A stretch of 64,000 bases of DNA. It comes from Streptomyces sp. NBC_01498. GTDB taxonomy: Bacteria; Actinomycetota; Actinomycetes; Streptomycetales; Streptomycetaceae. Below the pieces are notes generated by a model that had not been told where the DNA came from, ran no database searches, and saw only the letters and a program-made list of their open reading frames with translations. The DNA lies in assembly GCF_036327775.1 (NCBI RefSeq), contig NZ_CP109598.1, positions 2,356,001 through 2,420,000 of the forward strand. Direction: 5' to 3'. A program made the position numbers and the translations under genes. Shown one piece after another: positions 1 through 64,000 of this stretch (within the stretch, counting starts at the first letter, position 1; the number at the start of each line of letters is the position of its first letter).

Positions 1-1736
1 GACACGGCCAGGAGCTGTCGCTCGCCAGCGCTGAGCCGCCCGGGGTCGAGGGCTTCGCCTTCTCCGTCGGACAGAGTGAGCGTGAACTTGTCGGTATCGA
101 TCCTCAGATCATGGACCAGACCCTGTTTCCGCATGAGCTCCTTGAAGCTCTGCAGGACGGCGACTTCCAGGCGGTTGATGTGGCGCTGGAGAAGAGCCTC
201 TCCGAAGCGTTCCAGAGTGCTGCGGGCCTTCTCCGAGTACTTGATGATTCGCTCGACCTCTTCGGCCTTGACCTTGGCCTGAACGAAGCTCTTGTGAGCT
301 CGTTCCAGAGCGGCCGTGACGTTTTCTCGTCGTCGCTTCAGCTCAAGGATCCGCTGGTCGTCGCGGGCGATACTCTCCTGAATCCGGACGACCTTCTGAA
401 TCTGCTCGTCCCGGGCGTCCTGGAGAGCCTCCACCTTGCTCTGCTCAGGGACGCCGGCCAGCTGGCGGTCCAGCTGGTCCACCTCTTCGGAGGCGGCGGC
501 AGCCTGTTCCAGGAGTTGTGCTGCTCTGGCCTTATCGCGGACCAGGCCCTCATCTAGTACGGAGATCTGCGCCAGCGCGTCGTGAGGCAGGCCAAGGTTG
601 ACCTTCAGCGCAGTGGACTTCGAGCGCTTCGCCCTGTCTTGGTCCAGCTTCTCCGTCACTTCGTTGCGGACGCTCTCAGGCAGGAGCTTGAGTAGCCACT
701 CATCGCGTTCGGTGAGGACATCAAGCACCTGCCCGGCCGCTGCCGCAGAGTGTTCATGTTTGGCCTGCTTACGGAGCTCCTTGAGCTGCGTTCCCATGAG
801 GAGGAAGGGAAGTGGGCCAGCTGCCAACTGGACCAGCGAGATACGTAGGTCGGCCAGTTGGCCAGCTGCCTGCTTGCGTTCGGCGTCCAGCTCAACGCGG
901 CGCTCGAAGAGCCCGCCTCCCTCCTTCTTGAACTCATCCTCGAGGGAGCCGAGGTCACGTTCAGCCTTGCGAAGGGTCTTCGCGCGATCGGCACGTTCTT
1001 GCGCTGCAACATCCAACTTCTCCTGAACAGAAGCAAGCTCTTGTTCCTGAGCGTGGATGTTGTCCATCAGATGTTGCTCTTCGTCGGAGAGCTTCTGACG
1101 GCGCTGGAGCGCGAGGAGATCGGTGCGAAGTTGCTCCACCGTGCTTACACCGAGCAGCGAGTGGACAGCCGACTCGATCACGGTCGCCGCGCGCTCGGGA
1201 TCGGCAAGCGACTCGATCTTCTCCCCGTCGAAGAAGGACAGAGACGCGACTTCCAGCGGGAGCAGGTCCTCGACATGGTCAGCCCACCCCTGGCTGAGAT
1301 GCCGGCTGTACTTGAGCCCGGGCTGTGCACGGCGTGTGGCCTGGCCCTTGTCGCCGTAGTTCTCGTCCACTTGGACGTTGAGGAACTCCTTCAAGGACTT
1401 GCCGCTGGTGTGCCAGCTCCGGTCGACCTTGTAGTAGTGCTCCTTGGCATCCACCGTGACGGTGAACTCCAAGGTGATCGACGCGCCGCGGGTCGGGTCG
1501 TGCTGCCGGTTGATGCTCTCGCGGAGGAAAGTCTCGTACGACTTGTTACCGCGACTGCTGCAGCGGGCTCGAGGGCCATAGAGCACGAGCTGGATGGCGT
1601 CGAGGAGGGTCGTCTTGCCGCAGCCGTTGAGACCGCCGATCAGGATGATCGGCTTGTTCTTCTTCACGGTGAGGTCAAGGGACTGCTTACCTCGGTACGC
1701 CCCGAACTCTTCGAGGGTGATCTTACGCAGGAGCAT
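1..1736 (-). CDS. dndD: DndD, SMC-like ATPase of DNA phosphorothioation (partial, 3' end off window)
   Basis: Third gene of the dndBCD(E) operon; the DndD family supplies ATPase activity, perhaps DNA nicking or opening, for sulfur insertion into the DNA backbone. The ATG at 1736 overlaps the dndC stop by 14 bases. The N-terminus begins MLLRKITLEEFGAYRG and has a Walker A motif GGLNGCGKT at residues 34-42. The middle is charged and coiled-coil-like. The ABC signature LSAGERQ is at residues 568-574 (bases 15-35). 578 complete codons are visible against roughly 660 in the family, so Walker B and the C-terminus lie beyond base 1. dndE, normally next, is not visible. GC is lower than in the chromosome to the right, which suits a mobile island. 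Confidence 0.95.
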   Translation of the reverse strand, partial: MLLRKITLEEFGAYRGKQSLDLTVKKNKPIILIGGLNGCGKTTLLDAIQLVLYGPRARCSSRGNKSYETFLRESINRQHDPTRGASITLEFTVTVDAKEHYYKVDRSWHTSGKSLKEFLNVQVDENYGDKGQATRRAQPGLKYSRHLSQGWADHVEDLLPLEVASLSFFDGEKIESLADPERAATVIESAVHSLLGVSTVEQLRTDLLALQRRQKLSDEEQHLMDNIHAQEQELASVQEKLDVAAQERADRAKTLRKAERDLGSLEDEFKKEGGGLFERRVELDAERKQAAGQLADLRISLVQLAAGPLPFLLMGTQLKELRKQAKHEHSAAAAGQVLDVLTERDEWLLKLLPESVRNEVTEKLDQDRAKRSKSTALKVNLGLPHDALAQISVLDEGLVRDKARAAQLLEQAAAASEEVDQLDRQLAGVPEQSKVEALQDARDEQIQKVVRIQESIARDDQRILELKRRRENVTAALERAHKSFVQAKVKAEEVERIIKYSEKARSTLERFGEALLQRHINRLEVAVLQSFKELMRKQGLVHDLRIDTDKFTLTLSDGEGEALDPGRLSAGERQLLAV

Positions 1737-3321
1737 CGGTGCCGGTCTCTTCGTCGAAAGTCAGGGTGGTCTCTGCGTCTTTGCGCCACTGCTTCTTGCG
1801 CTGAGCGAATGCGAACGCGTCGTCGCGGTCTTCGTAGAAGCCCTTCTGGACGGCCGATTCGAGAGCCTGGAAGAGGCCGGAGCGCCGGGACATGGTCCGA
1901 TACTTGCGCTCGACGGAGAGCAACTCACGCACCATGTCGTAGTGCAGTTCGTCGCCCTCGCAGACCTCCTTGAGGAGCTCCATCTCGTCGGCGCCCATCA
2001 CGAGCTGTTCATCGAGGGCGCCGCCGGGGAAGTCCTCGCCCGTTGCCTCCTTGTAGATCCTCGGCACGGTGTCTTCGACCTCGTGCTTGTCGAAGACCCA
2101 GATACGGCGGATCTCGTGGAGTTCGGCAGGAGTGATCAGCTCGATGTTGCGAACATGCTCGGGAGCATGGGCCCTGATCCAGGTCTGGGCGTCGAGGAGG
2201 TCCTTGAGCCACTTCTCCCGGAAGTTCTGGAGGTACGGGCCGTGGACGACTACGTCTTCACCGTCGCTGCGACGGGTGAAGAGGTTTACCTGGCCGTTCA
2301 TCCGGCGGAAGTCGCGGGCCGGACGGTCGGGGCGGGCATGGGGCAGCTTTTTGACCGGGTTGTAGTCGGGGTCGTCCTTGTCCTCGACGAATCCGAAGGG
2401 GGAGTCGAGCTTGTCCCGCAGGTCCAGGAGTGGCTGCATCCACTCCTTCTCTTCGTCGTTGCTGATCATGGCTGTCATGGACTTGTCCTGCTCGACCAGG
2501 GTGCAGGTCCAGCAGCCGAAGCGGCTGGAGCCGCAGGACGGCGTGGTCGAGTCCACGACCAGCGGGCACTCACCGTCTTCCGAAGCGCCCTGGTACATGG
2601 TCAACAGGTCGTGATTGTTGTAGCCCCAGGGATTGGGCTTCTGCATCAGGTATTCCCAGACGTCGTCGTTGGTCCAGTCCTCGACGGGGCTGTAGACGAG
2701 CGAGTTGGGAAGATTCGCGTTGGGGGAGAGACGGTCACGGACGCGCCGCTTCTCGTGCTTCTCCATCGCACGAGCGCGGGCCTGGCTCTCCGTCTTCCGA
2801 ATACCGAGGACCATGATGGCCTCGCCGTGGGCCGCCACGACGTTGCGGATGAAGGAGTTCGACGGTTTGATCTTGAGTCGCTCGGTGCACCAGCGGAACT
2901 TCGGACGCGGTGCCGGGTAGCCGCGGCCGATGAGGTTGACCCAGAAGGTGTCCTTGATCTCCGGGGTCAGCTTGTGCGGCTCAACAGGGAGACCCTGCTC
3001 AGTAGCGGCCTTCTCCATAGTTTCCAGCGACGTGGTGACCCAGGCGGCCACTACAGGGTTCTCGACCAGGGTGTCCGTGCTGATGACGTGAACTGTCTTG
3101 ATCCGCTTCTCGGCCGGAAGTTCCTTGAGAGCAGTCCAGACCAGCTGGAGGACTGCAGTGGAGTCCTTGCCACCGCTGTAACCGATGACCCAAGGAACCT
3201 CGTCTGCAGTATACAGCTCGCGGATCTCCTCGGTCAGCTTGGTGGTGACCTCGTCGAGGGACCGCCCGTCGAACGGCAGTCGGCGAACGGCGGGGATACC
3301 AAGAGGTAGCGGAGTGCTCAT
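1723..3321 (-). CDS. dndC: DndC, PAPS-reductase-like Fe-S sulfurtransferase of DNA phosphorothioation
   Basis: 532 residues from the ATG at 3321, which overlaps the dndB stop as ATGA. An ATP-pyrophosphatase PP-loop SGGKDS sits at residues 49-54, and a PAPS-reductase-type KFRWCTERLKIKP segment is near 141-153. Cysteines C252, C263, C270 and C273 (CGSSRFGCWTC) fit the [4Fe-4S] site described for DndC. In the family, DndC activates the DNA backbone with ATP and passes sulfur mobilised by DndA. The same frame stays open upstream to 3660, but that stretch lies on dndB coding sequence and lacks family similarity, so the overlapping start was chosen. It is cotranscribed with dndB and dndD. Confidence 0.96.
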   Translation of the reverse strand: MSTPLPLGIPAVRRLPFDGRSLDEVTTKLTEEIRELYTADEVPWVIGYSGGKDSTAVLQLVWTALKELPAEKRIKTVHVISTDTLVENPVVAAWVTTSLETMEKAATEQGLPVEPHKLTPEIKDTFWVNLIGRGYPAPRPKFRWCTERLKIKPSNSFIRNVVAAHGEAIMVLGIRKTESQARARAMEKHEKRRVRDRLSPNANLPNSLVYSPVEDWTNDDVWEYLMQKPNPWGYNNHDLLTMYQGASEDGECPLVVDSTTPSCGSSRFGCWTCTLVEQDKSMTAMISNDEEKEWMQPLLDLRDKLDSPFGFVEDKDDPDYNPVKKLPHARPDRPARDFRRMNGQVNLFTRRSDGEDVVVHGPYLQNFREKWLKDLLDAQTWIRAHAPEHVRNIELITPAELHEIRRIWVFDKHEVEDTVPRIYKEATGEDFPGGALDEQLVMGADEMELLKEVCEGDELHYDMVRELLSVERKYRTMSRRSGLFQALESAVQKGFYEDRDDAFAFAQRKKQWRKDAETTLTFDEETGTDAPA

Positions 3322-4511
3322 GCTTCGCCTCGCAGATAGGCGTCTTCCACACGCTGTTCCTCTGGGCTGAGGTCCAGGTCCAGGTGGGTACGCAGGTAGT
3401 TCACGGTCAGGGTTACGTTCTGGTGGCTCTTGGAGACGCGGCCTCCCACGATCGCGCGTCCTTCCCAGTGGGGATTGACCCGGGTCCAGTTCACAGTCTT
3501 CAACGGTGCCAGTTGCTTCTTCCACTTGGACGGTGCGGTGGACTCTCGGAACAGGGAGTTCCCGATACGGCCCAAGGCGTGGAGCGCGATGCCGTGGCTG
3601 TGAATGAAGTCTCGGCGCATCTCCGTCGCGGAGAGTTCTTTGGCACGGACCTGCGCCCACTCCGGGAGCGACTTGTCGATCGCCTCCCAGTACGACTGCG
3701 CGAGATCGGTGGCCTTGTCGCCCTCGATCTCCAGCCCCTGCAACAGGGCTTGGGTTCCGAAGTAGAGCGCGCTGAGCGTGAACATCTTCCGGGACCGAGG
3801 CGAGAGGTTGCTCTTCTCCATCTCGACGTAACCCTTGAAGGTGGTCGACTGGCTGATCATCGAGCGGACCACCACGGACGACGTGTCCCGATGGTCGTAG
3901 AGGACGCCAATGGAGCGCGCCGGTCGCACCGCATGCCGGTTGAGGTCGGCGAACATCTGCTGGCAGCGGGCAAGCCCGGCGTCCTGAAAGAAGACGACGG
4001 CGATTGTTTCCTCGCCCAGATCGGGGTTCTCCCTGAGTGCGAGCTCGATGGCGGCACGACGGTGCTGACCGTCGTTGATCAAGAACCGAGCGTCCATGGG
4101 GATCCGGAGCTGCCCTGTCCGGAAGCCGATGCCGTCAGGGCTGTGGCTCTCGAAATCCATGTCTCCATCGACGGAGGCAGTGAGGGCGCTGAAGATGTAG
4201 TCGTCCGGGTTGTCCAGAATGTACTTGGACAGGGCGGGGAGGCGTCCCTTATTGAGGATGCGCTGGGCGCGCAGCTCGGGGGACAACTCTTCCTCGTCGA
4301 AGATGAAGATCTTGGGGATCAGGCGTAGCGGGCACATCGAGACATAGAACTCGCGACCAGCCTGGATGCCTCGAATTGCCGGGAAGGTGTACTCGAACCC
4401 GGTAGATGTGCGTGGGGTGACGACTCGGGTCGTAGGTGCCACGGCTTCGTTCTCCACTTCGGCAACTTTAACGTACTCGCGGTCGCTGGTGTCCCTCGGT
4501 CGATGTATCAA
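3318..4511 (-). CDS. dndB: DndB, DGQHR-domain protein, likely repressor of the dnd operon
   Basis: First gene of the minus-strand dnd operon. The start chosen is TTG at 4511 because an AGGAGG sits five bases upstream; this gives 397 residues (MIHRPRDTSDREYV...). The frame is open to an ATG at 4595, which would add a short Cys-containing stretch and has no good ribosome site, so the start is uncertain. The DGQHR motif is at residues 147-151 in the context FLINDGQHRRAAIE, which defines the DndB/DGQHR family. DndB is not essential for modification; in the best-studied systems it represses dnd transcription by binding the promoter region, and a matching inverted repeat lies upstream here. Confidence 0.92.
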   Translation of the reverse strand: MIHRPRDTSDREYVKVAEVENEAVAPTTRVVTPRTSTGFEYTFPAIRGIQAGREFYVSMCPLRLIPKIFIFDEEELSPELRAQRILNKGRLPALSKYILDNPDDYIFSALTASVDGDMDFESHSPDGIGFRTGQLRIPMDARFLINDGQHRRAAIELALRENPDLGEETIAVVFFQDAGLARCQQMFADLNRHAVRPARSIGVLYDHRDTSSVVVRSMISQSTTFKGYVEMEKSNLSPRSRKMFTLSALYFGTQALLQGLEIEGDKATDLAQSYWEAIDKSLPEWAQVRAKELSATEMRRDFIHSHGIALHALGRIGNSLFRESTAPSKWKKQLAPLKTVNWTRVNPHWEGRAIVGGRVSKSHQNVTLTVNYLRTHLDLDLSPEEQRVEDAYLRGEA

Positions 4512-4706
4512 GACATCCTCCTGCGTGCGTAGGGCGCAGTAGGAGCAGTGGAGGCGATCAGCGGGATGGGTGTGCCCGTCTTGATGCATTGCCACCCGCG
4601 GGGATGACGTGAGCTGCTTTTGTTGCTGACATACAGGGTGACGTCCTGCTGTGTGTTAGCAGGTAAGCGTGTACGTTAACGGATTGACGTACATGGCAAC
4701 AGATGG
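4512..4706. promoter_or_regulatory. dndA/dndB divergent promoter region
   Basis: This 195-base AT-richer interval separates divergently transcribed dndB and dndA, so it should carry both promoters. It contains the inverted repeat at 4670-4693. I could not assign -35/-10 boxes with confidence. If dndB starts at the upstream ATG (4595) instead of the TTG, the region shrinks to about 110 bases. Confidence 0.6.
4670..4693. promoter_or_regulatory. Candidate DndB operator (7-10-7 perfect inverted repeat)
   Basis: TGTACGT at 4670-4676 and ACGTACA at 4687-4693 are perfect inverted arms around a 10-base spacer, 14 bases before the dndA ATG. The core reads TACG-N12-CGTA. I recall that DndB of Salmonella recognises a TACG-N10-CGTA palindrome, so this is close but two bases longer in spacing. 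Placement between dndA and dndB fits autoregulation. Binding is inference. Confidence 0.5.
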
Positions 4707-5873
4707 ATGACCAAGAAGTGGGTGGCTGATTTGGTGGCGTACCTTGATGTGGCAGCAACAACACGTGTCGACCCCCGGGTCGCTGACGTGGTGCTCCACT
4801 GGATGACCGAAGACTTCGGGAACGCCGGCAGTCGCACTCATGAATACGGAACCAGGGCAAAGAGGGCGGTCAAGGAGGCGCGAGCGTTCCTGGCAGGAAC
4901 GGTCGGAGCCAAGGTTGAAGAGGTCATCTTCACTAGCGGAGCCACTGAGTCCAACAACATCGCGCTCCTGGGCATCGCCCCGTACGGCCAGAAGCGTCAG
5001 CGCCGCCACATCATCACGTCCGCCATCGAGCACAAGGCAGTCGTTGAGCCCCTGCTGCATCTTCAGAGCAAGGGGTTCGAGGTCGACTTCCTGGAGCCTG
5101 GCCCTTCGGGCCGGATCACCACGGAGGCCGTGCTGGAGAAGCTACGTCCGGACACCCTCCTGGTCTCGCTGATGCACGTGAACAACGAGACCGGCGTCAT
5201 CCAGCCGGTAGCTGAGCTCGCAGAGAAGCTGCGGGAGACGCCGACGTACTTCCATGTGGATGCTGCCCAGGGATACGGGAAGCTTCCCGAGGATCTGAAG
5301 GCCCCCATCGACTTGATCAGCATCAGCGGCCACAAGGTAGGGGCACCGAAGGGCGTGGGAGCGCTGGTAACGCGGCGGCGTGGCTGGGACAAGGTGCCGC
5401 TGGAACCGATCATGTTTGGGGGCGGGCAGGAGCGGAAGCTTCGTCCGGGGACGTTGCCTGTGCCGCTGATTATGGGGTTCTACGAGGCCGCCAAGGTTTT
5501 CCAGGAGAGACGGGGGAACTGGGAGCGGGAGGCGCGCGACATGCGCGAGCGCATCCTGACGGCGCTCGGCAAGACGCGGTTCAAGGTCAACGGCGATGCG
5601 GATCACTCGGTACCGCACATCTTGAACGTGACCTTCGATGGCCTGAACGCGGAAGCGCTGATCGTGAGGCTGAAGAGCCAGGTCGCGGTCGCCACCGGAT
5701 CGGCGTGCACCAGCGCTTCGTACACGCCAAGTCACGTCCTGACCGCGATGGGGCTTCCTGAGGACGTCGCCGCGAACGGGCTGCGCTTCTCCTGGTTCCC
5801 CAGTCAGGTTCTCGACTTCGATCCGGAGGAGCTTGCGGAGACCGTCGCACGGATGCAGCCGGACGCCTCCTGA
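4707..5873 (+). CDS. dndA: DndA, cysteine desulfurase (IscS/NifS-like) for DNA phosphorothioation
   Basis: A PLP-dependent class V aminotransferase-fold protein of 388 residues. The PLP lysine is K210 in SGHK, and the catalytic cysteine is C334 in GSACTSAS, which carries the persulfide. It mobilises sulfur from L-cysteine and also assembles the DndC Fe-S cluster. An alternative GTG at 4734 would begin MAYLDVAATT, nearer the usual family start (379 residues); neither start has a strong ribosome site. It is divergent from dndBCD, as in Streptomyces lividans. The stop at 5871-5873 lies inside a small hairpin. Confidence 0.95.
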   Translation: MTKKWVADLVAYLDVAATTRVDPRVADVVLHWMTEDFGNAGSRTHEYGTRAKRAVKEARAFLAGTVGAKVEEVIFTSGATESNNIALLGIAPYGQKRQRRHIITSAIEHKAVVEPLLHLQSKGFEVDFLEPGPSGRITTEAVLEKLRPDTLLVSLMHVNNETGVIQPVAELAEKLRETPTYFHVDAAQGYGKLPEDLKAPIDLISISGHKVGAPKGVGALVTRRRGWDKVPLEPIMFGGGQERKLRPGTLPVPLIMGFYEAAKVFQERRGNWEREARDMRERILTALGKTRFKVNGDADHSVPHILNVTFDGLNAEALIVRLKSQVAVATGSACTSASYTPSHVLTAMGLPEDVAANGLRFSWFPSQVLDFDPEELAETVARMQPDAS

Positions 5874-5879
5874 AGGAGG
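5866..5879. terminator. Small hairpin between convergent dndA and methyltransferase genes
   Basis: CCTCC-TGAA-GGAGG forms a 5-bp stem with a tetraloop, spanning the dndA stop codon in the 20-base gap to the convergent gene. It is short for a terminator, so the function is uncertain. Confidence 0.3.
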
Positions 5880-5893
5880 TGCGCGTCCCGAGA

Positions 5894-7330
5894 TCAGTCG
5901 ACTGCGCGGCGCACCAGTCGGTGGCCGCGCAGTTCACGCCCGCAGCGGATAAGCTCGGCTTCCCAGCCGTGCACGGTGCCGATGAGGTGAGGGTGCTCGT
6001 AAAGGCCAGCCTTGATCTCCGAGTCGGTGAGACGGCGGTACTTCTGGGAGTCCGGGTCATCGGGCGCCAAGAACTCCTGCTTCCTGTGGAGCAGAGGACG
6101 ATTGGTGGAGTTGGCGTAGGAGATGTGTGAGGTCTCGAGCGTCTTCAGGTCTACGAGGTACGACGACGCGATCCGTGGGTGAGGATCCGTGTCGAACTCT
6201 GGGTAGTCGAGCCAGCTCACTGCGCGCCCCTGGTGCTTGAGCTTGGCGACGGCCCACTGTTGCGGGCGGCCGGCGGCGATCGATGCGCAGTGCTCGTACA
6301 GACGCAGGATGGTCGGCATTCGATCGACCGCGCGGCGGTGCACGTAGAGCGCGGTCTGAGTGAGCTTGCCGACGGCGGATGCGTGCATCGCGCTGCGCAC
6401 GTAGCCGTCGTCTCGGAGTTTCAGGAGGAGACGGTCCGCCCGTTGGCACGCCTCCTTGTACGAGGAGAAAAATGCGCGGACGTCGAGCTGGACGCTGAGC
6501 GGCAAGTTGCTGAAAGGGCCGCGGCCGTTGAAGAGCTCGACGGCCAGGAAGAGCAGGGTGTTGAGGGTGGTGCGCTTGCCGCCCTCGTTGATCTTGTCTG
6601 CGTCGGCGGAATCACGGGTGACGCGCTTGAGGTCGCCGGGCTTGAGGTGAGCGAGTAGCTCTGCCACGGGGCGTGGCATCTCCTCGACGCGGGGTGGTCG
6701 GCCGCGACGCTCGACGTAGTCGATGAGTGACGCGATGGCCGTGGTGGTGTCCTCGGAGGTGAGCCATTCAGCGTCCGGCACGATGCGGTGGGCGAGGTAG
6801 CTCAGGCGAGCACTGTCGTTTTTGAACGCGTAAACGATGCCGGGGGCCGCGGAGACGCAGCGTGTACCCGTGGTCTCCTCGACGTAATTGCGGATCTCGC
6901 TGGAGCCGAAGAGGTGCTGGAAGGTGCGGCGGCTGGTGAGTAGGCCGTCCCCGAACTCCTCACCGCGGACCTTGGACTTCTCCCACGAGAGGCGAGTGGA
7001 GACGATCAGGACAGCGGTCGCCAGTTCCCAGGCGCGTAGCAGTGTCTGGCGGCGCTCCTCCGGATCCTCGATGACGTTGAGCACGTAGGTGAGCAGGACG
7101 ACGTCGGATGGAACGGTGGGTGAGTCAGGGCTGTAGTACGGGTCCCAGCCAGTGATGCGACAGTCGAGCCGTTTCAGTGATCTGACGTCTCCGCCGCGCC
7201 CGCATCCGTAGTCAAGGACTGTTCGGTCCGGAGCGAGTTGTCTGTCCGCCAGGGCTTGGCGGGCAGGGACGGAAAGGGCGGCTCGGCCGATCGCTGTGCG
7301 GCGGCGGTCGCTGTTCCAAGACTCCTGCAT
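5894..7330 (-). CDS. DNA phosphorothioation-associated putative methyltransferase
   Basis: 478 residues; the start at 7330 is preceded by GAGG. A class I SAM-binding motif DYGCGRGGD is at residues 40-48, followed by the acidic-loop segment RITGWDPYY at 58-66. No DPPY or cytosine-C5 PC motif of a classical DNA methyltransferase is obvious, and the C-terminal ~300 residues are a separate, unassigned domain. The overall pattern matches the family annotated as DNA phosphorothioation-associated putative methyltransferase, found beside dnd genes. Its substrate is not established. It converges on dndA with a 20-base gap and shares the lower GC of the island, so it belongs to the same accessory module. 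Confidence 0.8.
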   Translation of the reverse strand: MQESWNSDRRRTAIGRAALSVPARQALADRQLAPDRTVLDYGCGRGGDVRSLKRLDCRITGWDPYYSPDSPTVPSDVVLLTYVLNVIEDPEERRQTLLRAWELATAVLIVSTRLSWEKSKVRGEEFGDGLLTSRRTFQHLFGSSEIRNYVEETTGTRCVSAAPGIVYAFKNDSARLSYLAHRIVPDAEWLTSEDTTTAIASLIDYVERRGRPPRVEEMPRPVAELLAHLKPGDLKRVTRDSADADKINEGGKRTTLNTLLFLAVELFNGRGPFSNLPLSVQLDVRAFFSSYKEACQRADRLLLKLRDDGYVRSAMHASAVGKLTQTALYVHRRAVDRMPTILRLYEHCASIAAGRPQQWAVAKLKHQGRAVSWLDYPEFDTDPHPRIASSYLVDLKTLETSHISYANSTNRPLLHRKQEFLAPDDPDSQKYRRLTDSEIKAGLYEHPHLIGTVHGWEAELIRCGRELRGHRLVRRAVD

Positions 7331-7533
7331 CGCGCCTCGCTGGGGTGTCTGTGGTGAGTGCAGGGTATGCAGCGGGCCGTTGGCCTGTCCGTGGGATCCG
7401 GAAGTCTGTGAGGAGGAGCGCGGATGTTGCCTGCGAATAAACCTGCAGCAGACCCCGGCCGCGCTCTGGTGGGAAGGGTTAGGCAGGAGCCGCTCGTATA
7501 CCGGTCTCAGTGGCTACCGATGCGGTGTCAACA
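7331..7533. other. Junction between dnd island and core chromosome
   Basis: The sequence changes here from lower-GC dnd genes to high-GC core genes (ychF onward). No tRNA gene or integrase is visible. A short open frame from ATG 7424 (after a good AGGAGGAG site) to 7654 runs through the ychF terminator into ychF; it is probably a remnant or chance. The right end of the island probably lies in this stretch. Confidence 0.4.
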
Positions 7534-7567
7534 GAGAAGGGCTCGCCTTCGGAGGCGAGCCCTTCTC
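7534..7567. terminator. Strong terminator downstream of ychF
   Basis: A perfect 14-bp stem (GAGAAGGGCTCGCC / GGCGAGCCCTTCTC) has a 6-base TTCGGA loop. It lies 39 bases past the ychF stop on the minus strand and separates ychF transcription from the dnd island. Confidence 0.85.
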
Positions 7568-7605
7568 AAGTTTCCGATGAGCTCAGAAAAGAGAGTATTG
7601 ACTTT

Positions 7606-8694
7606 CTATGTGTTGAAGCGGAACTCCACCACGTCCCCGTCCTGCATCACGTAGTCCTTGCCCTCCATGCGCGCCTTGCCCTTGGCGCGGGATTCGGCCA
7701 CCGAGCCCGCCTCCACCAGGTCCGCGAAGGAGATCACCTCGGCCTTGATGAAGCCCTTCTGGAAGTCGGTGTGGATCACGCCCGCCGCCTCCGGAGCCGT
7801 CGCGCCCTTCTTGATCGTCCAGGCGCGGGTCTCCTTCGGGCCCGCCGTCAGGTACGTCTGGAGGCCGAGGGTCGCGAAGCCGACGCGGCCCAGAGTGGCC
7901 AGGCCCGGCTCCTCCTGGCCCATGGACTGGAGCAGTTCCAGGGCCTCGTCGTCGTCCAGTTCGATGAGCTCCGACTCGATCTTGGCGTTCAGGAAGATGG
8001 CCTCGGCCGGGGCGACCAGGGCGCGCTGTTCGTTCTTGAAGTCCTCGTCGACCAGTTCGTCCTCGTCGACGTTGAAGACGTAGAGGAACGGCTTGGTGGT
8101 GAGCAGGTGCAGTTCATGGAGGAGCCTGCCCTTCTCGGTGCCCGCCGAGATGCCCGCCGCGAAGAGTGTCGTGCCCGCTTCGAGGATCTTCTGGGCCTCC
8201 TCGACCGCCGCGAGGACGGCGACCTTCTCCTTCTGGAGGCGGGACTCCTTCGTCAGCCTCGGGACCGCCTTCTCGACCGACTGGAGGTCCGCGAGAATCA
8301 GTTCGGTGTTGATCGTCTCGATGTCGTCCTTGGGCGAGACCTTGCCGTCGACATGGACGACGTTCTCGTCCTTGAAAGCCCTGATGACCTGGCAGATCGC
8401 GTCGGACTCACGGATGTTCGCGAGGAACTTGTTGCCCAGGCCCTCACCCTCCGACGCGCCCCGCACGATGCCCGCGATGTCGACGAAGTCGACCGTCGCG
8501 GGCAGGATCCGCTGCGAGTCGAAGATCTTGGCGAGCACCGCGAGGCGCGGGTCGGGGACGCCGACGACGCCGACGTTGGGCTCGATCGTGGCGAACGGGT
8601 AGTTGGCCGCCAGCACGTCGTTCTTGGTCAGGGCGTTGAACAGGGTCGACTTGCCGACATTCGGCAGACCGACGATTCCGATCGTGAGCGACAC
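7606..8694 (-). CDS. ychF: YchF, redox-regulated Obg-family ATPase
   Basis: 362 residues, full length. The N-terminal G1 loop is GLPNVGKST at residues 9-17, and the TGS-domain C-terminus ends DVVEFRFNT. YchF/OLA1 proteins are ribosome-associated P-loop NTPases that prefer ATP and respond to oxidative stress. It is a conserved single-copy core gene. Flanking genes are independent: a terminator follows it and the divergent DUF6542 gene begins 264 bases upstream. Confidence 0.97.
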   Translation of the reverse strand: MSLTIGIVGLPNVGKSTLFNALTKNDVLAANYPFATIEPNVGVVGVPDPRLAVLAKIFDSQRILPATVDFVDIAGIVRGASEGEGLGNKFLANIRESDAICQVIRAFKDENVVHVDGKVSPKDDIETINTELILADLQSVEKAVPRLTKESRLQKEKVAVLAAVEEAQKILEAGTTLFAAGISAGTEKGRLLHELHLLTTKPFLYVFNVDEDELVDEDFKNEQRALVAPAEAIFLNAKIESELIELDDDEALELLQSMGQEEPGLATLGRVGFATLGLQTYLTAGPKETRAWTIKKGATAPEAAGVIHTDFQKGFIKAEVISFADLVEAGSVAESRAKGKARMEGKDYVMQDGDVVEFRFNT

Positions 8695-8958
8695 GTTGGC
8701 GACTTCCTGGAGTGAGGACTGGTCGGGCCTGTACGGCCGGATGGCCGACCCGGCCCGGACGGGGGCCGATCCCCCAGTTTACGGGCGGGCCGTCCCGGCA
8801 CCGGACGGCAGTCGGTACGGCGTACGGCCGCATCGCGCGGCGCCCCCGCGCCGCCCGTGGGCCCGACACGCCGCGTGCCCGTCGAACGCCACGCCAAGGT
8901 GGCCCCAAGGGCGTGTCCATCGCCTGATTCCGGTACCTCCGCGACCTAGGTTGGTCCG

Positions 8959-9588
8959 GTGGAGCAGCACAGGACACGTCCCCCCCAGCGCCGGCCACGT
9001 CCGCCGCAGAGCCCTCTCCGTCCGCGCGGCGGTGTCGCCGAGGCCGCCGCGCCCCGCGTTCCCGCCCCGGCCGCGCGCCGGGTGCCGCCCGTCGTACGCA
9101 CCCTGCGCAGACTCCCGAGTCCCCGGCTGACCGGGCTCGGCGCCGGGCTCTTCGCCGCCGCCACGATGTTCGGGATCGGCTGTCTGGACGAGTGGCTGTT
9201 CGACGGAGAGCCCCTGGTGTACGGGGCGCTCTTCCTGCCGGTCAGCGCCCTGACGGCGCTCTGGGTGCGCGGCGCCGATCTGGTGACCGCCCCGATCGGG
9301 GTGCCGATCGCCTTCGCGTTCGGCACGATCCCGATCTCCGGCGGGGAGGGTGGTTTCGGCGGGCAGACGATGGCTGTCGTGACGGCTCTCGCCGTGCAGG
9401 CGGGCTGGCTGTACGGCGGCACGCTCGTCGCCGGTGTCATCGCCTCCGTACGGAAGATCCGTCAGATGGGACGACGGCAGCACGCCCGGGACCTGGCCGT
9501 GCGTGCCCAGGGCGGACCGGGGACGGGCGCGGGGGTGGGAGCCGGGGCCGCCACGAAGGCGGGCGGCGCCGTCGTCAGGCGGGGGTAG
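8959..9588 (+). CDS. DUF6542-family membrane protein
   Basis: 209 residues. An Arg/Pro-rich cytoplasmic N-terminus (about 1-55) is followed by three or four hydrophobic segments: around LTGLGAGLFAAATMFGIG, ALFLPVSALTAL, GVPIAFAFG, and GQTMAVVTALAVQAGWLYGG. A Gly/Ala-rich basic tail ends it. The pattern matches the actinobacterial DUF6542 family usually found beside ychF. The function is unknown; a role at the membrane is the only safe inference. Confidence 0.8.
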   Translation: MEQHRTRPPQRRPRPPQSPLRPRGGVAEAAAPRVPAPAARRVPPVVRTLRRLPSPRLTGLGAGLFAAATMFGIGCLDEWLFDGEPLVYGALFLPVSALTALWVRGADLVTAPIGVPIAFAFGTIPISGGEGGFGGQTMAVVTALAVQAGWLYGGTLVAGVIASVRKIRQMGRRQHARDLAVRAQGGPGTGAGVGAGAATKAGGAVVRRG

Positions 9589-9615
9589 GGGACGCGGCGG
9601 GCGCCGGACAAGTGG

Positions 9616-9699
9616 CCGTGCGGTGCGGACCTCGGACGCCGGACCGTGCGGTGCGGACCTCGGACGCCGGACCGTGCGGTGCGGACCTCGGACGCCGGA
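9616..9699. repeat. Three perfect 28-bp tandem repeats
   Basis: Three consecutive identical 28-base units (9616-9643, 9644-9671, 9672-9699), each beginning CCGTGCGGTGCGGACC, lie in the gap between the DUF6542 gene and the ppgK 3' end. There are no spacers, so this is a minisatellite-like repeat and not CRISPR. Confidence 0.95.
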
Positions 9700-9730
9700 C
9701 AGGTGGCCGGTGGCCGGTGCCGGCCGGATC

Positions 9731-9766
9731 GCCGTAGCCGTAGCCGTAGCCGTAGCCGTAGCCGTG
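9731..9766. repeat. Hexanucleotide microsatellite (GCCGTA)5
   Basis: Five perfect GCCGTA units (9731-9760) are followed by GCCGTG. The array is noncoding, between two convergent genes. Hexamer arrays of this kind are prone to slippage, so copy number may vary between strains. Confidence 0.95.
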
Positions 9767-9832
9767 AGTACACACACCGCGCGCGGATCGCGGGCGCCGG
9801 ACTCGTCGTCCGGTGCCCGCGATCCGTGTGAC

Positions 9833-10570
<738 letters not shown>

Positions 10571-10604
10571 GGACGCAACGTTACGGGGAGATGACCGGGC
10601 TTCC

Positions 10605-11633
10605 CTACTTCTCGGCCAGGATCGCGGCCTCCGCGCGCAGGTCGCGGCGCAGTTCCTTGGGCAGCGAGAAGACGATCGACTCCTCGGCGGCCTTGACGAT
10701 CTCGACGTCCTCGAAGCCGTGACCGGTGAGCCATTCCAGGACGCCCTCGACCAGGATCTCGGGCACGGAGGCGCCGGAGGTGACACCGACCGTGGTGACG
10801 CCGTCCAGCCACGCCTCGTCGATCTCGTCGGCGGAGTCGACCAGATGGGCGTCGCGGGAGCCCGCGCCGAGGGCGACCTCGACCAGGCGTACCGAGTTGG
10901 ACGAGTTCTTCGACCCGACGACGATGACCAGGTCCGCGTCGGCGCCCATCTGCTTGACGGCGATCTGACGGTTCTGCGTCGCGTAGCAGATGTCGTCGCT
11001 GGGCGGCGAGATGAGCAGCGGGAACTTCTCCTTGAGCCGGTCGACCGTCTCCATCGTCTCGTCCACGGAGAGGGTCGTCTGGGAGAGCCAGACCACCTTG
11101 GACTCGTCGCGGACCTCGACGCCCGCGACGTCCTCGGGGCCGTCGACCAGGGTGATGTGGTCGGGGGCCTCGCCGGAGGTGCCGATGACCTCCTCGTGGC
11201 CGTCGTGGCCGATCAGCAGGATGTCGTAGTCCTCGTTGGCGAAGCGGACGGCTTCCTTGTGGACCTTGGTGACGAGGGGACAGGTCGCGTCGATGGTCGC
11301 GAGCCTGCGTTCGGCCGCCTCGTCGTGGACGACGGGGGCCACGCCGTGCGCGGAGAACATGACGATCGATCCCTCGGGGACCTCCGCCGTCTCCTCGACG
11401 AAAATCGCGCCCTTCTTCTGAAGGGTCTGCACGACGTACTTGTTGTGGACGATTTCGTGGCGGACGTAGATCGGTGCCCCGTACTGCTCCAGGGCCTTCT
11501 CCACGGCGATCACGGCACGGTCGACGCCCGCGCAGTAACCGCGGGGCGCGGCGAGCAGCACGCGTTTGCCGGTGCGGCGCGCGGCGTCTCCACTCGGGGT
11601 GGCGTCGGGCGTCGGGCTGGGCGTAGCAGTCAT
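10605..11633 (-). CDS. ispH: 4-hydroxy-3-methylbut-2-enyl diphosphate reductase
   Basis: 342 residues from the ATG at 11633; another ATG three codons upstream (11642) is possible. It is the last enzyme of the MEP isoprenoid pathway, converting HMBPP to IPP and DMAPP with a [4Fe-4S] cluster. The three cluster cysteines are visible: C34 in PRGYCAG, C118 in [10 protein letters not shown] and C216 in [10 protein letters not shown]. The substrate-binding GSKNSSNS segment follows. The first ~22 residues are a Ser/Pro-rich extension common in actinomycetes. The family-specific segments are all intact. Confidence 0.97.
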
Positions 11634-11718
11634 GCTCACCATCGTAAGGCCGCCCGGACGGGGCGGCGGATCGCCCGGCGGGCCGGGACCGGGCCCGTGT
11701 GATCGACGGAGGGACGCG

Positions 11719-13188
11719 ATGGCCGACAGGGGTACGGGAGACACGGGAGGCGGGGGCCGAGCCGGCAAAAGCGGCCGTAGCGGCGGAAGCGGTACGGCTC
11801 CGCGTACGGGCGCCGACGCCCCGCCCGGGGGAACACCGCCCGGCGCGCACGGAGTCGGGGGGCTGCGGCGCACGCTCGGGTTCCGTGATCTCGTCGTCTA
11901 CGGGCTCCTCTTCATCGCGCCCATGGCACCGGTGGGGGTGTACGGCACGCTCGACGCCAAGTCGCACGGCGCCGTGGCGCTGGTCTACGTCGTGGCCACC
12001 GTGGCGATGGCCTTCACGGCCTTCAGTTACGCGCAGATGATCCGGGTCGCCCCGCAGGCCGGCTCGGTCTTCGCGTACGCGCGCAAGGGGCTGGGCGAGG
12101 GGCCGGGCTTCATCGCCGGGTGGATGGCGATGCTCGACTATCTGCTGATCCCGGCCGTCGCGTATCTCTTCGCCGGGATCGCGATGGAGGCGCTGGTGCC
12201 CTCCGTGGACCGGTGGATCTGGACGGGCATCGCGGTCGTGGTCACGACGCTGCTCAATCTGTGGGGGGTACGGGCCGCCGCGCGGGTCGGCTTCTTCGTC
12301 CTCGCGCTGGAGATCGTGGTGCTGCTGGTGTTCGTGGTGTCGGCGATCGTGGTGCTCGTACGGGACGGGGCGACGCGCGGCTGGCTGTCGCCGTTCACCG
12401 GGGACGTGACCTTCTCCTTGACGGCGGTGTTCGGCGCGGTGTCGGTCGCGGTGCTGTCGTATCTGGGCTTCGACGCGATCGCCGCGTTCGCCGAGGAGGT
12501 GACGGGCGGCTCGCGGAAGGTGGCGCGGGCCGTGCTGTTCTGTCTGGCGCTCGCCGGTGTGCTGTTCGTGGCGCAGACGTATCTCGTGGCGCTCCTGGAG
12601 CCGCTGAGTTCGGCGCAGCTCGCCGCCGATCCGGTCAAGCAGGGGTCCGCCTTCTACGACGCGGTGGACGCCTCCGTAGGAAGCTGGCTGCACGATCTGG
12701 TCGCGGTGAGCAAGGCGATCGGCGCGGCGTTCGCGGCGCTGGCGGGGCAGGCCGCCGCCGGGCGGCTGCTCTTCGCGATGGGCCGGGAGCGGCGGCTGCC
12801 GCGGCTGCTGTCGCGTACGGACGGCGGGACACCGCGCGTGGCGCTGCTGCTCTCGGCGGTGGTGACGCTGATCGCCGCCGTCTGGGCGGCCCGGCGGGAC
12901 GACGGTCTCGACCGTCTGGTGTCGGTGGTCGACATCGGGGCGCTGACGGCCTTCATCCTGCTGCACGCCTCGGTGGTCGGGTGGTTCGCGGTACGGCGTG
13001 CGGAGGGGCGTCCGCGCGTGCTGGCGCATGTGGTGGCCCCGGTGATCGGCGCCGGGATCCTGGTCGCGGTGATCGTGGAGGCGGCGGAGTCGGCGCAGGT
13101 GGTGGGCGCGATCTGGCTGGCGCTGGGGCTGCTGGTGTTCGCGGTCCAGTGGTGGCGGCGCCGCGCGGTGGCGCCGAAGGCTCCGTAA
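11719..13188 (+). CDS. APC-family amino acid permease
   Basis: 489 residues from the ATG at 11719, which follows GGAGGGA. A Gly/Arg-rich cytoplasmic N-terminus (~50 residues) precedes [25 protein letters not shown], the typical first helix of amino acid/polyamine/organocation permeases. About twelve hydrophobic segments follow, and the [14 protein letters not shown] segment is characteristic of the superfamily. Substrate cannot be read from sequence. The gene is divergent from ispH across about 80 bases. Confidence 0.88.
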
Positions 13189-13269
13189 GGAGGGGAGGGT
13201 TCGCACCGGAGGCGACGTAGGAGAAGCATCTGTTAGGAGGAGTCGCAGAGGGAGGCTCTGTAGGAGGAG

Positions 13270-13845
13270 TCATGGGGCGAGGCGGCGAAGCTCCGTGCGG
13301 CCCTGTCCGGCGGGTCGGGGGCGGACCCGCACGCGGCGGGACGGTGGGCCTTCGGGCGGGGTGACGCCGCTCGCCACCAGGGCCTCCGCCGTGTCGGCGA
13401 ACTCCCAGCGGGTCGCGTACGTCGCGGCCTCGCCCAGCCACTCGGTACGGACGACCGGGCGGCTCAGCAGGCTCTCGAACCAGTCGGCGCAGCGCTCCGC
13501 GAGTTCCTCGGGCGTGCCGGAGGCCCGGAAGAAGTCCCACGCGGGTGGCGCGTGGAGGTGGTAGAGGTGGTCGCTGACCTTCCCCGCCCGCACTGGGTGC
13601 CGTGGAAGTGGGCGGCCCAGTCGCCGAGCGCCAGCCGTCGCTCCTCGTCGAGGAGGCAGGCGTCGACGAGGGGCGACGATTCGTCCTCGGGCCGTCCGGC
13701 CTGGCTGGGAGCCGGCGGCACCCGCCCGTCGGCGGCCCGGGATCGCAGGGCCGTGAGGAAGGCGAGTTCCGCCGTGTCGAAGTCCCAGGGCTCCTCGCCG
13801 TACTCCCGCCGGGTCCTCTGCCTCGAACCGCCTGTTGACGTCCAC
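13270..13845 (-). pseudogene. Hypothetical protein gene with two compensating frameshifts
   Basis: Coding character switches frame twice. From GTG 13845 the frame reads [13 protein letters not shown]. Near 13805-13807 (a CCC run) it must lose one base to continue [20 protein letters not shown] through [13 protein letters not shown]. Near 13582-13597 it must gain one base to continue [21 protein letters not shown] and on to the stop at 13270. The two shifts cancel: 576 bases, 192 codons. Both sites are in G/C homopolymers. Either the gene is broken or the consensus has indel errors. The corrected protein (191 residues) has many aromatic residues and no recognised domain. Confidence 0.6.
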
Positions 13846-14037
13846 GGGGGGACTCCAGAACCAGGCTCCCGTGCCCCTCGGGACACGGGAGAGTCGGAGG
13901 AAACAAGGAAACAAGGAAACGAGGACGCACGGTCCGGGGCGGCGGCGGTCCGGCCCGCGCGTCCTCGGCCCACAAGTCCCGGCCCGCGCGTCCCGGCGTC
14001 GGTCCGCGTTGTCATAGGCGGCCGATACGCTCGGTGC

Positions 14038-15252
14038 ATGGCTCTCCACACGTCCGCGGACACCCCGTTGCCCGTCGGTGAGGTGTCGCGTCTCATCGGC
14101 GGCTGGATCGACCGGCTCGGCGCGGTCTGGGTCGAGGGGCAGATCACGCAGTTGTCGCGGCGGCCCGGTGCCGGGGTCGTGTTCCTGACGCTGCGGGACC
14201 CGTCGTACGACATCTCCGTGGGCGTCACCTGCTACCGGCAGACCTTCGACGCGATCGCCGACGTCGTGTCCGAGGGCGCGCGGGTCGTGGTGCACGCGAA
14301 GCCGGAGTGGTACGCGCCGCGGGGCCAGCTGTCGCTCCGGGCCGCCGAGATACGGCCGGTCGGCATCGGTGAACTGCTGGTGCGGCTGGAGCGGTTGAAG
14401 AAGTCGCTGGGCGCCGAGGGGCTGTTCGCCGCCGACCGCAAACGGCCGCTGCCCTTTCTGCCGCGCCTGGTCGGGCTCGTCTGCGGCCGGGCGTCGGCGG
14501 CGGAGCGGGACGTCCTGGAGAACGCGCGCCGGCGCTGGCCCGCCGTCCGCTTCGAGGTGCGCAACACCGCCGTCCAGGGGGTCAACGCGGTGAGCCAGGT
14601 CGTCGAGGCCGTCGAGGAGCTGGACGCGCTGCCCGAGGTGGACGTGATCGTCGTGGCGCGTGGCGGGGGCAGCGTGGAGGATCTGCTGCCGTTCTCGGAC
14701 GAGCAGTTGGTACGGGCGGTGGCCGCCTGCCGTACGCCGGTCGTGTCGGCGATCGGCCACGAACCCGACTCGCCGCTGCTGGACCTCGTCGCCGACGTAC
14801 GGGCGTCGACGCCCACGGACGCGGCGAAGCGTGTCGTGCCGGACGTCGGCGAGGAGCTGGACCGGGTGCAGGGGCTGCGGGACCGGGCGCTGAGGACGGT
14901 CCAGGGGCTGCTGGACCGGGAGGAGCGCGGGCTCGCCCACGCGCTGGCCCGGCCGGTGATGGAGCGGCCCCGGCGGATGGTGGAGGAGCGCGAGAGCGAG
15001 ATCGACGCGCTGGCGGACCGGAGCAGGCGGGTGCTGCGGCATCTGCTGGACCGCGCGGACTCGGAGCTGTCGCACACCCGGGCGCGCGTGGTCTCGCTGT
15101 CGCCCGCGGCGACGCTGGAGCGGGGTTACGCGGTGCTCCAGCGGCCGGACGGGGCGGTGGTGCGTGCCCCGGCGGACGTCTCGGACGACCAGGAGCTGCG
15201 GGCCCGGGTGTCCGGGGGCGAGTTCACGGTGCGGGTCACCGGCACCGGGTGA
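14038..15252 (+). CDS. xseA: Exodeoxyribonuclease VII large subunit
   Basis: 404 residues from the ATG at 14038. The N-terminal OB-fold ([21 protein letters not shown]) is followed by the nuclease domain with its [19 protein letters not shown] segment and [13 protein letters not shown], then a coiled-coil-like helical region and a C-terminal strand. With XseB it degrades single-stranded DNA to oligonucleotides. xseB follows 56 bases downstream on the same strand, as is standard. The frame extends upstream of 14038 without family similarity. Confidence 0.96.
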
Positions 15253-15308
15253 GCCGCGCGTTCCTCGCGTACATGTCGTTGTCGTAGAGCGCACGGAGGG
15301 TGGATCAC

Positions 15309-15569
15309 ATGGCCAACAAGGACAGCGGGACGGCGCCGGCCGCCGGCGCGGAGGCGCCCGGCTACGAGCAGGCACGGGACGAGCTGATCGATGTCGTACG
15401 GCGCCTGGAGACGGGCGGTACGACACTGGAGGAGTCGCTGGCGCTGTGGGAGCGCGGCGAGGAGCTGGCCCGGGTGTGCCGCCGCTGGCTGGAGGGCGCC
15501 CGCGCCCGGCTGGACGCCTCCCTGACCGACCCGGCGTCCGGGGCGTCCGCTGCGGACCGCGACTCCTGA
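15309..15569 (+). CDS. xseB: Exodeoxyribonuclease VII small subunit
   Basis: 86 residues from ATG 15309; an ATG three codons upstream (15300) is also possible. The conserved core GYEQARDELIDVVRRLETGGTTLEESLALWERGEEL is unmistakable XseB, a helical hairpin that binds XseA in several copies. A Ser/Ala-rich tail follows. It is in operon with xseA. Confidence 0.95.
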   Translation: MANKDSGTAPAAGAEAPGYEQARDELIDVVRRLETGGTTLEESLALWERGEELARVCRRWLEGARARLDASLTDPASGASAADRDS

Positions 15570-15800
15570 GCCGGTCGCGGCACCCTGCGGCCGGTGTGTC
15601 GGCGCGTCGATGCCTCGGCCCCGGGACGCCGGGACGCGTGGCGCCCGCACGCCACGACCCGGTGAATTGTCAACAGTGTGTGAAGCGAGTCACCCGATCG
15701 ACTGATTTAGTTGAAAGTTAATACACCGAGGGCGTACGTTGGCGACGTTCGCCTGATCGATCATTCGGTCGCCCTGTCCGTCCCGGAAGGTACTCCCCCG

Positions 15801-16391
15801 ATGTCTCTCGTTCTCGACCCCGCCGCCCAGGACCTCCTCTTCCGCGAGGCCCACACCGCCAACACGTTCACCGACGAGCCGGTGACCGAGGAGCAGATCC
15901 AGGCGGTCTACGACCTGGTGAAGTTCGGCCCGACCGCCTTCAACCAGACCCCGCTGCGCGTCGTCCTGGTCCGCTCCCCCGAGGCACGCGAACGCCTTGT
16001 CCAGCACATGAACGAGGGCAACAAGGCCAAGACGTCCACCGCGCCGCTGGTCGCCGTCCTCGCCGCGGACAACGAGTTCCACGAGGAACTGCCCAACCTC
16101 TTCCCGGCCTTCCCCGCCGCGAAGGACGCCTTCTTCTCCGAGCGCCCGGTCCGTGAGCAGAACGCCGGCATGGACGCCGCCCTCCAGGCCGCCTACTTCA
16201 TCGTCGGCATCCGCGCCGCCGGTCTGGCCGCGGGCCCGATGAGCGGCTTCGACCACGCCGGTGTCCAGAAGGAGTTCCTGGACGGCGACCACACGCCCCT
16301 GATGGTCGTGAACATCGGCAAGCCGGGCGAGAACGCCTCGTACCCCCGCTCGCCGCGCCTGTCGTTCGACGAGGTCGTCACGACCGTCTGA
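15801..16391 (+). CDS. Nitroreductase-family oxidoreductase (RutE/malonic semialdehyde reductase-like)
   Basis: 196 residues, the compact length of the RutE-like subgroup. FTDEPVTEEQIQAVYDLVKFGPTAFNQTPLRVVLV matches the FMN-binding N-terminal region of nitroreductases, and the AGPMSGFDHAGVQKEFL segment is typical of this subgroup. It is likely an NAD(P)H-dependent flavoenzyme, substrate unknown. The upstream region (15700-15730) has AGTT-GAA-AGTT, an AT-rich patch that may be part of a promoter or operator. It ends before an 18-bp terminator. Confidence 0.85.
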   Translation: MSLVLDPAAQDLLFREAHTANTFTDEPVTEEQIQAVYDLVKFGPTAFNQTPLRVVLVRSPEARERLVQHMNEGNKAKTSTAPLVAVLAADNEFHEELPNLFPAFPAAKDAFFSERPVREQNAGMDAALQAAYFIVGIRAAGLAAGPMSGFDHAGVQKEFLDGDHTPLMVVNIGKPGENASYPRSPRLSFDEVVTTV

Positions 16392-16518
16392 GACCGCGCA
16401 CGACCGCGCAGGACCACGTACGCGCGCGTACCGACACGTACGCGCACGTACGAGCACGCGACGGCCGAGCGTCCGGGACGCACGGCGCACACGCGCCCCC
16501 GGCCCGGCCCCCGGGCGC

Positions 16519-16560
16519 ACGACGGGGCCGCCACCCTCCTCCGGGTGGCGGCCCCGTCGT
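16519..16560. terminator. Perfect 18-bp terminator hairpin
   Basis: ACGACGGGGCCGCCACCC (16519-16536) pairs perfectly with 16543-16560 around a six-base TCCTCC loop. It lies between the convergent nitroreductase and DUF4245 genes and can serve both strands. Confidence 0.9.
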
Positions 16561-16617
16561 TCACAGCCCGAACACCAGAAACACCCGGAGCACCCGGAAG
16601 ACCCGGTGCACCCGGCT

Positions 16618-16662
16618 CATGACCGCCCGGCCCATGACCGCCCGGCCCATGACCGCTCGGCG
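16618..16662. repeat. Three 15-bp tandem repeats
   Basis: CATGACCGCCCGGCC occurs twice in tandem, followed by a third copy with two substitutions. The array is noncoding, just downstream of the DUF4245 gene. Confidence 0.85.
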
Positions 16663-16686
16663 CATCCGCCGGGACGCGCGCGTCCG

Positions 16687-17211
16687 TCACGCCCCGCCGG
16701 ACTCCAGCGCCTCCGCCATCTCGACGAGCCGTTCGAGCGGCGCCGTACCCGTCACGACCGTCGTCACCCCGTCACCGTCCCGCACCAGGGCGTCGTACTT
16801 CGGCCCCTCCCACCGCTGCCACTCCTCGCCGCCCACCCGCTCGCTCTCCCCGGTGTTCTCGGCGTCGTGCGTGACATCCCGGACATACTGCCTCGCCGGA
16901 GTGGTCGCCTGCTCCACGGCCACGTATTCGCGGTCGGGATCGAGGAAGCCGAGGTGCCAGGCGTCACCGTCCTGCCGCGCGTACGAGACGGAGGTCGGCT
17001 TCCAGCCCTTCGCGAGCCCCTCCGGCGCCAGCACCGGATAGGGCGCCGCGCGCTGCGCCGTCGTCAGCTCGACGCGGTAGTCGACCGCCGGGAGCGGATC
17101 CGCGTCCTCGTCATGGGGGTTGGCCAGGTAGAAGGCCCCGGCGACAGCGACGATCACCGCCATCGACAGAAACATGTCCCGCGCCGTCTGTTTACCTCGC
17201 TCACGTGCCAC
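16687..17211 (-). CDS. DUF4245-family membrane-anchored protein
   Basis: 174 residues with one N-terminal transmembrane segment (about residues 12-31, MFLSMAVIVAVAGAFYLA) and an exported domain. The segments GLAKGWKPTSVSY and WHLGFLDPDREYVAVEQ are typical of the actinobacterial DUF4245 family. It is found beside glpX in Streptomyces. The function is not known. It is divergent from glpX, with about 120 bases between them. Confidence 0.85.
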   Translation of the reverse strand: MARERGKQTARDMFLSMAVIVAVAGAFYLANPHDEDADPLPAVDYRVELTTAQRAAPYPVLAPEGLAKGWKPTSVSYARQDGDAWHLGFLDPDREYVAVEQATTPARQYVRDVTHDAENTGESERVGGEEWQRWEGPKYDALVRDGDGVTTVVTGTAPLERLVEMAEALESGGA

Positions 17212-17334
17212 CTCCCCATGGTCGCATCACGGGTTCTCGCTCATACGTGGGCCCCACTGCTCATTTATTCGATGTGCGGATAGAGTCGCAGCACCCTCAT
17301 TTCCGGCCGTCGCCGTACAGAAAGGTGCGTTCCG

Positions 17335-18366
17335 ATGACCGAGCATCAACTGCCGTCACCGCTGGAGGTCGCTCCGGAGGCCCCGGACCGCAACCTCGCT
17401 CTCGAACTCGTACGGGTCACGGAGGCCGCCGCCATGGCCGCCGGCCGCTGGGTCGGACGCGGCGACAAGATCGGCGCGGACGGCGCGGCCGTGAACGCCA
17501 TGCGCACCCTCGTCTCGACGGTCTCGATGAACGGCGTCGTCGTCATCGGCGAGGGCGAGAAGGACGAAGCCCCGATGCTGTTCAACGGCGAGCGGGTGGG
17601 TGACGGCACGGGCCCCGAGGTCGACATCGCCGTCGACCCGATCGACGGGACCACGCTCAACGCGAAGGGCATGCCGAACGCCATCGCCGTACTCGCGGCG
17701 GCCGACCGGGGCGCGATGTTCGACCCGTCGGCGGTCTTCTACATGGACAAGCTCGTGACCGGGCCCGAGGCCGCCGACTTCGTCGACATCAACGCCCCCG
17801 TCTCCGTCAACATCCGCCGGGTCGCCCGCGCCAAGAACTCGGCTCCCGAGGACGTCACGGTCGTCGTCCTCGACCGCCCGCGCCACGACGACATCGTGCG
17901 GGAGATCCGCGAGACGGGCGCGCGGATCAAGTTCATCTCGGACGGCGACGTGGCCGGCTCGATCATGGCCGTACGCGAGGGCACCGGCGTCGACCTGCTC
18001 ATGGGCATCGGCGGCACCCCGGAGGGCATCATCTCGGCGTGCGCCATCAAATGCCTCGGCGGCACGATCCAAGGCAAACTCTGGCCGAAGGACGACGCCG
18101 AACGGCGCCGGGCGCTCGACGCCGGGCACGACCTGGACCGGGTGCTGTCGACCGACGATCTGGTCGCCGGGGACAACGTGTTCTTCGTCGCCACGGGCAT
18201 CACGGACGGCGAACTGCTGCGCGGAGTGCGGTATCGCTCGGAGACCGCGACCACCCAGTCCATGGTGACGCGGTCCAAGTCCGGCACGATCCGGCAGATC
18301 GACTCGACCCACCGGCTGTCGAAGCTGCGCGCCTACAGCACGATCGACTTCGACCGCGCGAAGTAG
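17335..18366 (+). CDS. glpX: Class II fructose-1,6-bisphosphatase
   Basis: 343 residues, full GlpX length. The metal-binding, catalytic DPIDGTT motif is at residues 101-107, followed by [14 protein letters not shown], and [19 protein letters not shown] lies further on. It hydrolyses fructose-1,6-bisphosphate in gluconeogenesis. It is the main FBPase type in actinobacteria. The gene stands alone and ends before a 14-bp terminator shared with convergent wblI. Confidence 0.97.
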
Positions 18367-18540
18367 CCCGACTGCGCGAAGCAGTCCTCTGACCGCGCGG
18401 AGAAGCACGAGGCTCGCGGAAACCCGAGGCCCCTCGGCGAACCACGAGGCCGCGCGCAGAACCACGCACACCACCAGGCCGCGCGAATCGGCGCACGGAA
18501 CGGCTCCCCGGCCGACCGGGCCCGACGGCACACGCGGGAG

Positions 18541-18573
18541 CGGGGCGCCCCTCCGGCACGGAGGGGCGCCCCG
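18541..18573. terminator. Bidirectional terminator between glpX and wblI
   Basis: A perfect 14-bp stem (CGGGGCGCCCCTCC / GGAGGGGCGCCCCG) has a five-base GGCAC loop, placed between the convergent glpX and wblI genes. The 175 bases from the glpX stop to this hairpin hold only low-complexity repeats of GCGCGAAGC- and CCACGAGG-like words. Confidence 0.85.
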
Positions 18574-18600
18574 GCACCCGGACGGTGACCGGCCGGGCGG

Positions 18601-18975
18601 TCAGCCTGCGGCGGCGATCCGGCCCGCGGCCGACGCCGCGTTCCGCAACTCGATCTCGCGCCGCCTGCGGCGGGCCAGGACCACCCGGCGCTCGGCGGCG
18701 GTCAGCCCGCCCCAGACGCCGTACGGCTCGGGCTGGAGCAGCGCGTGCTCCCGGCAGTCGACCATCACGGGGCAGCGTCCGCAGACCCGCTTGGCGGCCT
18801 CCTCACGGGCGAGCCGCGCGGCCGTCGGTTCCTTGGAAGGGGCGAAGAACAAGCCGGCTTCGTCCCGGCGGCACACCGCCTCCGAATGCCAGGGTCCGGC
18901 CTGATCCTCCCGAGCGGGACTCCGCTGGGGCGGCACGGCGGCGACCTGCAGGGGCTGATGCGGCAATGGCAGCAC
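18601..18975 (-). CDS. wblI: WhiB-family Fe-S transcription factor (WblI-like)
   Basis: 124 residues from the GTG at 18975, chosen because AGGAG precedes it; the frame continues upstream to 19041 without family similarity. The four cluster cysteines are C35, C65, C68 and C74 (CxxC within VCGRCPVMVDC), and the family GVWGG turn is at 86-90. A basic RRRRREIEL tail follows. WhiB-like proteins carry an O2/NO-sensitive [4Fe-4S] cluster and act with sigma factor region 4. The glpX - wbl - DUF1707 - fumarase order matches the S. coelicolor wblI region from memory, hence the symbol. Confidence 0.88.
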   Translation of the reverse strand: MLPLPHQPLQVAAVPPQRSPAREDQAGPWHSEAVCRRDEAGLFFAPSKEPTAARLAREEAAKRVCGRCPVMVDCREHALLQPEPYGVWGGLTAAERRVVLARRRRREIELRNAASAAGRIAAAG

Positions 18976-19361
18976 GGTCCACTCCTGACGACGGCTTCGC
19001 GAGCGAGAGACGATGCAGCAGTCCCTACCCGCTGTGCGCACGCCTAAGCACTGAGTGGCTCCTGGATGCGGTGCGCGGAACGTCTTTCGGAACCACGCCC
19101 GCGCACGTCCGCGCCGCCGGAAGTGCCCGAATACGCCCTGAAAGCGGAGCGATCGGGACCCTCGCCCTCCTCCGGCCGGGCGCCCATACGGAACCGGAGA
19201 CGGAACCGGAAGCGGATGCGGAGCCGAATGCCGACGCGAACGCGGAAGCGCAGCACGCGCGGACGCCGAACCGGAACCGGATCGACGGCCGCCGGTTCGA
19301 CGGCCGCCCGATCAACAGCCGCCGGATCGCCCGTCGGTGAACCGGGTCGGTGGTTCGCCCG
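18976..19361. other. Intergenic region with low-complexity repeats
   Basis: This 386-base gap lies upstream of wblI and downstream of the DUF1707 gene. It should carry the wblI promoter in its first ~100 bases (AGTGGCTCCTGGATGCG area); no clear boxes were assigned. Bases ~19185-19320 are built from imperfect ACCGGA/GCGGA and GACGGCCGCC repeats. No credible gene was seen. Confidence 0.5.
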
Positions 19362-20030
19362 TCAGTGGCCCAGGTGCTTGCGCAGCCGCTTGTTGAGGTC
19401 CGCGATGAACTTCCCGCGCTTCGGCCTGGCCTCGATGGAGGCGAAGACGGCGTACCCGTTGACCACCACGACCGGGGCGTCCGGCTCGGTGCTCTCCAGG
19501 GTGCTGACCTCGAAACTGCCGAAGACCCCGGTGCCGCCGCCGCGCAGCGAGATGTTCTCGGGGACCCGCACCTCCACGGATCCGAAGATGGCGGTCGCGT
19601 TGATCACGGTGGTGCGCTGGGCGAATATCGCCTCGGTCAGGTCGATCTCGATGCTGCCGAAGAGCGTGAAGGCGTTGGTCCGGCGGCCCACCCGCCAACG
19701 GCCCTTGCGGAGCGAACTGCTGAAGATCGCGACCATCGAGTCGACGGGCTCGCCCGTGTCCTCCGGGCCGTACGCGTGCGCCGCGCCCACCGGGCGTACG
19801 CCGTCGCCCGTCGCGGGCAAGTCCCTCACCAGCGGCTCCAGTTCACCCATGGTCTTGGCGCGGTAGACGGCGTCGATCCGCTCGGAGTGCTCCTCCGCGT
19901 CCAGCCGGCCGAGGGCCAGCGCCTCCTTCAGGATGTCGGCGATCCGGTCGCGGTCGGCGTCGGAGGCCCGGAAACCGGCGTCGGGCTCGGCCGGCACGAC
20001 CGGCTTCTGGGGGTGCTTTTCGAGGTCCAC
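19362..20030 (-). CDS. DUF1707 and LiaF-like C-terminal domain protein
   Basis: 222 residues. The N-terminal DUF1707 (SHOCT-like) domain, FRASDADRDRIADILKEALALGRLDAEEHSERIDAVYRAKT, spans about residues 20-60. The C-terminal part has repeated beta-strand segments such as NAFTLFGSIEID, ATAIFGSVEVRVP, and AVFASIEARP, as in LiaF-like cell-wall-stress proteins. No membrane segment is visible. A role in envelope-stress signalling is inferred from family only. It is divergent from the fumarase gene. Confidence 0.85.
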   Translation of the reverse strand: MDLEKHPQKPVVPAEPDAGFRASDADRDRIADILKEALALGRLDAEEHSERIDAVYRAKTMGELEPLVRDLPATGDGVRPVGAAHAYGPEDTGEPVDSMVAIFSSSLRKGRWRVGRRTNAFTLFGSIEIDLTEAIFAQRTTVINATAIFGSVEVRVPENISLRGGGTGVFGSFEVSTLESTEPDAPVVVVNGYAVFASIEARPKRGKFIADLNKRLRKHLGH

Positions 20031-20211
20031 CGGACCAGAGTAGCGAAACGCGATAGATCGCGACTAGGGGCGGCGCGAGGGAGGTTCGGGGAAGGCGTCA
20101 CACCCCGGCCTCCTACTGAGTCTCACCTCACCCCGACCGCCCCTCGCATCACGACTTAGGCTGAGAGGCGCGCTGCCCGATGGAGGCCAGCCGCCGCCTG
20201 TCGAGTGAGGA

Positions 20212-21894
20212 ATGGCCGAAATGCCAGAGTTTGCGTACTCCGATCTGCTCCCGCTGGGAGAGGACACCACGCCGTACCGCCTGGTGACCGCCGACGGCGT
20301 CTCCACCGTCGAGGCCGACGGCCGTACGTTCCTCAAGGTCGCCCCCGAGGCACTGCGCGCCCTGGCCGCCGAGGCCATGCACGACATCTCGCACTATCTG
20401 CGCCCGGCCCACCTCGCCCAGTTGCGCCGGATCGTGGACGACCCGGACGCGTCCTCCAACGACAAGTTCGTGGCGGTCGACCTCCTGAAGAACGCCAACA
20501 TCGCCGCCGCCGGCGTGCTCCCCATGTGCCAGGACACCGGCACCGCGATCGTGATGGGCAAGCGCGGCCAGAACGTCCTTACGGAGGGCGGCGACGAGGC
20601 GGCCCTGTCGCACGGCATCTACGACGCGTACACCAAGCTCAACCTGCGCTACTCGCAGATGGCCCCGCTCACCATGTGGGAGGAGAACAACACCGGCTCG
20701 AACCTGCCCGCGCAGATCGAGCTGTACGCGGCCGACGGCGGCGCCTACAAGTTCCTCTTCATGGCCAAGGGCGGCGGCTCGGCCAACAAGTCGTTCCTCT
20801 ACCAGGAGACGAAGGCCGTCCTGAACGAGACCTCCATGATGAAGTTCCTGGAGGAGAAGATCCGTTCGCTGGGTACGGCCGCCTGTCCGCCGTACCACCT
20901 GGCGATCGTCGTCGGCGGCACCTCCGCCGAGTTCGCGCTGAAGACCGCGAAGTACGCCTCCGCGCACTACCTGGACGAGCTGCCCACCGAGGGCTCCCCC
21001 GCCGGCCACGGTTTCCGGGACAAGGAGCTGGAGGAGAAGGTCTTCGAGCTGACGCAGAAGATCGGCATCGGCGCGCAGTTCGGCGGCAAGTACTTCTGCC
21101 ACGACGTGCGGGTCGTCCGGCTGCCCCGGCACGGCGCGTCCCTGCCGGTCGCGATCGCCGTGTCCTGCTCCGCCGACCGCCAGGCCCTCGCGAAGATCAC
21201 CGCCGAGGGTGTCTTCCTGGAACAGCTGGAGACCGACCCGGCGCGTTTCCTGCCCGACACCACCGACGAGCATCTGGACCAGGAGGACGGGAGCGACGTC
21301 GTACGGATCGACCTCGGCCGGCCGATGGACGAGATCCTGGCCGAGCTGACCAGGCACCCCGTCAAGACCCGGCTCTCGCTGACCGGCACGCTGGTCGTGG
21401 CCCGCGACATCGCGCACGCCAAGATCAAGGAGCGGCTGGACGCGGGCGAGGACATGCCGCGGTACCTGAAGGACCACCCGGTGTACTACGCCGGGCCCGC
21501 CAAGACGCCCGAGGGGTACGCGTCCGGGTCGTTCGGCCCGACGACGGCGGGACGGATGGACAGCTACGTGGAGCAGTTCCAGGCGGCGGGCGGCTCGAAG
21601 GTCATGCTCGCCAAGGGCAACCGCTCGAAGCAGGTGACCGACGCCTGCGCCTCGCACGGCGGCTTCTACCTCGGCTCGATCGGCGGCCCGGCGGCCCGGC
21701 TCGCGCAGGACTGCATCCGGAAGGTGGAGGTCCTGGAGTACGAGGAGCTGGGCATGGAGGCGGTCTGGCGGATCGAGGTGGAGGACTTCCCCGCGTTCAT
21801 CGTCGTGGACGACAAGGGCAACGACTTCTTCACCGAGCCCGCGCCCGCGCCGACGTTCACCAGCATCCCCGTGCGGGGGCCGGGCCTCGGGTAG
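20212..21894 (+). CDS. fumA: Class I fumarate hydratase (Fe-S)
   Basis: 560 residues, the full length for single-chain class I fumarase. Cluster-related cysteines are visible in [22 protein letters not shown] and [18 protein letters not shown]. The enzyme interconverts fumarate and malate in the TCA cycle with a [4Fe-4S] cluster. A second methionine three codons in (20221) could be the start. The oxygen-stable class II fumarase (fumC) lies 5.6 kb downstream, so the cell has both types. Confidence 0.95.
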
Positions 21895-22121
21895 CGGAAC
21901 GTCCCGCTCCGCCAGGGGCGTGGTGGGGTGTCCGTGAGGGCGGAAGCCGGCGATCGACGCCCGGACTGCTGACGGGACCCGGCGCCGCGTCGTCCGAGCG
22001 CCGGGACCGGGCGGTCCGGTCCGGTCGTTTCCTGTCGGGTCCGGGGGTCCGGGGGTCCGGGCGGGGTCCGGGCGGGTCCGGTCCGGTCCTTTCCTGTCGG
22101 GTCCGGTCCGGTCCGGTCCGG
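21895..22121. repeat. GTCCGG-rich direct repeats between fumarase gene and accessory operon
   Basis: This is noncoding and made of repeated GGTCC/GTCCGG words. A longer unit (GTCCGGTCC-[GT]-TTTCCTGTCGGGTCCG-like) occurs twice, at about 22016-22040 and 22076-22100. No perfect hairpin terminator was identified. It marks the left edge of the ubiC-like/ligase/SDR operon. Confidence 0.7.
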
Positions 22122-22937
22122 TCAGCGCGGGGCCAGGTCCGGGCCGTTCTCCGCCCGTTCCGGGGTGCCGAGGACGTCGTCGACGGTCAGGTACCGGCCG
22201 GAGAGGTGGTCGGCGGTCCCCGCGGCGAGGGCGGTGACCGCCCGGACGGCGCGCTCGACCGGAGTGCCCCGCCCCTCGCCGAGCTGCCGCAGCAGCCAGT
22301 CACGCCGGCGTGCGTGCCAGGGCGTGGCGGGAGCGTCGTCGGTGACAGCGGCGGTGGTCAGTCCGATCGGCACGATGCCGGGGTGCAGGCTGAAGGTGCT
22401 GACACCGTGGTCCCGCGCCTCGTGGGCGATGTTCTCCATGAGCGTGATGCCCGCCGCCTTGGAGACCGAGTACGCGGAGAGCGTGGGCCAGCGGCTCCGC
22501 CCGGCCGCGCTGCTGATGCTGACGACACGCCCGCCGCCCTGCCCGATCATGAAGGGCAGCACGGCGTGCGCCGCCGCCGCGCCGCTCATCACGTTGACGC
22601 GCACCGTCTCCCACCAGTCGTCGAGCGGCAGGTCCCAGAACGGGCCGATCGGGCCCTCCACCCCCGCGTTGTCGATGAGCACGTCGATCCGGCCGAACGC
22701 GTCGACCGTTCGCCGGGCGACCGCGCCCGCAGCCCGAGGATCGGTGATGTCCGCCGGAAGCGGCAGCGCCTCGGCGCCGGCGGCCCGGATCTCGTCGGCG
22801 AGGTCCGCCAGGGCCTGTGCGGTACGGGCGGTCAGGGCCAGACGCGCCCCGTCGGCGGCGAGGGCGGCGGCGACGGCGGTGCCGAGGCCGCCGGTGGCCC
22901 CGGTGAGGAGGACGACAGGACGATCGGGGGATGTCAC
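22122..22937 (-). CDS. SDR-family oxidoreductase
   Basis: 271 residues. It is a classical short-chain dehydrogenase: the nucleotide motif TGATGGLG is at residues 12-19, NAG is in LIDNAGVEG, the catalytic serine is in VSISSAAG, and the YxxxK is in SAYSVSK. It is third in a three-gene operon, six bases behind the CoA-ligase stop. By context it may reduce a ligase-derived or downstream intermediate. The substrate is unknown. Confidence 0.9.
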   Translation of the reverse strand: MTSPDRPVVLLTGATGGLGTAVAAALAADGARLALTARTAQALADLADEIRAAGAEALPLPADITDPRAAGAVARRTVDAFGRIDVLIDNAGVEGPIGPFWDLPLDDWWETVRVNVMSGAAAAHAVLPFMIGQGGGRVVSISSAAGRSRWPTLSAYSVSKAAGITLMENIAHEARDHGVSTFSLHPGIVPIGLTTAAVTDDAPATPWHARRRDWLLRQLGEGRGTPVERAVRAVTALAAGTADHLSGRYLTVDDVLGTPERAENGPDLAPR

Positions 22938-22943
22938 GGCGGT

Positions 22944-24944
22944 TCAGCCTTCCTCGACCGCGGTGGCGGCGGGCCCGCGCAGCGCGGCCCGGTCGAGCTT
23001 TCCGGTGGCGGAGACGGGCAGCCTCGGGACGAACTCCATGGTCCGGGGCACCTTGTGGCGGGCGAGCAGGCCGCGGCAGTGCTCGCGCAGCTCCGCGACG
23101 GGGACGGCCGGGCGGCCGCGGTGGGCGACCACGACGGCGTGCGGAGCCTCCCCGCGCTCGGGGTCGGCCCGGCCGACCACCGCCACGTCGGCGACGCCGG
23201 GGTGCTCGCGCAGCGCCGCCTCGATCTCGGCGGGGTGGACGGTGTAGCCGCGTGTGGTGATCACGTCCTTGAGGCGCCCGGTCAGCGTGACGCAGCCGTG
23301 CTCGTCCCGGACCGCCAGGTCGCCGGTACGCAGCCAGCCCCGCTCGTCGCAGACCGGCACGAGGGCGCCGGTGCCGGTGCGGTGGCCGGGGGTGACCTGC
23401 GGTCCGCGCACCCACAACTCGCCCGCCGTGCCCGGTTCCCCCGCCGTACCACCCGCACCACCACCCGCTCCCGGACCGCCCGCGCCACCCGGACCCGTAC
23501 CGCCCCCACCCGGACCGGCGCCGTCAGGACCCGCGCCGTCCCTTCCCACGCCGCCCGGAGCCGTACCGCCCCCACCCGGACCGGCGCCGTCAGGACCCGC
23601 GCCGTCCCTTCCCACGCCGCTCGGACCCGTACCGCCCGCTCCCGCGCCACCCGGACCCGTACCGCCCCCACCCGGACCGGCGCCGTCAGGACCCGCGCCG
23701 TCCCTTCCCACGCCGCTCGGACCCGTACCGCCCGCTCCCGCGCCACCCGGACCCGTACCGCCCCCACCCGGACCGGAACCGTCAGGACCCGCGCCGTCCC
23801 TTCCCACGCCACTCGGACCCGTACCGCCCACTCCCGCGCCACCCGGACCCGTACCGCCCGCTCCGGTGAACACCAGGCGCGTCTCCAGGCCCGGTACCGG
23901 GGTGCCCGCGCTGCCGCGGCAGGTTCCGGGCAGCGGGTCCAGGCCGGGACCGGCCAGTTCGGTCATGCCCCAGCTCTCCAGCAGGGGCACTCCGGTGCGC
24001 TCCTCCCAGGAGCGCCGCAGCTCCGCCCGTGCCTCCTGGCCCGCCGACAGGCAGCGGCGCAGGCTGCCCCCGGAGACGGCGGGGGCGTCGGCGGTGAGCA
24101 GCCGCGCGTAGAGGGCGGGTACGCCCTCCAGGACGGTGGCCCGATGACGGGTCAGCCTGGCCACCCAGCGCTGCGGGTCGAACGCCTCGGGGACGGCGAT
24201 CAGCGCGGCCCCGGCGAGCAGGGTGGCGGCGGCCACCAGGTGGCCGTAGGTGTGCGCCAACGGGATGGGCAGCGCCACCACGTCGTCGGGGGTGCGGTGC
24301 CGGAGGCGCCAGTGGCCGGTGGTGAGGTGCAGGGCGTGTTCGGTCTGCACCAGGGCCTTGGGGCGTCCGGTGGTCCCCGAGGTGTGCATCACCAGGCAGG
24401 GTGCCTCCGGCCCGCGTTCGGCGCGCGGCAGGGACGTGGCTTCGGTCGGGGTGCCGACGGCGGGCGGGACCGGACCGACCGTCCGTACCTGAGGCTGCGC
24501 CCCTGTCGGCGACAGCACGGCCACCAACTCCCGCATCTCCGGCTCTCGTTCCGGAGCGCACAGCACCACACGGGGGCGGGTGTGCTCCAGGACGCGGCCG
24601 ATCTCGGCGCCGGTCAGGGCGTAGTTCAACGGGACCGCCACCATGTCCGCCTTGAGCACCGCCAGATACGCGGCCAGCCAGGAAGCGCCGTTGGGCAGCA
24701 GCAGGGCGGCACACGGCCGCTCCTCCTGCGGCGGCCGGGCAACAGGCCGGGCAAGCGGCCGGTCAGCCGACCGGGCGGCCGACCGACGCAACCTCCGGGC
24801 CAGGTCCGAGGACCAGCGGTCCAGATCGGCGTACGACCGGGTGGTGTCGTCCTCGATGACGGCGGGGCGCCCGCCGCCCGCCGCCAGGGCCGACAGCAGA
24901 GCCGCACGGAACACATTCGGCCCTGGACCCGTCTCGGCGCTCAT
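22944..24944 (-). CDS. AMP-binding acyl/aryl-CoA ligase with internal Gly-rich repeat insertion
   Basis: 666 residues; the ATG at 24944 overlaps the upstream stop as ATGA. All adenylate-forming motifs are present: TSGTTGRPK (188-196), ESWGMTE (323-329), LRTGDL (538-543), GRLKDVITTRGYTVHPAEIE (557-575) and the C-terminal lysine of SATGKLDR (645-652). Residues 361-502, in the linker where PDG...PGEVGEL normally lies, are replaced by Gly-rich tandem repeats. Without them the protein would be ~525 residues, the normal size. An Arg/Pro-rich insert is also at ~54-76. It likely makes an acyl- or aryl-adenylate/CoA thioester; with a UbiC-like neighbour, a hydroxybenzoate is a reasonable guess. Confidence 0.85.
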   Translation of the reverse strand: MSAETGPGPNVFRAALLSALAAGGGRPAVIEDDTTRSYADLDRWSSDLARRLRRSAARSADRPLARPVARPPQEERPCAALLLPNGASWLAAYLAVLKADMVAVPLNYALTGAEIGRVLEHTRPRVVLCAPEREPEMRELVAVLSPTGAQPQVRTVGPVPPAVGTPTEATSLPRAERGPEAPCLVMHTSGTTGRPKALVQTEHALHLTTGHWRLRHRTPDDVVALPIPLAHTYGHLVAAATLLAGAALIAVPEAFDPQRWVARLTRHRATVLEGVPALYARLLTADAPAVSGGSLRRCLSAGQEARAELRRSWEERTGVPLLESWGMTELAGPGLDPLPGTCRGSAGTPVPGLETRLVFTGAGGTGPGGAGVGGTGPSGVGRDGAGPDGSGPGGGGTGPGGAGAGGTGPSGVGRDGAGPDGAGPGGGGTGPGGAGAGGTGPSGVGRDGAGPDGAGPGGGGTAPGGVGRDGAGPDGAGPGGGGTGPGGAGGPGAGGGAGGTAGEPGTAGELWVRGPQVTPGHRTGTGALVPVCDERGWLRTGDLAVRDEHGCVTLTGRLKDVITTRGYTVHPAEIEAALREHPGVADVAVVGRADPERGEAPHAVVVAHRGRPAVPVAELREHCRGLLARHKVPRTMEFVPRLPVSATGKLDRAALRGPAATAVEEG
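23439..23864 (-). repeat. In-frame 96-bp (32-residue) tandem repeats inside the CoA-ligase gene
   Basis: The unit encodes GGTGPGGAGAGGTGPSGVGR followed by DGAGPDGAGPGG. The GTACCGCCCCCACCC marker recurs at 23497, 23563, 23659 and 23755, giving spacings of 66, 96 and 96 bases. The array has about three full copies and one shortened copy with flanking degenerate sequence. All steps are multiples of three, so the ligase frame is kept. Confidence 0.93.
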
Positions 24945-25537
24945 GTCGGCTGTCCTTGCGGGAGTTGGGGAAGGCGGACGTCGGCCGGCACGACCCGCGG
25001 ACTGAACAGTTCCTCGACGTGCACCAGCGGTCCGGCTGCCGCGTGCAGGGTGTACGCCTTGCAGACGCACGGGCCGCCGCCGCGCCAGCGCCGCCGCCCG
25101 ACCCAGTGCACCCGCCGCTCCAGCACGACCCCGGCGTCGGCCAGGGCGAACCCCAGCGGCCGTCCCCTGTCGCCCACGACCCGGTCCACCCTCGGGTCCA
25201 CGCCCATCCGCGCCACCACGACGTTGTCGGACACCAGGGCGCCGCAGGCCAGCACCAGCCCGGTGTGCCGTACCAGGCACCGCTCGGGGCCGGAGAGCCG
25301 CAACTGCTTGCGCGCCCCCGGGTCCAGTTGCTCGGCGGCGACCTCCCGCAGCGACCACACCCGGGCCCGCAGGCGCCCGTCCGAGGCCGCCTGGAGCAGC
25401 GGTGTGGTGAGACCTTCGCCGGCCAGCAGTATCCGGGTGACCGGGGAGGCGAATTGAGCCACCCGCGCGTCGAGGTCACGGGGGTACGGCGCGTGCGGGT
25501 GGGGCCTCTTCGGCGCCCGCGCAGGAGACACGACCAC
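24941..25537 (-). CDS. UbiC-like (chorismate pyruvate-lyase fold) protein
   Basis: 198 residues, first gene of the operon. The pattern follows UbiC: RILLAGEGLTTPLLQAASDG corresponds to the E. coli WLLLEDSMTKRF region, CLVRHTGLVLACGALVSDNVV to the conserved Arg/substrate strand, RPLGFALADAGVVLERRV to the PLGRYLF strand, and the C-terminal VEELFSP to the catalytic-Glu TELFLP. Chorismate lyases convert chorismate to 4-hydroxybenzoate and pyruvate; relatives make 3-hydroxybenzoate or have lost activity. The match is my own alignment by eye, so activity is inferred. The stop overlaps the ligase start as ATGA. Confidence 0.65.
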   Translation of the reverse strand: MVVSPARAPKRPHPHAPYPRDLDARVAQFASPVTRILLAGEGLTTPLLQAASDGRLRARVWSLREVAAEQLDPGARKQLRLSGPERCLVRHTGLVLACGALVSDNVVVARMGVDPRVDRVVGDRGRPLGFALADAGVVLERRVHWVGRRRWRGGGPCVCKAYTLHAAAGPLVHVEELFSPRVVPADVRLPQLPQGQPT

Positions 25538-25585
25538 CTCGGCGATGAAGAGGAGAAGCGGAGCGGAAACGATCGACCACTTGAC

Positions 25586-25626
25586 GTGATCGACAGTTCA
25601 CTTTACGCGACGACCCACGCCGTCAA
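25586..25626 (-). promoter_or_regulatory. Candidate promoter/operator of the UbiC-like operon
   Basis: On the minus strand TTGACG (25626-25621) and TAAAGT (25605-25600) are separated by 15 bases, a shorter spacing than ideal. An inverted repeat GTGA-N8-TCAC (25586-25601) overlaps the -10 side and resembles a GntR-type half-site arrangement. This is the only AT-richer patch upstream of the operon. Confidence 0.35.
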
Positions 25627-25729
25627 TCGCGCCGCTGGACCATCCGGGTGAGGCCGACCACCCGACCACCCGAGCGACAGGGCGGCCGAGGACAGGGCGA
25701 CAGAACAGCAGGGCGGCGCTACAGCAGCA

Positions 25730-25777
25730 GCGCGGCGGAGCACGCGGACGCCGGATGCGTCGCGTGCTCCGCCGCGC
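25730..25777. terminator. 17-bp terminator downstream of the SGNH hydrolase gene
   Basis: GCGCGGCGGAGCACGCG (25730-25746) pairs perfectly with 25761-25777. The 14-base loop can fold further (GACGC with GCGTC). It lies 36 bases past the stop of the minus-strand hydrolase gene. Confidence 0.85.
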
Positions 25778-25812
25778 GGAACAGCTGATCGGCCGATCGA
25801 CCGATCAGCGGA

Positions 25813-27363
25813 TCAGACGAACCGCTGGCTCGCCGAGCCGTCGCAGTTCTGGAGCCGCAGCGGGTCCTGCGCCGACGCCAGCGTCAGGCAGAGCGTGCCC
25901 GCCAACGCGGGCCGGACGGTGCCCGCCTCGCGCGTGAACTTCTGGTTCGCGCCGCCACCGCAGTCCCAGAGCCGGACCTGGGTGCCCGCGCGGACCGCGC
26001 CCGACGGGATGTCGAGGCAGCGGTCGTGGCTCAGCTCGCTGTGCAGCGACCGGGCGCCCGCGCCGGCGCCGGTGTCGTACCACCAGCCCTGGTCACGGCC
26101 GTCGTCACAGCCGGCCCCGGTGACCTTGGAGCCGTTGCGGGTCTTCGAGCCGGTGACGTCGACACAGGTGCCGGTCCCCTCGTTCTTCAGTGGCTGAAAA
26201 ACGTCGTCCCAGTTGCCCGGCTGGAGGACGGGCCGCCCCGTGCTCGCCGGGTCGGCGCAACTCGCCTCGCTCAGACCGGAGTCGTACAGCTGCGTCAGGC
26301 AGGACGCGAAGGCGCCGTGCCCGGCGGCGTTCGGGTGGAAGGACTGCCGGACCGAGTTCTCGCTCGGCGGGAAGGGGTTGGTGACGTCGACGAACAGGCC
26401 CCGGGCCCAGTCGTCGTCCTGGCAGACCTCGTGGCCGTGGAAGAGCCGCGAGTTGTCCAGGTACACCGCGCCCGCGTTCCGCGCGGCCTTCCGCATGCCG
26501 CTCTGGAAGGCGGGGACGGCGCCGTCACGGGCCCAGGCGGCGTCCTCGTCGTGCACCGTGCAGCCGCCGGGGATCTTTCCCCAGTAGCCGGGATTGTCGC
26601 CCTGGTCGGGGCTGAGCGGGCCCGGGTAGCCCATCACGACGAGCTTGTAGTCGCCGTCGGCGTACCCCGCGTCGCGCATGACGCCCCGCAGGTCGCCGAC
26701 GGTCGACTCGACCTTGGGGACGAGCCCGTCGATCCGCGCCTGCCAGCCCGCCCGGTACTTGTCGACGCACGGCCCCTGGAGGGTGAACCAGCGCAGTACG
26801 CAGTCGGTCATCACCGGACCGAACCGGAGGTCGTCGTTGGCGCCGGCCACGAGCAGCACCATCTTGATCCGGGTGTTGCGCGCCTTGATGGCGAGGTTGT
26901 CGCTCTGCACGAGTTCGTCGGCGTACTGCGCGGTGCCGCCGACCCGGATGTTGACGGACGAGGCACCGGAACAGGAGACGTTGTACGTGACGTCGGCCGC
27001 GATCCCGGTGCGGTGGATCGCGGCGTCGGGCGATCGGTGACACCAGTTGTCGGGCCCGTCCGTGCCCGGCTCGTAGGTGCCGACACCCTCGCCCGATATC
27101 TGGCTGTCGCCGAGCGAGACGAGCCCGCTCCTGCGCTGGTCGACCGGGCGCTCGGCGGGGTCGCCGTACAGCTCGGTGGCCTCGGCCGCGCGGATCGCCT
27201 CCAGGGCGGGCGGCAGCGGGGTCGCCGCGCGGACGGCGGCGGGCGCGCCCGCGGGGGCTGACGCCTGGGCCGCGGGGGTAAGTGCGACAAGTCCGCCGAC
27301 GACGGTCGCGAACGCGGCGAGCGTGGCGGCGGTACTTCGGAACGTGGCTCTCGTACGGTGCAT
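25813..27363 (-). CDS. Secreted SGNH/GDSL hydrolase with C-terminal ricin-type lectin domain
   Basis: 516 residues from the ATG at 27363. A signal peptide spans about residues 1-37 (basic start, hydrophobic [17 protein letters not shown], cleavage near AQASA-PAG). The SGNH domain has block I GDSQ (85-88), block III GAND (173-176) and block V HPNAAGH. The last ~125 residues form a beta-trefoil ricin B-like lectin domain ([39 protein letters not shown]). It is likely an extracellular esterase or carbohydrate deacetylase that binds polysaccharide. Substrate is unknown. Confidence 0.88.
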
Positions 27364-27468
27364 GGCCTCCCCGATCTCAGTGTTACCAGAGGTTTTTACT
27401 GGCGGGTAAGGGACTTGGGAACACTTCGAACAAGACAATTGCTCACCTTCATCGGAGGGACGACGACG

Positions 27469-28881
27469 ATGACGAACGAGACGGACTACCGCACCGAGCA
27501 CGACTCCATGGGCGAGATCCAGGTCCCGGCGCACGCCAAGTGGCGCGCCCAGACCCAGCGCGCGGTGGAGAACTTCCCCATCTCGGGCCGGCCCATCGAA
27601 CGGGCCCACATCGAGGCCCTGGCCCGTATCAAGGCCGCCGCCGCCACCGTCAACGCCGAACTCGGCGTGCTCGACCGGGACATCGCCGAGGCGGTGCGGA
27701 GCGCGGCGGACGAGGTCGCCGAGGGCCAATGGGACGACCACTTCCCCGTGGACGTCTTCCAGACGGGCTCGGGCACCTCGTCCCACATGAACGCCAACGA
27801 GGTCATCGCGACCCTCGCCACCGAGCGGCTGGGCCGCGAGGTGCATCCGAACGACCACGTCAACGCGTCACAGAGCTCGAACGACGTATTTCCCTCCAGC
27901 ATCCACATCGCCGCGACGGCCGCCGTCACCGCCGATCTGATCCCGGCGCTGGACCGGCTCGCCGGCGCGCTGGAGCGCAAGGCCGAGGAGTTCGCGGACG
28001 TCGTGAAGTCGGGCCGTACGCATCTGATGGACGCCACGCCCGTCACCCTGGGCCAGGAGTTCGGCGGCTACGCGGCGGCCGTGCGCTACGGCGTCGAGCG
28101 GCTGCGCGGCGCCCTGCCCCGGCTGGCCGAACTGCCGCTGGGCGGTACGGCGGTGGGCACCGGCATCAACACCCCGCCGGGCTTCGCCGCCGCCGTGATC
28201 GCCGAGGTGGCGCGTACGACGGGGCTGCCGCTGACCGAGGCCCGGAACCACTTCGAGGCGCAGGGCGCGCGCGACGGGCTGGTCGAGACCTCGGGCCAGC
28301 TCCGTACGGTCGCCGTCTCGCTCACGAAGATCTGCAACGACCTGCGCTGGATGGCGTCGGGCCCGCGCACCGGGCTCGCCGAGATCAATCTGCCCGATCT
28401 CCAGCCCGGATCGTCGATCATGCCGGGGAAGGTCAATCCGGTCGTCCCGGAGGCCGTCCTGATGGTCGCCGCCCAGGTGACGGGCAACGACACGACCGTC
28501 GCCACGGCGGGCGCGGCGGGCAACTTCGAGCTGAACGTGATGCTGCCGGTGATCGCCCGCAACGTCCTGGAGTCCGTCCGGCTGCTCGCCAACGTCTCCC
28601 GGCTGCTGGCGGACCGCACGGTCGACGGCATCACGGCGAACGTGGAGCGGGCCCGCGAGTACGCGGAGTCGTCCCCGTCCGTCGTCACCCCGCTCAACCG
28701 CTACCTCGGTTACGAGGAGGCCGCCCGGGTCGCCAAGCGGTCGCTGGCCGAGCGGCGCACGATCCGCGAGGTCGTGCTGGACGGCGGCTACGTGGAGCGC
28801 GGCGTTCTCACGGTGGCGCAACTGGACGAGGCGCTGGACGTCCTGCGGATGACCCGGCCCGATCCGCACGACAGGCCCTAG
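27469..28881 (+). CDS. fumC: Class II fumarate hydratase
   Basis: 470 residues from the ATG at 27469, preceded by GGAGGG. The superfamily signature [11 protein letters not shown] is near residues 317-327, and [16 protein letters not shown] and [15 protein letters not shown], which contribute to the active site, are present. It is the iron-free, oxygen-stable fumarase of the TCA cycle, complementing the Fe-S class I enzyme upstream. It is divergent from the SGNH hydrolase gene; the DUF402 gene follows by 9 bases. Confidence 0.96.
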
Positions 28882-28890
28882 GATCTGCGC

Positions 28891-29565
28891 ATGACAGGAG
28901 CGGACGGCATTCGACACTGGGCCCCGGGCGAGCGGATTCTCTGGCGCTACCGGGACAACGGCTCGGCCCATGTGCACATCTGCCGCCCCGTGACCGTCGT
29001 GCGGGACACCGAGGACCTGCTGGCGGTCTGGATGGCGCCGGGCACCGAGTGCGTCAAGCCGGTGCTCGCCGATGGCACTCCCGTGCACCACGAACCTCTC
29101 GCCACCCGCTACACGGCCCCGCGCACCACGGCGCGCGCCCACTGGACGGGCACGGGTGTGCTGAAGCTGGCCAGGCGCGACGAGCCCTGGTCGGTGTGGC
29201 TGTTCTGGGAACCGGGCTGGGAGTTCCGCAGCTGGTACGTGAATCTGGAGGAGCCCCGGCTGCGCTGGTCGGGCGGCATCGACTCCGAGGACCACTTCCT
29301 CGACATCTCCGTCTACCCGGACCGCAGCTGGCTCTGGCGGGACGAGGACGAGTTCGCCGAGGCCCAGCGGGCCGGGCTGCTGGACGCGGGCAAGGCGCTG
29401 CGGGTCCGGGAGGCCGGGGCGGCGGCGGTCGAGATGATCAAGGCGTGGGGTGCGCCGTTCTCCGAGGGCTGGGAGAACTGGCGGCCCGATCCGGGGTGGC
29501 CGGTGCCGGAGTTACCGGAGGGCTGGGACCGGGAGCCCGAACCGGCAAAGGTCCGGACCAGATGA
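28891..29565 (+). CDS. DUF402-domain protein
   Basis: 224 residues. It carries the DUF402 pattern of paired Trp/Asp motifs (WSVWLFWEPGWEFRSWYVNLEEP, followed by DHFLDISVYPDRSWLWRDEDEF). Members fold as a beta-barrel, and some are nucleoside tri/diphosphatases or RNase E/G-associated. The short 9-base gap behind fumC suggests cotranscription. The activity here is not known. Confidence 0.85.
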   Translation: MTGADGIRHWAPGERILWRYRDNGSAHVHICRPVTVVRDTEDLLAVWMAPGTECVKPVLADGTPVHHEPLATRYTAPRTTARAHWTGTGVLKLARRDEPWSVWLFWEPGWEFRSWYVNLEEPRLRWSGGIDSEDHFLDISVYPDRSWLWRDEDEFAEAQRAGLLDAGKALRVREAGAAAVEMIKAWGAPFSEGWENWRPDPGWPVPELPEGWDREPEPAKVRTR

Positions 29566-29868
29566 GCCAAAAGGGCAGGTACGGCGGATGTCCCCGGTGA
29601 TCGCCTTGGTGATCGCCGGGACGGGTCAGCCGACGCCGTGAGACCCTTGAAGCGCCCCTGGGGGTCAACCGTAGGATCGTCGTCCGCGAGGTCCTGTGCG
29701 GACCAACGCGGGGGCACTCCGGCGGAGCTGACTTAAAGTCATGACCACCGGACCTTCGAGCCGTACGACGTACGACGCACGCGAGAATGGTTCGCACGAC
29801 GAACGAGCCGCGGCAGGCAGCAGACAGCCGCGGATGGGCCGCTGGACACCGACCGAGGGGGTGGAGCC
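29566..29868. other. Intergenic region upstream of the SpoIIE-type phosphatase gene
   Basis: This roughly 300-base gap includes a direct repeat GGTGATCGCC (29593-29615 area) and lower-GC sequence near 29700-29740. It probably carries the promoter of the downstream phosphatase unit. An alternative short frame (ATG 29741 to 30016) exists but looks noncoding. Confidence 0.4.
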
Positions 29869-30366
29869 GTGCAGGACGCCTGCCGCCCTGACGTCCACGC
29901 CCCGGGGCCGTGTCCCTCGCACCCCGCCCGGCGCGCGACGCCCGGCACACACGCCCCCGTGCCCCCGCGCGGTCGCGGAGGAAACCACCGTGGCGTCGCC
30001 GGAGCCGGACGGGTGAGCCTCGTACGGGACTCCGCTTCCGCCGCGCTGTCCTCGCGCGCCGGCCAGGCACCGGCCGCCCCCCGGGCGGACGGTGGCGCGG
30101 GCCGCACACGGCCCGGCGTTCCGGCGGGTGTCCGGCGCGCGGTCCCGGCGGCCTCCGTACCCGGTGCGCCGGGCGCGCCTCGCATACCCGGCGCGACCGC
30201 CGTGCCACGCGCGCCCCGGCCGCCCGGCGCACCCCGTGTGCCCGGCGCGCCCGGCGGCGCGGGCTCCCGCGGGCTCAGACCCGGGGCGCCCAGGAGCAGG
30301 GTGGCATCGCCAGTCGAAACGGTTGTCTCGCACCACCGGCCCGGACGGACGGAATCCCACGCGTGA
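29869..30366 (+). CDS. Possible small Pro/Ala-rich protein overlapping the phosphatase gene
   Basis: 165 codons from a GTG with GGTGGAG five bases upstream; third positions are mostly G/C. The stop overlaps the next GTG as GTGA, a pattern of translational coupling. The protein is rich in PGAP/PGA repeats and has no recognised domain or membrane segment. It may be real, or the phosphatase N-terminus may be misjudged and this may be leader sequence. Confidence 0.4.
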   Translation: MQDACRPDVHAPGPCPSHPARRATPGTHAPVPPRGRGGNHRGVAGAGRVSLVRDSASAALSSRAGQAPAAPRADGGAGRTRPGVPAGVRRAVPAASVPGAPGAPRIPGATAVPRAPRPPGAPRVPGAPGGAGSRGLRPGAPRSRVASPVETVVSHHRPGRTESHA

Positions 30367-32282
30367 CGGAGCATCCCACCTCCCATGAAGGCCGGCAGCC
30401 CGTGGCTGCCCGGTCCCAGGAACGCACCCGGCCGCGGCAGGAGGCCACCGCCGCCGCCGTACCGCAGCCGTCGGCACCACCGGTGCCCTCGCCCGCGACG
30501 GTCCCGGTCGCGCCCCCGCAGGACGCGGTCGGCATCGCGCGGCGCGAGGGCGACCGGCTGCGCTTCGTGGGCGCCGCCACCCGCCGTATCGCGCGGGGCA
30601 TCGACCTGGACGAGATCGTCCTCGGCCTGTGCCGGGCGACCGTCCCGACCTTCTCCGACGCGATCCTCGTCTATCTGCGCGACCCGCTGCCCGTCGGCGA
30701 CGAGCGCCCGGTCGCGCCCTTCGTACTGAGGCTGCGCCGTACGGACCGGCTGCGGCTGACCGACGACGACGGCGACACCACCGGCACGGCCGGTACGGGC
30801 ATCCAGATGCCGGAGTCCGAGGCGGGCCGGGTCGCGGTCCTCGACCCGCAGACCGATGTGATGCCCGCCGCGCAGCTGTGCGAGGTGCCGCCCGGCGGCG
30901 CGCTCTCCGAGGTGCTGCGCGGGGTCCGGCCGGTCTTCGGCGACTCCGCCGCCGCCCGCGCGGCCCTGCCCGAGCTGCTCGGCGAGGAGATGGCCGTCCC
31001 CGGTGGCCGGCGCGCGATCCTTGCCCCGCTGCGCGGCCGGCGGCGCGTCATCGGCGCCGCCGTCTTCCTGCGCGGACCCGAGCGTCCCGCCTTCGAGGCG
31101 AACGACCTGCTGGTGGCCGCGCAGCTCGCGACCCACACCGCGCTCGGCATCGACAAGGCGGTGCTCTACGGCCGCGAGGCGTACATCGCCGACGAACTCC
31201 AGCGCACCATGCTCCCGGAGGGGCTGCCGCAGCCCACGGGCGTCCGGCTCGCCTCCCGTTATCTGCCCGCCGCCGAGACCGCGCGGGTCGGCGGCGACTG
31301 GTACGACGCGATCCCGCTGCCCGGCAGCCGGGTCGCCCTGGTCGTCGGCGACGTCATGGGCCACTCCATGACCTCGGCCGCCATCATGGGCCAGCTGCGA
31401 ACGACCGCCCAGACCCTCGCCGGTCTCGACCTGCCGCCGCAGGAGGTCCTGCACCATCTCGACGAGCAGGCGCAGCGGCTGGGCACCGACCGGATGGCGA
31501 CGTGCCTCTACGCGGTGTACGACCCGGTCTCGCACCGCATCACCATCGCCAACGCCGGTCACCCGCCGCCCATACTGCTCCATCTGGGCGGCCGGGCCGA
31601 GGTGCTGCGGGTGCCGCCCGGCGCCCCGATCGGCGTCGGCGGGGTGGACTTCGAGGCCGTCGAGCTGGACGCGCCCGCCGGGGCCACGCTGCTCCTCTAC
31701 ACGGACGGGCTCGTGGAGTCGCGGCTGCGTGACGTCTGGACGGGCATCGAGCAGCTGCGGGAGCGGCTCGCCGCGACGGCCCAGCTCACCGGACCGGACC
31801 ACTCGCCTCCTTTGGAGGCGCTCTGCGACGACGTGCTGGACGTGCTGGGGCCCGGTGACCGGGACGACGACATCGCCCTGCTGGCGGCCCGCTTCGACGG
31901 GATCGCGCCGAGCGACGTCGCCTACTGGTTCCTGGAGCCGGAGGACGCGGCGCCCGGCCGGGCCCGGCGGCTCGCTCGCAAGGCGCTCTCGCGCTGGGGC
32001 ATGGACGAGCTGAGCGATTCTGTCGAGCTGCTGATCAGCGAGGTCGTGACCAACGCCGTGCGGTACGCGGAGCGGCCCGTCACGCTGCGGCTGCTGCGGA
32101 CCGACGTCCTGCGCTGCGAGGTCGGCGACGACTCGCCGCAGCTGCCGCGTCAGCGCCGGGCCCGGGACACGGACGAGGGCGGCCGGGGGCTGTTCCTGGT
32201 CAACCGGCTGGCCAGGCGCTGGGGAGCGACCCGGCTGTCCACCGGCAAGATCGTCTGGTTCGAGATCTCGACCCGCCCGTAG
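30363..32282 (+). CDS. SpoIIE/RsbU-type PP2C phosphatase with GAF and GHKL ATPase domains
   Basis: 639 residues from the GTG at 30363 ([13 protein letters not shown]). A disordered Pro/Gln-rich start is followed by a GAF-like sensor (about 60-270), then the PP2C domain with [35 protein letters not shown] and [13 protein letters not shown], which supply the metal-binding acidic residues. The C-terminal HATPase_c_2 domain (about 510-635) has [12 protein letters not shown] and [15 protein letters not shown]. Such proteins dephosphorylate anti-sigma antagonists and phosphorylate them by the kinase domain, in stress or development partner-switching. No sigma factor or STAS partner is adjacent. Confidence 0.9.
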
Positions 32283-32442
32283 CCGGAGCCGGGAGGCCGG
32301 GCGCGTACCCGCGCCCTCCCGGCCACATGTTGCCGACGATGTGTCCGCGGGTTTGACTGGGGCAGGCGGTCGTCACGACCGCCTTCGTCCCGTGGTGCGT
32401 GATTCCGGCCGCGGGACCCCCCTATCGAACGGGAGGACGCTC

Positions 32443-33906
32443 GTGACCGAGTCGACGCCCAAGGCTCCGTACACGACCACCAACGCCGGCATCCCGGTGG
32501 AGAGCGACGAGAATTCCCTCTCCGTCGGGCCCGACGGTCCGATTCTGCTCCAGGACCACTACCTCATCGAGAAGATGGCCCAGTTCAACCGCGAACGGGT
32601 CCCCGAGCGGGTGGTCCATGCCAAGGGCTCGGGCGCGTACGGCGTCTTCGAAGTGACCCACGATGTCAGCCAGTTCACCAAGGCCGACCTCTTCCAGCCG
32701 GGCAAGCGCACCGAGACGCTGGCCCGTTTCTCCACGGTCGCCGGTGAGTTCGGCTCCCCCGACACCTGGCGCGACCCGCGCGGCTTCGCCCTGAAGTTCT
32801 ATACGGAACAGGGCAATTACGACCTGGTGGGCAACAACACGCCGGTCTTCTTCGTCCGCGACACGATCAAGTTCCAGGACTTCATCCGCTCGCAGAAGCG
32901 TCATCCGGCCACCGGCCTGCGGAGCAACGACATGCAGTGGGACTTCTGGACCCTGTCGCCGGAGTCCGCGCACCAGGTGACGTGGCTGATGGGCGACCGG
33001 GGCATCCCCAAGTCCTTCCGCCACATGAACGGCTACGGCTCGCACACCTTCATGTGGGTCAACGCCGGGGGCGAACGCTTCTGGGTGAAATACCACTTCA
33101 AGACCGACCAGGGCATCGACTTCCTCACCCAGGCGGACGCCGACGAACTGGCCGGTTCGGACGCGGACCACCACCGCCGGGACCTGTACGAGTCGATCGC
33201 CTCGGGCAACGCGCCGTCCTGGAGCCTGAAGGTCCAGATCATGCCGTTCGAGGACGCGGCCGACTACCGCTTCAACCCGTTCGACCTGACGAAGGTGTGG
33301 CCGCACGGCGACTATCCGCTGATCGATGTCGGCCGGCTGACGCTCGACCGGAACCCGGACAATTTCTTCGTCCACATCGAGCAGGCCGCCTTCGAGCCGT
33401 CGAACATGGTGCCGGGCATCGGCCCCTCGCCGGACAAGATGCTGCTGGGCCGTCTCTTCTCGTACCCGGACACCCACCGGTACCGGATCGGCCCGAACTA
33501 CGCGCAGCTGCCGCCCAACCGGCCGCACTCGCCGGTCAACTCGTACGCCAAGGACGGCCCGATGCGGTACGTCCCGTCGAACGCGGCGATGCCGTACGCC
33601 CCGAACTCCTACGGCGGCCCGGCCGCCGACACGGAGCGCTTCGGCGACCCGGCGGGCTGGGCCGCAGCGGGCGAGATGGTGCGCGAGGCGTACACGAAGC
33701 GGCGCGAGGACGACGACTGGGGCCAGGCGGGCACCCAGGTCCGTACGGTGCTGGACGACGCGCAGCGCGACCGGCTGGTGTCGAACGTGTCGGGTCATCT
33801 GCTCCAGGGCGTGAGCCGGCCGGTCCTCGACCGGGCGTTCCAGTACTGGCGCAGCATCGACAAGACGATCGGCGACCGGATCGCCGCGAAGGTCAACGGC
33901 GGCTGA
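32443..33906 (+). CDS. katA: Catalase (small-subunit heme catalase)
   Basis: 487 residues from the GTG at 32443, after GGGAGGA. The catalytic histidine H59 is in [11 protein letters not shown], the distal asparagine N132 in [11 protein letters not shown], and the proximal heme ligand Y341 in [14 protein letters not shown]. It is a typical clade 3 monofunctional catalase that dismutates hydrogen peroxide in the cytoplasm. No Fur/CatR-type repressor gene is adjacent. A 13-bp terminator follows. Confidence 0.96.
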
Positions 33907-33928
33907 GCGCGCCGGGACCCGTACGCGC

Positions 33929-33959
33929 AACGGCCGCCCGGAGGAACCGGGCGGCCGTT
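33929..33959. terminator. Terminator between katA and the PBP gene
   Basis: A perfect 13-bp stem (AACGGCCGCCCGG / CCGGGCGGCCGTT) with a five-base AGGAA loop lies between two convergent genes and can serve both. Confidence 0.88.
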
Positions 33960-33981
33960 CCGCGTGCCTGACGGGCAGGGC

Positions 33982-36321
33982 CTACGGCGACCAGGGGCTG
34001 AAGCCCGGTGGCCGGTCGTCGCCACCGCCTCCCCCGTCGTCGCCGCCTCCGCCCCCGGAGCCGGTACCGCCGTTGTCGGCACCGCCGTCGGTGCCGCCGG
34101 TGTCACCGCCGCCTCCGGAGTCGGCGCCCGGCTCGGGCGGCGGGGCGGGCGGCTCGCTGGACGGCGGGGGCTCGGAGACCGGCGGGTCGCTCGGGGAGCC
34201 GCCCGGGTCCGGTTCGCCGGGCGGCGGGCTCGACTCCTCGTCCTCCGGGGGCTTCTGGGAGGGCGTGGGCGGCGGGGGCGGCGGGGTGTAGGTGTCCTCG
34301 GCGACCTGGAGGTCGAACGAGGCGTCGGAGCCGCCGCCGAGCGCGTCCAGCGTGTAGTCGGCCCAGATACGGGCGGGGAACCCGCCACCGTTGGCGCGGC
34401 CGGAGTTGGCCGTCCCGGTGAGGGTGACCTGACCGCCGCCCTCCTTGGTCGACTCGCCGAACAGGGCGACCACGGTGGTCAGTTCGGGCGTGTAGCCGGC
34501 GAACCACGCCGACTTGTTGTCCTCCGAGGTACCGGTCTTGGCCGCCGCCTCGTACGCGTCCGTACTGGCCTCGTGCGCCGTACCGTTCTTCACCACGCCG
34601 GTGAGCGCCGAGGTCACGGTGTCGGCGGTCTCGCGGCTGACCGCCTGCTTCCCGATCCGCTCGGGCAGGTCGACCGTACGGTCCTTGTGCCGGGCGGACT
34701 TCAGGATCGACGGCGTGACCTTCTCGCCGTGGTTGTCGAGCGTCGCGTACACGCCCGCCATGTCCCAGGTGGACGCCTCCATCGTGCCGAGCGTGATCGC
34801 GGGCCGCTCGGGGAAGTTCTTGTCCCGCATGCCCAGGTCCAGCGCGGTCTTCTTCACCTTCGCCGGGCCGACGTCCACGACCAGCTGCGCGAAGACCGAG
34901 TTGACCGAGTTGTTGGCCGCCTGCTGGACGGTGATGTCGCCGTAGTCCCGGTCGTCCTCGTTCTGCGGCTTGAAGGGCGTGTCGCTGCCGACGACCGGCC
35001 GCCTGCTCGTCCCGTCGTAGATCGTCCGGAGCCCGATCGGGTCGCCGTCCTGGGTCTTCGACCCGTTCTCCAGCGCGGAGGCGAGCACGACCGGCTTGAA
35101 GGTGGAGGCGGGCTGGTAGTCGGTGCGCGTCGCGTTGTTGATCCAGTGCTCGGTGGCGCCGACCCCGCCGTAGAGCGCGACGACCGCGCCGGTCTTGGGG
35201 TTCACCGAGGTGGCGCCCGCCTGCACGGTCGCGTCGACCTTGTTCTTCTCGCGGTTCAGCTTGGACTCCAGCTGCTTGTCGACGGCCTCGACCAGTTCCT
35301 TCTGGTGCTTCCTGTCGACGCTGAGCGTGATCGTCCAGCCGCCGGCGTCGATGGCGGCCTTGTCGACGCCCTGCCGCTCCAGCTCGCTGTTGGCGGCCTC
35401 GACGAGATACCCGGCCTGGCCCTCGGCGCCCGGCGCGGGCTTGGGCTTCCCCGGTACCGGGAACTTCATCCCGGTGCGCTCCGAGGCGGCCAGCCAGCTC
35501 TGCCCGACCATGTTGTCCAGGACGTAGTTCCAGCGCGCGGTGACGAGCCGCTTGCCGGTCGGCGTGGCCTGCGCCCAGTCGTACTGGTTGGGGGCCTGGA
35601 GGAGCGCCGCGAGATACGCGCCCTGCGCGACGTTCAGCTTCGCGGCGTCGACGCCGTAGTACGCCTGGGCCGCCGCCTGGATGCCGTACGCGCCCCGCCC
35701 GTAGTAGCTGGTGTTCAGATAGCCGGCGAGGATCTCGTTCTTGTCCATCCGCTGGTCGACCTTGAGCGAGATCACCAGTTCCTTGAGCTTGCGGGTGACC
35801 GTCTGGTCCTGGCTCAGGTAGTAGTTCTTCACGTACTGCTGCGTGATGGTCGAGCCGCCCTGCTTGCCCTTGCCCGAGACGGTGTTCATCAGGCCGCGGG
35901 CGGTGCCCTTGAAGTCGACGCCGGAGTCCCGGTAGAAGGTCTTGTTCTCGGCGGCGACGAAGGCCCGCTGGACGTCCCTGGGGACCTTCTCCAGGCCGAC
36001 GATCTCGCGGTTGATCTCGCCGGTCCGCGCCAGGACCGTGCCGTCGGCGTACTTGTAGACGTTGCTCTGCATCTCGGCCTGCGCGTTGGCCGTCGGCACC
36101 GGGACCAGGAAATAGATCACCACGAACGCGCCCATGCCGAGCAGGCACAGCCCCAGGAACGTACCGAGCAGCTTCTTCAGCGTGAAGAAGCCGCGTATGC
36201 CCCCGGTCTGCCTCTTCGCCCGGCGCGCTCCACGCCGCCGGGCCCCTCGCGCTTCCGCTCGGCCCATCGCTCCGCCGCTCCGCTCTCCGGTCTGGGGTTC
36301 GTCCCGCCGGACCGCGTCCAT
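33982..36321 (-). CDS. Class A penicillin-binding protein (glycosyltransferase/transpeptidase)
   Basis: 779 residues. A basic cytoplasmic tail and one membrane segment (~52-74) precede the glycosyltransferase domain, with the catalytic Glu in AAENKTFYRDSGVD (E125) and GGSTITQQYVKN. The transpeptidase domain has S406TFK, S472VN and K595TG. The last ~90 residues are a Pro/Gly/Ser-rich tail. It polymerises and crosslinks peptidoglycan outside the membrane. The start may instead be M19. Confidence 0.95.
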   Translation of the reverse strand: MDAVRRDEPQTGERSGGAMGRAEARGARRRGARRAKRQTGGIRGFFTLKKLLGTFLGLCLLGMGAFVVIYFLVPVPTANAQAEMQSNVYKYADGTVLARTGEINREIVGLEKVPRDVQRAFVAAENKTFYRDSGVDFKGTARGLMNTVSGKGKQGGSTITQQYVKNYYLSQDQTVTRKLKELVISLKVDQRMDKNEILAGYLNTSYYGRGAYGIQAAAQAYYGVDAAKLNVAQGAYLAALLQAPNQYDWAQATPTGKRLVTARWNYVLDNMVGQSWLAASERTGMKFPVPGKPKPAPGAEGQAGYLVEAANSELERQGVDKAAIDAGGWTITLSVDRKHQKELVEAVDKQLESKLNREKNKVDATVQAGATSVNPKTGAVVALYGGVGATEHWINNATRTDYQPASTFKPVVLASALENGSKTQDGDPIGLRTIYDGTSRRPVVGSDTPFKPQNEDDRDYGDITVQQAANNSVNSVFAQLVVDVGPAKVKKTALDLGMRDKNFPERPAITLGTMEASTWDMAGVYATLDNHGEKVTPSILKSARHKDRTVDLPERIGKQAVSRETADTVTSALTGVVKNGTAHEASTDAYEAAAKTGTSEDNKSAWFAGYTPELTTVVALFGESTKEGGGQVTLTGTANSGRANGGGFPARIWADYTLDALGGGSDASFDLQVAEDTYTPPPPPPTPSQKPPEDEESSPPPGEPDPGGSPSDPPVSEPPPSSEPPAPPPEPGADSGGGGDTGGTDGGADNGGTGSGGGGGDDGGGGGDDRPPGFSPWSP

Positions 36322-36547
36322 GTGTCTCAGTTGCCGGATTCACCGGAATCACCGGAATCAGCTCAGAAAGCTAACACCGTCCCCTGTGACAAACAGCCCC
36401 GATCTGGTCGTATCCGACGTGACAATCAGCACCTGTCTCACCGGAACCGACTCATGAGAGGGGCGGAGGGTTGCGAAACGCGTTAATGTGTAATCACAAT
36501 GATAGCGGCGCCGAGTGGCGCCGCCGTACGACGAACGGGGACCCCTC

Positions 36548-37483
36548 ATGTCCAGGACCAGCACTCCACTCGTGGACGACCTGCCCGAGATGCCGCCGCC
36601 GCGGGTCCGGGAGTTCCAGGCCCGCAGCATCGGCGGCGGTCTCGCGCTGCTGCTCGGACTCGTCGGCCTGATCGGCGGGGTCGCCCTCGTCGTGACCGGC
36701 GCGACCCTCGGCTCGACCGCCGCGAAGGTGGCGCTGATCGTGCTGGGCGTGCTGCTCGCGATCGCCGCGACCTTCGCCATGTGCGGGCTGAACATGGTGG
36801 CGCCGGGCGAGGCCCGCGTCGTCCAGCTCTTCGGCCGCTACCGGGGCACGATCCGGACCGACGGGCTGCGCTGGGTGAACCCGCTCACCTCGCGCGCCAA
36901 GATCTCGACCCGGGTACGGAACCACGAGACCGCCGTCCTCAAGGTCAACGACGCCTACGGCAACCCGATCGAACTGGCCGCCGTCGTCGTCTGGCGGGTC
37001 GAGGACACCGCGCAGGCGCTGTTCGAGGTGGACGACTTCCTGGAGTTCGTCTCCACCCAGACCGAGGCCGCCGTCCGGCACATCGCCATCGAGTACCCGT
37101 ACGACGCCCACGACGAGGACGGGCTCTCCCTGCGCGGCAACGCCGAGGAGATCACCGAGAAGCTCGCCGTCGAACTGCACGCCCGGGTCGAGGCGGCCGG
37201 TGTGCACATCATCGAGTCACGCTTCACCCACCTCGCGTACGCTCCGGAGATCGCCTCGGCGATGCTCCAGCGCCAGCAGGCGGGCGCGGTCGTGGCGGCC
37301 CGCCGGCTGATCGTGGACGGCGCCGTCGGCATGGTCGAGGCGGCACTGACCCGGCTCACCGAGCAGGACATCGTCGAACTGGACTCCGAGCGGAAGGCGG
37401 CGATGGTCAGCAACCTGCTGGTCGTACTCTGCGGCGACCGGGCGGCCCAGCCGGTCGTGAACACGGGCACCCTCTACCAGTGA
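36548..37483 (+). CDS. SPFH/band-7 domain membrane protein
   Basis: 311 residues from the ATG at 36548. Two hydrophobic segments (about residues 28-75) precede a stomatin/prohibitin-type domain ([65 protein letters not shown]). Such proteins form membrane microdomain scaffolds. The downstream ribbon-helix-helix gene overlaps its stop as GTGA. The upstream sequence has a lower-GC patch (CGTTAATGTGTAATCACAATGATAG at ~36480-36505) that is a likely promoter. Confidence 0.88.
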
Positions 37484-37797
37484 CGGAACGGAAGCAGGTC
37501 CTCCTGCGCCTGGACCCGGCGGTGTACGACGCCCTGGCACGCTGGGCGTCCGACGAACTGCGCAGCGCCAACGCGCAGATCGAGTTCCTGCTCCGCCGGG
37601 CCCTGGCGGAGGCGGGCCGGCTCCCGGGCGACGCGCGGCCGATCCCGCGCCGGGGCCGCCCGCCGAAGGCGGCGCGGCCGGCGGACGCCCCGGAGCGGGC
37701 CGATCCCGGGAACGGTCCCGGCACCGGTGTCCGCGACACCCCCGGCACACCTGACACAACCCACGGACCCCGGCCGGACCGACCCGAGCCGACCTGA
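37480..37797 (+). CDS. Small ribbon-helix-helix (Arc-like) protein
   Basis: 105 residues from the GTG at 37480, overlapping the SPFH gene by 4 bases. The N-terminal ~45 residues, RKQVLLRLDPAVYDALARWA followed by SANAQIEFLLRRAL, have the ribbon-helix-helix pattern of Arc/MetJ-type DNA-binding proteins. The remainder is Pro/Arg-rich (RRGRPPKAARP). It is translationally coupled to the SPFH protein, so it may act with it or regulate it. No toxin gene is adjacent. Confidence 0.75.
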   Translation: MTERKQVLLRLDPAVYDALARWASDELRSANAQIEFLLRRALAEAGRLPGDARPIPRRGRPPKAARPADAPERADPGNGPGTGVRDTPGTPDTTHGPRPDRPEPT

Positions 37798-37839
37798 ACC
37801 GATCCGGCCCGGCCGACACCCCCTCAAGGAGAGATTCCG

Positions 37840-38385
37840 ATGTCACTCGACGCACTGAAGGCCGCACTGCCCGAGTACGCGCGGGACCTGCGCCGCAATC
37901 TCGACGCGGTGACCGAACAGGACGGGCTCTCCGAACAGCGGCTCTGGGGCACGCTCCTGGCCTGCGCGATCGCCGCCCGCTCCGCACGCGTGCTGCGCGA
38001 GGTCGCGCCCGAGGCCGGGGCCCGCCTCTCCGCCGACGCGTTCACGGCGGCGAAGTCGGCCGCCGCCCTGATGGCGGTGAGCAACGTGTTCCACCGGACC
38101 CGGCATCTGCTCTCGGACCCCGCGTACGGCGAACTCCGCACGGGTCTGCGGATGACGGCCCGCGCCCATCCCGACGTCCCGAAGGCCGACGTCGAGTTCT
38201 GGTCGTTCGCGGTGTCTGCGGTCAACGCCTGCGGTCTCTGCCTCGACGCGCACGAACGGGTGCTCAGCGGACTGGGGGTGGAGCGCGCGACCGTCCAGGA
38301 AGCCATCAAGATCGCGGCCGTGATCGAGGCCGTGGGGACGACGCTCGACGCCGAGGCCGTGATGAACGGTTCCGGCGGCGCCTGA
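37840..38385 (+). CDS. ahpD: AhpD-family alkylhydroperoxidase
   Basis: 181 residues. The catalytic CxxC and following His are in AVNACGLCLDAHER (C131, C134, H138). AhpD is a carboxymuconolactone-decarboxylase-fold disulfide reductase that, in actinobacteria, reduces AhpC. In many Streptomyces it lies downstream of oxyR-ahpC, but neither is next to it here; upstream is the ribbon-helix-helix gene, 42 bases away. It has a good AAGGAGAG ribosome site. Confidence 0.93.
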   Translation: MSLDALKAALPEYARDLRRNLDAVTEQDGLSEQRLWGTLLACAIAARSARVLREVAPEAGARLSADAFTAAKSAAALMAVSNVFHRTRHLLSDPAYGELRTGLRMTARAHPDVPKADVEFWSFAVSAVNACGLCLDAHERVLSGLGVERATVQEAIKIAAVIEAVGTTLDAEAVMNGSGGA

Positions 38386-38414
38386 GACCACCACCGCCGA
38401 CGGCGGGGCCGCGC

Positions 38415-39254
38415 TCACCGTGCGTTCTTCAGCCGCTCCATCAGCGCCAGCATGTCCTCGACCAGCACGGGTTCCAGCCTGCCGAAATGCAGCAGCGCCT
38501 GCTGGTCGAGGTCGAGACCACTGCCCGCCCCGTTCCCGTCGTCGCCCTTGCCGTCCTCGTCGTCGTCATACGTGACGACCTGGCCCACGGTGAGCGAGAA
38601 CACCGCCTGTCCGTCGAGGACCCACAGCACGGGGATGTCGTCACCGGGCCGGCCCACCAGATACGCGCGCTCCCCCACCCCGTTGACGAGCTTCAGGGTC
38701 TGCTCCCCCGCCCCCTGGTCGGCCGGGTGGATCAGGGACGCGTCGAACTGCGGTCCCGGATCGGTCTTCTTGTGCAGGGAGTACGTGATCTCGGCGTACG
38801 CCCCCACGCTCGGCCCCCGGTGGCCCTTCGGCTCCCAGGGCCGCTGCGGCACCAGGTTGACCGTGCAGACGGCCTGGTCGAGCGTGACGTCCTCGTCCGT
38901 CGCCGCGAAGGGGTCCCGCTTCGCGCCGATGCGGGAGGTCAGCGCCGGGAGTTCGGCGTCGACACACAGATTGCGGCTGACCCCGTATCCCTGGAAATCC
39001 GGTCCCGCCCGGTTGTACGCCCACAGGCCGCCCGCCCACCCGGCGGACGCGAGCAGCACCCCGGCCAGCCCCCACACCCAGGGGCTGCGGCGCAGGGACA
39101 CCCCTCCGACCAGGGAACTCCCCTCGAAGTCCACCGTCTCGGGCTCGTGGTCGAGTCCCTGGCCGAGTACCGGACCGGGCCCGTGGCCGTCGCCCCGTCT
39201 CGGAGCCGGGACCGCTGCCGGGAGCTCGCCCTCCAGTTCCGGTTCGGAGATCAT
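38415..39254 (-). CDS. Membrane-anchored hypothetical protein
   Basis: 279 residues; the ATG at 39254 overlaps the upstream stop as ATGA. A cytoplasmic acidic/Pro-rich start is followed by one transmembrane segment (about 60-82, SPWVWGLAGVLLASAGWAGGLW), then an exported domain with two cysteines (NLCVDAELP, AVCTVNLVPQ) that may pair. A DDDEDGKGDDGNG acidic stretch is near residue 240. It is cotranscribed with the transporter gene. No family was recognised. Confidence 0.75.
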   Translation of the reverse strand: MISEPELEGELPAAVPAPRRGDGHGPGPVLGQGLDHEPETVDFEGSSLVGGVSLRRSPWVWGLAGVLLASAGWAGGLWAYNRAGPDFQGYGVSRNLCVDAELPALTSRIGAKRDPFAATDEDVTLDQAVCTVNLVPQRPWEPKGHRGPSVGAYAEITYSLHKKTDPGPQFDASLIHPADQGAGEQTLKLVNGVGERAYLVGRPGDDIPVLWVLDGQAVFSLTVGQVVTYDDDEDGKGDDGNGAGSGLDLDQQALLHFGRLEPVLVEDMLALMERLKNAR

Positions 39255-40684
39255 TCCTTGCCGCTTCGGGGTTCGGCGGGCGGTATGCCGGAGCCGGAGG
39301 TGTCCTGGCCGGCGTCGGACACGTCGGGCGCCTCCGGAGCGGGCGGGACCGGCGGCGCCGGGGGTGCGGCGGGCGGGCTCGGCGCCGGGATCGGCGCGGC
39401 AGGCGCGGGCGCGGGGACGGGCGCCGTCGTACCGTGCGGCACCGGCCCGTCCCGCCGCGTCAGGTCCTGGCTGTACGCGCGCAGATAACCGACCACGGTG
39501 TTGGTGACGGCGACCAGCGGCACCGCCACCACCGCCCCGCCGATCCCGGCGACCAGGCCGCCGGTCGCCACCGCCAGCACCACGGCCAGCGGATGCACCC
39601 GCACCGCGCGGCCGAGGATGAACGGCTGGAGGATGTGGCCCTCGATCTGCTGCACGGCCAGGACGACGACCAGCACCATCAGCGCCGTGAACACGCCCTC
39701 GGTGACCAGCGCGACGACCACGGCGAGCGCGCCCGAGATCACCGCGCCGACCAGCGGGATGAACGCGCCGAGGAAGATGAAGACGGCGAGCGGCACCGCC
39801 AGCGGCACATCGAGGAAGTAGATCCCGAGGCCGATGAAGACCGCGTCGATCAGCGCCACGATCAACGTGCCGCGTACGTACGCCGTCAGGGTGCGCCAGG
39901 CGCGCGGCCCCGCCCCGGCGAGTCCCGGACGGGCGGCGGCGGGCGCCAGCTTGAGCGACCACTCCCAGATCCGCCGGCCGTCGTAGAGCAGGAAGAGGGT
40001 GGAGAAGACCGCGAGCAGGACGCCGGTCAGCAACTCGACCACCACGGTGACACCTTGGATACCGGCGGAGGTGATCTCCTCGGTGTTGGTGCCGACCGCG
40101 TCGCTGAGGCTCTTCGCGAGATCGTTGATCTGCTGCTCGGTGACATGGAACGGGCCGTTGAGCAGCCAGCGTTTGAGTTCGTCGATGCCGTCGGTGACGC
40201 GGGCGGAGAGGACGTCGATGTTCTCCACGACCTGCCAGACCACGAACCAGCCGATGAGGCCCATGACGACGAAGCCGGCGACGGCCGTCAGTGCGGTGGC
40301 CAGTCCGCGCGGCAGTCCCCACGACCGCAGCCGGGCGACGGTGGGCTGGAGGAGCGCGGTGACGAGGAGCGCGCCGACGAAGGCCAGCACCACGAGTTCG
40401 ACGGCGCTGATGATCTTCATCAGCACCCAGATCATGGCGGCCAGTACGAGCAGCCGCCAGGCGGCCTCGGCGGCGACCCGCATGCCCCAGGGAATGGCGG
40501 CGGTCGGCTCCGGTTTGGCCGCGACGGTGGGCGCGTAGTCCGGCGGGGCCGGCACGCTGTCCCGTACGGCACCGCCCACCGGCGCGTCGTCCGCCGTGGC
40601 CTCGGCCCGGCGCTCCCCCAACCTCTCGCCGAGCTGTGTCAGTTCGGCTCCGACCCGGCCCAGCCACCCCGGCAGTTTCGACAT
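39251..40684 (-). CDS. AI-2E (YdiK/TqsA/PerM)-family transporter
   Basis: 477 residues from the ATG at 40684, after AAGGA. About eight membrane segments, with the typical FLGAFIPLVGAVISGALAVVVALV and HILQPFILGRAVRVHPLAVVLAV regions, define the AI-2E transporter family. Family members include exporters and antiporters, so the substrate is open. A Pro/Ala-rich C-terminal tail follows. The next gene overlaps the stop. Confidence 0.9.
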   Translation of the reverse strand: MSKLPGWLGRVGAELTQLGERLGERRAEATADDAPVGGAVRDSVPAPPDYAPTVAAKPEPTAAIPWGMRVAAEAAWRLLVLAAMIWVLMKIISAVELVVLAFVGALLVTALLQPTVARLRSWGLPRGLATALTAVAGFVVMGLIGWFVVWQVVENIDVLSARVTDGIDELKRWLLNGPFHVTEQQINDLAKSLSDAVGTNTEEITSAGIQGVTVVVELLTGVLLAVFSTLFLLYDGRRIWEWSLKLAPAAARPGLAGAGPRAWRTLTAYVRGTLIVALIDAVFIGLGIYFLDVPLAVPLAVFIFLGAFIPLVGAVISGALAVVVALVTEGVFTALMVLVVVLAVQQIEGHILQPFILGRAVRVHPLAVVLAVATGGLVAGIGGAVVAVPLVAVTNTVVGYLRAYSQDLTRRDGPVPHGTTAPVPAPAPAAPIPAPSPPAAPPAPPVPPAPEAPDVSDAGQDTSGSGIPPAEPRSGKE

Positions 40685-40729
40685 ACTGATCCTTCTTCCC
40701 CGGAGTCGTGCATCTGACCGTACACGCGT

Positions 40730-40762
40730 GAAGCCCCTCACCGTAGGACGGAGAGGGGCTTC
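40730..40762. terminator. Terminator downstream of the SLT transglycosylase gene
   Basis: A 10-bp perfect stem (GAAGCCCCTC / GAGGGGCTTC) around a 13-base loop lies 55 bases past the transglycosylase stop on the minus strand, and upstream of the transporter gene. Confidence 0.75.
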
Positions 40763-40816
40763 CCGGGGTTGAGCGGAGCAGCGTGGCGAACCGGGCCGGT
40801 CAGGTCCGGGGCCGGC

Positions 40817-41515
40817 CTAGTACCAGTTGTTGGCCTGCCAGAACTCCCAGGCACCGCACGGGCTCTGGTAGCGGTTGTCCATGTAGCTCAGGCCCCACTT
40901 GATCTGGGTGGCCGGGTTGGTGCGCCAGTCGGAGCCCGCGGACGACATCTTGGAGGCGGGCAGCGCCTGCATGAGTCCGTACGCCCCCGAGGAGGGGTTC
41001 TCGGCCTGGTAGTTCCAGGTGGACTCGTGGTTCACGATATTGCTGAAGCACTGGAACTGGTCGGCGGGGACCATCTGCCGGGCCATCGCCTGTACGTCGG
41101 CGACGGAGTACGAGCTCTGCACCGCGAACGAGGCCGACTCGCGCGTCTCCGAGCGGCTGGCGCGCTCCTCGGCCAGCTTCGCGTCGCGCTCCTTCTCCGC
41201 CTTGTCCTCGGCGGCTTCCTTCTTCGCCTTGGCGTCCTTGGCGGCCTGAATACGAGCCGATTCCTCGGCGGACTTCTTCGCCGCGGCGTCGGCGGCGCTG
41301 GCCTGCACGTCGGCCTGCTGCGTCAGAGACGCGGTCTGGACCTGGGCGTGCTGACCCGCGGGGATGTCTGCGAGGAGTGTCGTGTCAGCTGCGATCGCCT
41401 CGAAATTGTCGTCCGAGGTCTGGGGGGTGCCCGAAGCCACACCCACGACTGCGCCGACGGTGGTGACCGCTGTAGCTGATGCCACGGCGAATCCCCGGAC
41501 CGAGATCCGGCTCAC
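40817..41515 (-). CDS. Secreted lytic transglycosylase (SLT-like domain)
   Basis: 232 residues from the GTG at 41515. An N-terminal signal-like hydrophobic segment (SRISVRGFAVASATAVTTVGAVV) is followed by an Ala/Lys/Glu-rich helical stalk (about 60-135) and a C-terminal SLT-type domain. The catalytic Glu is in NIVNHESTWNYQAENPSSGAYGLMQ, and two cysteines (QCFSN and SPCGAW) may form a disulfide. It probably cleaves peptidoglycan outside the cell. The long upstream leader may have regulatory structure. Confidence 0.9.
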   Translation of the reverse strand: MSRISVRGFAVASATAVTTVGAVVGVASGTPQTSDDNFEAIAADTTLLADIPAGQHAQVQTASLTQQADVQASAADAAAKKSAEESARIQAAKDAKAKKEAAEDKAEKERDAKLAEERASRSETRESASFAVQSSYSVADVQAMARQMVPADQFQCFSNIVNHESTWNYQAENPSSGAYGLMQALPASKMSSAGSDWRTNPATQIKWGLSYMDNRYQSPCGAWEFWQANNWY

Positions 41516-41911
41516 ACGGTTTTCCTTCCAGCAGCGTCCGCGTACGTGACCTCGCGGATGCAATCGTGCCCCTGACACTGGTCTCCGTACCGCATGTCAC
41601 GGGAGACACGGACCCGTCGGCAACTCCCTTGACGGGAGTAGCCGGATGAAGCACGGGCGGCATACGACGTCGACTGTGGAGTTGTGGTGGTGCGGCATCC
41701 CTGAATGATGCGTGGGGTGTCGTATGCGGGGCCTGACGGAAGCAAGACTCTGCCGGACGCCGACGCCGCAAGGCAATTCTTCGTTGCGTGGGATAGCTCA
41801 CACCCCGTTTGCCACATCAGTTTCACGGAAATGGCGGCGCGGCACGGCGCCGCCCGGCTAGGCTCCTTGGGCCTCTCCGGGCGGCGCCAACCACCGCATT
41901 CAGGGGGAGAA
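41516..41911. promoter_or_regulatory. Long leader upstream of the SLT gene, with inverted repeats
   Basis: A 396-base gap lies between two minus-strand genes. GCATACGAC (41660-41668) and GTCGTATGC (41719-41727) form a 9-bp inverted repeat around 50 bases. c-di-AMP (ydaO) riboswitches precede many cell-wall hydrolase genes in Streptomyces, but I do not see the conserved core here, so I make no riboswitch call. The base composition is moderately AT-rich near 41690-41830. Confidence 0.4.
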
Positions 41912-43228
41912 CTAACCTTCCTCCAGCATTTCGGTCACGAGCGCGGCGATCGGCGAGCGCTCGGAGCGGTTGAGGGTGACATGCGCGAACAGCGGATGCC
42001 CCTTGAGTTTCTCGACCACGGCGACCACTCCGTCGTACCGGCCCACCCGCAGGTTGTCGCGCTGCGCCACGTCGTGGGTCAGCACCACACGGGAGTTGGC
42101 CCCGATCCTGGACAGCACGGTCAGCAGGACGTTCCGCTCCAGTGACTGGGCCTCGTCCACGATGACGAACGCGTCGTGCAGCGACCGTCCCCGGATGTGC
42201 GTCAGCGGCAGCACTTCGAGCATGCCGCGCCCCAGCACCTCCTCGATGACCTCACGGCCGGCGACGGCCGACAGGGTGTCGAAGACCGCCTGCGCCCACG
42301 GGCTCATCTTCTCGGCCTCGGTGCCCGGCAGATAGCCCAGCTCCTGCCCGCCGACCGCGTACAGCGGCCGGAAGACCATCACCTTCTTGTGCTGGCGTCG
42401 CTCCAGCACCGCCTCCAGTCCCGCACACAGCGCCAGTGCCGACTTGCCGGTGCCCGCCCGGCCGCCCATCGAGATGATGCCGATCTCCGGGTCGAGGAGC
42501 AGGTCGAGCGCGATGCGCTGCTCGGCGCTGCGGCCGTGGATGCCGAAGGCCTCCCGGTCGCCCCGCACCAGCCGGACATTGCCCTCGGGCGTGATCCGGC
42601 CGAGGGCCTTGCCCCGGTCGGACTGGAGGACGAGCCCGGTGTGCACCGGCAGGTCGCTCAGCTCCGGCACGTACAGCGTCTCCTCGGAGAAGAGGAGATC
42701 GACCTGTTCGGCCGAGAGCGCCATCTCGCTCATTCCGGTCCAGCCGGAATCGGTGATGGCGAGCTCGGCGCGGTACTCCTCGGCGAGGAGACCGACCGAC
42801 GACGCCTTGATGCGCAGCGGCAGGTCCTTGGAGACGACGGTGACGTCGTACCCCTCGGCCTGGAGATTGCGCGCCACCGCGAGGATCCGCGAGTCGTTGT
42901 CCCCCAGTCGGAAGCCGGCGGGAAGGACACCGGGATCGGAGTGGTTGAGCTCGACGCGCAGCGATCCGCCCAGGTCGCCCAGCGGAATGGGGGCGTCGAG
43001 GCGGCCGTACCGGACGCGGAAGTCGTCGAGCAGGCGCAGGGCCTGCCGGGCGAAGTATCCGAGCTCCGGATGGTGCCTCTTGGCCTCCAGCTCCGTGATC
43101 ACCACGATCGGCAGCACGACTTCGTGCTCGTCGAAGCGAAGCATGGCGTTGGGATCGGCCAGCAGGACGCTGGTGTCGAGAACATAGGTGCGCCTGTCGG
43201 GCATGCGGCGCTTTGTGCTTGTCACCAC
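41912..43228 (-). CDS. phoH: PhoH-family protein with N-terminal PIN domain
   Basis: 438 residues. The PIN-like nuclease domain starts at [20 protein letters not shown] and covers about residues 13-150. The C-terminal PhoH helicase/ATPase domain has a Walker A motif [10 protein letters not shown] and a Walker B motif FVIVDEAQS. This is the PhoH2-like fusion, which acts as an RNA helicase and ribonuclease. It stands alone on the minus strand. Confidence 0.93.
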
Positions 43229-43639
43229 GGAAGGACATACCCCCTCGGACGAGGTCGGGATGCGACGGCGTCACGGGCTGTGGTCGCCCGCCTGGCGGCG
43301 GACGGCGGACCGGACTCGGGCCCAAGTGCGCGGGCCGAGGACCGGCCCTCCACGGCGCCCGTACGCGTCACCGTACGTTCGACCTGGTGCAAAGGGCCTC
43401 CCGGGCGGACGGCTGGGCCGACCGCTGAGATTCGACGCCCGCCGTCATCGCTGACGGTTCTGCTCGGACGTCGACCTGGAGGAGATATTCCCTCGAACGC
43501 CCGCCGCCATGCCACGGCATATGACGGACAGCGGGTGAACCTCGGACGACGGGGCGGCCCGCCGGGCGCGGACACCGCCCGGGAGGGGTCGCCGGGCGGA
43601 TTCCGGGGAGGGGTATCGGAGGGCTTGGGGGGCGGGGGC
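43229..43639. other. Intergenic region, no gene seen
   Basis: Bases 43229-43639 lie upstream of phoH and downstream of the isoprenyl transferase gene, both on the minus strand. I see no credible coding frame, no perfect hairpin and no clear promoter boxes. It should contain the phoH promoter near 43230-43330. Confidence 0.4.
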
Positions 43640-44404
43640 TCAGGCGCCGTAGCGCCGGTGGCGCGCCGCGTAGTCGCGCAGCGCCCGCAGGAAGTCGACC
43701 TTGCGGAAAGCCGGCCAGAAGACTTCGCAGAAGTAGTACTCCGAATGGGCGCTCTGCCAGAGCATGAAGCCCGAGAGCCGCGTCTCGCCGCTCGTCCTGA
43801 TCACCAGGTCGGGGTCGGGCTGGCCGCGGGTGTAGAGGTGGGAGGCGATGAGGTCGGTGTCGACGATCTCGGCCAGCTCCTCGAAGGAGGTGCCCTTGCT
43901 CGCGTGGTCCAGGAGCATGGAGCGGACGGCGTCGGCGATCTCCTGCCGGCCGCCGTAGCCGACGGCGACGTTGACCAGTATCCCGGTGTTGCCGTCCGTG
44001 GCCTGCTCGGCCTCCTTCAGGACGGTCTGCGTACGGTCGGGGAGCAGGTCCATCGTGCCGACGTGGTGGACGCGCCAGCGGCCGTCGGCGGCGAGGTCGC
44101 GCACGGCGTTCTCGATGATGCCGAGGAGCGGGATCAGTTCCTCGTCGGGGCGCTCGAAGTTGTCCGTGGACAGCAGCCACAGGGTGACCACCTCGACGTC
44201 CGTCTCGTCGCACCAGCCGAGAAGCTCCTGGATCTTGCTGGCGCCCGCCTTGTGGCCCTGTTCCGTCGTACCGCCGGATGCCTTGGCCCAGCGGCGGTTC
44301 CCGTCGAGGACGACACCGATGTGCTTGGGCAGCACCTGGGTGTGGTCGAGGCGCCTTTCCACCCGGCGTGCGTAAAGCCTGTACACCAGGTCGCGCAAGT
44401 TCAC
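43640..44404 (-). CDS. uppS: Isoprenyl transferase (cis-prenyl diphosphate synthase)
   Basis: 254 residues from the GTG at 44404, after GAGGTGG. The family signatures are HIGVVLDGNRRWAK with its catalytic Asp and the C-terminal RTSGETRLSGFMLWQSAHSEYYF. It builds Z-polyprenyl diphosphate from farnesyl or geranyl diphosphate and IPP, as undecaprenyl carrier for cell-wall synthesis or a shorter product. Actinomycetes have two such genes; chain length cannot be read here. Confidence 0.93.
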   Translation of the reverse strand: MNLRDLVYRLYARRVERRLDHTQVLPKHIGVVLDGNRRWAKASGGTTEQGHKAGASKIQELLGWCDETDVEVVTLWLLSTDNFERPDEELIPLLGIIENAVRDLAADGRWRVHHVGTMDLLPDRTQTVLKEAEQATDGNTGILVNVAVGYGGRQEIADAVRSMLLDHASKGTSFEELAEIVDTDLIASHLYTRGQPDPDLVIRTSGETRLSGFMLWQSAHSEYYFCEVFWPAFRKVDFLRALRDYAARHRRYGA

Positions 44405-44600
44405 TGAGTCCACCTCTCGATGTCTGAACGGGGACCGCCCGCCGGGCGGACCGCGGGGCCACCCGTTCGTCACAGGAAGGGCCGTCCGCGGGAAAAGGAG
44501 AAGAGGGGACAGCCATCGGCACCCGGAGCCGTCACATTACTGCGCCGACGGCGAGACGGCCCAACCCGGTCTGTCACAAGTCCGTGATAGGGAAGGACGC

Positions 44601-45638
44601 GTGACTCAATTCCCCTCGTACCCCGCCGCCGGCGACCGGTACGACTCCATGGAGTACCGGCGCAGCGGACGCAGCGGTCTCAAGCTGCCCGCGCTCTCCC
44701 TCGGCCTCTGGCACAACTTCGGCGACGACCGGAGTCTCGACACGCAGCGCGCGATCCTGCGCCGCGCCTTCGACCTCGGTGTCACCCACTTCGACCTGGC
44801 GAACAACTACGGCCCGCCGCCCGGGTCCGCCGAGCTGAACTTCGGCAAGCTCTTCGCGCAGGACTTCGCGCCCTACCGGGACGAGTTGATCGTCTCGACC
44901 AAGGCGGGGTACGAGATGCACCCGGGTCCGTACGGCGAGTGGGGTTCCCGCAAGTACCTGCTGTCGTCGCTGGACGCCTCGCTGACGCGCATGGGCCTCG
45001 ACCATGTCGACATCTTCTACTCGCACCGCTTCGACCCGGACACGCCTCTTGAGGAGACGATGGGCGCGCTGGCGTCGGCGGTGCGGCAGGGCAAGGCGCT
45101 GTACGTGGGTGTGTCGTCGTACAACGCGGAGCAGACCGCCGAGGCGGCCCGGCTGTTGAGGGAGATGGGCGTTCCGGCGCTCATCCACCAGCCGTCGTAC
45201 TCGATGATCAACCGCTGGATCGAGGACGACGGGCTGCTCGACGCGCTGGAGTCGGCCGGGATGGGCTGTATCTCCTTCGTACCGCTGGCGCAGGGGCTGC
45301 TGACGAACAAGTACCTCCACGGCATTCCGGAGGGGTCCCGGGCCACCCAGGGCAAGTCCCTGGACCCGGATCTGCTGTCGGACGAGGTGGTGCGGCGGCT
45401 GAACGGGCTGAACGAGATCGCGGGGCGGCGCGGGCAGTCGCTGGCGCAGCTGGCGATCAGCTGGGTGCTGCGCGACAAGCGGATGACGTCGGCGCTGATC
45501 GGCGCGTCAAGCGTGAAGCAGCTGGACGAGAATGTCGCGGCGCTGTCCGGGGCGCCGCTGTCGGCCGAGGAGCTGACGGAGATCGACACGTTCGCGGTGG
45601 ACACCGAGGGCACCAACATCTGGGCCGGACGGGGCTGA
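44601..45638 (+). CDS. Aldo/keto reductase (L-glyceraldehyde 3-phosphate reductase-like)
   Basis: 345 residues. The segments FDLGVTHFDLANNYG, KYLLSSLDASLTRMGLDHVDIFYSHRFD and AISWVLRDKRMTSALIGASSVKQLDEN are typical of the YghZ/Mgr subgroup. The catalytic Asp, Tyr, Lys and His are in the expected segments (DLANNYG, STKAGYEM, YSHRFD). It reduces aldehydes with NADPH; YghZ acts on L-glyceraldehyde 3-phosphate and methylglyoxal. It is divergent from uppS. Confidence 0.93.
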   Translation: MTQFPSYPAAGDRYDSMEYRRSGRSGLKLPALSLGLWHNFGDDRSLDTQRAILRRAFDLGVTHFDLANNYGPPPGSAELNFGKLFAQDFAPYRDELIVSTKAGYEMHPGPYGEWGSRKYLLSSLDASLTRMGLDHVDIFYSHRFDPDTPLEETMGALASAVRQGKALYVGVSSYNAEQTAEAARLLREMGVPALIHQPSYSMINRWIEDDGLLDALESAGMGCISFVPLAQGLLTNKYLHGIPEGSRATQGKSLDPDLLSDEVVRRLNGLNEIAGRRGQSLAQLAISWVLRDKRMTSALIGASSVKQLDENVAALSGAPLSAEELTEIDTFAVDTEGTNIWAGRG

Positions 45639-45735
45639 TCACGGTCCTGGCGGGGCTGGTCGCACGGTTCTCGGGCCCGGCCGGGAAAGCTGTCCGGTGA
45701 CGACGTGGGCCGGGGAGCGGGACGGGAACAGAAAA

Positions 45736-45771
45736 CGGGCCGGTCCGTGGGGGGGGATACGGACCGGCCCG
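45736..45771. terminator. Terminator downstream of the aldo/keto reductase gene
   Basis: CGGGCCGGTCCGT (45736-45748) pairs perfectly with 45759-45771 around a G-rich 10-base loop, followed by a G run. It lies about 100 bases past the stop. Confidence 0.85.
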
Positions 45772-46008
45772 AGGGGGGGTTTCCACCATAACCCTTCGTA
45801 AGTGGTGCTGCGTGCCACACACGCCCGTCGTTACGCTCCGGAGTTTCCTGATTGCCGCGCCCGCGAGGGAAAGTCGCTGGACAGCGGGTTGGCGGCGCCC
45901 TCCGGCCCGTTTGAGTGGCGAGAAGTCGCCACTCAATGGGGGCGTCGGCGAGTCCCGTGCTGGGCGCCGGCGTGACGCCCCCGGCGATCCGGGGGCGCGC
46001 GGCGGCGT

Positions 46009-46787
46009 TCAGCGCGGTCTGACCGCCTCTACGAGGAAGCGGGTCGTGGTGGCGGTGAACGGGCCCTCGGTCGCGATGCGGCGGTGCAGGGCGGCGAGCC
46101 GGTCCCGGTACCGGTCGACGGTGAAGCCGGGCACCATCCAGATCACCTTCCGCAGGAAGTACACGACGGCGCCGATGTCGTGGAACTCGGTGCGCAGCGA
46201 AGCGGTCCGCAGGTCCACGACATCGAGCCCGGCCGCCTCGGCCGCCTTCCTCGCCCGTTCGGGGTCGCGCGCGCCACGGGCGCCGGCCGGCTGCGGCCCG
46301 AGGAACCACTCGACCAGTTCGAAGACGCTCGCCGGGCCGACCTCCTGGGAGAAGTAGGTGCCGCCGGGCCGCAGCACCCGGGCGACCTCGGTCCACCGCA
46401 CGCGCACCGGGTGGCGGCTGACGACCAGGTCGAACGCGGCGTCGGCGAAGGGCAGCGGTGCGTCGTGGGCCGCCACGACGGCCGCGCCGCGCGGGCGCAG
46501 GAGCGCGGCGGCGCGGGCGACGTTCGGCGGCCAGGACTCGGTGGCCACGGTGAGCGGGGGCAACACCGGTACGGAGGCGAGGACTTCACCGCCCCCGGTC
46601 TGGAGGTCGAGGGCGGCGCCAGCCCGGCCCATCCGCGCGGCCAGCGACCGCGCGTACCCCCACGGGGCCGCTCCTCGGTGGCCCGCCCGTCCAGCCAGGA
46701 GAAGTCCCAGCCGTCGACGGGGACGGCGTCGGCCTCGGCGACCAGCGCGTCGAAGGAATCGGGGCGGGGACGGGGCGCGGTGGACAT
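46009..46787 (-). pseudogene. SAM-dependent methyltransferase gene with one-base frameshift
   Basis: The N-terminus (MSTAPRPRPDSFDALVAEADAVPVDG through LDGRATEERP) is read from ATG 46787. The rest (WGYARSLAARMGRAGAALDL through FLVEAVRPR) is in another frame ending at 46009. The shift falls at the G run 46664-46667, where one extra base restores a 259-residue protein. The corrected protein has a class I methyltransferase fold: SAM motif LDLQTGGGEVLA, and RVLRPGGTYFSQEVG. Substrate is unknown. Indel error and true mutation cannot be told apart. Confidence 0.7.
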
Positions 46788-46883
46788 GGGGGGATCGTCG
46801 CAGGGGCTCCGGACGGGCCGCGAACGTTTTTCCGGAGCCGGGGTCCCTCGCGCGGGTTCCGTCGCGCGATGCGCCCCTGGAAG

Positions 46884-47771
46884 TCAGGCCGCGAGCGCGC
46901 CGAGCAGGACGCCCAGCAGCGCCCCGGCGATCATGAACGGGCCGAACGGGATCGCGGACTTGCGGTTCGCCCGGCGCAGGGCCATCAGCCCGAGTCCGTA
47001 CAGCGACCCGAACAGGAAACCGGCGAACGCCCCCACGAACAGCACCAGCCAGCCGTACCAGCCGAGGATCACACCGAGCGAGAGCGCGAGCTTGACGTCG
47101 CCGAAGCCCATGCCGTTCGGGTTGATCAGGAAGAGGACGAAGTAGCAGCCGCCGAGGGCGAGTCCGCCCAGGAGCGCGGTCGGCCAGGAGCCGCCGTGGG
47201 CCGGCAGGAGCGCGGCGAGGCCGAGGAGTACGGCGGCGGCCCCCGCGAGCGGCAGGGTCAACTGGTCCGGCAGGCGGTGCACGTTGCGGTCCACGAGGGC
47301 GAGCAGTCCGGCGACGGGGGTGAGGAGCAGCCAGACGGCGAGTTCGGGGCGGGGCCCGGTGGCGGCGGCGAGCAGCCCGCAGACGAGGGCGGTGACCAGG
47401 ACGGCGGGGAGCGAGGGGACGTAGCGCGCGCCGCGCAGGACGGGCCGGGGCTCGTCGGACGGGGTGCCGGACTCGTCGGTGGTGGGGAGCGCCGCCGAAC
47501 CGGACTCCGTGCGCCCGGGAGGCGCGCCGGCCGCCGGTCCCGCCTGCGCGCCCGGCTCCGGCGCCGTGACCAGGCCGCCGGCTGCCGCGCAGGTCGCGCA
47601 ACCGGCCCTGCCGAGCCAGCCGTTGGCGGGCCCGGTGATCGGGTGCCCGGCCTCGCAGCTGTCGCGGTACGGCTGGTCCGGCTCCACGGAGAGCCGGTAG
47701 GCGGCGCGCGGCAGGAGCAGCCCGGCGCCCGCGCCCCAGAGGGCGGCGACAACGATCAGCGTGGCGTACAC
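46884..47771 (-). CDS. tadV: A24-family prepilin peptidase (TadV-like)
   Basis: 295 residues with about seven hydrophobic segments. The two aspartates of the type IV prepilin peptidase active site lie in LVDRNVHRLPD and in the GMGFGDVKL motif. An extended Gly/Pro/Ser-rich region with four cysteines (CEAGHP, CATC) lies at ~40-110, which may bind metal. It should cleave Flp and TadE prepilins at the Gly before E+5. It is separated from the tad core by the DUF192 gene and a gap. Confidence 0.9.
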   Translation of the reverse strand: MYATLIVVAALWGAGAGLLLPRAAYRLSVEPDQPYRDSCEAGHPITGPANGWLGRAGCATCAAAGGLVTAPEPGAQAGPAAGAPPGRTESGSAALPTTDESGTPSDEPRPVLRGARYVPSLPAVLVTALVCGLLAAATGPRPELAVWLLLTPVAGLLALVDRNVHRLPDQLTLPLAGAAAVLLGLAALLPAHGGSWPTALLGGLALGGCYFVLFLINPNGMGFGDVKLALSLGVILGWYGWLVLFVGAFAGFLFGSLYGLGLMALRRANRKSAIPFGPFMIAGALLGVLLGALAA

Positions 47772-47874
47772 AGGTCGACCTTAAGGGGCGTCGCGGGGCG
47801 GGTCATGGGTCCAGGGGCCCACTGCCCGGCACCGCGAAGGGAGCCCGGACGGTGGGGTCGTAGGGTCTACCGCC

Positions 47875-48252
47875 ATGGGTACTTGGCGGAACGGCAAGGG
47901 CAGACTGACGGTCGAGGGCCGGGGCGAGCCGGTGGAGCTGGAGATCGCGGCCTCGTACGGCACCCGGCGGCGCGGCCTGCTCGGGCGGACCGGGCTCGAC
48001 GGCGCTCTGCTGATCACGCCGTGCAACAGCGTGCACACCTTCCGGATGCGCTTCACGATCGATGTGGCCTATCTGGACAAGGAGTTGAGGGTCGTCCACG
48101 TGCACACCGTCAAACCGGGCCGGATGCCCCTGCCCCGCCTGCGGGCCCGGCACGTACTGGAGGCGGAGGCCGGGGCGATGGAGCGCTGGGGTGTCCGTCC
48201 GGGCGTCCGCCTGACCGTGTCCACGACGCCCGAGGACGTGTCCGGGCGGTAG
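47875..48252 (+). CDS. DUF192-family protein
   Basis: 125 residues. The family core is RGLLGRTGLDGALLITPCNSVHTFRMRFTIDVAYLDKELRVVHV, with the conserved histidine. It is a small soluble protein here, with no signal peptide. The function is unknown. It is divergent from tadV. Confidence 0.88.
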   Translation: MGTWRNGKGRLTVEGRGEPVELEIAASYGTRRRGLLGRTGLDGALLITPCNSVHTFRMRFTIDVAYLDKELRVVHVHTVKPGRMPLPRLRARHVLEAEAGAMERWGVRPGVRLTVSTTPEDVSGR

Positions 48253-48979
48253 GGCCTGTCCGTGCGGACGGGGCCGTGACCGGCGGTCGGGTGACGTGGG
48301 TGCGTGCGGCCGACGAGCCCGCAGCGGCACCTCCTGCGCCCTGCGGGGGCACAGGAGACATCGTGCGTGCCGGGAAGCGCCGCCCCGGCACGATCCCGGA
48401 CGAGAGGCTATTCATCTCGGCCGTGTCCGGCGGATCTTCGCGCGCCCGGAACGTCCGGCACGGCACGTCGCGGCGTGTTCGGAGTGGCCCGGGTACGCCC
48501 CGTACGAGCACGGGGCGTCAGACGCTTCCCCGCCGTGCCGTTGATGCCGGTGTCCGCCGGGCACACCAAGGGCGACATACCGACCGCCCCGAAGCGCGAG
48601 CAGGGGCGCCGTCCGGGGATCTCGTACACGTACGGCCGTCCGCTCGGCCCGCACCCCGGGCTGCTCGCCGTCCTGGAGCGACGGCCTCCGCCTCGCGGTG
48701 CCCCGCACCGGCCGCCCCGGGGCCGATCCACGATCCTCCGCCGGACAGGATCTCGCCCACGCGGCGGGTCGTCGGCGCGGCCGAGCCCGGTCGGCGCGCG
48801 AGGGGTGCCGGGCCTGAAGCGATACGCCCGGTGCTCCGGCCTGCCCGATCTTCCCGATCAAAGCCACCCGCCCGGTGGAAGCCACCCGCCCGGCCCGACG
48901 CGACCGACCCGTTCGGCCGGCTGACCGTCGGACGCGGTCCGGCCGGCCCGACGCCGCCCGCCCGTCCGCGCACAAAGAG
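48253..48979. other. Long gene-poor interval inside the tad locus
   Basis: About 730 bases have no convincing gene. Several open frames exist on both strands, but they are Arg/Pro-rich and show no family features. A short direct repeat AAGCCACCCGCCCGG occurs twice near 48865-48897. GC is high. It may be a decayed gene. Confidence 0.45.
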
Positions 48980-49018
48980 AAGGCCCGCCGGCATCGGGGC
49001 ACGATGCCGGCGGGCCTT
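48980..49018. terminator. 17-bp terminator downstream of the first flp gene
   Basis: AAGGCCCGCCGGCATCG (48980-48996) pairs perfectly with 49002-49018 around a five-base GGGCA loop, 26 bases past the stop of the minus-strand flp gene. Confidence 0.92.
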
Positions 49019-49044
49019 CCCTGTGGGGGCTGGCGGTGGCTTGC

Positions 49045-49281
49045 TCACTCGCCGCTGAGGATGCCGTCCACGGTCTCCGTCAGACCGTTGGCGATGGTCT
49101 CGTCCACACCGGTGCCGACGATGGCGGCGATGATCAGGGCGACCAGGACGATGACGCCGACGTACTCGACCGCGCCCTGGCCCTTGTCGCTGCGGCGCTT
49201 CATCGCGGTGACGGCCGTGTTGGCCCAGGAGCCGACGTAGAGCTTGGCGTTGGTGGCGGCCTTCAGCGTGACGTTCGACAT
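49045..49281 (-). CDS. flp: Flp-type IVb pilin (copy 1)
   Basis: 78 residues. The prepilin motif is DKG-QGAVEY: cleavage after G34 leaves Glu at +5 (E39) and Tyr at +6, followed by a hydrophobic VGVIVLVALIIAAIVGTGV helix. This is the major pilin of a Tad pilus. The basic leader (WANTAVTAMKRRSDKG) is longer than in proteobacterial Flp but shared with copy 2. It has its own AAGGGGAC ribosome site and a strong terminator. Confidence 0.95.
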   Translation of the reverse strand: MSNVTLKAATNAKLYVGSWANTAVTAMKRRSDKGQGAVEYVGVIVLVALIIAAIVGTGVDETIANGLTETVDGILSGE

Positions 49282-49567
49282 GGCGTCCCCTTGTGTGTCG
49301 GCCGGCCGAACCGGCCGACGCTCATCAGTTCTTGGGTGCCGCCGGCGGTTCCGGCTTCCTCCTGGCCGGAGCCGCTGGCGACATGGAAGAACTTACGGCG
49401 CCCCGCCCTCCCGGGCATGGGCCCGCAGGCCCAATCCCGGGCCCAACCGGACGATTGGGCCCGGGAGGGAACGACCACCGGCCGGCCGGCCGGCCGGCGC
49501 ACATACGGTCGGCCCGGACCGAAGTCCGGGCCGACCGTATGTGCGGGGGTCTGCCGACCCGGTGGGC
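49282..49567. other. flp leader, hairpin and OmpA-operon terminator
   Basis: The flp side (49282-49320) carries a leader with a GGCCGGCC palindrome that is also found upstream of the second flp gene. At 49435-49466 a perfect 12-bp stem (TCCCGGGCCCAA / TTGGGCCCGGGA) has an 8-base loop. The terminator at 49498-49545 is described separately. Confidence 0.6.
49498..49545. terminator. 22-bp terminator downstream of the ompA-like gene
   Basis: Perfect 22-base arms 49498-49519 and 49524-49545 surround a CGAA tetraloop. It begins 23 bases past the OmpA-like gene stop (minus strand) and ends the lipoprotein/OmpA transcript before flp. Confidence 0.94.
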
Positions 49568-50233
49568 TCAGTTCTGCGCCGCGTCCGCCGCGCCGCGCGG
49601 GAAGGAGACCTCCACGCGGCGGTTCTTCTTGCGTCCCTCTTCGTTGCCGTTGTCCGCGATCGGGAACTGCTCGCCGTAACCGCGGATCTCGTACTGGATG
49701 CCCGCGGAGGCGAGTTCCTTCTCCAGGACCCCGTGCACGGCCTCGGCCCGCTGCTTGGAGAGCACGTCGCCGTGGGCGGACGAACCGAGGTTGTCCGTGA
49801 AGCCGAAGACGCGGACCTTCGTGGCGCCCTCCTTCTCGATCTCCGCGGCGATGGCGGCGATCCGGGAGTTCGCGGCGCTGGAGAGCTTCGCGCTGTCCTT
49901 CCCGAAGAGGACCTCGGCCTGGAGCGCGAACTTCACCGTCTCGCTGGTGTCCTCGCGACGCTCCTCACCGCCCTCGGACTCGACCACCGAGATGATCGGA
50001 AGCACCCGCGCCGGGGCGAGGGTCGCGCCGTCGCGGAGCTTGAGCCCGGGGGAGGTGCCGTTGACCTCGGGCGGCGGTGAGGTCGACTCGGTCCCCGGCG
50101 GGGTGCTCGGCGACTCGTCGGCCGACGCGCTCGTGGCCAGGGTGAACTGCACGCTGGTGAACAGGACGGCCGCGGCGACGGCGACCGCCGCGGGCCGGGC
50201 GACTGCCCGGCGCGTGCGCGCGGTCACGGCCAT
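49568..50233 (-). CDS. Secreted OmpA/MotB-domain protein
   Basis: 221 residues from the ATG at 50233; a GTG one codon earlier also fits. A signal peptide (about 1-39, VARPAAVAVAAAVLFTSVQF, cleavage near SASADE) precedes a linker and an OmpA-like domain (LFGKDSAKLSSAANSRIAAIA; VRVFGFTDNLGSSAHGDVLSKQRAEAV). It likely binds peptidoglycan and may anchor the pilus machine. It overlaps the lipoprotein gene stop (TGATG). Confidence 0.9.
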   Translation of the reverse strand: MAVTARTRRAVARPAAVAVAAAVLFTSVQFTLATSASADESPSTPPGTESTSPPPEVNGTSPGLKLRDGATLAPARVLPIISVVESEGGEERREDTSETVKFALQAEVLFGKDSAKLSSAANSRIAAIAAEIEKEGATKVRVFGFTDNLGSSAHGDVLSKQRAEAVHGVLEKELASAGIQYEIRGYGEQFPIADNGNEEGRKKNRRVEVSFPRGAADAAQN

Positions 50234-50823
50234 CACGAGATCTCAATCGTCGCGGCGGGCATCGTCGGCATCAGGAGATCGACCTGGGACGTGCTGTCGG
50301 GCGGCGCCGGGAACTGGGCGAAGACCGTGAAGCTCTCCTCGGCCTTGAAGGTGGAGATGCCCGTCGTGGTGAGCGGATGCCCCTCGGTGTCCCGCAGCAC
50401 GAAGTAGCGCTTCTTCTCCTGCTTGTCCACCAGCGTCATGCCCGCGAGGGACCTGCCGGTGCGCCGTACCTGGTTCTCGTCGCCGTTCCAGGAGATCGGC
50501 ACGGTGACGCGCTGCGAGGTGGTGTTCTTGAGTGTTCCGGTCACGGTCAGGAAGCCGGCCTCGTCGCGCACGGCGGTGTGCACGACCAGCTGGATGCCTT
50601 CGTCGCCGTTGATGGTGGCGAGGGTCTGGCTGGTGTCCGGCACCGTGGTACCGCCGTCGTCGTCCTTCGACTTGTCCTCGCCGGGCGCGGCGGACGACGT
50701 GGCGGCGTCGTCCTTGCCGCCCCCGTCGCCACTGCCGCACGCCGTCAGGGACACGGTCAGCGCCACAGCCGCGAGGGCACACCCCGTCGCCCTGCGTGCC
50801 TTCGTTCCATGCCGCATATTCAT
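50233..50823 (-). CDS. Lipoprotein of the tad locus
   Basis: 196 residues from the ATG at 50823. The lipobox LTAC (C29) follows a hydrophobic segment, so the mature protein is membrane-anchored. An acidic Gly/Asp/Ser linker leads to a beta-rich domain (LVVHTAVRDEAGFLTVTGTLKNTTSQRVTVPISW). It overlaps the OmpA-like gene, and the two probably act together. No named family was recognised. Confidence 0.85.
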   Translation of the reverse strand: MNMRHGTKARRATGCALAAVALTVSLTACGSGDGGGKDDAATSSAAPGEDKSKDDDGGTTVPDTSQTLATINGDEGIQLVVHTAVRDEAGFLTVTGTLKNTTSQRVTVPISWNGDENQVRRTGRSLAGMTLVDKQEKKRYFVLRDTEGHPLTTTGISTFKAEESFTVFAQFPAPPDSTSQVDLLMPTMPAATIEIS

Positions 50824-50852
50824 CAGTGTTGATCCTTTGCGTTCACTCGCGG

Positions 50853-51500
50853 TCAGTCCTCGGCCAGTCGGACGGAGAACAGGACAGACATGTCCGGCAG
50901 CACCAGATTCGTGGGGTTCAGGTCCAGGAGCCCGCCGTCGCACCGGATTTCACCGGGCAGCGAGGGCTCGTCAGCGCCCTCCTCGGGCTCCTCGCCCTCC
51001 TCCGGCTCCTCTTCCTCCGGCGCCCGCTCGAACGTGCACCGCGGGACGACGACCGCCGTGGCGGTGGCCTCGGCCTTCTCGTCCGCCGTGTCGGCCAGGA
51101 TGTTGTCGCCCATCGGTTCCTGGGTCTCGACCCCGACGGTGACGCCCCAGCGGAAACCGTCCGCCGGCCGGCATTCGCCCGGCTTCACGGTCACGTCGTT
51201 CTTGTCGGCGAGCTGCTCGGCGGCCGGGCAGCCGACGAAGGGGCCGACCAGATCGCCGTTGAAGACGTTCTCGAGGAAGTCCGGGTCGAAGAAGTTCGCC
51301 AGGAACTCGTCCCCGAACGCGTCGCGGGACTCCTGGGCCGCCGCGAGGGCCGCCGCGTCCGCCCCGGACTGGGCGCCGTTGCGCGCCGCACCGGCCTGGC
51401 CCACGGCGAAGAACGCGAGCGCGAGAAAGAGCAGGCCCGCCACCATCGTGACGTAGAGGGGGGCGGCCTGCCCTGACTCGCGGATGCCTCGTCGGGTCAC
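50853..51500 (-). CDS. TadG-like pilus-assembly protein
   Basis: 215 residues from the GTG at 51500, overlapping flp copy 2 as GTGA. The N-terminal RESGQAAPLYVTMVAGLLFLALAFFAVGQ is a prepilin-like membrane segment with Gly-Gln-Ala-Ala but Leu instead of Glu at +5. The next segment, NGAQSGADAAALAAAQESRDAFG, is typical of TadE/TadG Tad-like proteins. An acidic EEEEPEEGEEPEEG tract is near residue 175. Confidence 0.85.
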   Translation of the reverse strand: MTRRGIRESGQAAPLYVTMVAGLLFLALAFFAVGQAGAARNGAQSGADAAALAAAQESRDAFGDEFLANFFDPDFLENVFNGDLVGPFVGCPAAEQLADKNDVTVKPGECRPADGFRWGVTVGVETQEPMGDNILADTADEKAEATATAVVVPRCTFERAPEEEEPEEGEEPEEGADEPSLPGEIRCDGGLLDLNPTNLVLPDMSVLFSVRLAED

Positions 51501-51736
51501 TCTCCCCCGCCCAGGATCTCTCCGACCTTCTCCGTCAGTCCGTTGGCGATCGACTCGTCGACGCCCGAGCCCACGATCGCGGCGATGATCAGTGCCACCA
51601 GGACGATGACGCCGACGTACTCGACCGCGCCCTGTCCCCGGTCGCCGCGGCGCTTCATCGCCGTGACGGCCGTGTTCGCCCAGGTCCGCACGGACAGAAG
51701 AGTGGTGGTGGCCGTCTTCGGCGTGACGCTCGACAT
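51497..51736 (-). CDS. flp: Flp-type IVb pilin (copy 2)
   Basis: 79 residues, very similar to copy 1: the segment WANTAVTAMKRR through the hydrophobic helix and GVDE-IANGLTE differs at only a few positions. The prepilin site is DRG-QGAVEY with E39 at +5. The leader sequence upstream also resembles that of copy 1 (CCCCTTGTGTGTCGGCCGGCC on the plus strand), so the duplication covers the 5' region. It is followed by an overlapping tadG-like gene. Confidence 0.95.
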   Translation of the reverse strand: MSSVTPKTATTTLLSVRTWANTAVTAMKRRGDRGQGAVEYVGVIVLVALIIAAIVGSGVDESIANGLTEKVGEILGGGE

Positions 51737-51930
51737 GTGAGTCCCCTTGTGTGTCGGCCGGCCGTCCACCGGCCGGCTCGTACGAGTCGTTGCCGTCGTT
51801 CGCGGTTCCGGCTTCCTCCCGACCGGACCCGCCGACAACAGGAGAACCGTACGACGGTGCGACACCCGACACCATGGGCCACGGGGCCCAACTCCGGTAC
51901 CAGCGCCCGGATCCGGGCCTGTCCGTCCGC

Positions 51931-53037
51931 TCAGCCACGGCCGCCCGCCCCTCCGCGCGCACCGTGCCAGAAGGCGATGGCCTCGCCCCGGCTGCCCGCG
52001 TTCAGTTTGGCGAAGATGCGGTTGATGTGGTTCTTGACAGTCTTCTGGCTGATGAAGCAGGCGGCGGCGATCTGCTGATTGGTCATGCCCGACGCGATCA
52101 GATCCATGATCTCCACCTCCCGCTGGCTCAGTTCCGAGTAGAGGCCCTCCGGTGACCCGGTCGCCCCGGCCGTGCCCGGCATCCCCGGCACCGCCTGTCC
52201 CTGAGGAGAATGTGCCATATCCGCTTGCGAAAGCGAAGACCTTTGAGCAAATTGTTGCGGCTTCAACTCCCGATCTCCGGGTGTTACTTGCCTGTTTGTC
52301 GGAGAAACATACGGGGGATGGCCAGGAGCCGCATGTGCGTTCGCAGACGAATGACCCGGCTGCACGGGCTGGTAACCGGCACCCGTGAACGCCGTACCGA
52401 GCCCCTCGGGCAGCGCCCCGGCCCCCGGGTCGGCGCCACCGCCGCCCCGCACGCTCGCCAGCAGCGCGCTGGAGGCCGAGTGCGTGAAGTGGGCCCGGCC
52501 CTGCTTGATGTCCCGTACGGCGGCGACCAGTTGGTCGGCCGTGAACTCACCGTGCACGAGATAGCCTCCCGCGCCCAGCCGCAGCGCCTCGTGGACGATC
52601 TCGCTCTCCCGGCTGTACGTCATCATCAGTACGGGCGCGAGCCGCACCAGGTGCGGCAGGGCGGAGATCCCGTCGACACCCGGCATACGCACGTCCAGCA
52701 GGACGACGTCCGGCCGGTGCTGGACCGTCTGTTCATATGCCTGGCGGCCGTCGACCGCCTCCCCGACGACCTCGATGTCGTCGCGGCCGGACAGCAGGAC
52801 GGTCAGTCCCGCCCGTACCACCGGGTTGTCGTCGGCGACCACCACGCGCAGCGCGGGGGCGGCGGGCATCGGGCCCGGCAGGGCGGGGAATCCTCCGGAT
52901 GCCGTCGGCGGTGCGGACGTGGGGATTCCGGCGGTCTGCTCCGAGCTGAGCGGTGTGGCGTGCGACGACGAGTGCTGCGACACGTGCGACTGCTGGGTCC
53001 AGTGCTGCCCGGAACTCCTTGAGACGTCGTCCGGCAT
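51931..53037 (-). CDS. LuxR/NarL-family response regulator with unusual linker
   Basis: 368 residues, long for this class. A Ser/Gln/His-rich start (~60 residues) precedes the receiver domain (63-190), with D115 in VVLLDVRMPG as phosphoacceptor. A ~105-residue Gly/Pro/Gln linker (196-302) leads to the LuxR helix-turn-helix (ELSQREVEIMDLIASGMTNQQIA, KTVKNHINRIFAKL, 302-356). Bases 52215-52320, inside the linker, drop to about 50% GC. It is encoded behind its histidine kinase, 92 bases apart. Confidence 0.92.
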   Translation of the reverse strand: MPDDVSRSSGQHWTQQSHVSQHSSSHATPLSSEQTAGIPTSAPPTASGGFPALPGPMPAAPALRVVVADDNPVVRAGLTVLLSGRDDIEVVGEAVDGRQAYEQTVQHRPDVVLLDVRMPGVDGISALPHLVRLAPVLMMTYSRESEIVHEALRLGAGGYLVHGEFTADQLVAAVRDIKQGRAHFTHSASSALLASVRGGGGADPGAGALPEGLGTAFTGAGYQPVQPGHSSANAHAAPGHPPYVSPTNRQVTPGDRELKPQQFAQRSSLSQADMAHSPQGQAVPGMPGTAGATGSPEGLYSELSQREVEIMDLIASGMTNQQIAAACFISQKTVKNHINRIFAKLNAGSRGEAIAFWHGARGGAGGRG

Positions 53038-53129
53038 GGCTGCGGCCTCCTCTCCATGGATGGGAACGGTGGGTGGGCTGGTGGTCCCGGACCGGTACGG
53101 AGCGGTGATCCGGGTCGGGCGAGCGGGGA

Positions 53130-54476
53130 TCACGTGAGCAGAGGTTCGGGTTGCTGCTGATGGTGCGGATGGTGTCCGGTGCGGGACAGGCCGAGGGCGT
53201 GCAGCGAGATCTCCAGCCGTACCTCGGTGCCCTGCGCCGCCCGGCCCCGGCCGATGCGGATCCGGGCGCCGATCGATGCCGCGCGCTCCACCATGCCGAC
53301 GAGACCGAAGTGGCCCGCCCGCCGGAGGTCTTCGAGCGAGGTGCCCTGGGGCAGCCCCTTGCCGTCGTCGTACACGCTGATGCGCAGGACGTCGCGCACG
53401 ACGCCCGCCGACACCTCGACGTACGACGGCTGCGCGTGCCGCATCGCGTTCTCCATCGCCTCGGTGGCGATGGTCAGGGCGTGCCGGGCGACGGCGTGCG
53501 GAATGGGCGGCACGGCCGTCTCGCCGAGCGGCCGGAAGGACGCCGGGAGGTCGTGGCGCCGGGTGAAGTCCTCGGTGCGCGCCCGGAGTTCGTCCACGAC
53601 GTCCACGCCGCCGTCCAGGCCGGACTCCCGGCGCAGGTCGGAGAGGAGTTCGCGGGACTCGGCGGCGGCCCGGCGGGCGGAGCGCGCGACGAGTTCCGCC
53701 TGGTGCTTGACGGTGAGCGGGTCCATGCGGTCGGCGGTGCTGGCGAGACCGTCGGCGGCCATCGCGAGCCCGTGCAGCGTCTTGGCGACCGAGTCGTGCA
53801 TCTCGCGGGCGAGCCGGGCCCGTTCCTCCTCGACCGCGCCGGTGACGGCGAGCCGGGCGCGCGCCTCGGTGAGCGCCTGGCTGGCGGTGCCGAAGCCCAT
53901 CATGAGGTTGCGCAGGGTGGTGCCCACGGCGCCCGCGATGACGCACAGGCCGGGCAGCAGCAGGGCGCTGAAGCCGACCTCGACGTCCGTGTTGACGGCG
54001 TACGCGCCGGCCACCAGCAGGGCCTGGAGGAGGGCGAACAGGACGGCACCGCGCCAGCCGTAGACGAGCCCCGCCAGCAGGGGCGTGCAGATGGTGACGT
54101 ACGCGACGGTCGAGTCCGGCGACGCGGTGACGAGGAGGAGCGCGCCGACCACGGTGTCGGCGGCGAGGAGCAGCGGATGCCTCAGCAGGATCGGCCCGAA
54201 CCGCTCCCAGTCGCGGAACAGCAGGTACGACACCATGAACGTGACCACCACCGCGGAGGCGACGAGCCAGGTGCCGATCCCCGCCGCGGTGCGTTGCAGC
54301 GCGAAGGGGGAGGCGAGCGCGATCATCGCCAGGCGGAAGCCGAAGACCTGACGGCACAGCGCCTGGAGGGCGTTGATCTGGATCGGCAGCGAGGGCACGT
54401 TGCGGCGTGTGGCGGTGGTCTGCCCGAGTGGTTCGCTGCTGATGCCGCCCGTGAGTACGGCCAGTGCCGGGGTCAT
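53130..54476 (-). CDS. NarL-type sensor histidine kinase
   Basis: 448 residues. About five membrane segments (about 45-185) are followed by a HisKA_3 helix with the phosphoacceptor H227 in RLAREMHDSVAKTLHGL, and a HATPase domain (TEAMENAMRHA, VYDDGKGLPQG, GHFGLVGMVERAASIGARI). A short C-terminal His/Gln tail ends it. It pairs with the LuxR regulator. Being inside the tad locus, it probably controls pilus gene expression. Confidence 0.92.
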   Translation of the reverse strand: MTPALAVLTGGISSEPLGQTTATRRNVPSLPIQINALQALCRQVFGFRLAMIALASPFALQRTAAGIGTWLVASAVVVTFMVSYLLFRDWERFGPILLRHPLLLAADTVVGALLLVTASPDSTVAYVTICTPLLAGLVYGWRGAVLFALLQALLVAGAYAVNTDVEVGFSALLLPGLCVIAGAVGTTLRNLMMGFGTASQALTEARARLAVTGAVEEERARLAREMHDSVAKTLHGLAMAADGLASTADRMDPLTVKHQAELVARSARRAAAESRELLSDLRRESGLDGGVDVVDELRARTEDFTRRHDLPASFRPLGETAVPPIPHAVARHALTIATEAMENAMRHAQPSYVEVSAGVVRDVLRISVYDDGKGLPQGTSLEDLRRAGHFGLVGMVERAASIGARIRIGRGRAAQGTEVRLEISLHALGLSRTGHHPHHQQQPEPLLT

Positions 54477-54534
54477 GAGGACTCACCTCCCGCTCGGTTG
54501 TCGCTGGACTGCGTTCGGTCGGGCATCGGCCCGG

Positions 54535-55419
54535 TCAGCCGAGGATGTTCGCGAAGTCGACGCCGGAGCCGTAGTAGAAGCTCAGCACGATGAGGATCAT
54601 GGTGGCCGGGAGCATGACCATCGTGACGACGAGCGTGGTCTTCGGAACGGCCTTGGCCGCGTTGCGGCGGGCGTTCTGCGCGTCGGTGCGGCGCATGTCG
54701 TTCGCGATCTGGATGAGGGTGTCGACGATCGGCGCGCCGAGTTCCTCGCCCTGCTGGAGCGCGGTGACGAACATCGAGACCTGGTCGGAGTCGTTGCGCC
54801 GGCGCAGATGGTCGAAGGCCTCCCGGCGGCTGACGCCCATGTCCATCTGGCGCAGGGTGATGCGCAGTTCGTCCGCCCAGGGGCCGCTGTAGCGCTCCGC
54901 GACCCGCTCCAGGGCCTGCCGGAAGCCGAGTCCGGCGGAGACGACGACGGCGAGGACGTCCAGGAAGTCGGGCAGGGTGCGTTCGATGTCGTCCCGGCGT
55001 TTGCTGATCGCGACGCGGATGATGACGTCGGTCCAGAAGAACCCGTAGATCAGGGCGAAGATCCCGAGGGGCACCTGGCCGCGGATGATCAGGGCGAAGC
55101 AGGCGAAGCCGCCGAGGAAGCCGTAGACGGCGCGGCGCGCGGCGTAGCGGTCGACGGTCATACCGCCGGGGTTGCCCGCCATGTCGAGGCGGCGGCGAAT
55201 CGCGTCGACGCGCTTGGGTCCCATCATCCGCAGGACGGACGGGGCGTAGCGCATGCCCATGCGGTCGATGCCGGAACCGACGGCGGTGGTACGGGTGGCG
55301 CCGACCTCCAGGGCGATCGCGAGGTCGCTGGGGAGTTTGGCGTCGGCCCGGTAGAGGCGGACTCCGTGGAAGGCGCCGTACACGGCGAGTCCCACGACGG
55401 CGGCGAGAATCAGTCCCAT
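54535..55419 (-). CDS. tadC: TadC-like inner-membrane platform protein
   Basis: 294 residues. It is a type II secretion F-domain protein: the T2SSF core (LPDFLDVLAVVVSAGLGFRQALERVAER) and membrane helices near residues 1-20, ~105-140 and the C-terminus. With TadB it forms the platform of the Tad pilus machine. It follows tadB by 16 bases. Confidence 0.93.
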   Translation of the reverse strand: MGLILAAVVGLAVYGAFHGVRLYRADAKLPSDLAIALEVGATRTTAVGSGIDRMGMRYAPSVLRMMGPKRVDAIRRRLDMAGNPGGMTVDRYAARRAVYGFLGGFACFALIIRGQVPLGIFALIYGFFWTDVIIRVAISKRRDDIERTLPDFLDVLAVVVSAGLGFRQALERVAERYSGPWADELRITLRQMDMGVSRREAFDHLRRRNDSDQVSMFVTALQQGEELGAPIVDTLIQIANDMRRTDAQNARRNAAKAVPKTTLVVTMVMLPATMILIVLSFYYGSGVDFANILG

Positions 55420-55435
55420 TGTCGTGTTCCCCCTC

Positions 55436-56374
55436 TCAGACCTGGATCCGGGACATCCGCCGGATGGCGATGTATCCGACGGCGTACAGCGCGAACGCGA
55501 GGATGGTGCCGACCTGTCCGGCGGTGGCGCCGGTCATCTTGTCGAGCGCGCCGGGTGTCATGTTGTTGATGAGCAGCAGGAAGCCGAGGCCGATCGCGGG
55601 GACCGCGAGGGCGGTGACCTGGATCTGCGAGAGCACCGTCTTGACCTCGCGCCGGGTCTCCTTGCGCTCCTCCAGGGTCTCGGTGAGGTTGCGCAGCGAG
55701 GTGACGACCTGGCCGCCGGCCCGGCTGGAGAGCACGAGGGTGGTGACGAGGACGACGAGTTCGCGGGAGGGCAGGCGCTGGGCGAGTTCGTCGAGGGCGT
55801 CGTCCAGGGACTGGCCGACGGCCAGCTGGTCGGCGACCTTGCGCAGTTCCTCGCCGGCCGGGTTGTCGAGTTCCTCGGACGCCATGACCAGGGCCGTACG
55901 CATCGCGAGACCGGCCTGGGTGGCGTTGGCGAGCACGCGCGTCAGCTCGGGGAGCTGGTTGATGAACGCCTCGGTGCGCTTGACGCGCTGCCAGTTGAGG
56001 AACGCGTTGCCGCCCCAGAGGCCCGCCAGCGCGGCCAGCACGCCGAAGAACGAGGCGAAGACGGCGCCGATGAGGAAGTAGAGCCCGAGCAGTCCGGCCG
56101 CCATGTAGACCAGGTACTCGCCCGGGGTCAGGTCGAGGCCGGTGACGGTGATCTTGCGCTCGACGCGCTTGCCGAAGCCGGTGGCGCGCAGGCGCCGGTC
56201 GAAGGCTCCGAAGCGGCGCTGCCGGCCGCTCGTCGTGATCTGCCCCGTCTGGGACATCCGGTCGACGAGCGCCTCGCGCTGGGCCTTGCCCGACGAGTAG
56301 ACGTGCACGCCGATGACGCCGAGCACACACGTGAGCAGTGTGACGCCGATCGTCAGAAGCGGAAGATTATCCAT
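55436..56374 (-). CDS. tadB: TadB-like inner-membrane platform protein
   Basis: 312 residues. T2SSF domain (LPELTRVLANATQAGLAMRTALVMASEEL) with membrane segments at the N-terminus, ~95-125, and the C-terminus. TadB and TadC interact with the CpaF/TadA ATPase. The gene lies between cpaF and tadC in the same direction. Confidence 0.93.
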   Translation of the reverse strand: MDNLPLLTIGVTLLTCVLGVIGVHVYSSGKAQREALVDRMSQTGQITTSGRQRRFGAFDRRLRATGFGKRVERKITVTGLDLTPGEYLVYMAAGLLGLYFLIGAVFASFFGVLAALAGLWGGNAFLNWQRVKRTEAFINQLPELTRVLANATQAGLAMRTALVMASEELDNPAGEELRKVADQLAVGQSLDDALDELAQRLPSRELVVLVTTLVLSSRAGGQVVTSLRNLTETLEERKETRREVKTVLSQIQVTALAVPAIGLGFLLLINNMTPGALDKMTGATAGQVGTILAFALYAVGYIAIRRMSRIQV

Positions 56375-56494
56375 GTCGTGCGGGGACCTTCTCGGTGGGC
56401 GGCGGGCAGGGACGGTGGTCGGGGGCGGCGGCGTTCCCGGGGGCCGGCGCGGCGGTCACGTGGGTCTCGGGGTACGCGGGGTTCGCGGCGGTCA

Positions 56495-57832
56495 TCAGGC
56501 GACCGCCGTACGCAGCGCGAGGTCGTCCTCGGACTGCGCGACGCCGAAGGCGGGCGGGATGGGTTCGCCCCGCATGTAGAGGCGCTCCGCGATCCTGCGG
56601 GGCAGCGGGTAGTACTCGAAGTGGCCCTTGACCTGGCCCTCGGTGGACATGGGCTGGGCCAGGAAGCGGCAGACCGAGACGATCCGGTACTCCTCGCGGC
56701 CGTGCGAGTCGACGATGGCGATCTCGGTGAGTCGCCGGGAGCCGTCGGCGTGCCGGGTGAGCTGCACGATGACGTCGACGGCGCTGTTGATCTGGTCCTT
56801 GATCGCCTCGAAGGGGATCTCGACCTCGGACATGGAGGCCAGGGTCTGGAGTCGCATCAGCGCGTCCTCGGCGCTGTTGGCGTGGACGGTCGCGAGCGAG
56901 CCGTCGTGACCGGTGGACATGGCCTGGAGCATGTCGAGGGTCTCACCGCCGCGGACCTCACCGACGATGATGCGGTCGGGCCGCATACGCAGGGAGTTGC
57001 GGACCAGGTCGCGAATGGTGACCTGGCCCTTGCCCTCGACGTTGGCGGGGCGGGTCTCCAGGGTGATCACGTGCGGCTGCTGGAGCTGGAGTTCGGCGGA
57101 GTCCTCGATGGTGACGATGCGCTCGCCGGACGGGACGAGGCCGGAGAGCGCGTTGAGGAGGGTCGTCTTGCCGGTACCGGTGGCGCCGGAGACGATCACG
57201 TTGAACTTGGCGCGGACGAGTCCGGACAGCAGCACCATCATCTGCTCGTCGAGCGAGCCGAGTCCGATCAGCTCCTGGAGGGTGAACGCGCGCGGGAAGC
57301 GCCGGATCGTGAGGATGGGACCGCTGAGGGACAGCGGCGGGATGATGACGTTGACACGCTCACCGGACGGCAGTCGCGCGTCGACCATCGGATTGGCCTC
57401 GTCCACCCGGCGGTTGACCGTGGAGACGATGCGCTCGATGGTCTGCATCAGCTGTTCGTTGGAGGCGAACCGCATCGGCAGCAGCTCCAGCCGGCCGCTG
57501 CGCTCCACGAAGACCTGCTCGGGTCCGTTGACCATGATCTCGCTGATGGAGGCGTCTTCGAGCAGGGGTTCCAGGATGCCGAGGCCGAGAGCCTCGTCCA
57601 CGACGCGGCGGATCAGCTGGGAACGCTCGCCGGTGGAGAGCACGGGGCCCTCGCGGCTGATGATGTGGCCGAGGACCCGCTCCAGCCTGGCCCGGCGCTC
57701 GGCCGCGGCCAGCGCGGACATCTCCGCGAGGTCGATCTCCTCGAGGAGCTTGGCCCGGTAGACACCGACGAGGAGGCTTTCCTCGCTGCGTCCGGTGGGC
57801 TCGGGGCTGCTGATGCGCGCCCTCAGGCTCAT
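56495..57832 (-). CDS. cpaF: CpaF/TadA-family pilus secretion ATPase
   Basis: 445 residues. The Walker A motif is GATGTGKTT at residues 216-224. The Asp box and Walker B regions are in RIVTIEDSAELQLQ and RIIVGEVRGGETLDMLQAMSTGHDG. The N-terminal domain has SEIMVNGPEQVFVE. It powers pilus polymerisation in the cytoplasm. It lies 120 bases upstream of tadB. Confidence 0.95.
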   Translation of the reverse strand: MSLRARISSPEPTGRSEESLLVGVYRAKLLEEIDLAEMSALAAAERRARLERVLGHIISREGPVLSTGERSQLIRRVVDEALGLGILEPLLEDASISEIMVNGPEQVFVERSGRLELLPMRFASNEQLMQTIERIVSTVNRRVDEANPMVDARLPSGERVNVIIPPLSLSGPILTIRRFPRAFTLQELIGLGSLDEQMMVLLSGLVRAKFNVIVSGATGTGKTTLLNALSGLVPSGERIVTIEDSAELQLQQPHVITLETRPANVEGKGQVTIRDLVRNSLRMRPDRIIVGEVRGGETLDMLQAMSTGHDGSLATVHANSAEDALMRLQTLASMSEVEIPFEAIKDQINSAVDVIVQLTRHADGSRRLTEIAIVDSHGREEYRIVSVCRFLAQPMSTEGQVKGHFEYYPLPRRIAERLYMRGEPIPPAFGVAQSEDDLALRTAVA

Positions 57833-57931
57833 GTCCTCAACTCCCAGGTGGTGCTGGTGCGATGCTGTGGGTGGTGCGGGCCGGCTCCGGCGGGCCGGCT
57901 CCGGCGGGCCGGCGGCGGGGCGGGCGGAGCG

Positions 57932-58459
57932 TCAGTCCATCGGCATGGTGGTGCTCCTGGTCGCCTCGCCCAGGTCGAAGATCGGCAGTATCGAGGGGAT
58001 CTCCACCTCGGCCGTGACCTCGTAGTCCTCGGCACCGGGCTGGGAGGTGAACGTCGTGCCCTGGGCGAGCCAGTCGCTCATCGAGGACTCGCCCACCTGC
58101 TGCCAGCCCGCGTCGTACTGGGAGGCGGCGCGGGCGGCGGCCCGGGAGGCCGTACCCGCCTGCTGGACCGCGTAGGCGGCGATGCCGAGCTGGATGACGG
58201 CGAGGCCGGCGATGAGCAGGATGAAGACGGTGCCGGCGAGTTCGATCGCCGCCTGGCCGCCGTCGGACCGGTACGCGCGGCGCGGGTGCCCGTCCCGTAC
58301 GGGGGCGTCCTTCCGTACCGGGGTGTCCTGCCGTACGGGGGCGTCGTGCGGCAGGGCGGTGTCCTGCCACCCGGCGGTGTCGTGCTGTACGGCGGCCTCG
58401 TGCCGTACGGCGTCCCGCGCCCGTACCGCGTCCTCGCCCCGGAGCTTTCGGTTCACCAT
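57932..58459 (-). CDS. TadE-like pseudopilin with extended N-terminus
   Basis: 175 residues. The prepilin-like segment is DGG-QAAIELAGTVFILLIAGL, with Glu at +5 (E73). Before it is a ~66-residue charged leader with degenerate repeats (DTALPHDAPVRQDTPVRKDAPVRDG). After it is an exported domain with Ala-rich helix (SRAAARAASQYDAGWQQVGES). The leader is much longer than in most TadE proteins; GTG or TTG starts nearer the hydrophobic segment would shorten it. Confidence 0.85.
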   Translation of the reverse strand: MVNRKLRGEDAVRARDAVRHEAAVQHDTAGWQDTALPHDAPVRQDTPVRKDAPVRDGHPRRAYRSDGGQAAIELAGTVFILLIAGLAVIQLGIAAYAVQQAGTASRAAARAASQYDAGWQQVGESSMSDWLAQGTTFTSQPGAEDYEVTAEVEIPSILPIFDLGEATRSTTMPMD

Positions 58460-58462
58460 GGG

Positions 58463-58906
58463 TCAGCTCTCCCTCGGCGCGGCGGCCTTGCCGGTGACAT
58501 TGACGTCGATGTCGAAGCCCGGGAAGAGGATCGGTACGTCGAGCTCGACCTCCGCCCGGACGAGGTCGTTCTCCTCCTCGGCCCAGCAGTCGATGCCGGC
58601 GATGTCCCACGAGTCCGGCAGGTCTTCCTCCGCCGCGTCCGTGCACTCGTCGATCCGGCTGTTCTCCGCCACCGTCGCGGCGCGGACCGCCTCGTCGGCG
58701 GCGTTGCCCGCGAGGGAGAAGGTGTAGCCGACGAGCGCGCCCTGCCAGAGCAGGATCAGGACGGCCAGGATGAGCGGCACCATTCCGGTGAACTCGACGG
58801 CGGCCTGGCCCCGGTCGTCCCGCGTCCGGCCCCGGCGCGGCGTGTCACCGCGGGGCGCGGTCACCGCTGCGCCCTCGTCCGGCGTCTCTGCTGTTGGATT
58901 GCTCAT
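58463..58906 (-). CDS. tadE: TadE-like pseudopilin
   Basis: 147 residues. The prepilin site is DRG-QAAVEFTGMVPLIL (G33, E38 at +5), followed by a membrane helix and an exported domain with two cysteines (DECTDAAEEDL and IDCWAEEEND) that may pair. A minor pseudopilin of the Tad system. The next gene on the strand starts 3 bases away. Confidence 0.9.
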   Translation of the reverse strand: MSNPTAETPDEGAAVTAPRGDTPRRGRTRDDRGQAAVEFTGMVPLILAVLILLWQGALVGYTFSLAGNAADEAVRAATVAENSRIDECTDAAEEDLPDSWDIAGIDCWAEEENDLVRAEVELDVPILFPGFDIDVNVTGKAAAPRES

Positions 58907-58971
58907 GGTTCAACGTGCCCCCTCAGCTCGTCGGCCTGTCGGCCACGCGGGTCTGCCCGCTGCCTGGTCCA

Positions 58972-60219
58972 CTACTTCGTCCGCCCGCGCCGGACCCCGA
59001 CGGAGCCCCGGTCCCCCTTGAGCTTCCCCTGTTTCCGGTCGCCTTCGGGGGCCTTCACCAGGCCCAGTTCCCCGGCGAGCGCCCAGAGCGCCTGCTTCAC
59101 GGTCGACTTGGACTCCAGGTCCTGCATGCGGCCGGCGTCGACCACCGCGTGCAGCTCCTTGAAGTTCGCCGGGATCACGACCCGCGACACCTTGGTGCTG
59201 GTGATCTTCTCGATGAGCGGCGGCTGGATCTCGGTGTTCCGCATGTAGCGGTTGACCACGATCGTGGTCTCCTCCGCCTTGCGGATCTGGAGCCGGTCCC
59301 AGAGGCGCACCATGCGCTTGGCCGCCCGCACCGCCACCACGTCGGGGGTGGTCAGCAGCAGGGTGGTGTCCGCCATCTCGATCGCCGCCGCGTTCGCGCT
59401 CGTCGTCTGCGTGCCGCAGTCGACGATGACGACCTCGTAGCGGTTGCGCAGCGCGCTGACGATCTGGCGTACGGACCGGTCGTTGATCTCCTCGCCCCGC
59501 TCGCCCTCGCCCGGCGCGAGCAGCAGCCCGATCCCGGTCGGGTGGGTGAAGACCGCGTCCTGGAGCACGCGGGGCGAGATGTCCTGGATGGTGGCGAGGT
59601 CCACGATGGAGCGGCGGAACTGCACGTCCAGGTACGAGGCGACGTCGCCGGCCTGGAGATCCAGATCGGCGAGCGCCACCGTCATGCCCGACGTCCGCGC
59701 GGCGAGGGCGAGTTGGACGGCGGCGACCGTCGTACCGACCCCGCCCTTCGCCCCGCTCACGGTCACGACGGTGCCGCCGGGACCGGTGAACACGTCGCCG
59801 CCGTGCCCGAGATGGCGCCGTACGCCCACGGACCAGGCCGCGGCGGCCTGGACGCGCTGGGCGAGTTCCTCGTACGAGAGGGGGAGCCCGACCAGTCCCC
59901 GGGCGCCGGAGTCCATCGCGGCCGAGAAGAGGCCGGGGCTGGCGTCGGCGGTGACCAGGATGACCCCGACCGCCGGGAAGCGGAGGGCCACCTCCCGGAT
60001 CAGCTCAAGGGCCGGCACGGGGCCGATCCGCTCGTGCACCAGGACGACTTCGGGCAGTTCGTCGATCGACTCGGCGGCCAGCCGGGCCAGGGTGTCGATC
60101 AGCGAGGTCGAGTCGCCGACCGGCCCGGCCGGCTCCGCGTCGGGCAACTGGCTGAGCAGTGTGGTGATCGATCTGGCGGCGTCGGCATCACCGACCACCG
60201 GGAGGAGTCTGGTCGTCAT
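58972..60219 (-). CDS. cpaE: CpaE/TadZ-like P-loop ATPase
   Basis: 415 residues. A receiver-like N-terminal domain (about 1-130, lacking a clear phosphoacceptor pocket) is followed by a ParA/MinD-type ATPase with the deviant Walker A KGGVGTT (158-164). TadZ/CpaE proteins place the Tad machine in the cell. It starts 8 bases after the cpaB-like stop. Confidence 0.92.
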   Translation of the reverse strand: MTTRLLPVVGDADAARSITTLLSQLPDAEPAGPVGDSTSLIDTLARLAAESIDELPEVVLVHERIGPVPALELIREVALRFPAVGVILVTADASPGLFSAAMDSGARGLVGLPLSYEELAQRVQAAAAWSVGVRRHLGHGGDVFTGPGGTVVTVSGAKGGVGTTVAAVQLALAARTSGMTVALADLDLQAGDVASYLDVQFRRSIVDLATIQDISPRVLQDAVFTHPTGIGLLLAPGEGERGEEINDRSVRQIVSALRNRYEVVIVDCGTQTTSANAAAIEMADTTLLLTTPDVVAVRAAKRMVRLWDRLQIRKAEETTIVVNRYMRNTEIQPPLIEKITSTKVSRVVIPANFKELHAVVDAGRMQDLESKSTVKQALWALAGELGLVKAPEGDRKQGKLKGDRGSVGVRRGRTK

Positions 60220-60226
60220 GCGTCCC

Positions 60227-60940
60227 TCACTTGTCCCCTTCGAGCGTGTAGGTGCTCTCTCCGGGGCGCAGCGTCGTGGGGCTGTCGTCGGGAAGCAGAG
60301 CGAGGCGTACGTGCTGGGCGAAGGACTCGGCGTAGGCGACGCGCTGGGCGTCCTTGGTCTTGAGGGCGAAGGTGATGGGAACGGCCTTGATCGGTCCGCC
60401 GCTGCGGCCGCGGTCGTCCTCCTTGGGCTCCAGCGGGGTCAGCGAACCGACGTCGATCACCTTGGCGTTGGGGACGATGATCCGCGACTGGGCCTTGGTC
60501 TCGTCGTTCTCGGCGGCGAAGGTCGCGAAGATGTTGACCAGGTCACCCGCGTTGATCTTGCCCGCGACACCGGTGGCGGCGTCGATCATGATGGCGATCT
60601 CCTGCTCGTCGTTGGCGAGCGCGGGCCGCTTGACCATCATGTCGTCCTGGAGGAGCGACCCCTTCTTGAGCTGGGTGACCGCGATCTTGCCGTTGACGAG
60701 CGACAGGTCGGTCACCGCGTTGTCCGACAGCCAGCGTTTGGGCATCTCTATCTTCTCGAACTGCCCCTCCTCCAGCGCCGTGTACGGCGCGACGTCCGCC
60801 TTCAGCCGGTACGCGGGCACCTCGGGGCCGACCTTCGAATTCACGTCGCTGATCACCGAGAGCACGCCGGCGAAGGCGCCGAAGGCGCAGAGGACGGAGA
60901 GAAGAAGGAGAATGATGCCGCGGCGTTGCCGTGAATTCAT
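60227..60940 (-). CDS. cpaB: CpaB/RcpC-like SAF-domain pilus protein
   Basis: 237 residues. An N-terminal membrane segment (RRGIILLLLSVLCAFGAFAGVL) precedes a SAF/RcpC region (PAYRLKADVAPYTALEEGQFEKIEMPKRW; QLKKGSLLQDDMM; GKINAGDLVNIFATF). RcpC/CpaB-type proteins support pilus assembly or modification outside the membrane. It lies directly upstream of cpaE. Confidence 0.9.
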   Translation of the reverse strand: MNSRQRRGIILLLLSVLCAFGAFAGVLSVISDVNSKVGPEVPAYRLKADVAPYTALEEGQFEKIEMPKRWLSDNAVTDLSLVNGKIAVTQLKKGSLLQDDMMVKRPALANDEQEIAIMIDAATGVAGKINAGDLVNIFATFAAENDETKAQSRIIVPNAKVIDVGSLTPLEPKEDDRGRSGGPIKAVPITFALKTKDAQRVAYAESFAQHVRLALLPDDSPTTLRPGESTYTLEGDK

Positions 60941-61064
60941 GAGCGGGACAACCTCGTTCGAAGACTGGGGCGGGACTGACGGGGCGGGACGGGCACGGGG
61001 CGGGCGGGTCGCCGCACGTCACCGGCCGTCTCCTCCGGTCCGTACGCACCGCCTGGTGGGCGGG

Positions 61065-61943
61065 TTACGACCCGTGGCGCGTTGGTGGTCCTTGACTGAG
61101 GACACCCGGAGCGGGTGTGTGGTTCTCCGCCGACGCGAGTGGCGCGGAACAGAAACCGCAGCGGTCACCGATGAGTTCGAGACCGCACCAGGAACACACC
61201 TCTCGCCGTACGGACGAAACGAGCTGGTAAAGAACGGAGATATCCGGCAGGAACGCGGCGAACTCGACCATCTTGGACGTACCCCACCAGCGCGGGGAAT
61301 CACCCAGGAGTGGCATCTCGTGCACTCCCTGGACCTTCCAGGCGGGCGCGAGGGTCGCCGTCACCCAGTCCGACTGCAATTGTCCTTTTCCGACCAGCAG
61401 TTGAGTGCCGAATTCGGGCCCGGTGAGTTCACCGTTCCCGATCTTGATCAACTGGGGGTCGGGGTTGGCCAGGACACCGAACTGTGACCCGGGCACCCAG
61501 GACTTGGCGTGCGACTTGAGGCTGACGGGGACCCGGTCGAGCTTCGCGACCGAGTTGAGGAGCGCTCCCGCGTGGATGTAGTGGGAGAGCAGCCGGGCGG
61601 CCGACGCGACGACGCCCGCGCTGAAGTCGCAGATCGACAGCTGTCGCAACTGCCGCACGAGGACGGCGAGTCCGAGCGGCGGGAGGTCCAGCTTGAGGAA
61701 CGCGATCCGGTCGCTCTCCAGGACGGAGCGGACGGTGTGCAGTCGCTGTTCGTGCGCCACCGGGAGGGAGGCGGGGTAGACGGCGACGACATAACCGTGC
61801 TGCTCCACCAGGACCTGCATGTCCGCCAGCGCGGCCTCCAGCGGCTGGACATCGGGTGCCTGGAGCAGAGCCGCGGGGGGCGTCTGCTGGTCGGTGGGTG
61901 GCAGCACCAGGTCGTGACTGGTGACAGCTATGGCGGTAGACAC
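61065..61943 (-). CDS. Zinc-ribbon hypothetical protein heading the tad operon
   Basis: 292 residues with no signal peptide or membrane segment. The C-terminal ~45 residues contain a CxxC pair and a second CxxC (VCSWCGLELIGDRCGFCSAPL, near 249-268), a zinc-ribbon pattern. The middle part has no recognised domain. It is the first gene of the minus-strand tad cluster, 124 bases before cpaB. A regulatory or adaptor role is guesswork. Confidence 0.8.
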   Translation of the reverse strand: MSTAIAVTSHDLVLPPTDQQTPPAALLQAPDVQPLEAALADMQVLVEQHGYVVAVYPASLPVAHEQRLHTVRSVLESDRIAFLKLDLPPLGLAVLVRQLRQLSICDFSAGVVASAARLLSHYIHAGALLNSVAKLDRVPVSLKSHAKSWVPGSQFGVLANPDPQLIKIGNGELTGPEFGTQLLVGKGQLQSDWVTATLAPAWKVQGVHEMPLLGDSPRWWGTSKMVEFAAFLPDISVLYQLVSSVRREVCSWCGLELIGDRCGFCSAPLASAENHTPAPGVLSQGPPTRHGS

Positions 61944-62410
61944 CTGCGATCCCCGTTCAGCTCGGCCGTCGGAGTTCCGGCGGCCGCAGATCTTTTCTGC
62001 TGGGTACTGCTGCTCGGTGTTCGGTAGTTCTGTTCGCAGCCGTTCGACTTCGGGCGAGTTCGACTTCGGGCGACTCGCTCATCGTCGACTGCTGCGGAGC
62101 ACTTTATCCACGACTTAGGGCGCAGAGAACACCTCTCCGATGAGAGTGGTTCGCCGGGCACTTCGTAGGCACCACCAAATCGGGCGAAGCAGTCAGGCGT
62201 TAACCCATGTTTCATTTGAAGTTGAAACTAGCCGACCCGGGTGGACGGTGCCAGTTACCCAGGTGGCTTTGGGTCCGGGTTGGGTCCACGGACCCACGCC
62301 AGGGACGTCCGCCCCTCCGTACCCTCCGAGTTCGATTACGTACACGGTCGCCCGCACGCGAACCGCGTACCCGCACCACCGAGTCGCACGGCACCGAGGG
62401 GGACGGTCGG
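61944..62410. promoter_or_regulatory. Divergent promoter region of the tad operon and the pilin-fusion gene
   Basis: This 467-base region separates the minus-strand tad cluster from the plus-strand gene at 62411. It contains a perfect 16-bp tandem duplication (62042-62073) and an AT-richer patch near 62090-62235. A GGGTCC...GGACCC inverted repeat lies near 62271-62295. Promoters in both directions are expected; no boxes were assigned. Confidence 0.55.
62042..62073. repeat. 16-bp perfect tandem duplication upstream of the tad operon
   Basis: GTTCGACTTCGGGCGA occurs twice with no spacer (62042-62057, 62058-62073), about 100 bases upstream of the first tad gene. It may be a regulator-binding direct repeat. 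Confidence 0.6.
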
Positions 62411-63943
62411 ATGAGACGGACAGCGATACGAGGGGGCCCACGGGACGACCGCGGCACCTCCGCCACCGAGTACGCGGGCATGGTGGTGGTCGTCGCGGCC
62501 GTCGTGGGGGCCCTGGTGGGCACCGGCGTGGACACCACCATCGCCGAACAGCTCAAGTGCCTGGTCAGGTTCGGCCCGTGCGACACCGGCGGGGGCGGCG
62601 AGAACCAGGCCGCGCCCAAGACCGACGCCGACTACGAGCCGCCGCTCTGCCAGATCTCCTCGATCAGCGACAAGGCGGGCGCCAAGGGCAAGTTGCTGTT
62701 CATCGAGTGGGGCGAGGAGTACGGCTTCCAGCAGCAGACGTTCCAGTCGAAGACCGACGTGAACGGCGACGGCACGGTCGACGACCGGGACCAGCAGGTG
62801 ATGATGACCTTCACCGACGCCGCGTCCGTCGCCGCCAAGAAGGACTGGAAACCGGGCGCCAAGGTCGGCAAGTTCGGCTCGGACAAGGTGGAACTCGGTG
62901 CGGGGATCAAGGTGACGAACGGCGACACCTGGGTCTTCGACAGCGAGGAGGAGGCCGCGAAGTTCCGGGACGACATCGAGGAACTGAAGACGTACGAGCT
63001 GGCCAACCGGCACTCCAACTCGCGCGGCGGCGGGCTCGGCAACAGCATCCTCTACCTCTTCGACAGCGGCCCGATGTACGAGGAGGAGCAGCTGCGCAAG
63101 CGCATCGAGGAGCGGCTGGGCAACCGTCACATCAGCTACGGCAAGGTCGGCCTGGAGGCCAGCGCCGCCGGTGGTCTGAAGCTGTCGCCCGGCGACGAGA
63201 AGAAGCTCAGCGCGACGCTCGGCGGCAGTTTCAAGTTCTCGCCCGAGGTGACCTGGACCGACAACACCTACCGGAACATCAAGTCGTACACGTACAGCGC
63301 CGCCATCGAGTACACGGGCAAGGTCGGCTACGAGGCGGGGCCGCTGAGCGGCGAGTCGAGCGGCACCACGACGCAGACCGGCACCATCACCGTCAGCCAC
63401 GACAAGACGACCGGTGAGCTGCTGCGCATCGACATGACCCGCACGGTCGAGAAGGGCGCCACCAAGGACGGGGTCACCGTCGGCGGCGACAACGGCAAGG
63501 ACGGCGACGACAAGCGCGGCGGCAGCGGCAGTGTGAAGGGCACGGAGAACCGGACGGGCATCGAGGTCGTGACCAACTCGGTCGTCCTCAAGCCGGGCCC
63601 CGAGGGTGCCGAGCAGCGCGCGATCGCCCAGAAGTGGCTGGACGGCAGCGGCGACAACGCGGCACCGTTCTCCTACATGTTCGACGACCACGCGCCGACG
63701 AAGCGTCCCGGCGCGGACGACCCGTTCGGACAGCTCCTCTTCGACGAGGGCCTGTCGAGCCGCAACACGTACACCGGGCAGACGGAGGCCGCGGAGTACG
63801 GGTTCGAGCTGAACCTGGGTCTGAGCTTCGGCTTCTCGGTCTCCACCGAGAAGAAGGAGGAGAACCTCGACGACGCGCAGTTCCTGGGTGCGCCGCAGGG
63901 GGGCAACCGCAGCTATGTCCCGTACAGCTACTGTGCGAACTGA
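62411..63943 (+). CDS. Flp-like prepilin segment fused to a large exported domain
   Basis: 510 residues from the ATG at 62411. Residues 11-45 copy the Flp pattern: DDRG-TSATEYAGMVVVVAA, so cleavage after G15 leaves Glu at +5 (E20) and Tyr at +6, then a helix ending VGTGVDTTIAEQL, like the pilins' VGTGVDETIANGL. A Gly-rich linker (~57-65) with C50, C57 and C80 leads to ~430 residues with no recognised family. It includes a dockerin/EF-hand-like DVNGDGTVDDRD loop (116-127) and alternating polar beta-like segments. It is divergent from the tad operon. It probably is processed by TadV and exposed on the surface. The function is unknown. Confidence 0.8.
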   Translation: MRRTAIRGGPRDDRGTSATEYAGMVVVVAAVVGALVGTGVDTTIAEQLKCLVRFGPCDTGGGGENQAAPKTDADYEPPLCQISSISDKAGAKGKLLFIEWGEEYGFQQQTFQSKTDVNGDGTVDDRDQQVMMTFTDAASVAAKKDWKPGAKVGKFGSDKVELGAGIKVTNGDTWVFDSEEEAAKFRDDIEELKTYELANRHSNSRGGGLGNSILYLFDSGPMYEEEQLRKRIEERLGNRHISYGKVGLEASAAGGLKLSPGDEKKLSATLGGSFKFSPEVTWTDNTYRNIKSYTYSAAIEYTGKVGYEAGPLSGESSGTTTQTGTITVSHDKTTGELLRIDMTRTVEKGATKDGVTVGGDNGKDGDDKRGGSGSVKGTENRTGIEVVTNSVVLKPGPEGAEQRAIAQKWLDGSGDNAAPFSYMFDDHAPTKRPGADDPFGQLLFDEGLSSRNTYTGQTEAAEYGFELNLGLSFGFSVSTEKKEENLDDAQFLGAPQGGNRSYVPYSYCAN

Positions 63944-63968
63944 TCCCGGGGACAGGAGCACATACGTC

Positions 63969-64000
63969 ATGAGCAGGAAGAACGGCAAGAATTCCGAGGC
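63969..64000 (+). CDS. Start of a gene after the pilin fusion (partial)
   Basis: An ATG at 63969 follows CAGGAG by seven bases or so. The first residues are MSRKNGKNSEA; the window ends after about ten codons. It is 25 bases past the fusion-gene stop, so cotranscription is likely. Nothing can be said about its function. Confidence 0.6.
   Translation, partial: MSRKNGKNSE

Follow-up and report, generated by a model that had tools for sequence, protein, structure and literature searches.

A Flp-headed beta protein beside a Streptomyces tad locus as a possible fixed component of a Tad-based weapon

What does a protein do that begins like a Flp prepilin, lies beside a tad locus, and is far too large to be a pilin? 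This question is raised by an intact open reading frame on the plus strand (62411..63943; ATG at 62411, stop codon at 63941-63943) of the 64,000-nucleotide stretch of Streptomyces sp. NBC_01498 DNA analyzed here (the window), which lies in a host chromosome assembled as one 7.27 Mb contig. The frame encodes a protein of 510 amino acid residues, referred to below as the Flp-headed protein. A preliminary description, made from the window alone, had suggested a minor or tip protein of the pilus, or an adhesin, that is delivered by the Tad machine. The reading that we tentatively prefer, while holding it at somewhat less than an even chance, is that the Flp-headed protein is a conserved Tad passenger and a shared, invariable part of a contact-dependent weapon built on that machine.

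The prepilin head and the adjoining tad locus

Residues 1-45 of the Flp-headed protein follow the class III prepilin pattern. Residues 11-45 read RDDRGTSATEYAGMVVVVAAVVGALVGTGVDTTIA, with Gly15, Glu at +5, and Tyr at +6, followed by GTGVDTTIA. The corresponding stretches of the two short Flp pilins in the window are GTGVDETIA (49045-49281) and GSGVDESIA (51497-51865), and a genome search with the Flp-headed protein as query matched the short pilins via the same residues 11-45; the common GTGVD-TIA ending reported earlier was thus confirmed by both sequence and search. The putative leader comprises residues 1-15 (62411..62455, plus strand), up to a cleavage site that is predicted from the conservation of Gly15. 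The predicted mature N-terminus (62456..62521, plus strand) carries Glu20 (+5), Tyr21 (+6), and a hydrophobic helix (residues 18-37) that is placed by the alignments and modeled at pLDDT <50. In alignment A1 (28 rows including the Flp-headed protein, 27 of which cover the head), Gly15 and Gly23 were present in 27/27 rows, Glu20 in 25/27 (Asp in two), and Tyr21 in 25/27 (Leu in two). In alignment A2 (39 rows, also including the Flp-headed protein), Gly15, Tyr21, and Gly23 were present in all rows and Glu20 in 37 (Asp in two). The cleavage pattern noted in the preliminary description is therefore near-invariant in both alignments.

The likeness to Flp (class III) pilins consists of the GxxxxEY motif with the cut after Gly, the hydrophobic helix, the GTGVD-TIA end, and the position beside a Tad machine. 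In contrast to Flp pilins (<130 residues), the Flp-headed protein has a 430-residue beta domain and cysteines at positions 57, 80, and 508, and about 450 residues exceed Flp-pilin length, as had been stated. These cysteines are kept in 27/28 rows of A1 (the remaining row has a gap) and in 39/39 rows of A2; the corresponding part of the two short pilins contains no Cys. At 510 residues the protein is not a short major fiber subunit, nor, by its size, a repeating one. An ordinary Flp pilin extended by a frameshift or read-through was ruled out by the intact frame and by full-length versions in 26 of 150 genomes.

Profile scans agreed with the earlier remark that no family could be recognized, as neither Pfam nor NCBIfam gave a match to the Flp-headed protein above cut-off. 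It was also left unmatched by the Flp_Fap (PF04964) and Class_IIIsignal (PF04021) profiles. These profiles are blind here because the short pilins of the genome also escape them: PF04964 missed the pilins, PF04021 matched them only below threshold, and the Pfam Flp profile run against the genome at E 0.001 gave zero matches, short pilins included. No TadE-type profile (Pfam, NCBIfam) and no toxin family (Pfam, NCBIfam, PADLOC) matched the Flp-headed protein, and no plasmid relatives were found in PLSDB at E 1e-5. The named relatives listed were from Streptomyces, with one record titled [Kitasatospora] papulosa. The DVNGDGTVDD loop, described before as of a Ca-binding type, is present at residues 116-125 (62756..62785, plus strand) as a single EF-hand-like loop supported by sequence, a sub-threshold Pfam match, and the alignment, and it is of the Ca-binding type by sequence pattern. 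The DxNxDG pattern was found in 23/28 rows of A1, one row of which does not cover the loop. The Pfam profile concerned, Dockerin_1, scored 16.2 bits against a cut-off of 22.9, and among 13 relatives it matched two, with a best E of 0.0028. A search of solved structures by sequence returned only a dockerin (E 0.1). A dockerin or cellulosome protein was ruled out, since two EF-hand-like repeats are required and the Flp-headed protein has one, below threshold.

The core tad set adjoins this gene, as the preliminary description had it, and occupies the minus strand from 46.9 to 61.9 kb, from the TadV end to the CpaB/zinc-ribbon end. The gap between the two divergent starts is 467 bp. The divergent neighbor encodes a 292-residue protein with a sub-threshold zinc-ribbon match (DZR, Pfam; 61065..61943) that lies beside CpaB in relatives too. 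It is followed, all on the minus strand, by CpaB/RcpC (60227..60940), a TadZ/CpaE-like ATPase (58972..60219), and two TadE-like minor pilins (57932..58906), each assigned by Pfam and NCBIfam, and then by the TadA/CpaF ATPase (T2SSE; 56495..57832), TadB and TadC (T2SSF; 54535..56374), a response regulator and histidine kinase within the locus (51931..54476), the short pilin Flp2 with an uncertain start codon (51497..51865), a TadE/G-like protein (PF13400; 50853..51500), an OmpA-family protein and a lipoprotein recognized by eye and retained in the tad loci of relatives (49568..50943), the 78-residue pilin Flp1 (49045..49281), and the TadV prepilin peptidase (PF01478; 46884..47771). A small plus-strand frame between TadV and the pilin gene (47875-48252) presumably encodes a DUF192-like protein. 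A third short Flp pilin gene (G000:C1:3759470, locus L003), whose head is very similar to that of Flp1, lies at a great distance from this region. No A24 prepilin peptidase other than TadV was found in the genome, which makes export of the Flp-headed protein by Tad plausible, as had been proposed.

Predicted structure of the beta domain

The Flp-headed protein was modeled with AlphaFold (pLDDT 70, pTM 0.67). The predicted beta domain spans residues 79-504 (62645..63922, plus strand), with 12 long strands and helical inserts at residues 179-236 and 397-446. A paralogous family was modeled with the same strand order (pLDDT 61). The best fold matches of both models were 12-stranded autotransporter-type barrels, with low Foldseek TM-scores (0.08-0.42 among the 50 matches listed). 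No other fold class stood above the barrels among the matches listed, with a second look at the folds based on Foldseek's top 1000. According to these models, a barrel of 12 strands is the most probable fold of the beta domain.

Insertion of this barrel into a membrane is doubtful, because the AlphaFold inputs were few (39 and 17 sequences), the N-terminus is poorly modeled (residues 1-66 mostly at pLDDT <50), the two modeled families are related to each other, and only 4/12 strands showed a clear hydrophobic face (permutation p <= 0.06). The autotransporter barrels EstA, BrkA, AIDA-I, NalP, and EspP share 6-11% identity with the Flp-headed protein, and descent from them is not claimed. Unlike these barrels, the Flp-headed protein has a pilin head and a weak hydrophobic belt. 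Its host has a single membrane, unlike the hosts of autotransporters.

Distribution, tad linkage, and operon partners

With up to 10 candidates scored in each genome, full-length orthologues were found in at least 26 of 150 same-genus genomes, including the genome of the window, and CpaB in 148 of these 150. Of the 26 orthologues, 25 adjoin tad genes; 23 lie within 35 kb of CpaB, at two different locus positions, and two more (G002 and G021; loci L060 and L061) lie beside TadV. The preliminary description had asked whether orthologues always sit beside tad genes, and had named orthologues with neither a tad locus nor Glu at +5 as evidence against its reading. The linkage holds with the exception of G069, where the orthologue lies 1.9 Mb from CpaB and keeps the Glu+5 motif. 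Such departures were seen at the edges only, and they include a distant second copy in G097, also off the tad locus, and versions with a non-Flp head that lack the motif.

Across the class, a sample of 394 genomes, with up to four candidates scored in each, yielded the body of the Flp-headed protein in at least 20 genomes from 11 genera. Among 12 genomes outside the genus, from three other families, core tad genes lay within 14 kb in seven; of the remaining five, one had only the OmpA/lipoprotein pair and four had no tad genes found. The head motif was present in 21 of the 26 distinct proteins with a locus in the class-wide search, degenerate in L184, and absent by pattern in L197; the remaining three have a different head, described below. 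Three paralogues in the genome of the window are Flp-headed beta proteins encoded away from the tad locus (L169:3584-5233, L170:3572-5167, and L222:6741-8579).

The paralogues and the single distant orthologue are what would be expected if the Flp-like head were a mere membrane anchor with no functional link to Tad. We consider this very unlikely, given that the prepilin positions are conserved, also outside the genus, and that tad linkage recurs at different locus positions. A large minor pilin, or a tip protein or adhesin of an ordinary Tad pilus, would account for the pilin head and for tad linkage that extends beyond the genus; the head would anchor in the fiber and the beta domain would bind surfaces or hyphae. 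Like Tad tip minor pilins (TadEFG and the Myxococcus Kil tips, which serve killing; PMC12075869), the Flp-headed protein has an N-terminus of prepilin type, a large outer domain, and a tie to Tad, and variable minor-pilin domains are reported for the Myxococcus tips in the same paper. Unlike these tip pilins, it has no TadE-type match, its relatives are located among Flp-headed toxins, and separate TadE and TadE/G-like genes are present in the window. Moreover, the contrast between 26 and 148 of 150 genomes suggests a gene that is accessory to a generally present machine and probably dispensable for the pilus. The pilin-type head and the Tad linkage thus stand from the earlier suggestion, nothing specific for a tip or adhesin was found, and we regard this explanation as rather unlikely.

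The gene of the Flp-headed protein is followed by genes for a lipoprotein, a DUF3592 protein, and a small membrane protein, in which about four helices can be recognized by eye. The lipoprotein (221 residues, lipobox LLAAGC by eye) starts in the window (63969..64000, plus strand) and ends outside it (L001:3635). With searches at E up to 0.01, the lipoprotein gene was found in 26/26 loci of one set (L037-L062) and 42/43 of another (L077-L119), and the membrane-protein gene in 25/26 and 42/43, the two sets overlapping in genomes. Locus L086 stops just past the Flp-headed gene, and in L062 both partner genes lie upstream of it. Outside the genus, a lipoprotein-like gene was recognized by eye after the relatives in L205, L208, and L212 (20-24% identity in the lipoprotein alignment), and a small membrane-protein gene in L208-L212, L214, and L216. 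A search of solved structures by sequence with the lipoprotein as query returned only a flagellin (E 0.095). One clade has the membrane protein fused to the Flp-headed protein itself, as its first ~150 residues; fused P0104 matched a separate membrane-protein gene with 33% identity over 148 residues (E 3e-18). Because this fused part precedes the predicted cut, TadV would split it from the Flp-headed protein. The known membrane family DUF3488, the label of the fused-clade entries P0088 and P0108, was rejected, as Pfam was empty on the relative P0104. A role in phage defense was likewise rejected, as PADLOC matched neither the Flp-headed protein nor the lipoprotein and membrane protein encoded with it.

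The conserved lipoprotein and membrane-protein genes are candidates for the cognate immunity gene that a polymorphic toxin would have downstream. The Flp-headed protein could accordingly be imagined as being itself an effector or pore-forming toxin, one whose C-terminus is fixed and for which these partners would provide immunity. The membrane-bound partners, the predicted barrel, a head of the same kind as that of toxins, and the occurrence of the body on another head would fit. We nevertheless judge this unlikely. The C-terminus is conserved across the 27 Flp-headed rows of A1, no lipoprotein or membrane-protein genes were found near the three own-genome paralogues or beside the non-Flp version in L063, and in the fused clade the membrane partner sits before the cut site, together with the leader.

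Flp-headed toxins and the proposed role

With the Flp-headed protein as query, head-only matches to other large open reading frames were obtained. Among 20 Flp-headed proteins scanned, 11 had PT-HINT and five Tox-REase-5 (one had both), one each had Ntox21, an XOO_2897-type deaminase, and Abhydrolase_8, and three had no domain. Three Flp-headed toxin-like proteins are clustered in L069 (3523-10982); two share one N-terminal region and the third has a very similar one, and they end in Ntox21, a deaminase, and an unrecognized region after PT-HINT. Immediately after one of the three, a SUKH-4 immunity protein is encoded. The genome of the window also encodes a Flp-headed toxin with a Tox-REase-5 end (L065:7392-9149; G000:C1:2699391), 281 kb from the gene at 62411..63943 and outside the window; its last ~135 residues match the PADLOC candidate PDC-M17A (E 4e-18).

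Two Flp-headed toxin types were followed through the 150 genomes; the PT-HINT-type profile gave 38 rows, of which 20 with both head and middle region were kept (17 headless rows and one with the head only were dropped). The PT-HINT type gave 20 hits in 11 genomes, 10 of which carry the Flp-headed beta gene (hypergeometric 4.5e-8), the other type, partial matches included, was found in 28 genomes, 18 of them with the gene (1.4e-10), and the union of 34 genomes includes 23 of the 26 gene-bearing genomes (7.8e-16), all three values taking the genomes as unrelated and resting on toxin profiles built from loci first found via the head of the Flp-headed protein. Eleven genomes had these toxin types without the gene and three the gene without them. 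Because relatedness is uncorrected, the profiles are head-derived, and the C-termini of these candidate toxins were scanned for only part of the hits, the co-occurrence is read as association only. Sixteen of the 20 PT-HINT-type proteins share a contig with CpaB, 12 of them within 35 kb and four at 50 kb to 3 Mb. When the PT-HINT-type profile was run on 296 genomes sampled across the class, 19 were matched at E 1e-8, many via the head or middle region alone. Versions of the middle region that lack a Flp head also exist (L131-L143 and L149; 13 of the 17 headless rows belong to frames 2169-2596 residues long), which would fit head swapping; these large frames are perhaps RHS-type toxins.

The body of the Flp-headed protein was itself found on another, non-Flp head in two genomes (G087 and G512; L180, L182, and L196). 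In G087, this version (L063:6948-16050) lies beside genes for a 1518-residue FtsK/SpoIIIE ATPase (E 8e-60) and an 82-residue protein with a sub-threshold WXG100 match, which makes L063 likely to be a type VII secretion locus. No FtsK/SpoIIIE or WXG100-like genes were seen beside L220, and Pfam named no family for the non-Flp head in L220. We take the non-Flp head of the L063/L220 type to resemble type VII substrates. The body would thus be a passenger able to swap its head, apparently common to two secretion systems. Fusions of the head to toxin modules, together with the body on a non-Flp head, speak for an exported passenger no less than for a part of the pilus. These two genomes and the enrichment with Flp-headed toxins both speak against the minor-pilin or adhesin explanation.

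Judged from the sequences, the head seems to be a ticket that admits short pilins, toxins, and the Flp-headed beta protein to the Tad machine. A weapon component is proposed because like heads carry pretoxin-HINT and nuclease modules, many of them in the same tad loci, and because such proteins are markedly enriched where the gene occurs. The Flp-headed protein shares the kind of trafficking head and the loci with polymorphic toxins (PMC3482391, as far as its accessible text goes), and differs from them in a C-terminus that is invariant in kind and in matching no toxin family. The constancy of the body, its own membrane partners, and the company of toxins are, by any single reading, best accommodated by a fixed part of a weapon that relies on Tad. 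The first ~45 residues would act as a class III (Flp) prepilin head, and TadV would cut after Gly15 to yield the mature helix, which the Tad ATPase and platform may draw into the pilus apparatus or all the way through it. The 430-residue beta domain would then end up outside, displayed or released, and could cooperate with the lipoprotein and small membrane protein of the same operon to assist Flp-headed toxins in their action on other cells, whether as a pore, a receptor, or a docking piece. A bolder version, which we think improbable though worth stating, is that in single-membrane Actinobacteria Tad delivers weapons with Flp heads as ticket and polymorphic toxins as payload, and that the Flp-headed protein is the entry pore (a Tad translocon), a 12-stranded outer-membrane-type barrel inserting into the envelope of another cell.

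In Myxococcus, a Tad-like apparatus with minor-pilin tips mediates contact killing (PMC12075869), and the toxin of this Kil/Tad system was still undiscovered as of 2021 (PMC8460266). The words "pilin," "Flp," "pilus," and "TadE" are absent from the accessible text of the polymorphic-toxin survey PMC3482391, and a 2025 paper mentions ARC toxin domains with "Flp pilins" in passing (PMC12605009). In the accessible parts of open-access papers, no description of the Flp-headed protein, its operon, or a Tad toxin set was found.

The presence of CpaB in 148 of 150 Streptomyces genomes makes the Tad machine near-universal in this sample, hence the interest of its function there. To our knowledge, little work has addressed its role in Streptomyces. 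The antibacterial-type toxin domains on like heads suggest that this pilus machine may also export weapons or their helpers. If the head is indeed a ticket for both the toxins and the barrel protein, Tad would represent a further route of contact-dependent antagonism in Gram-positive bacteria, and a possible counterpart to Myxococcus Kil/Tad killing for which sequences already supply named candidate toxins.
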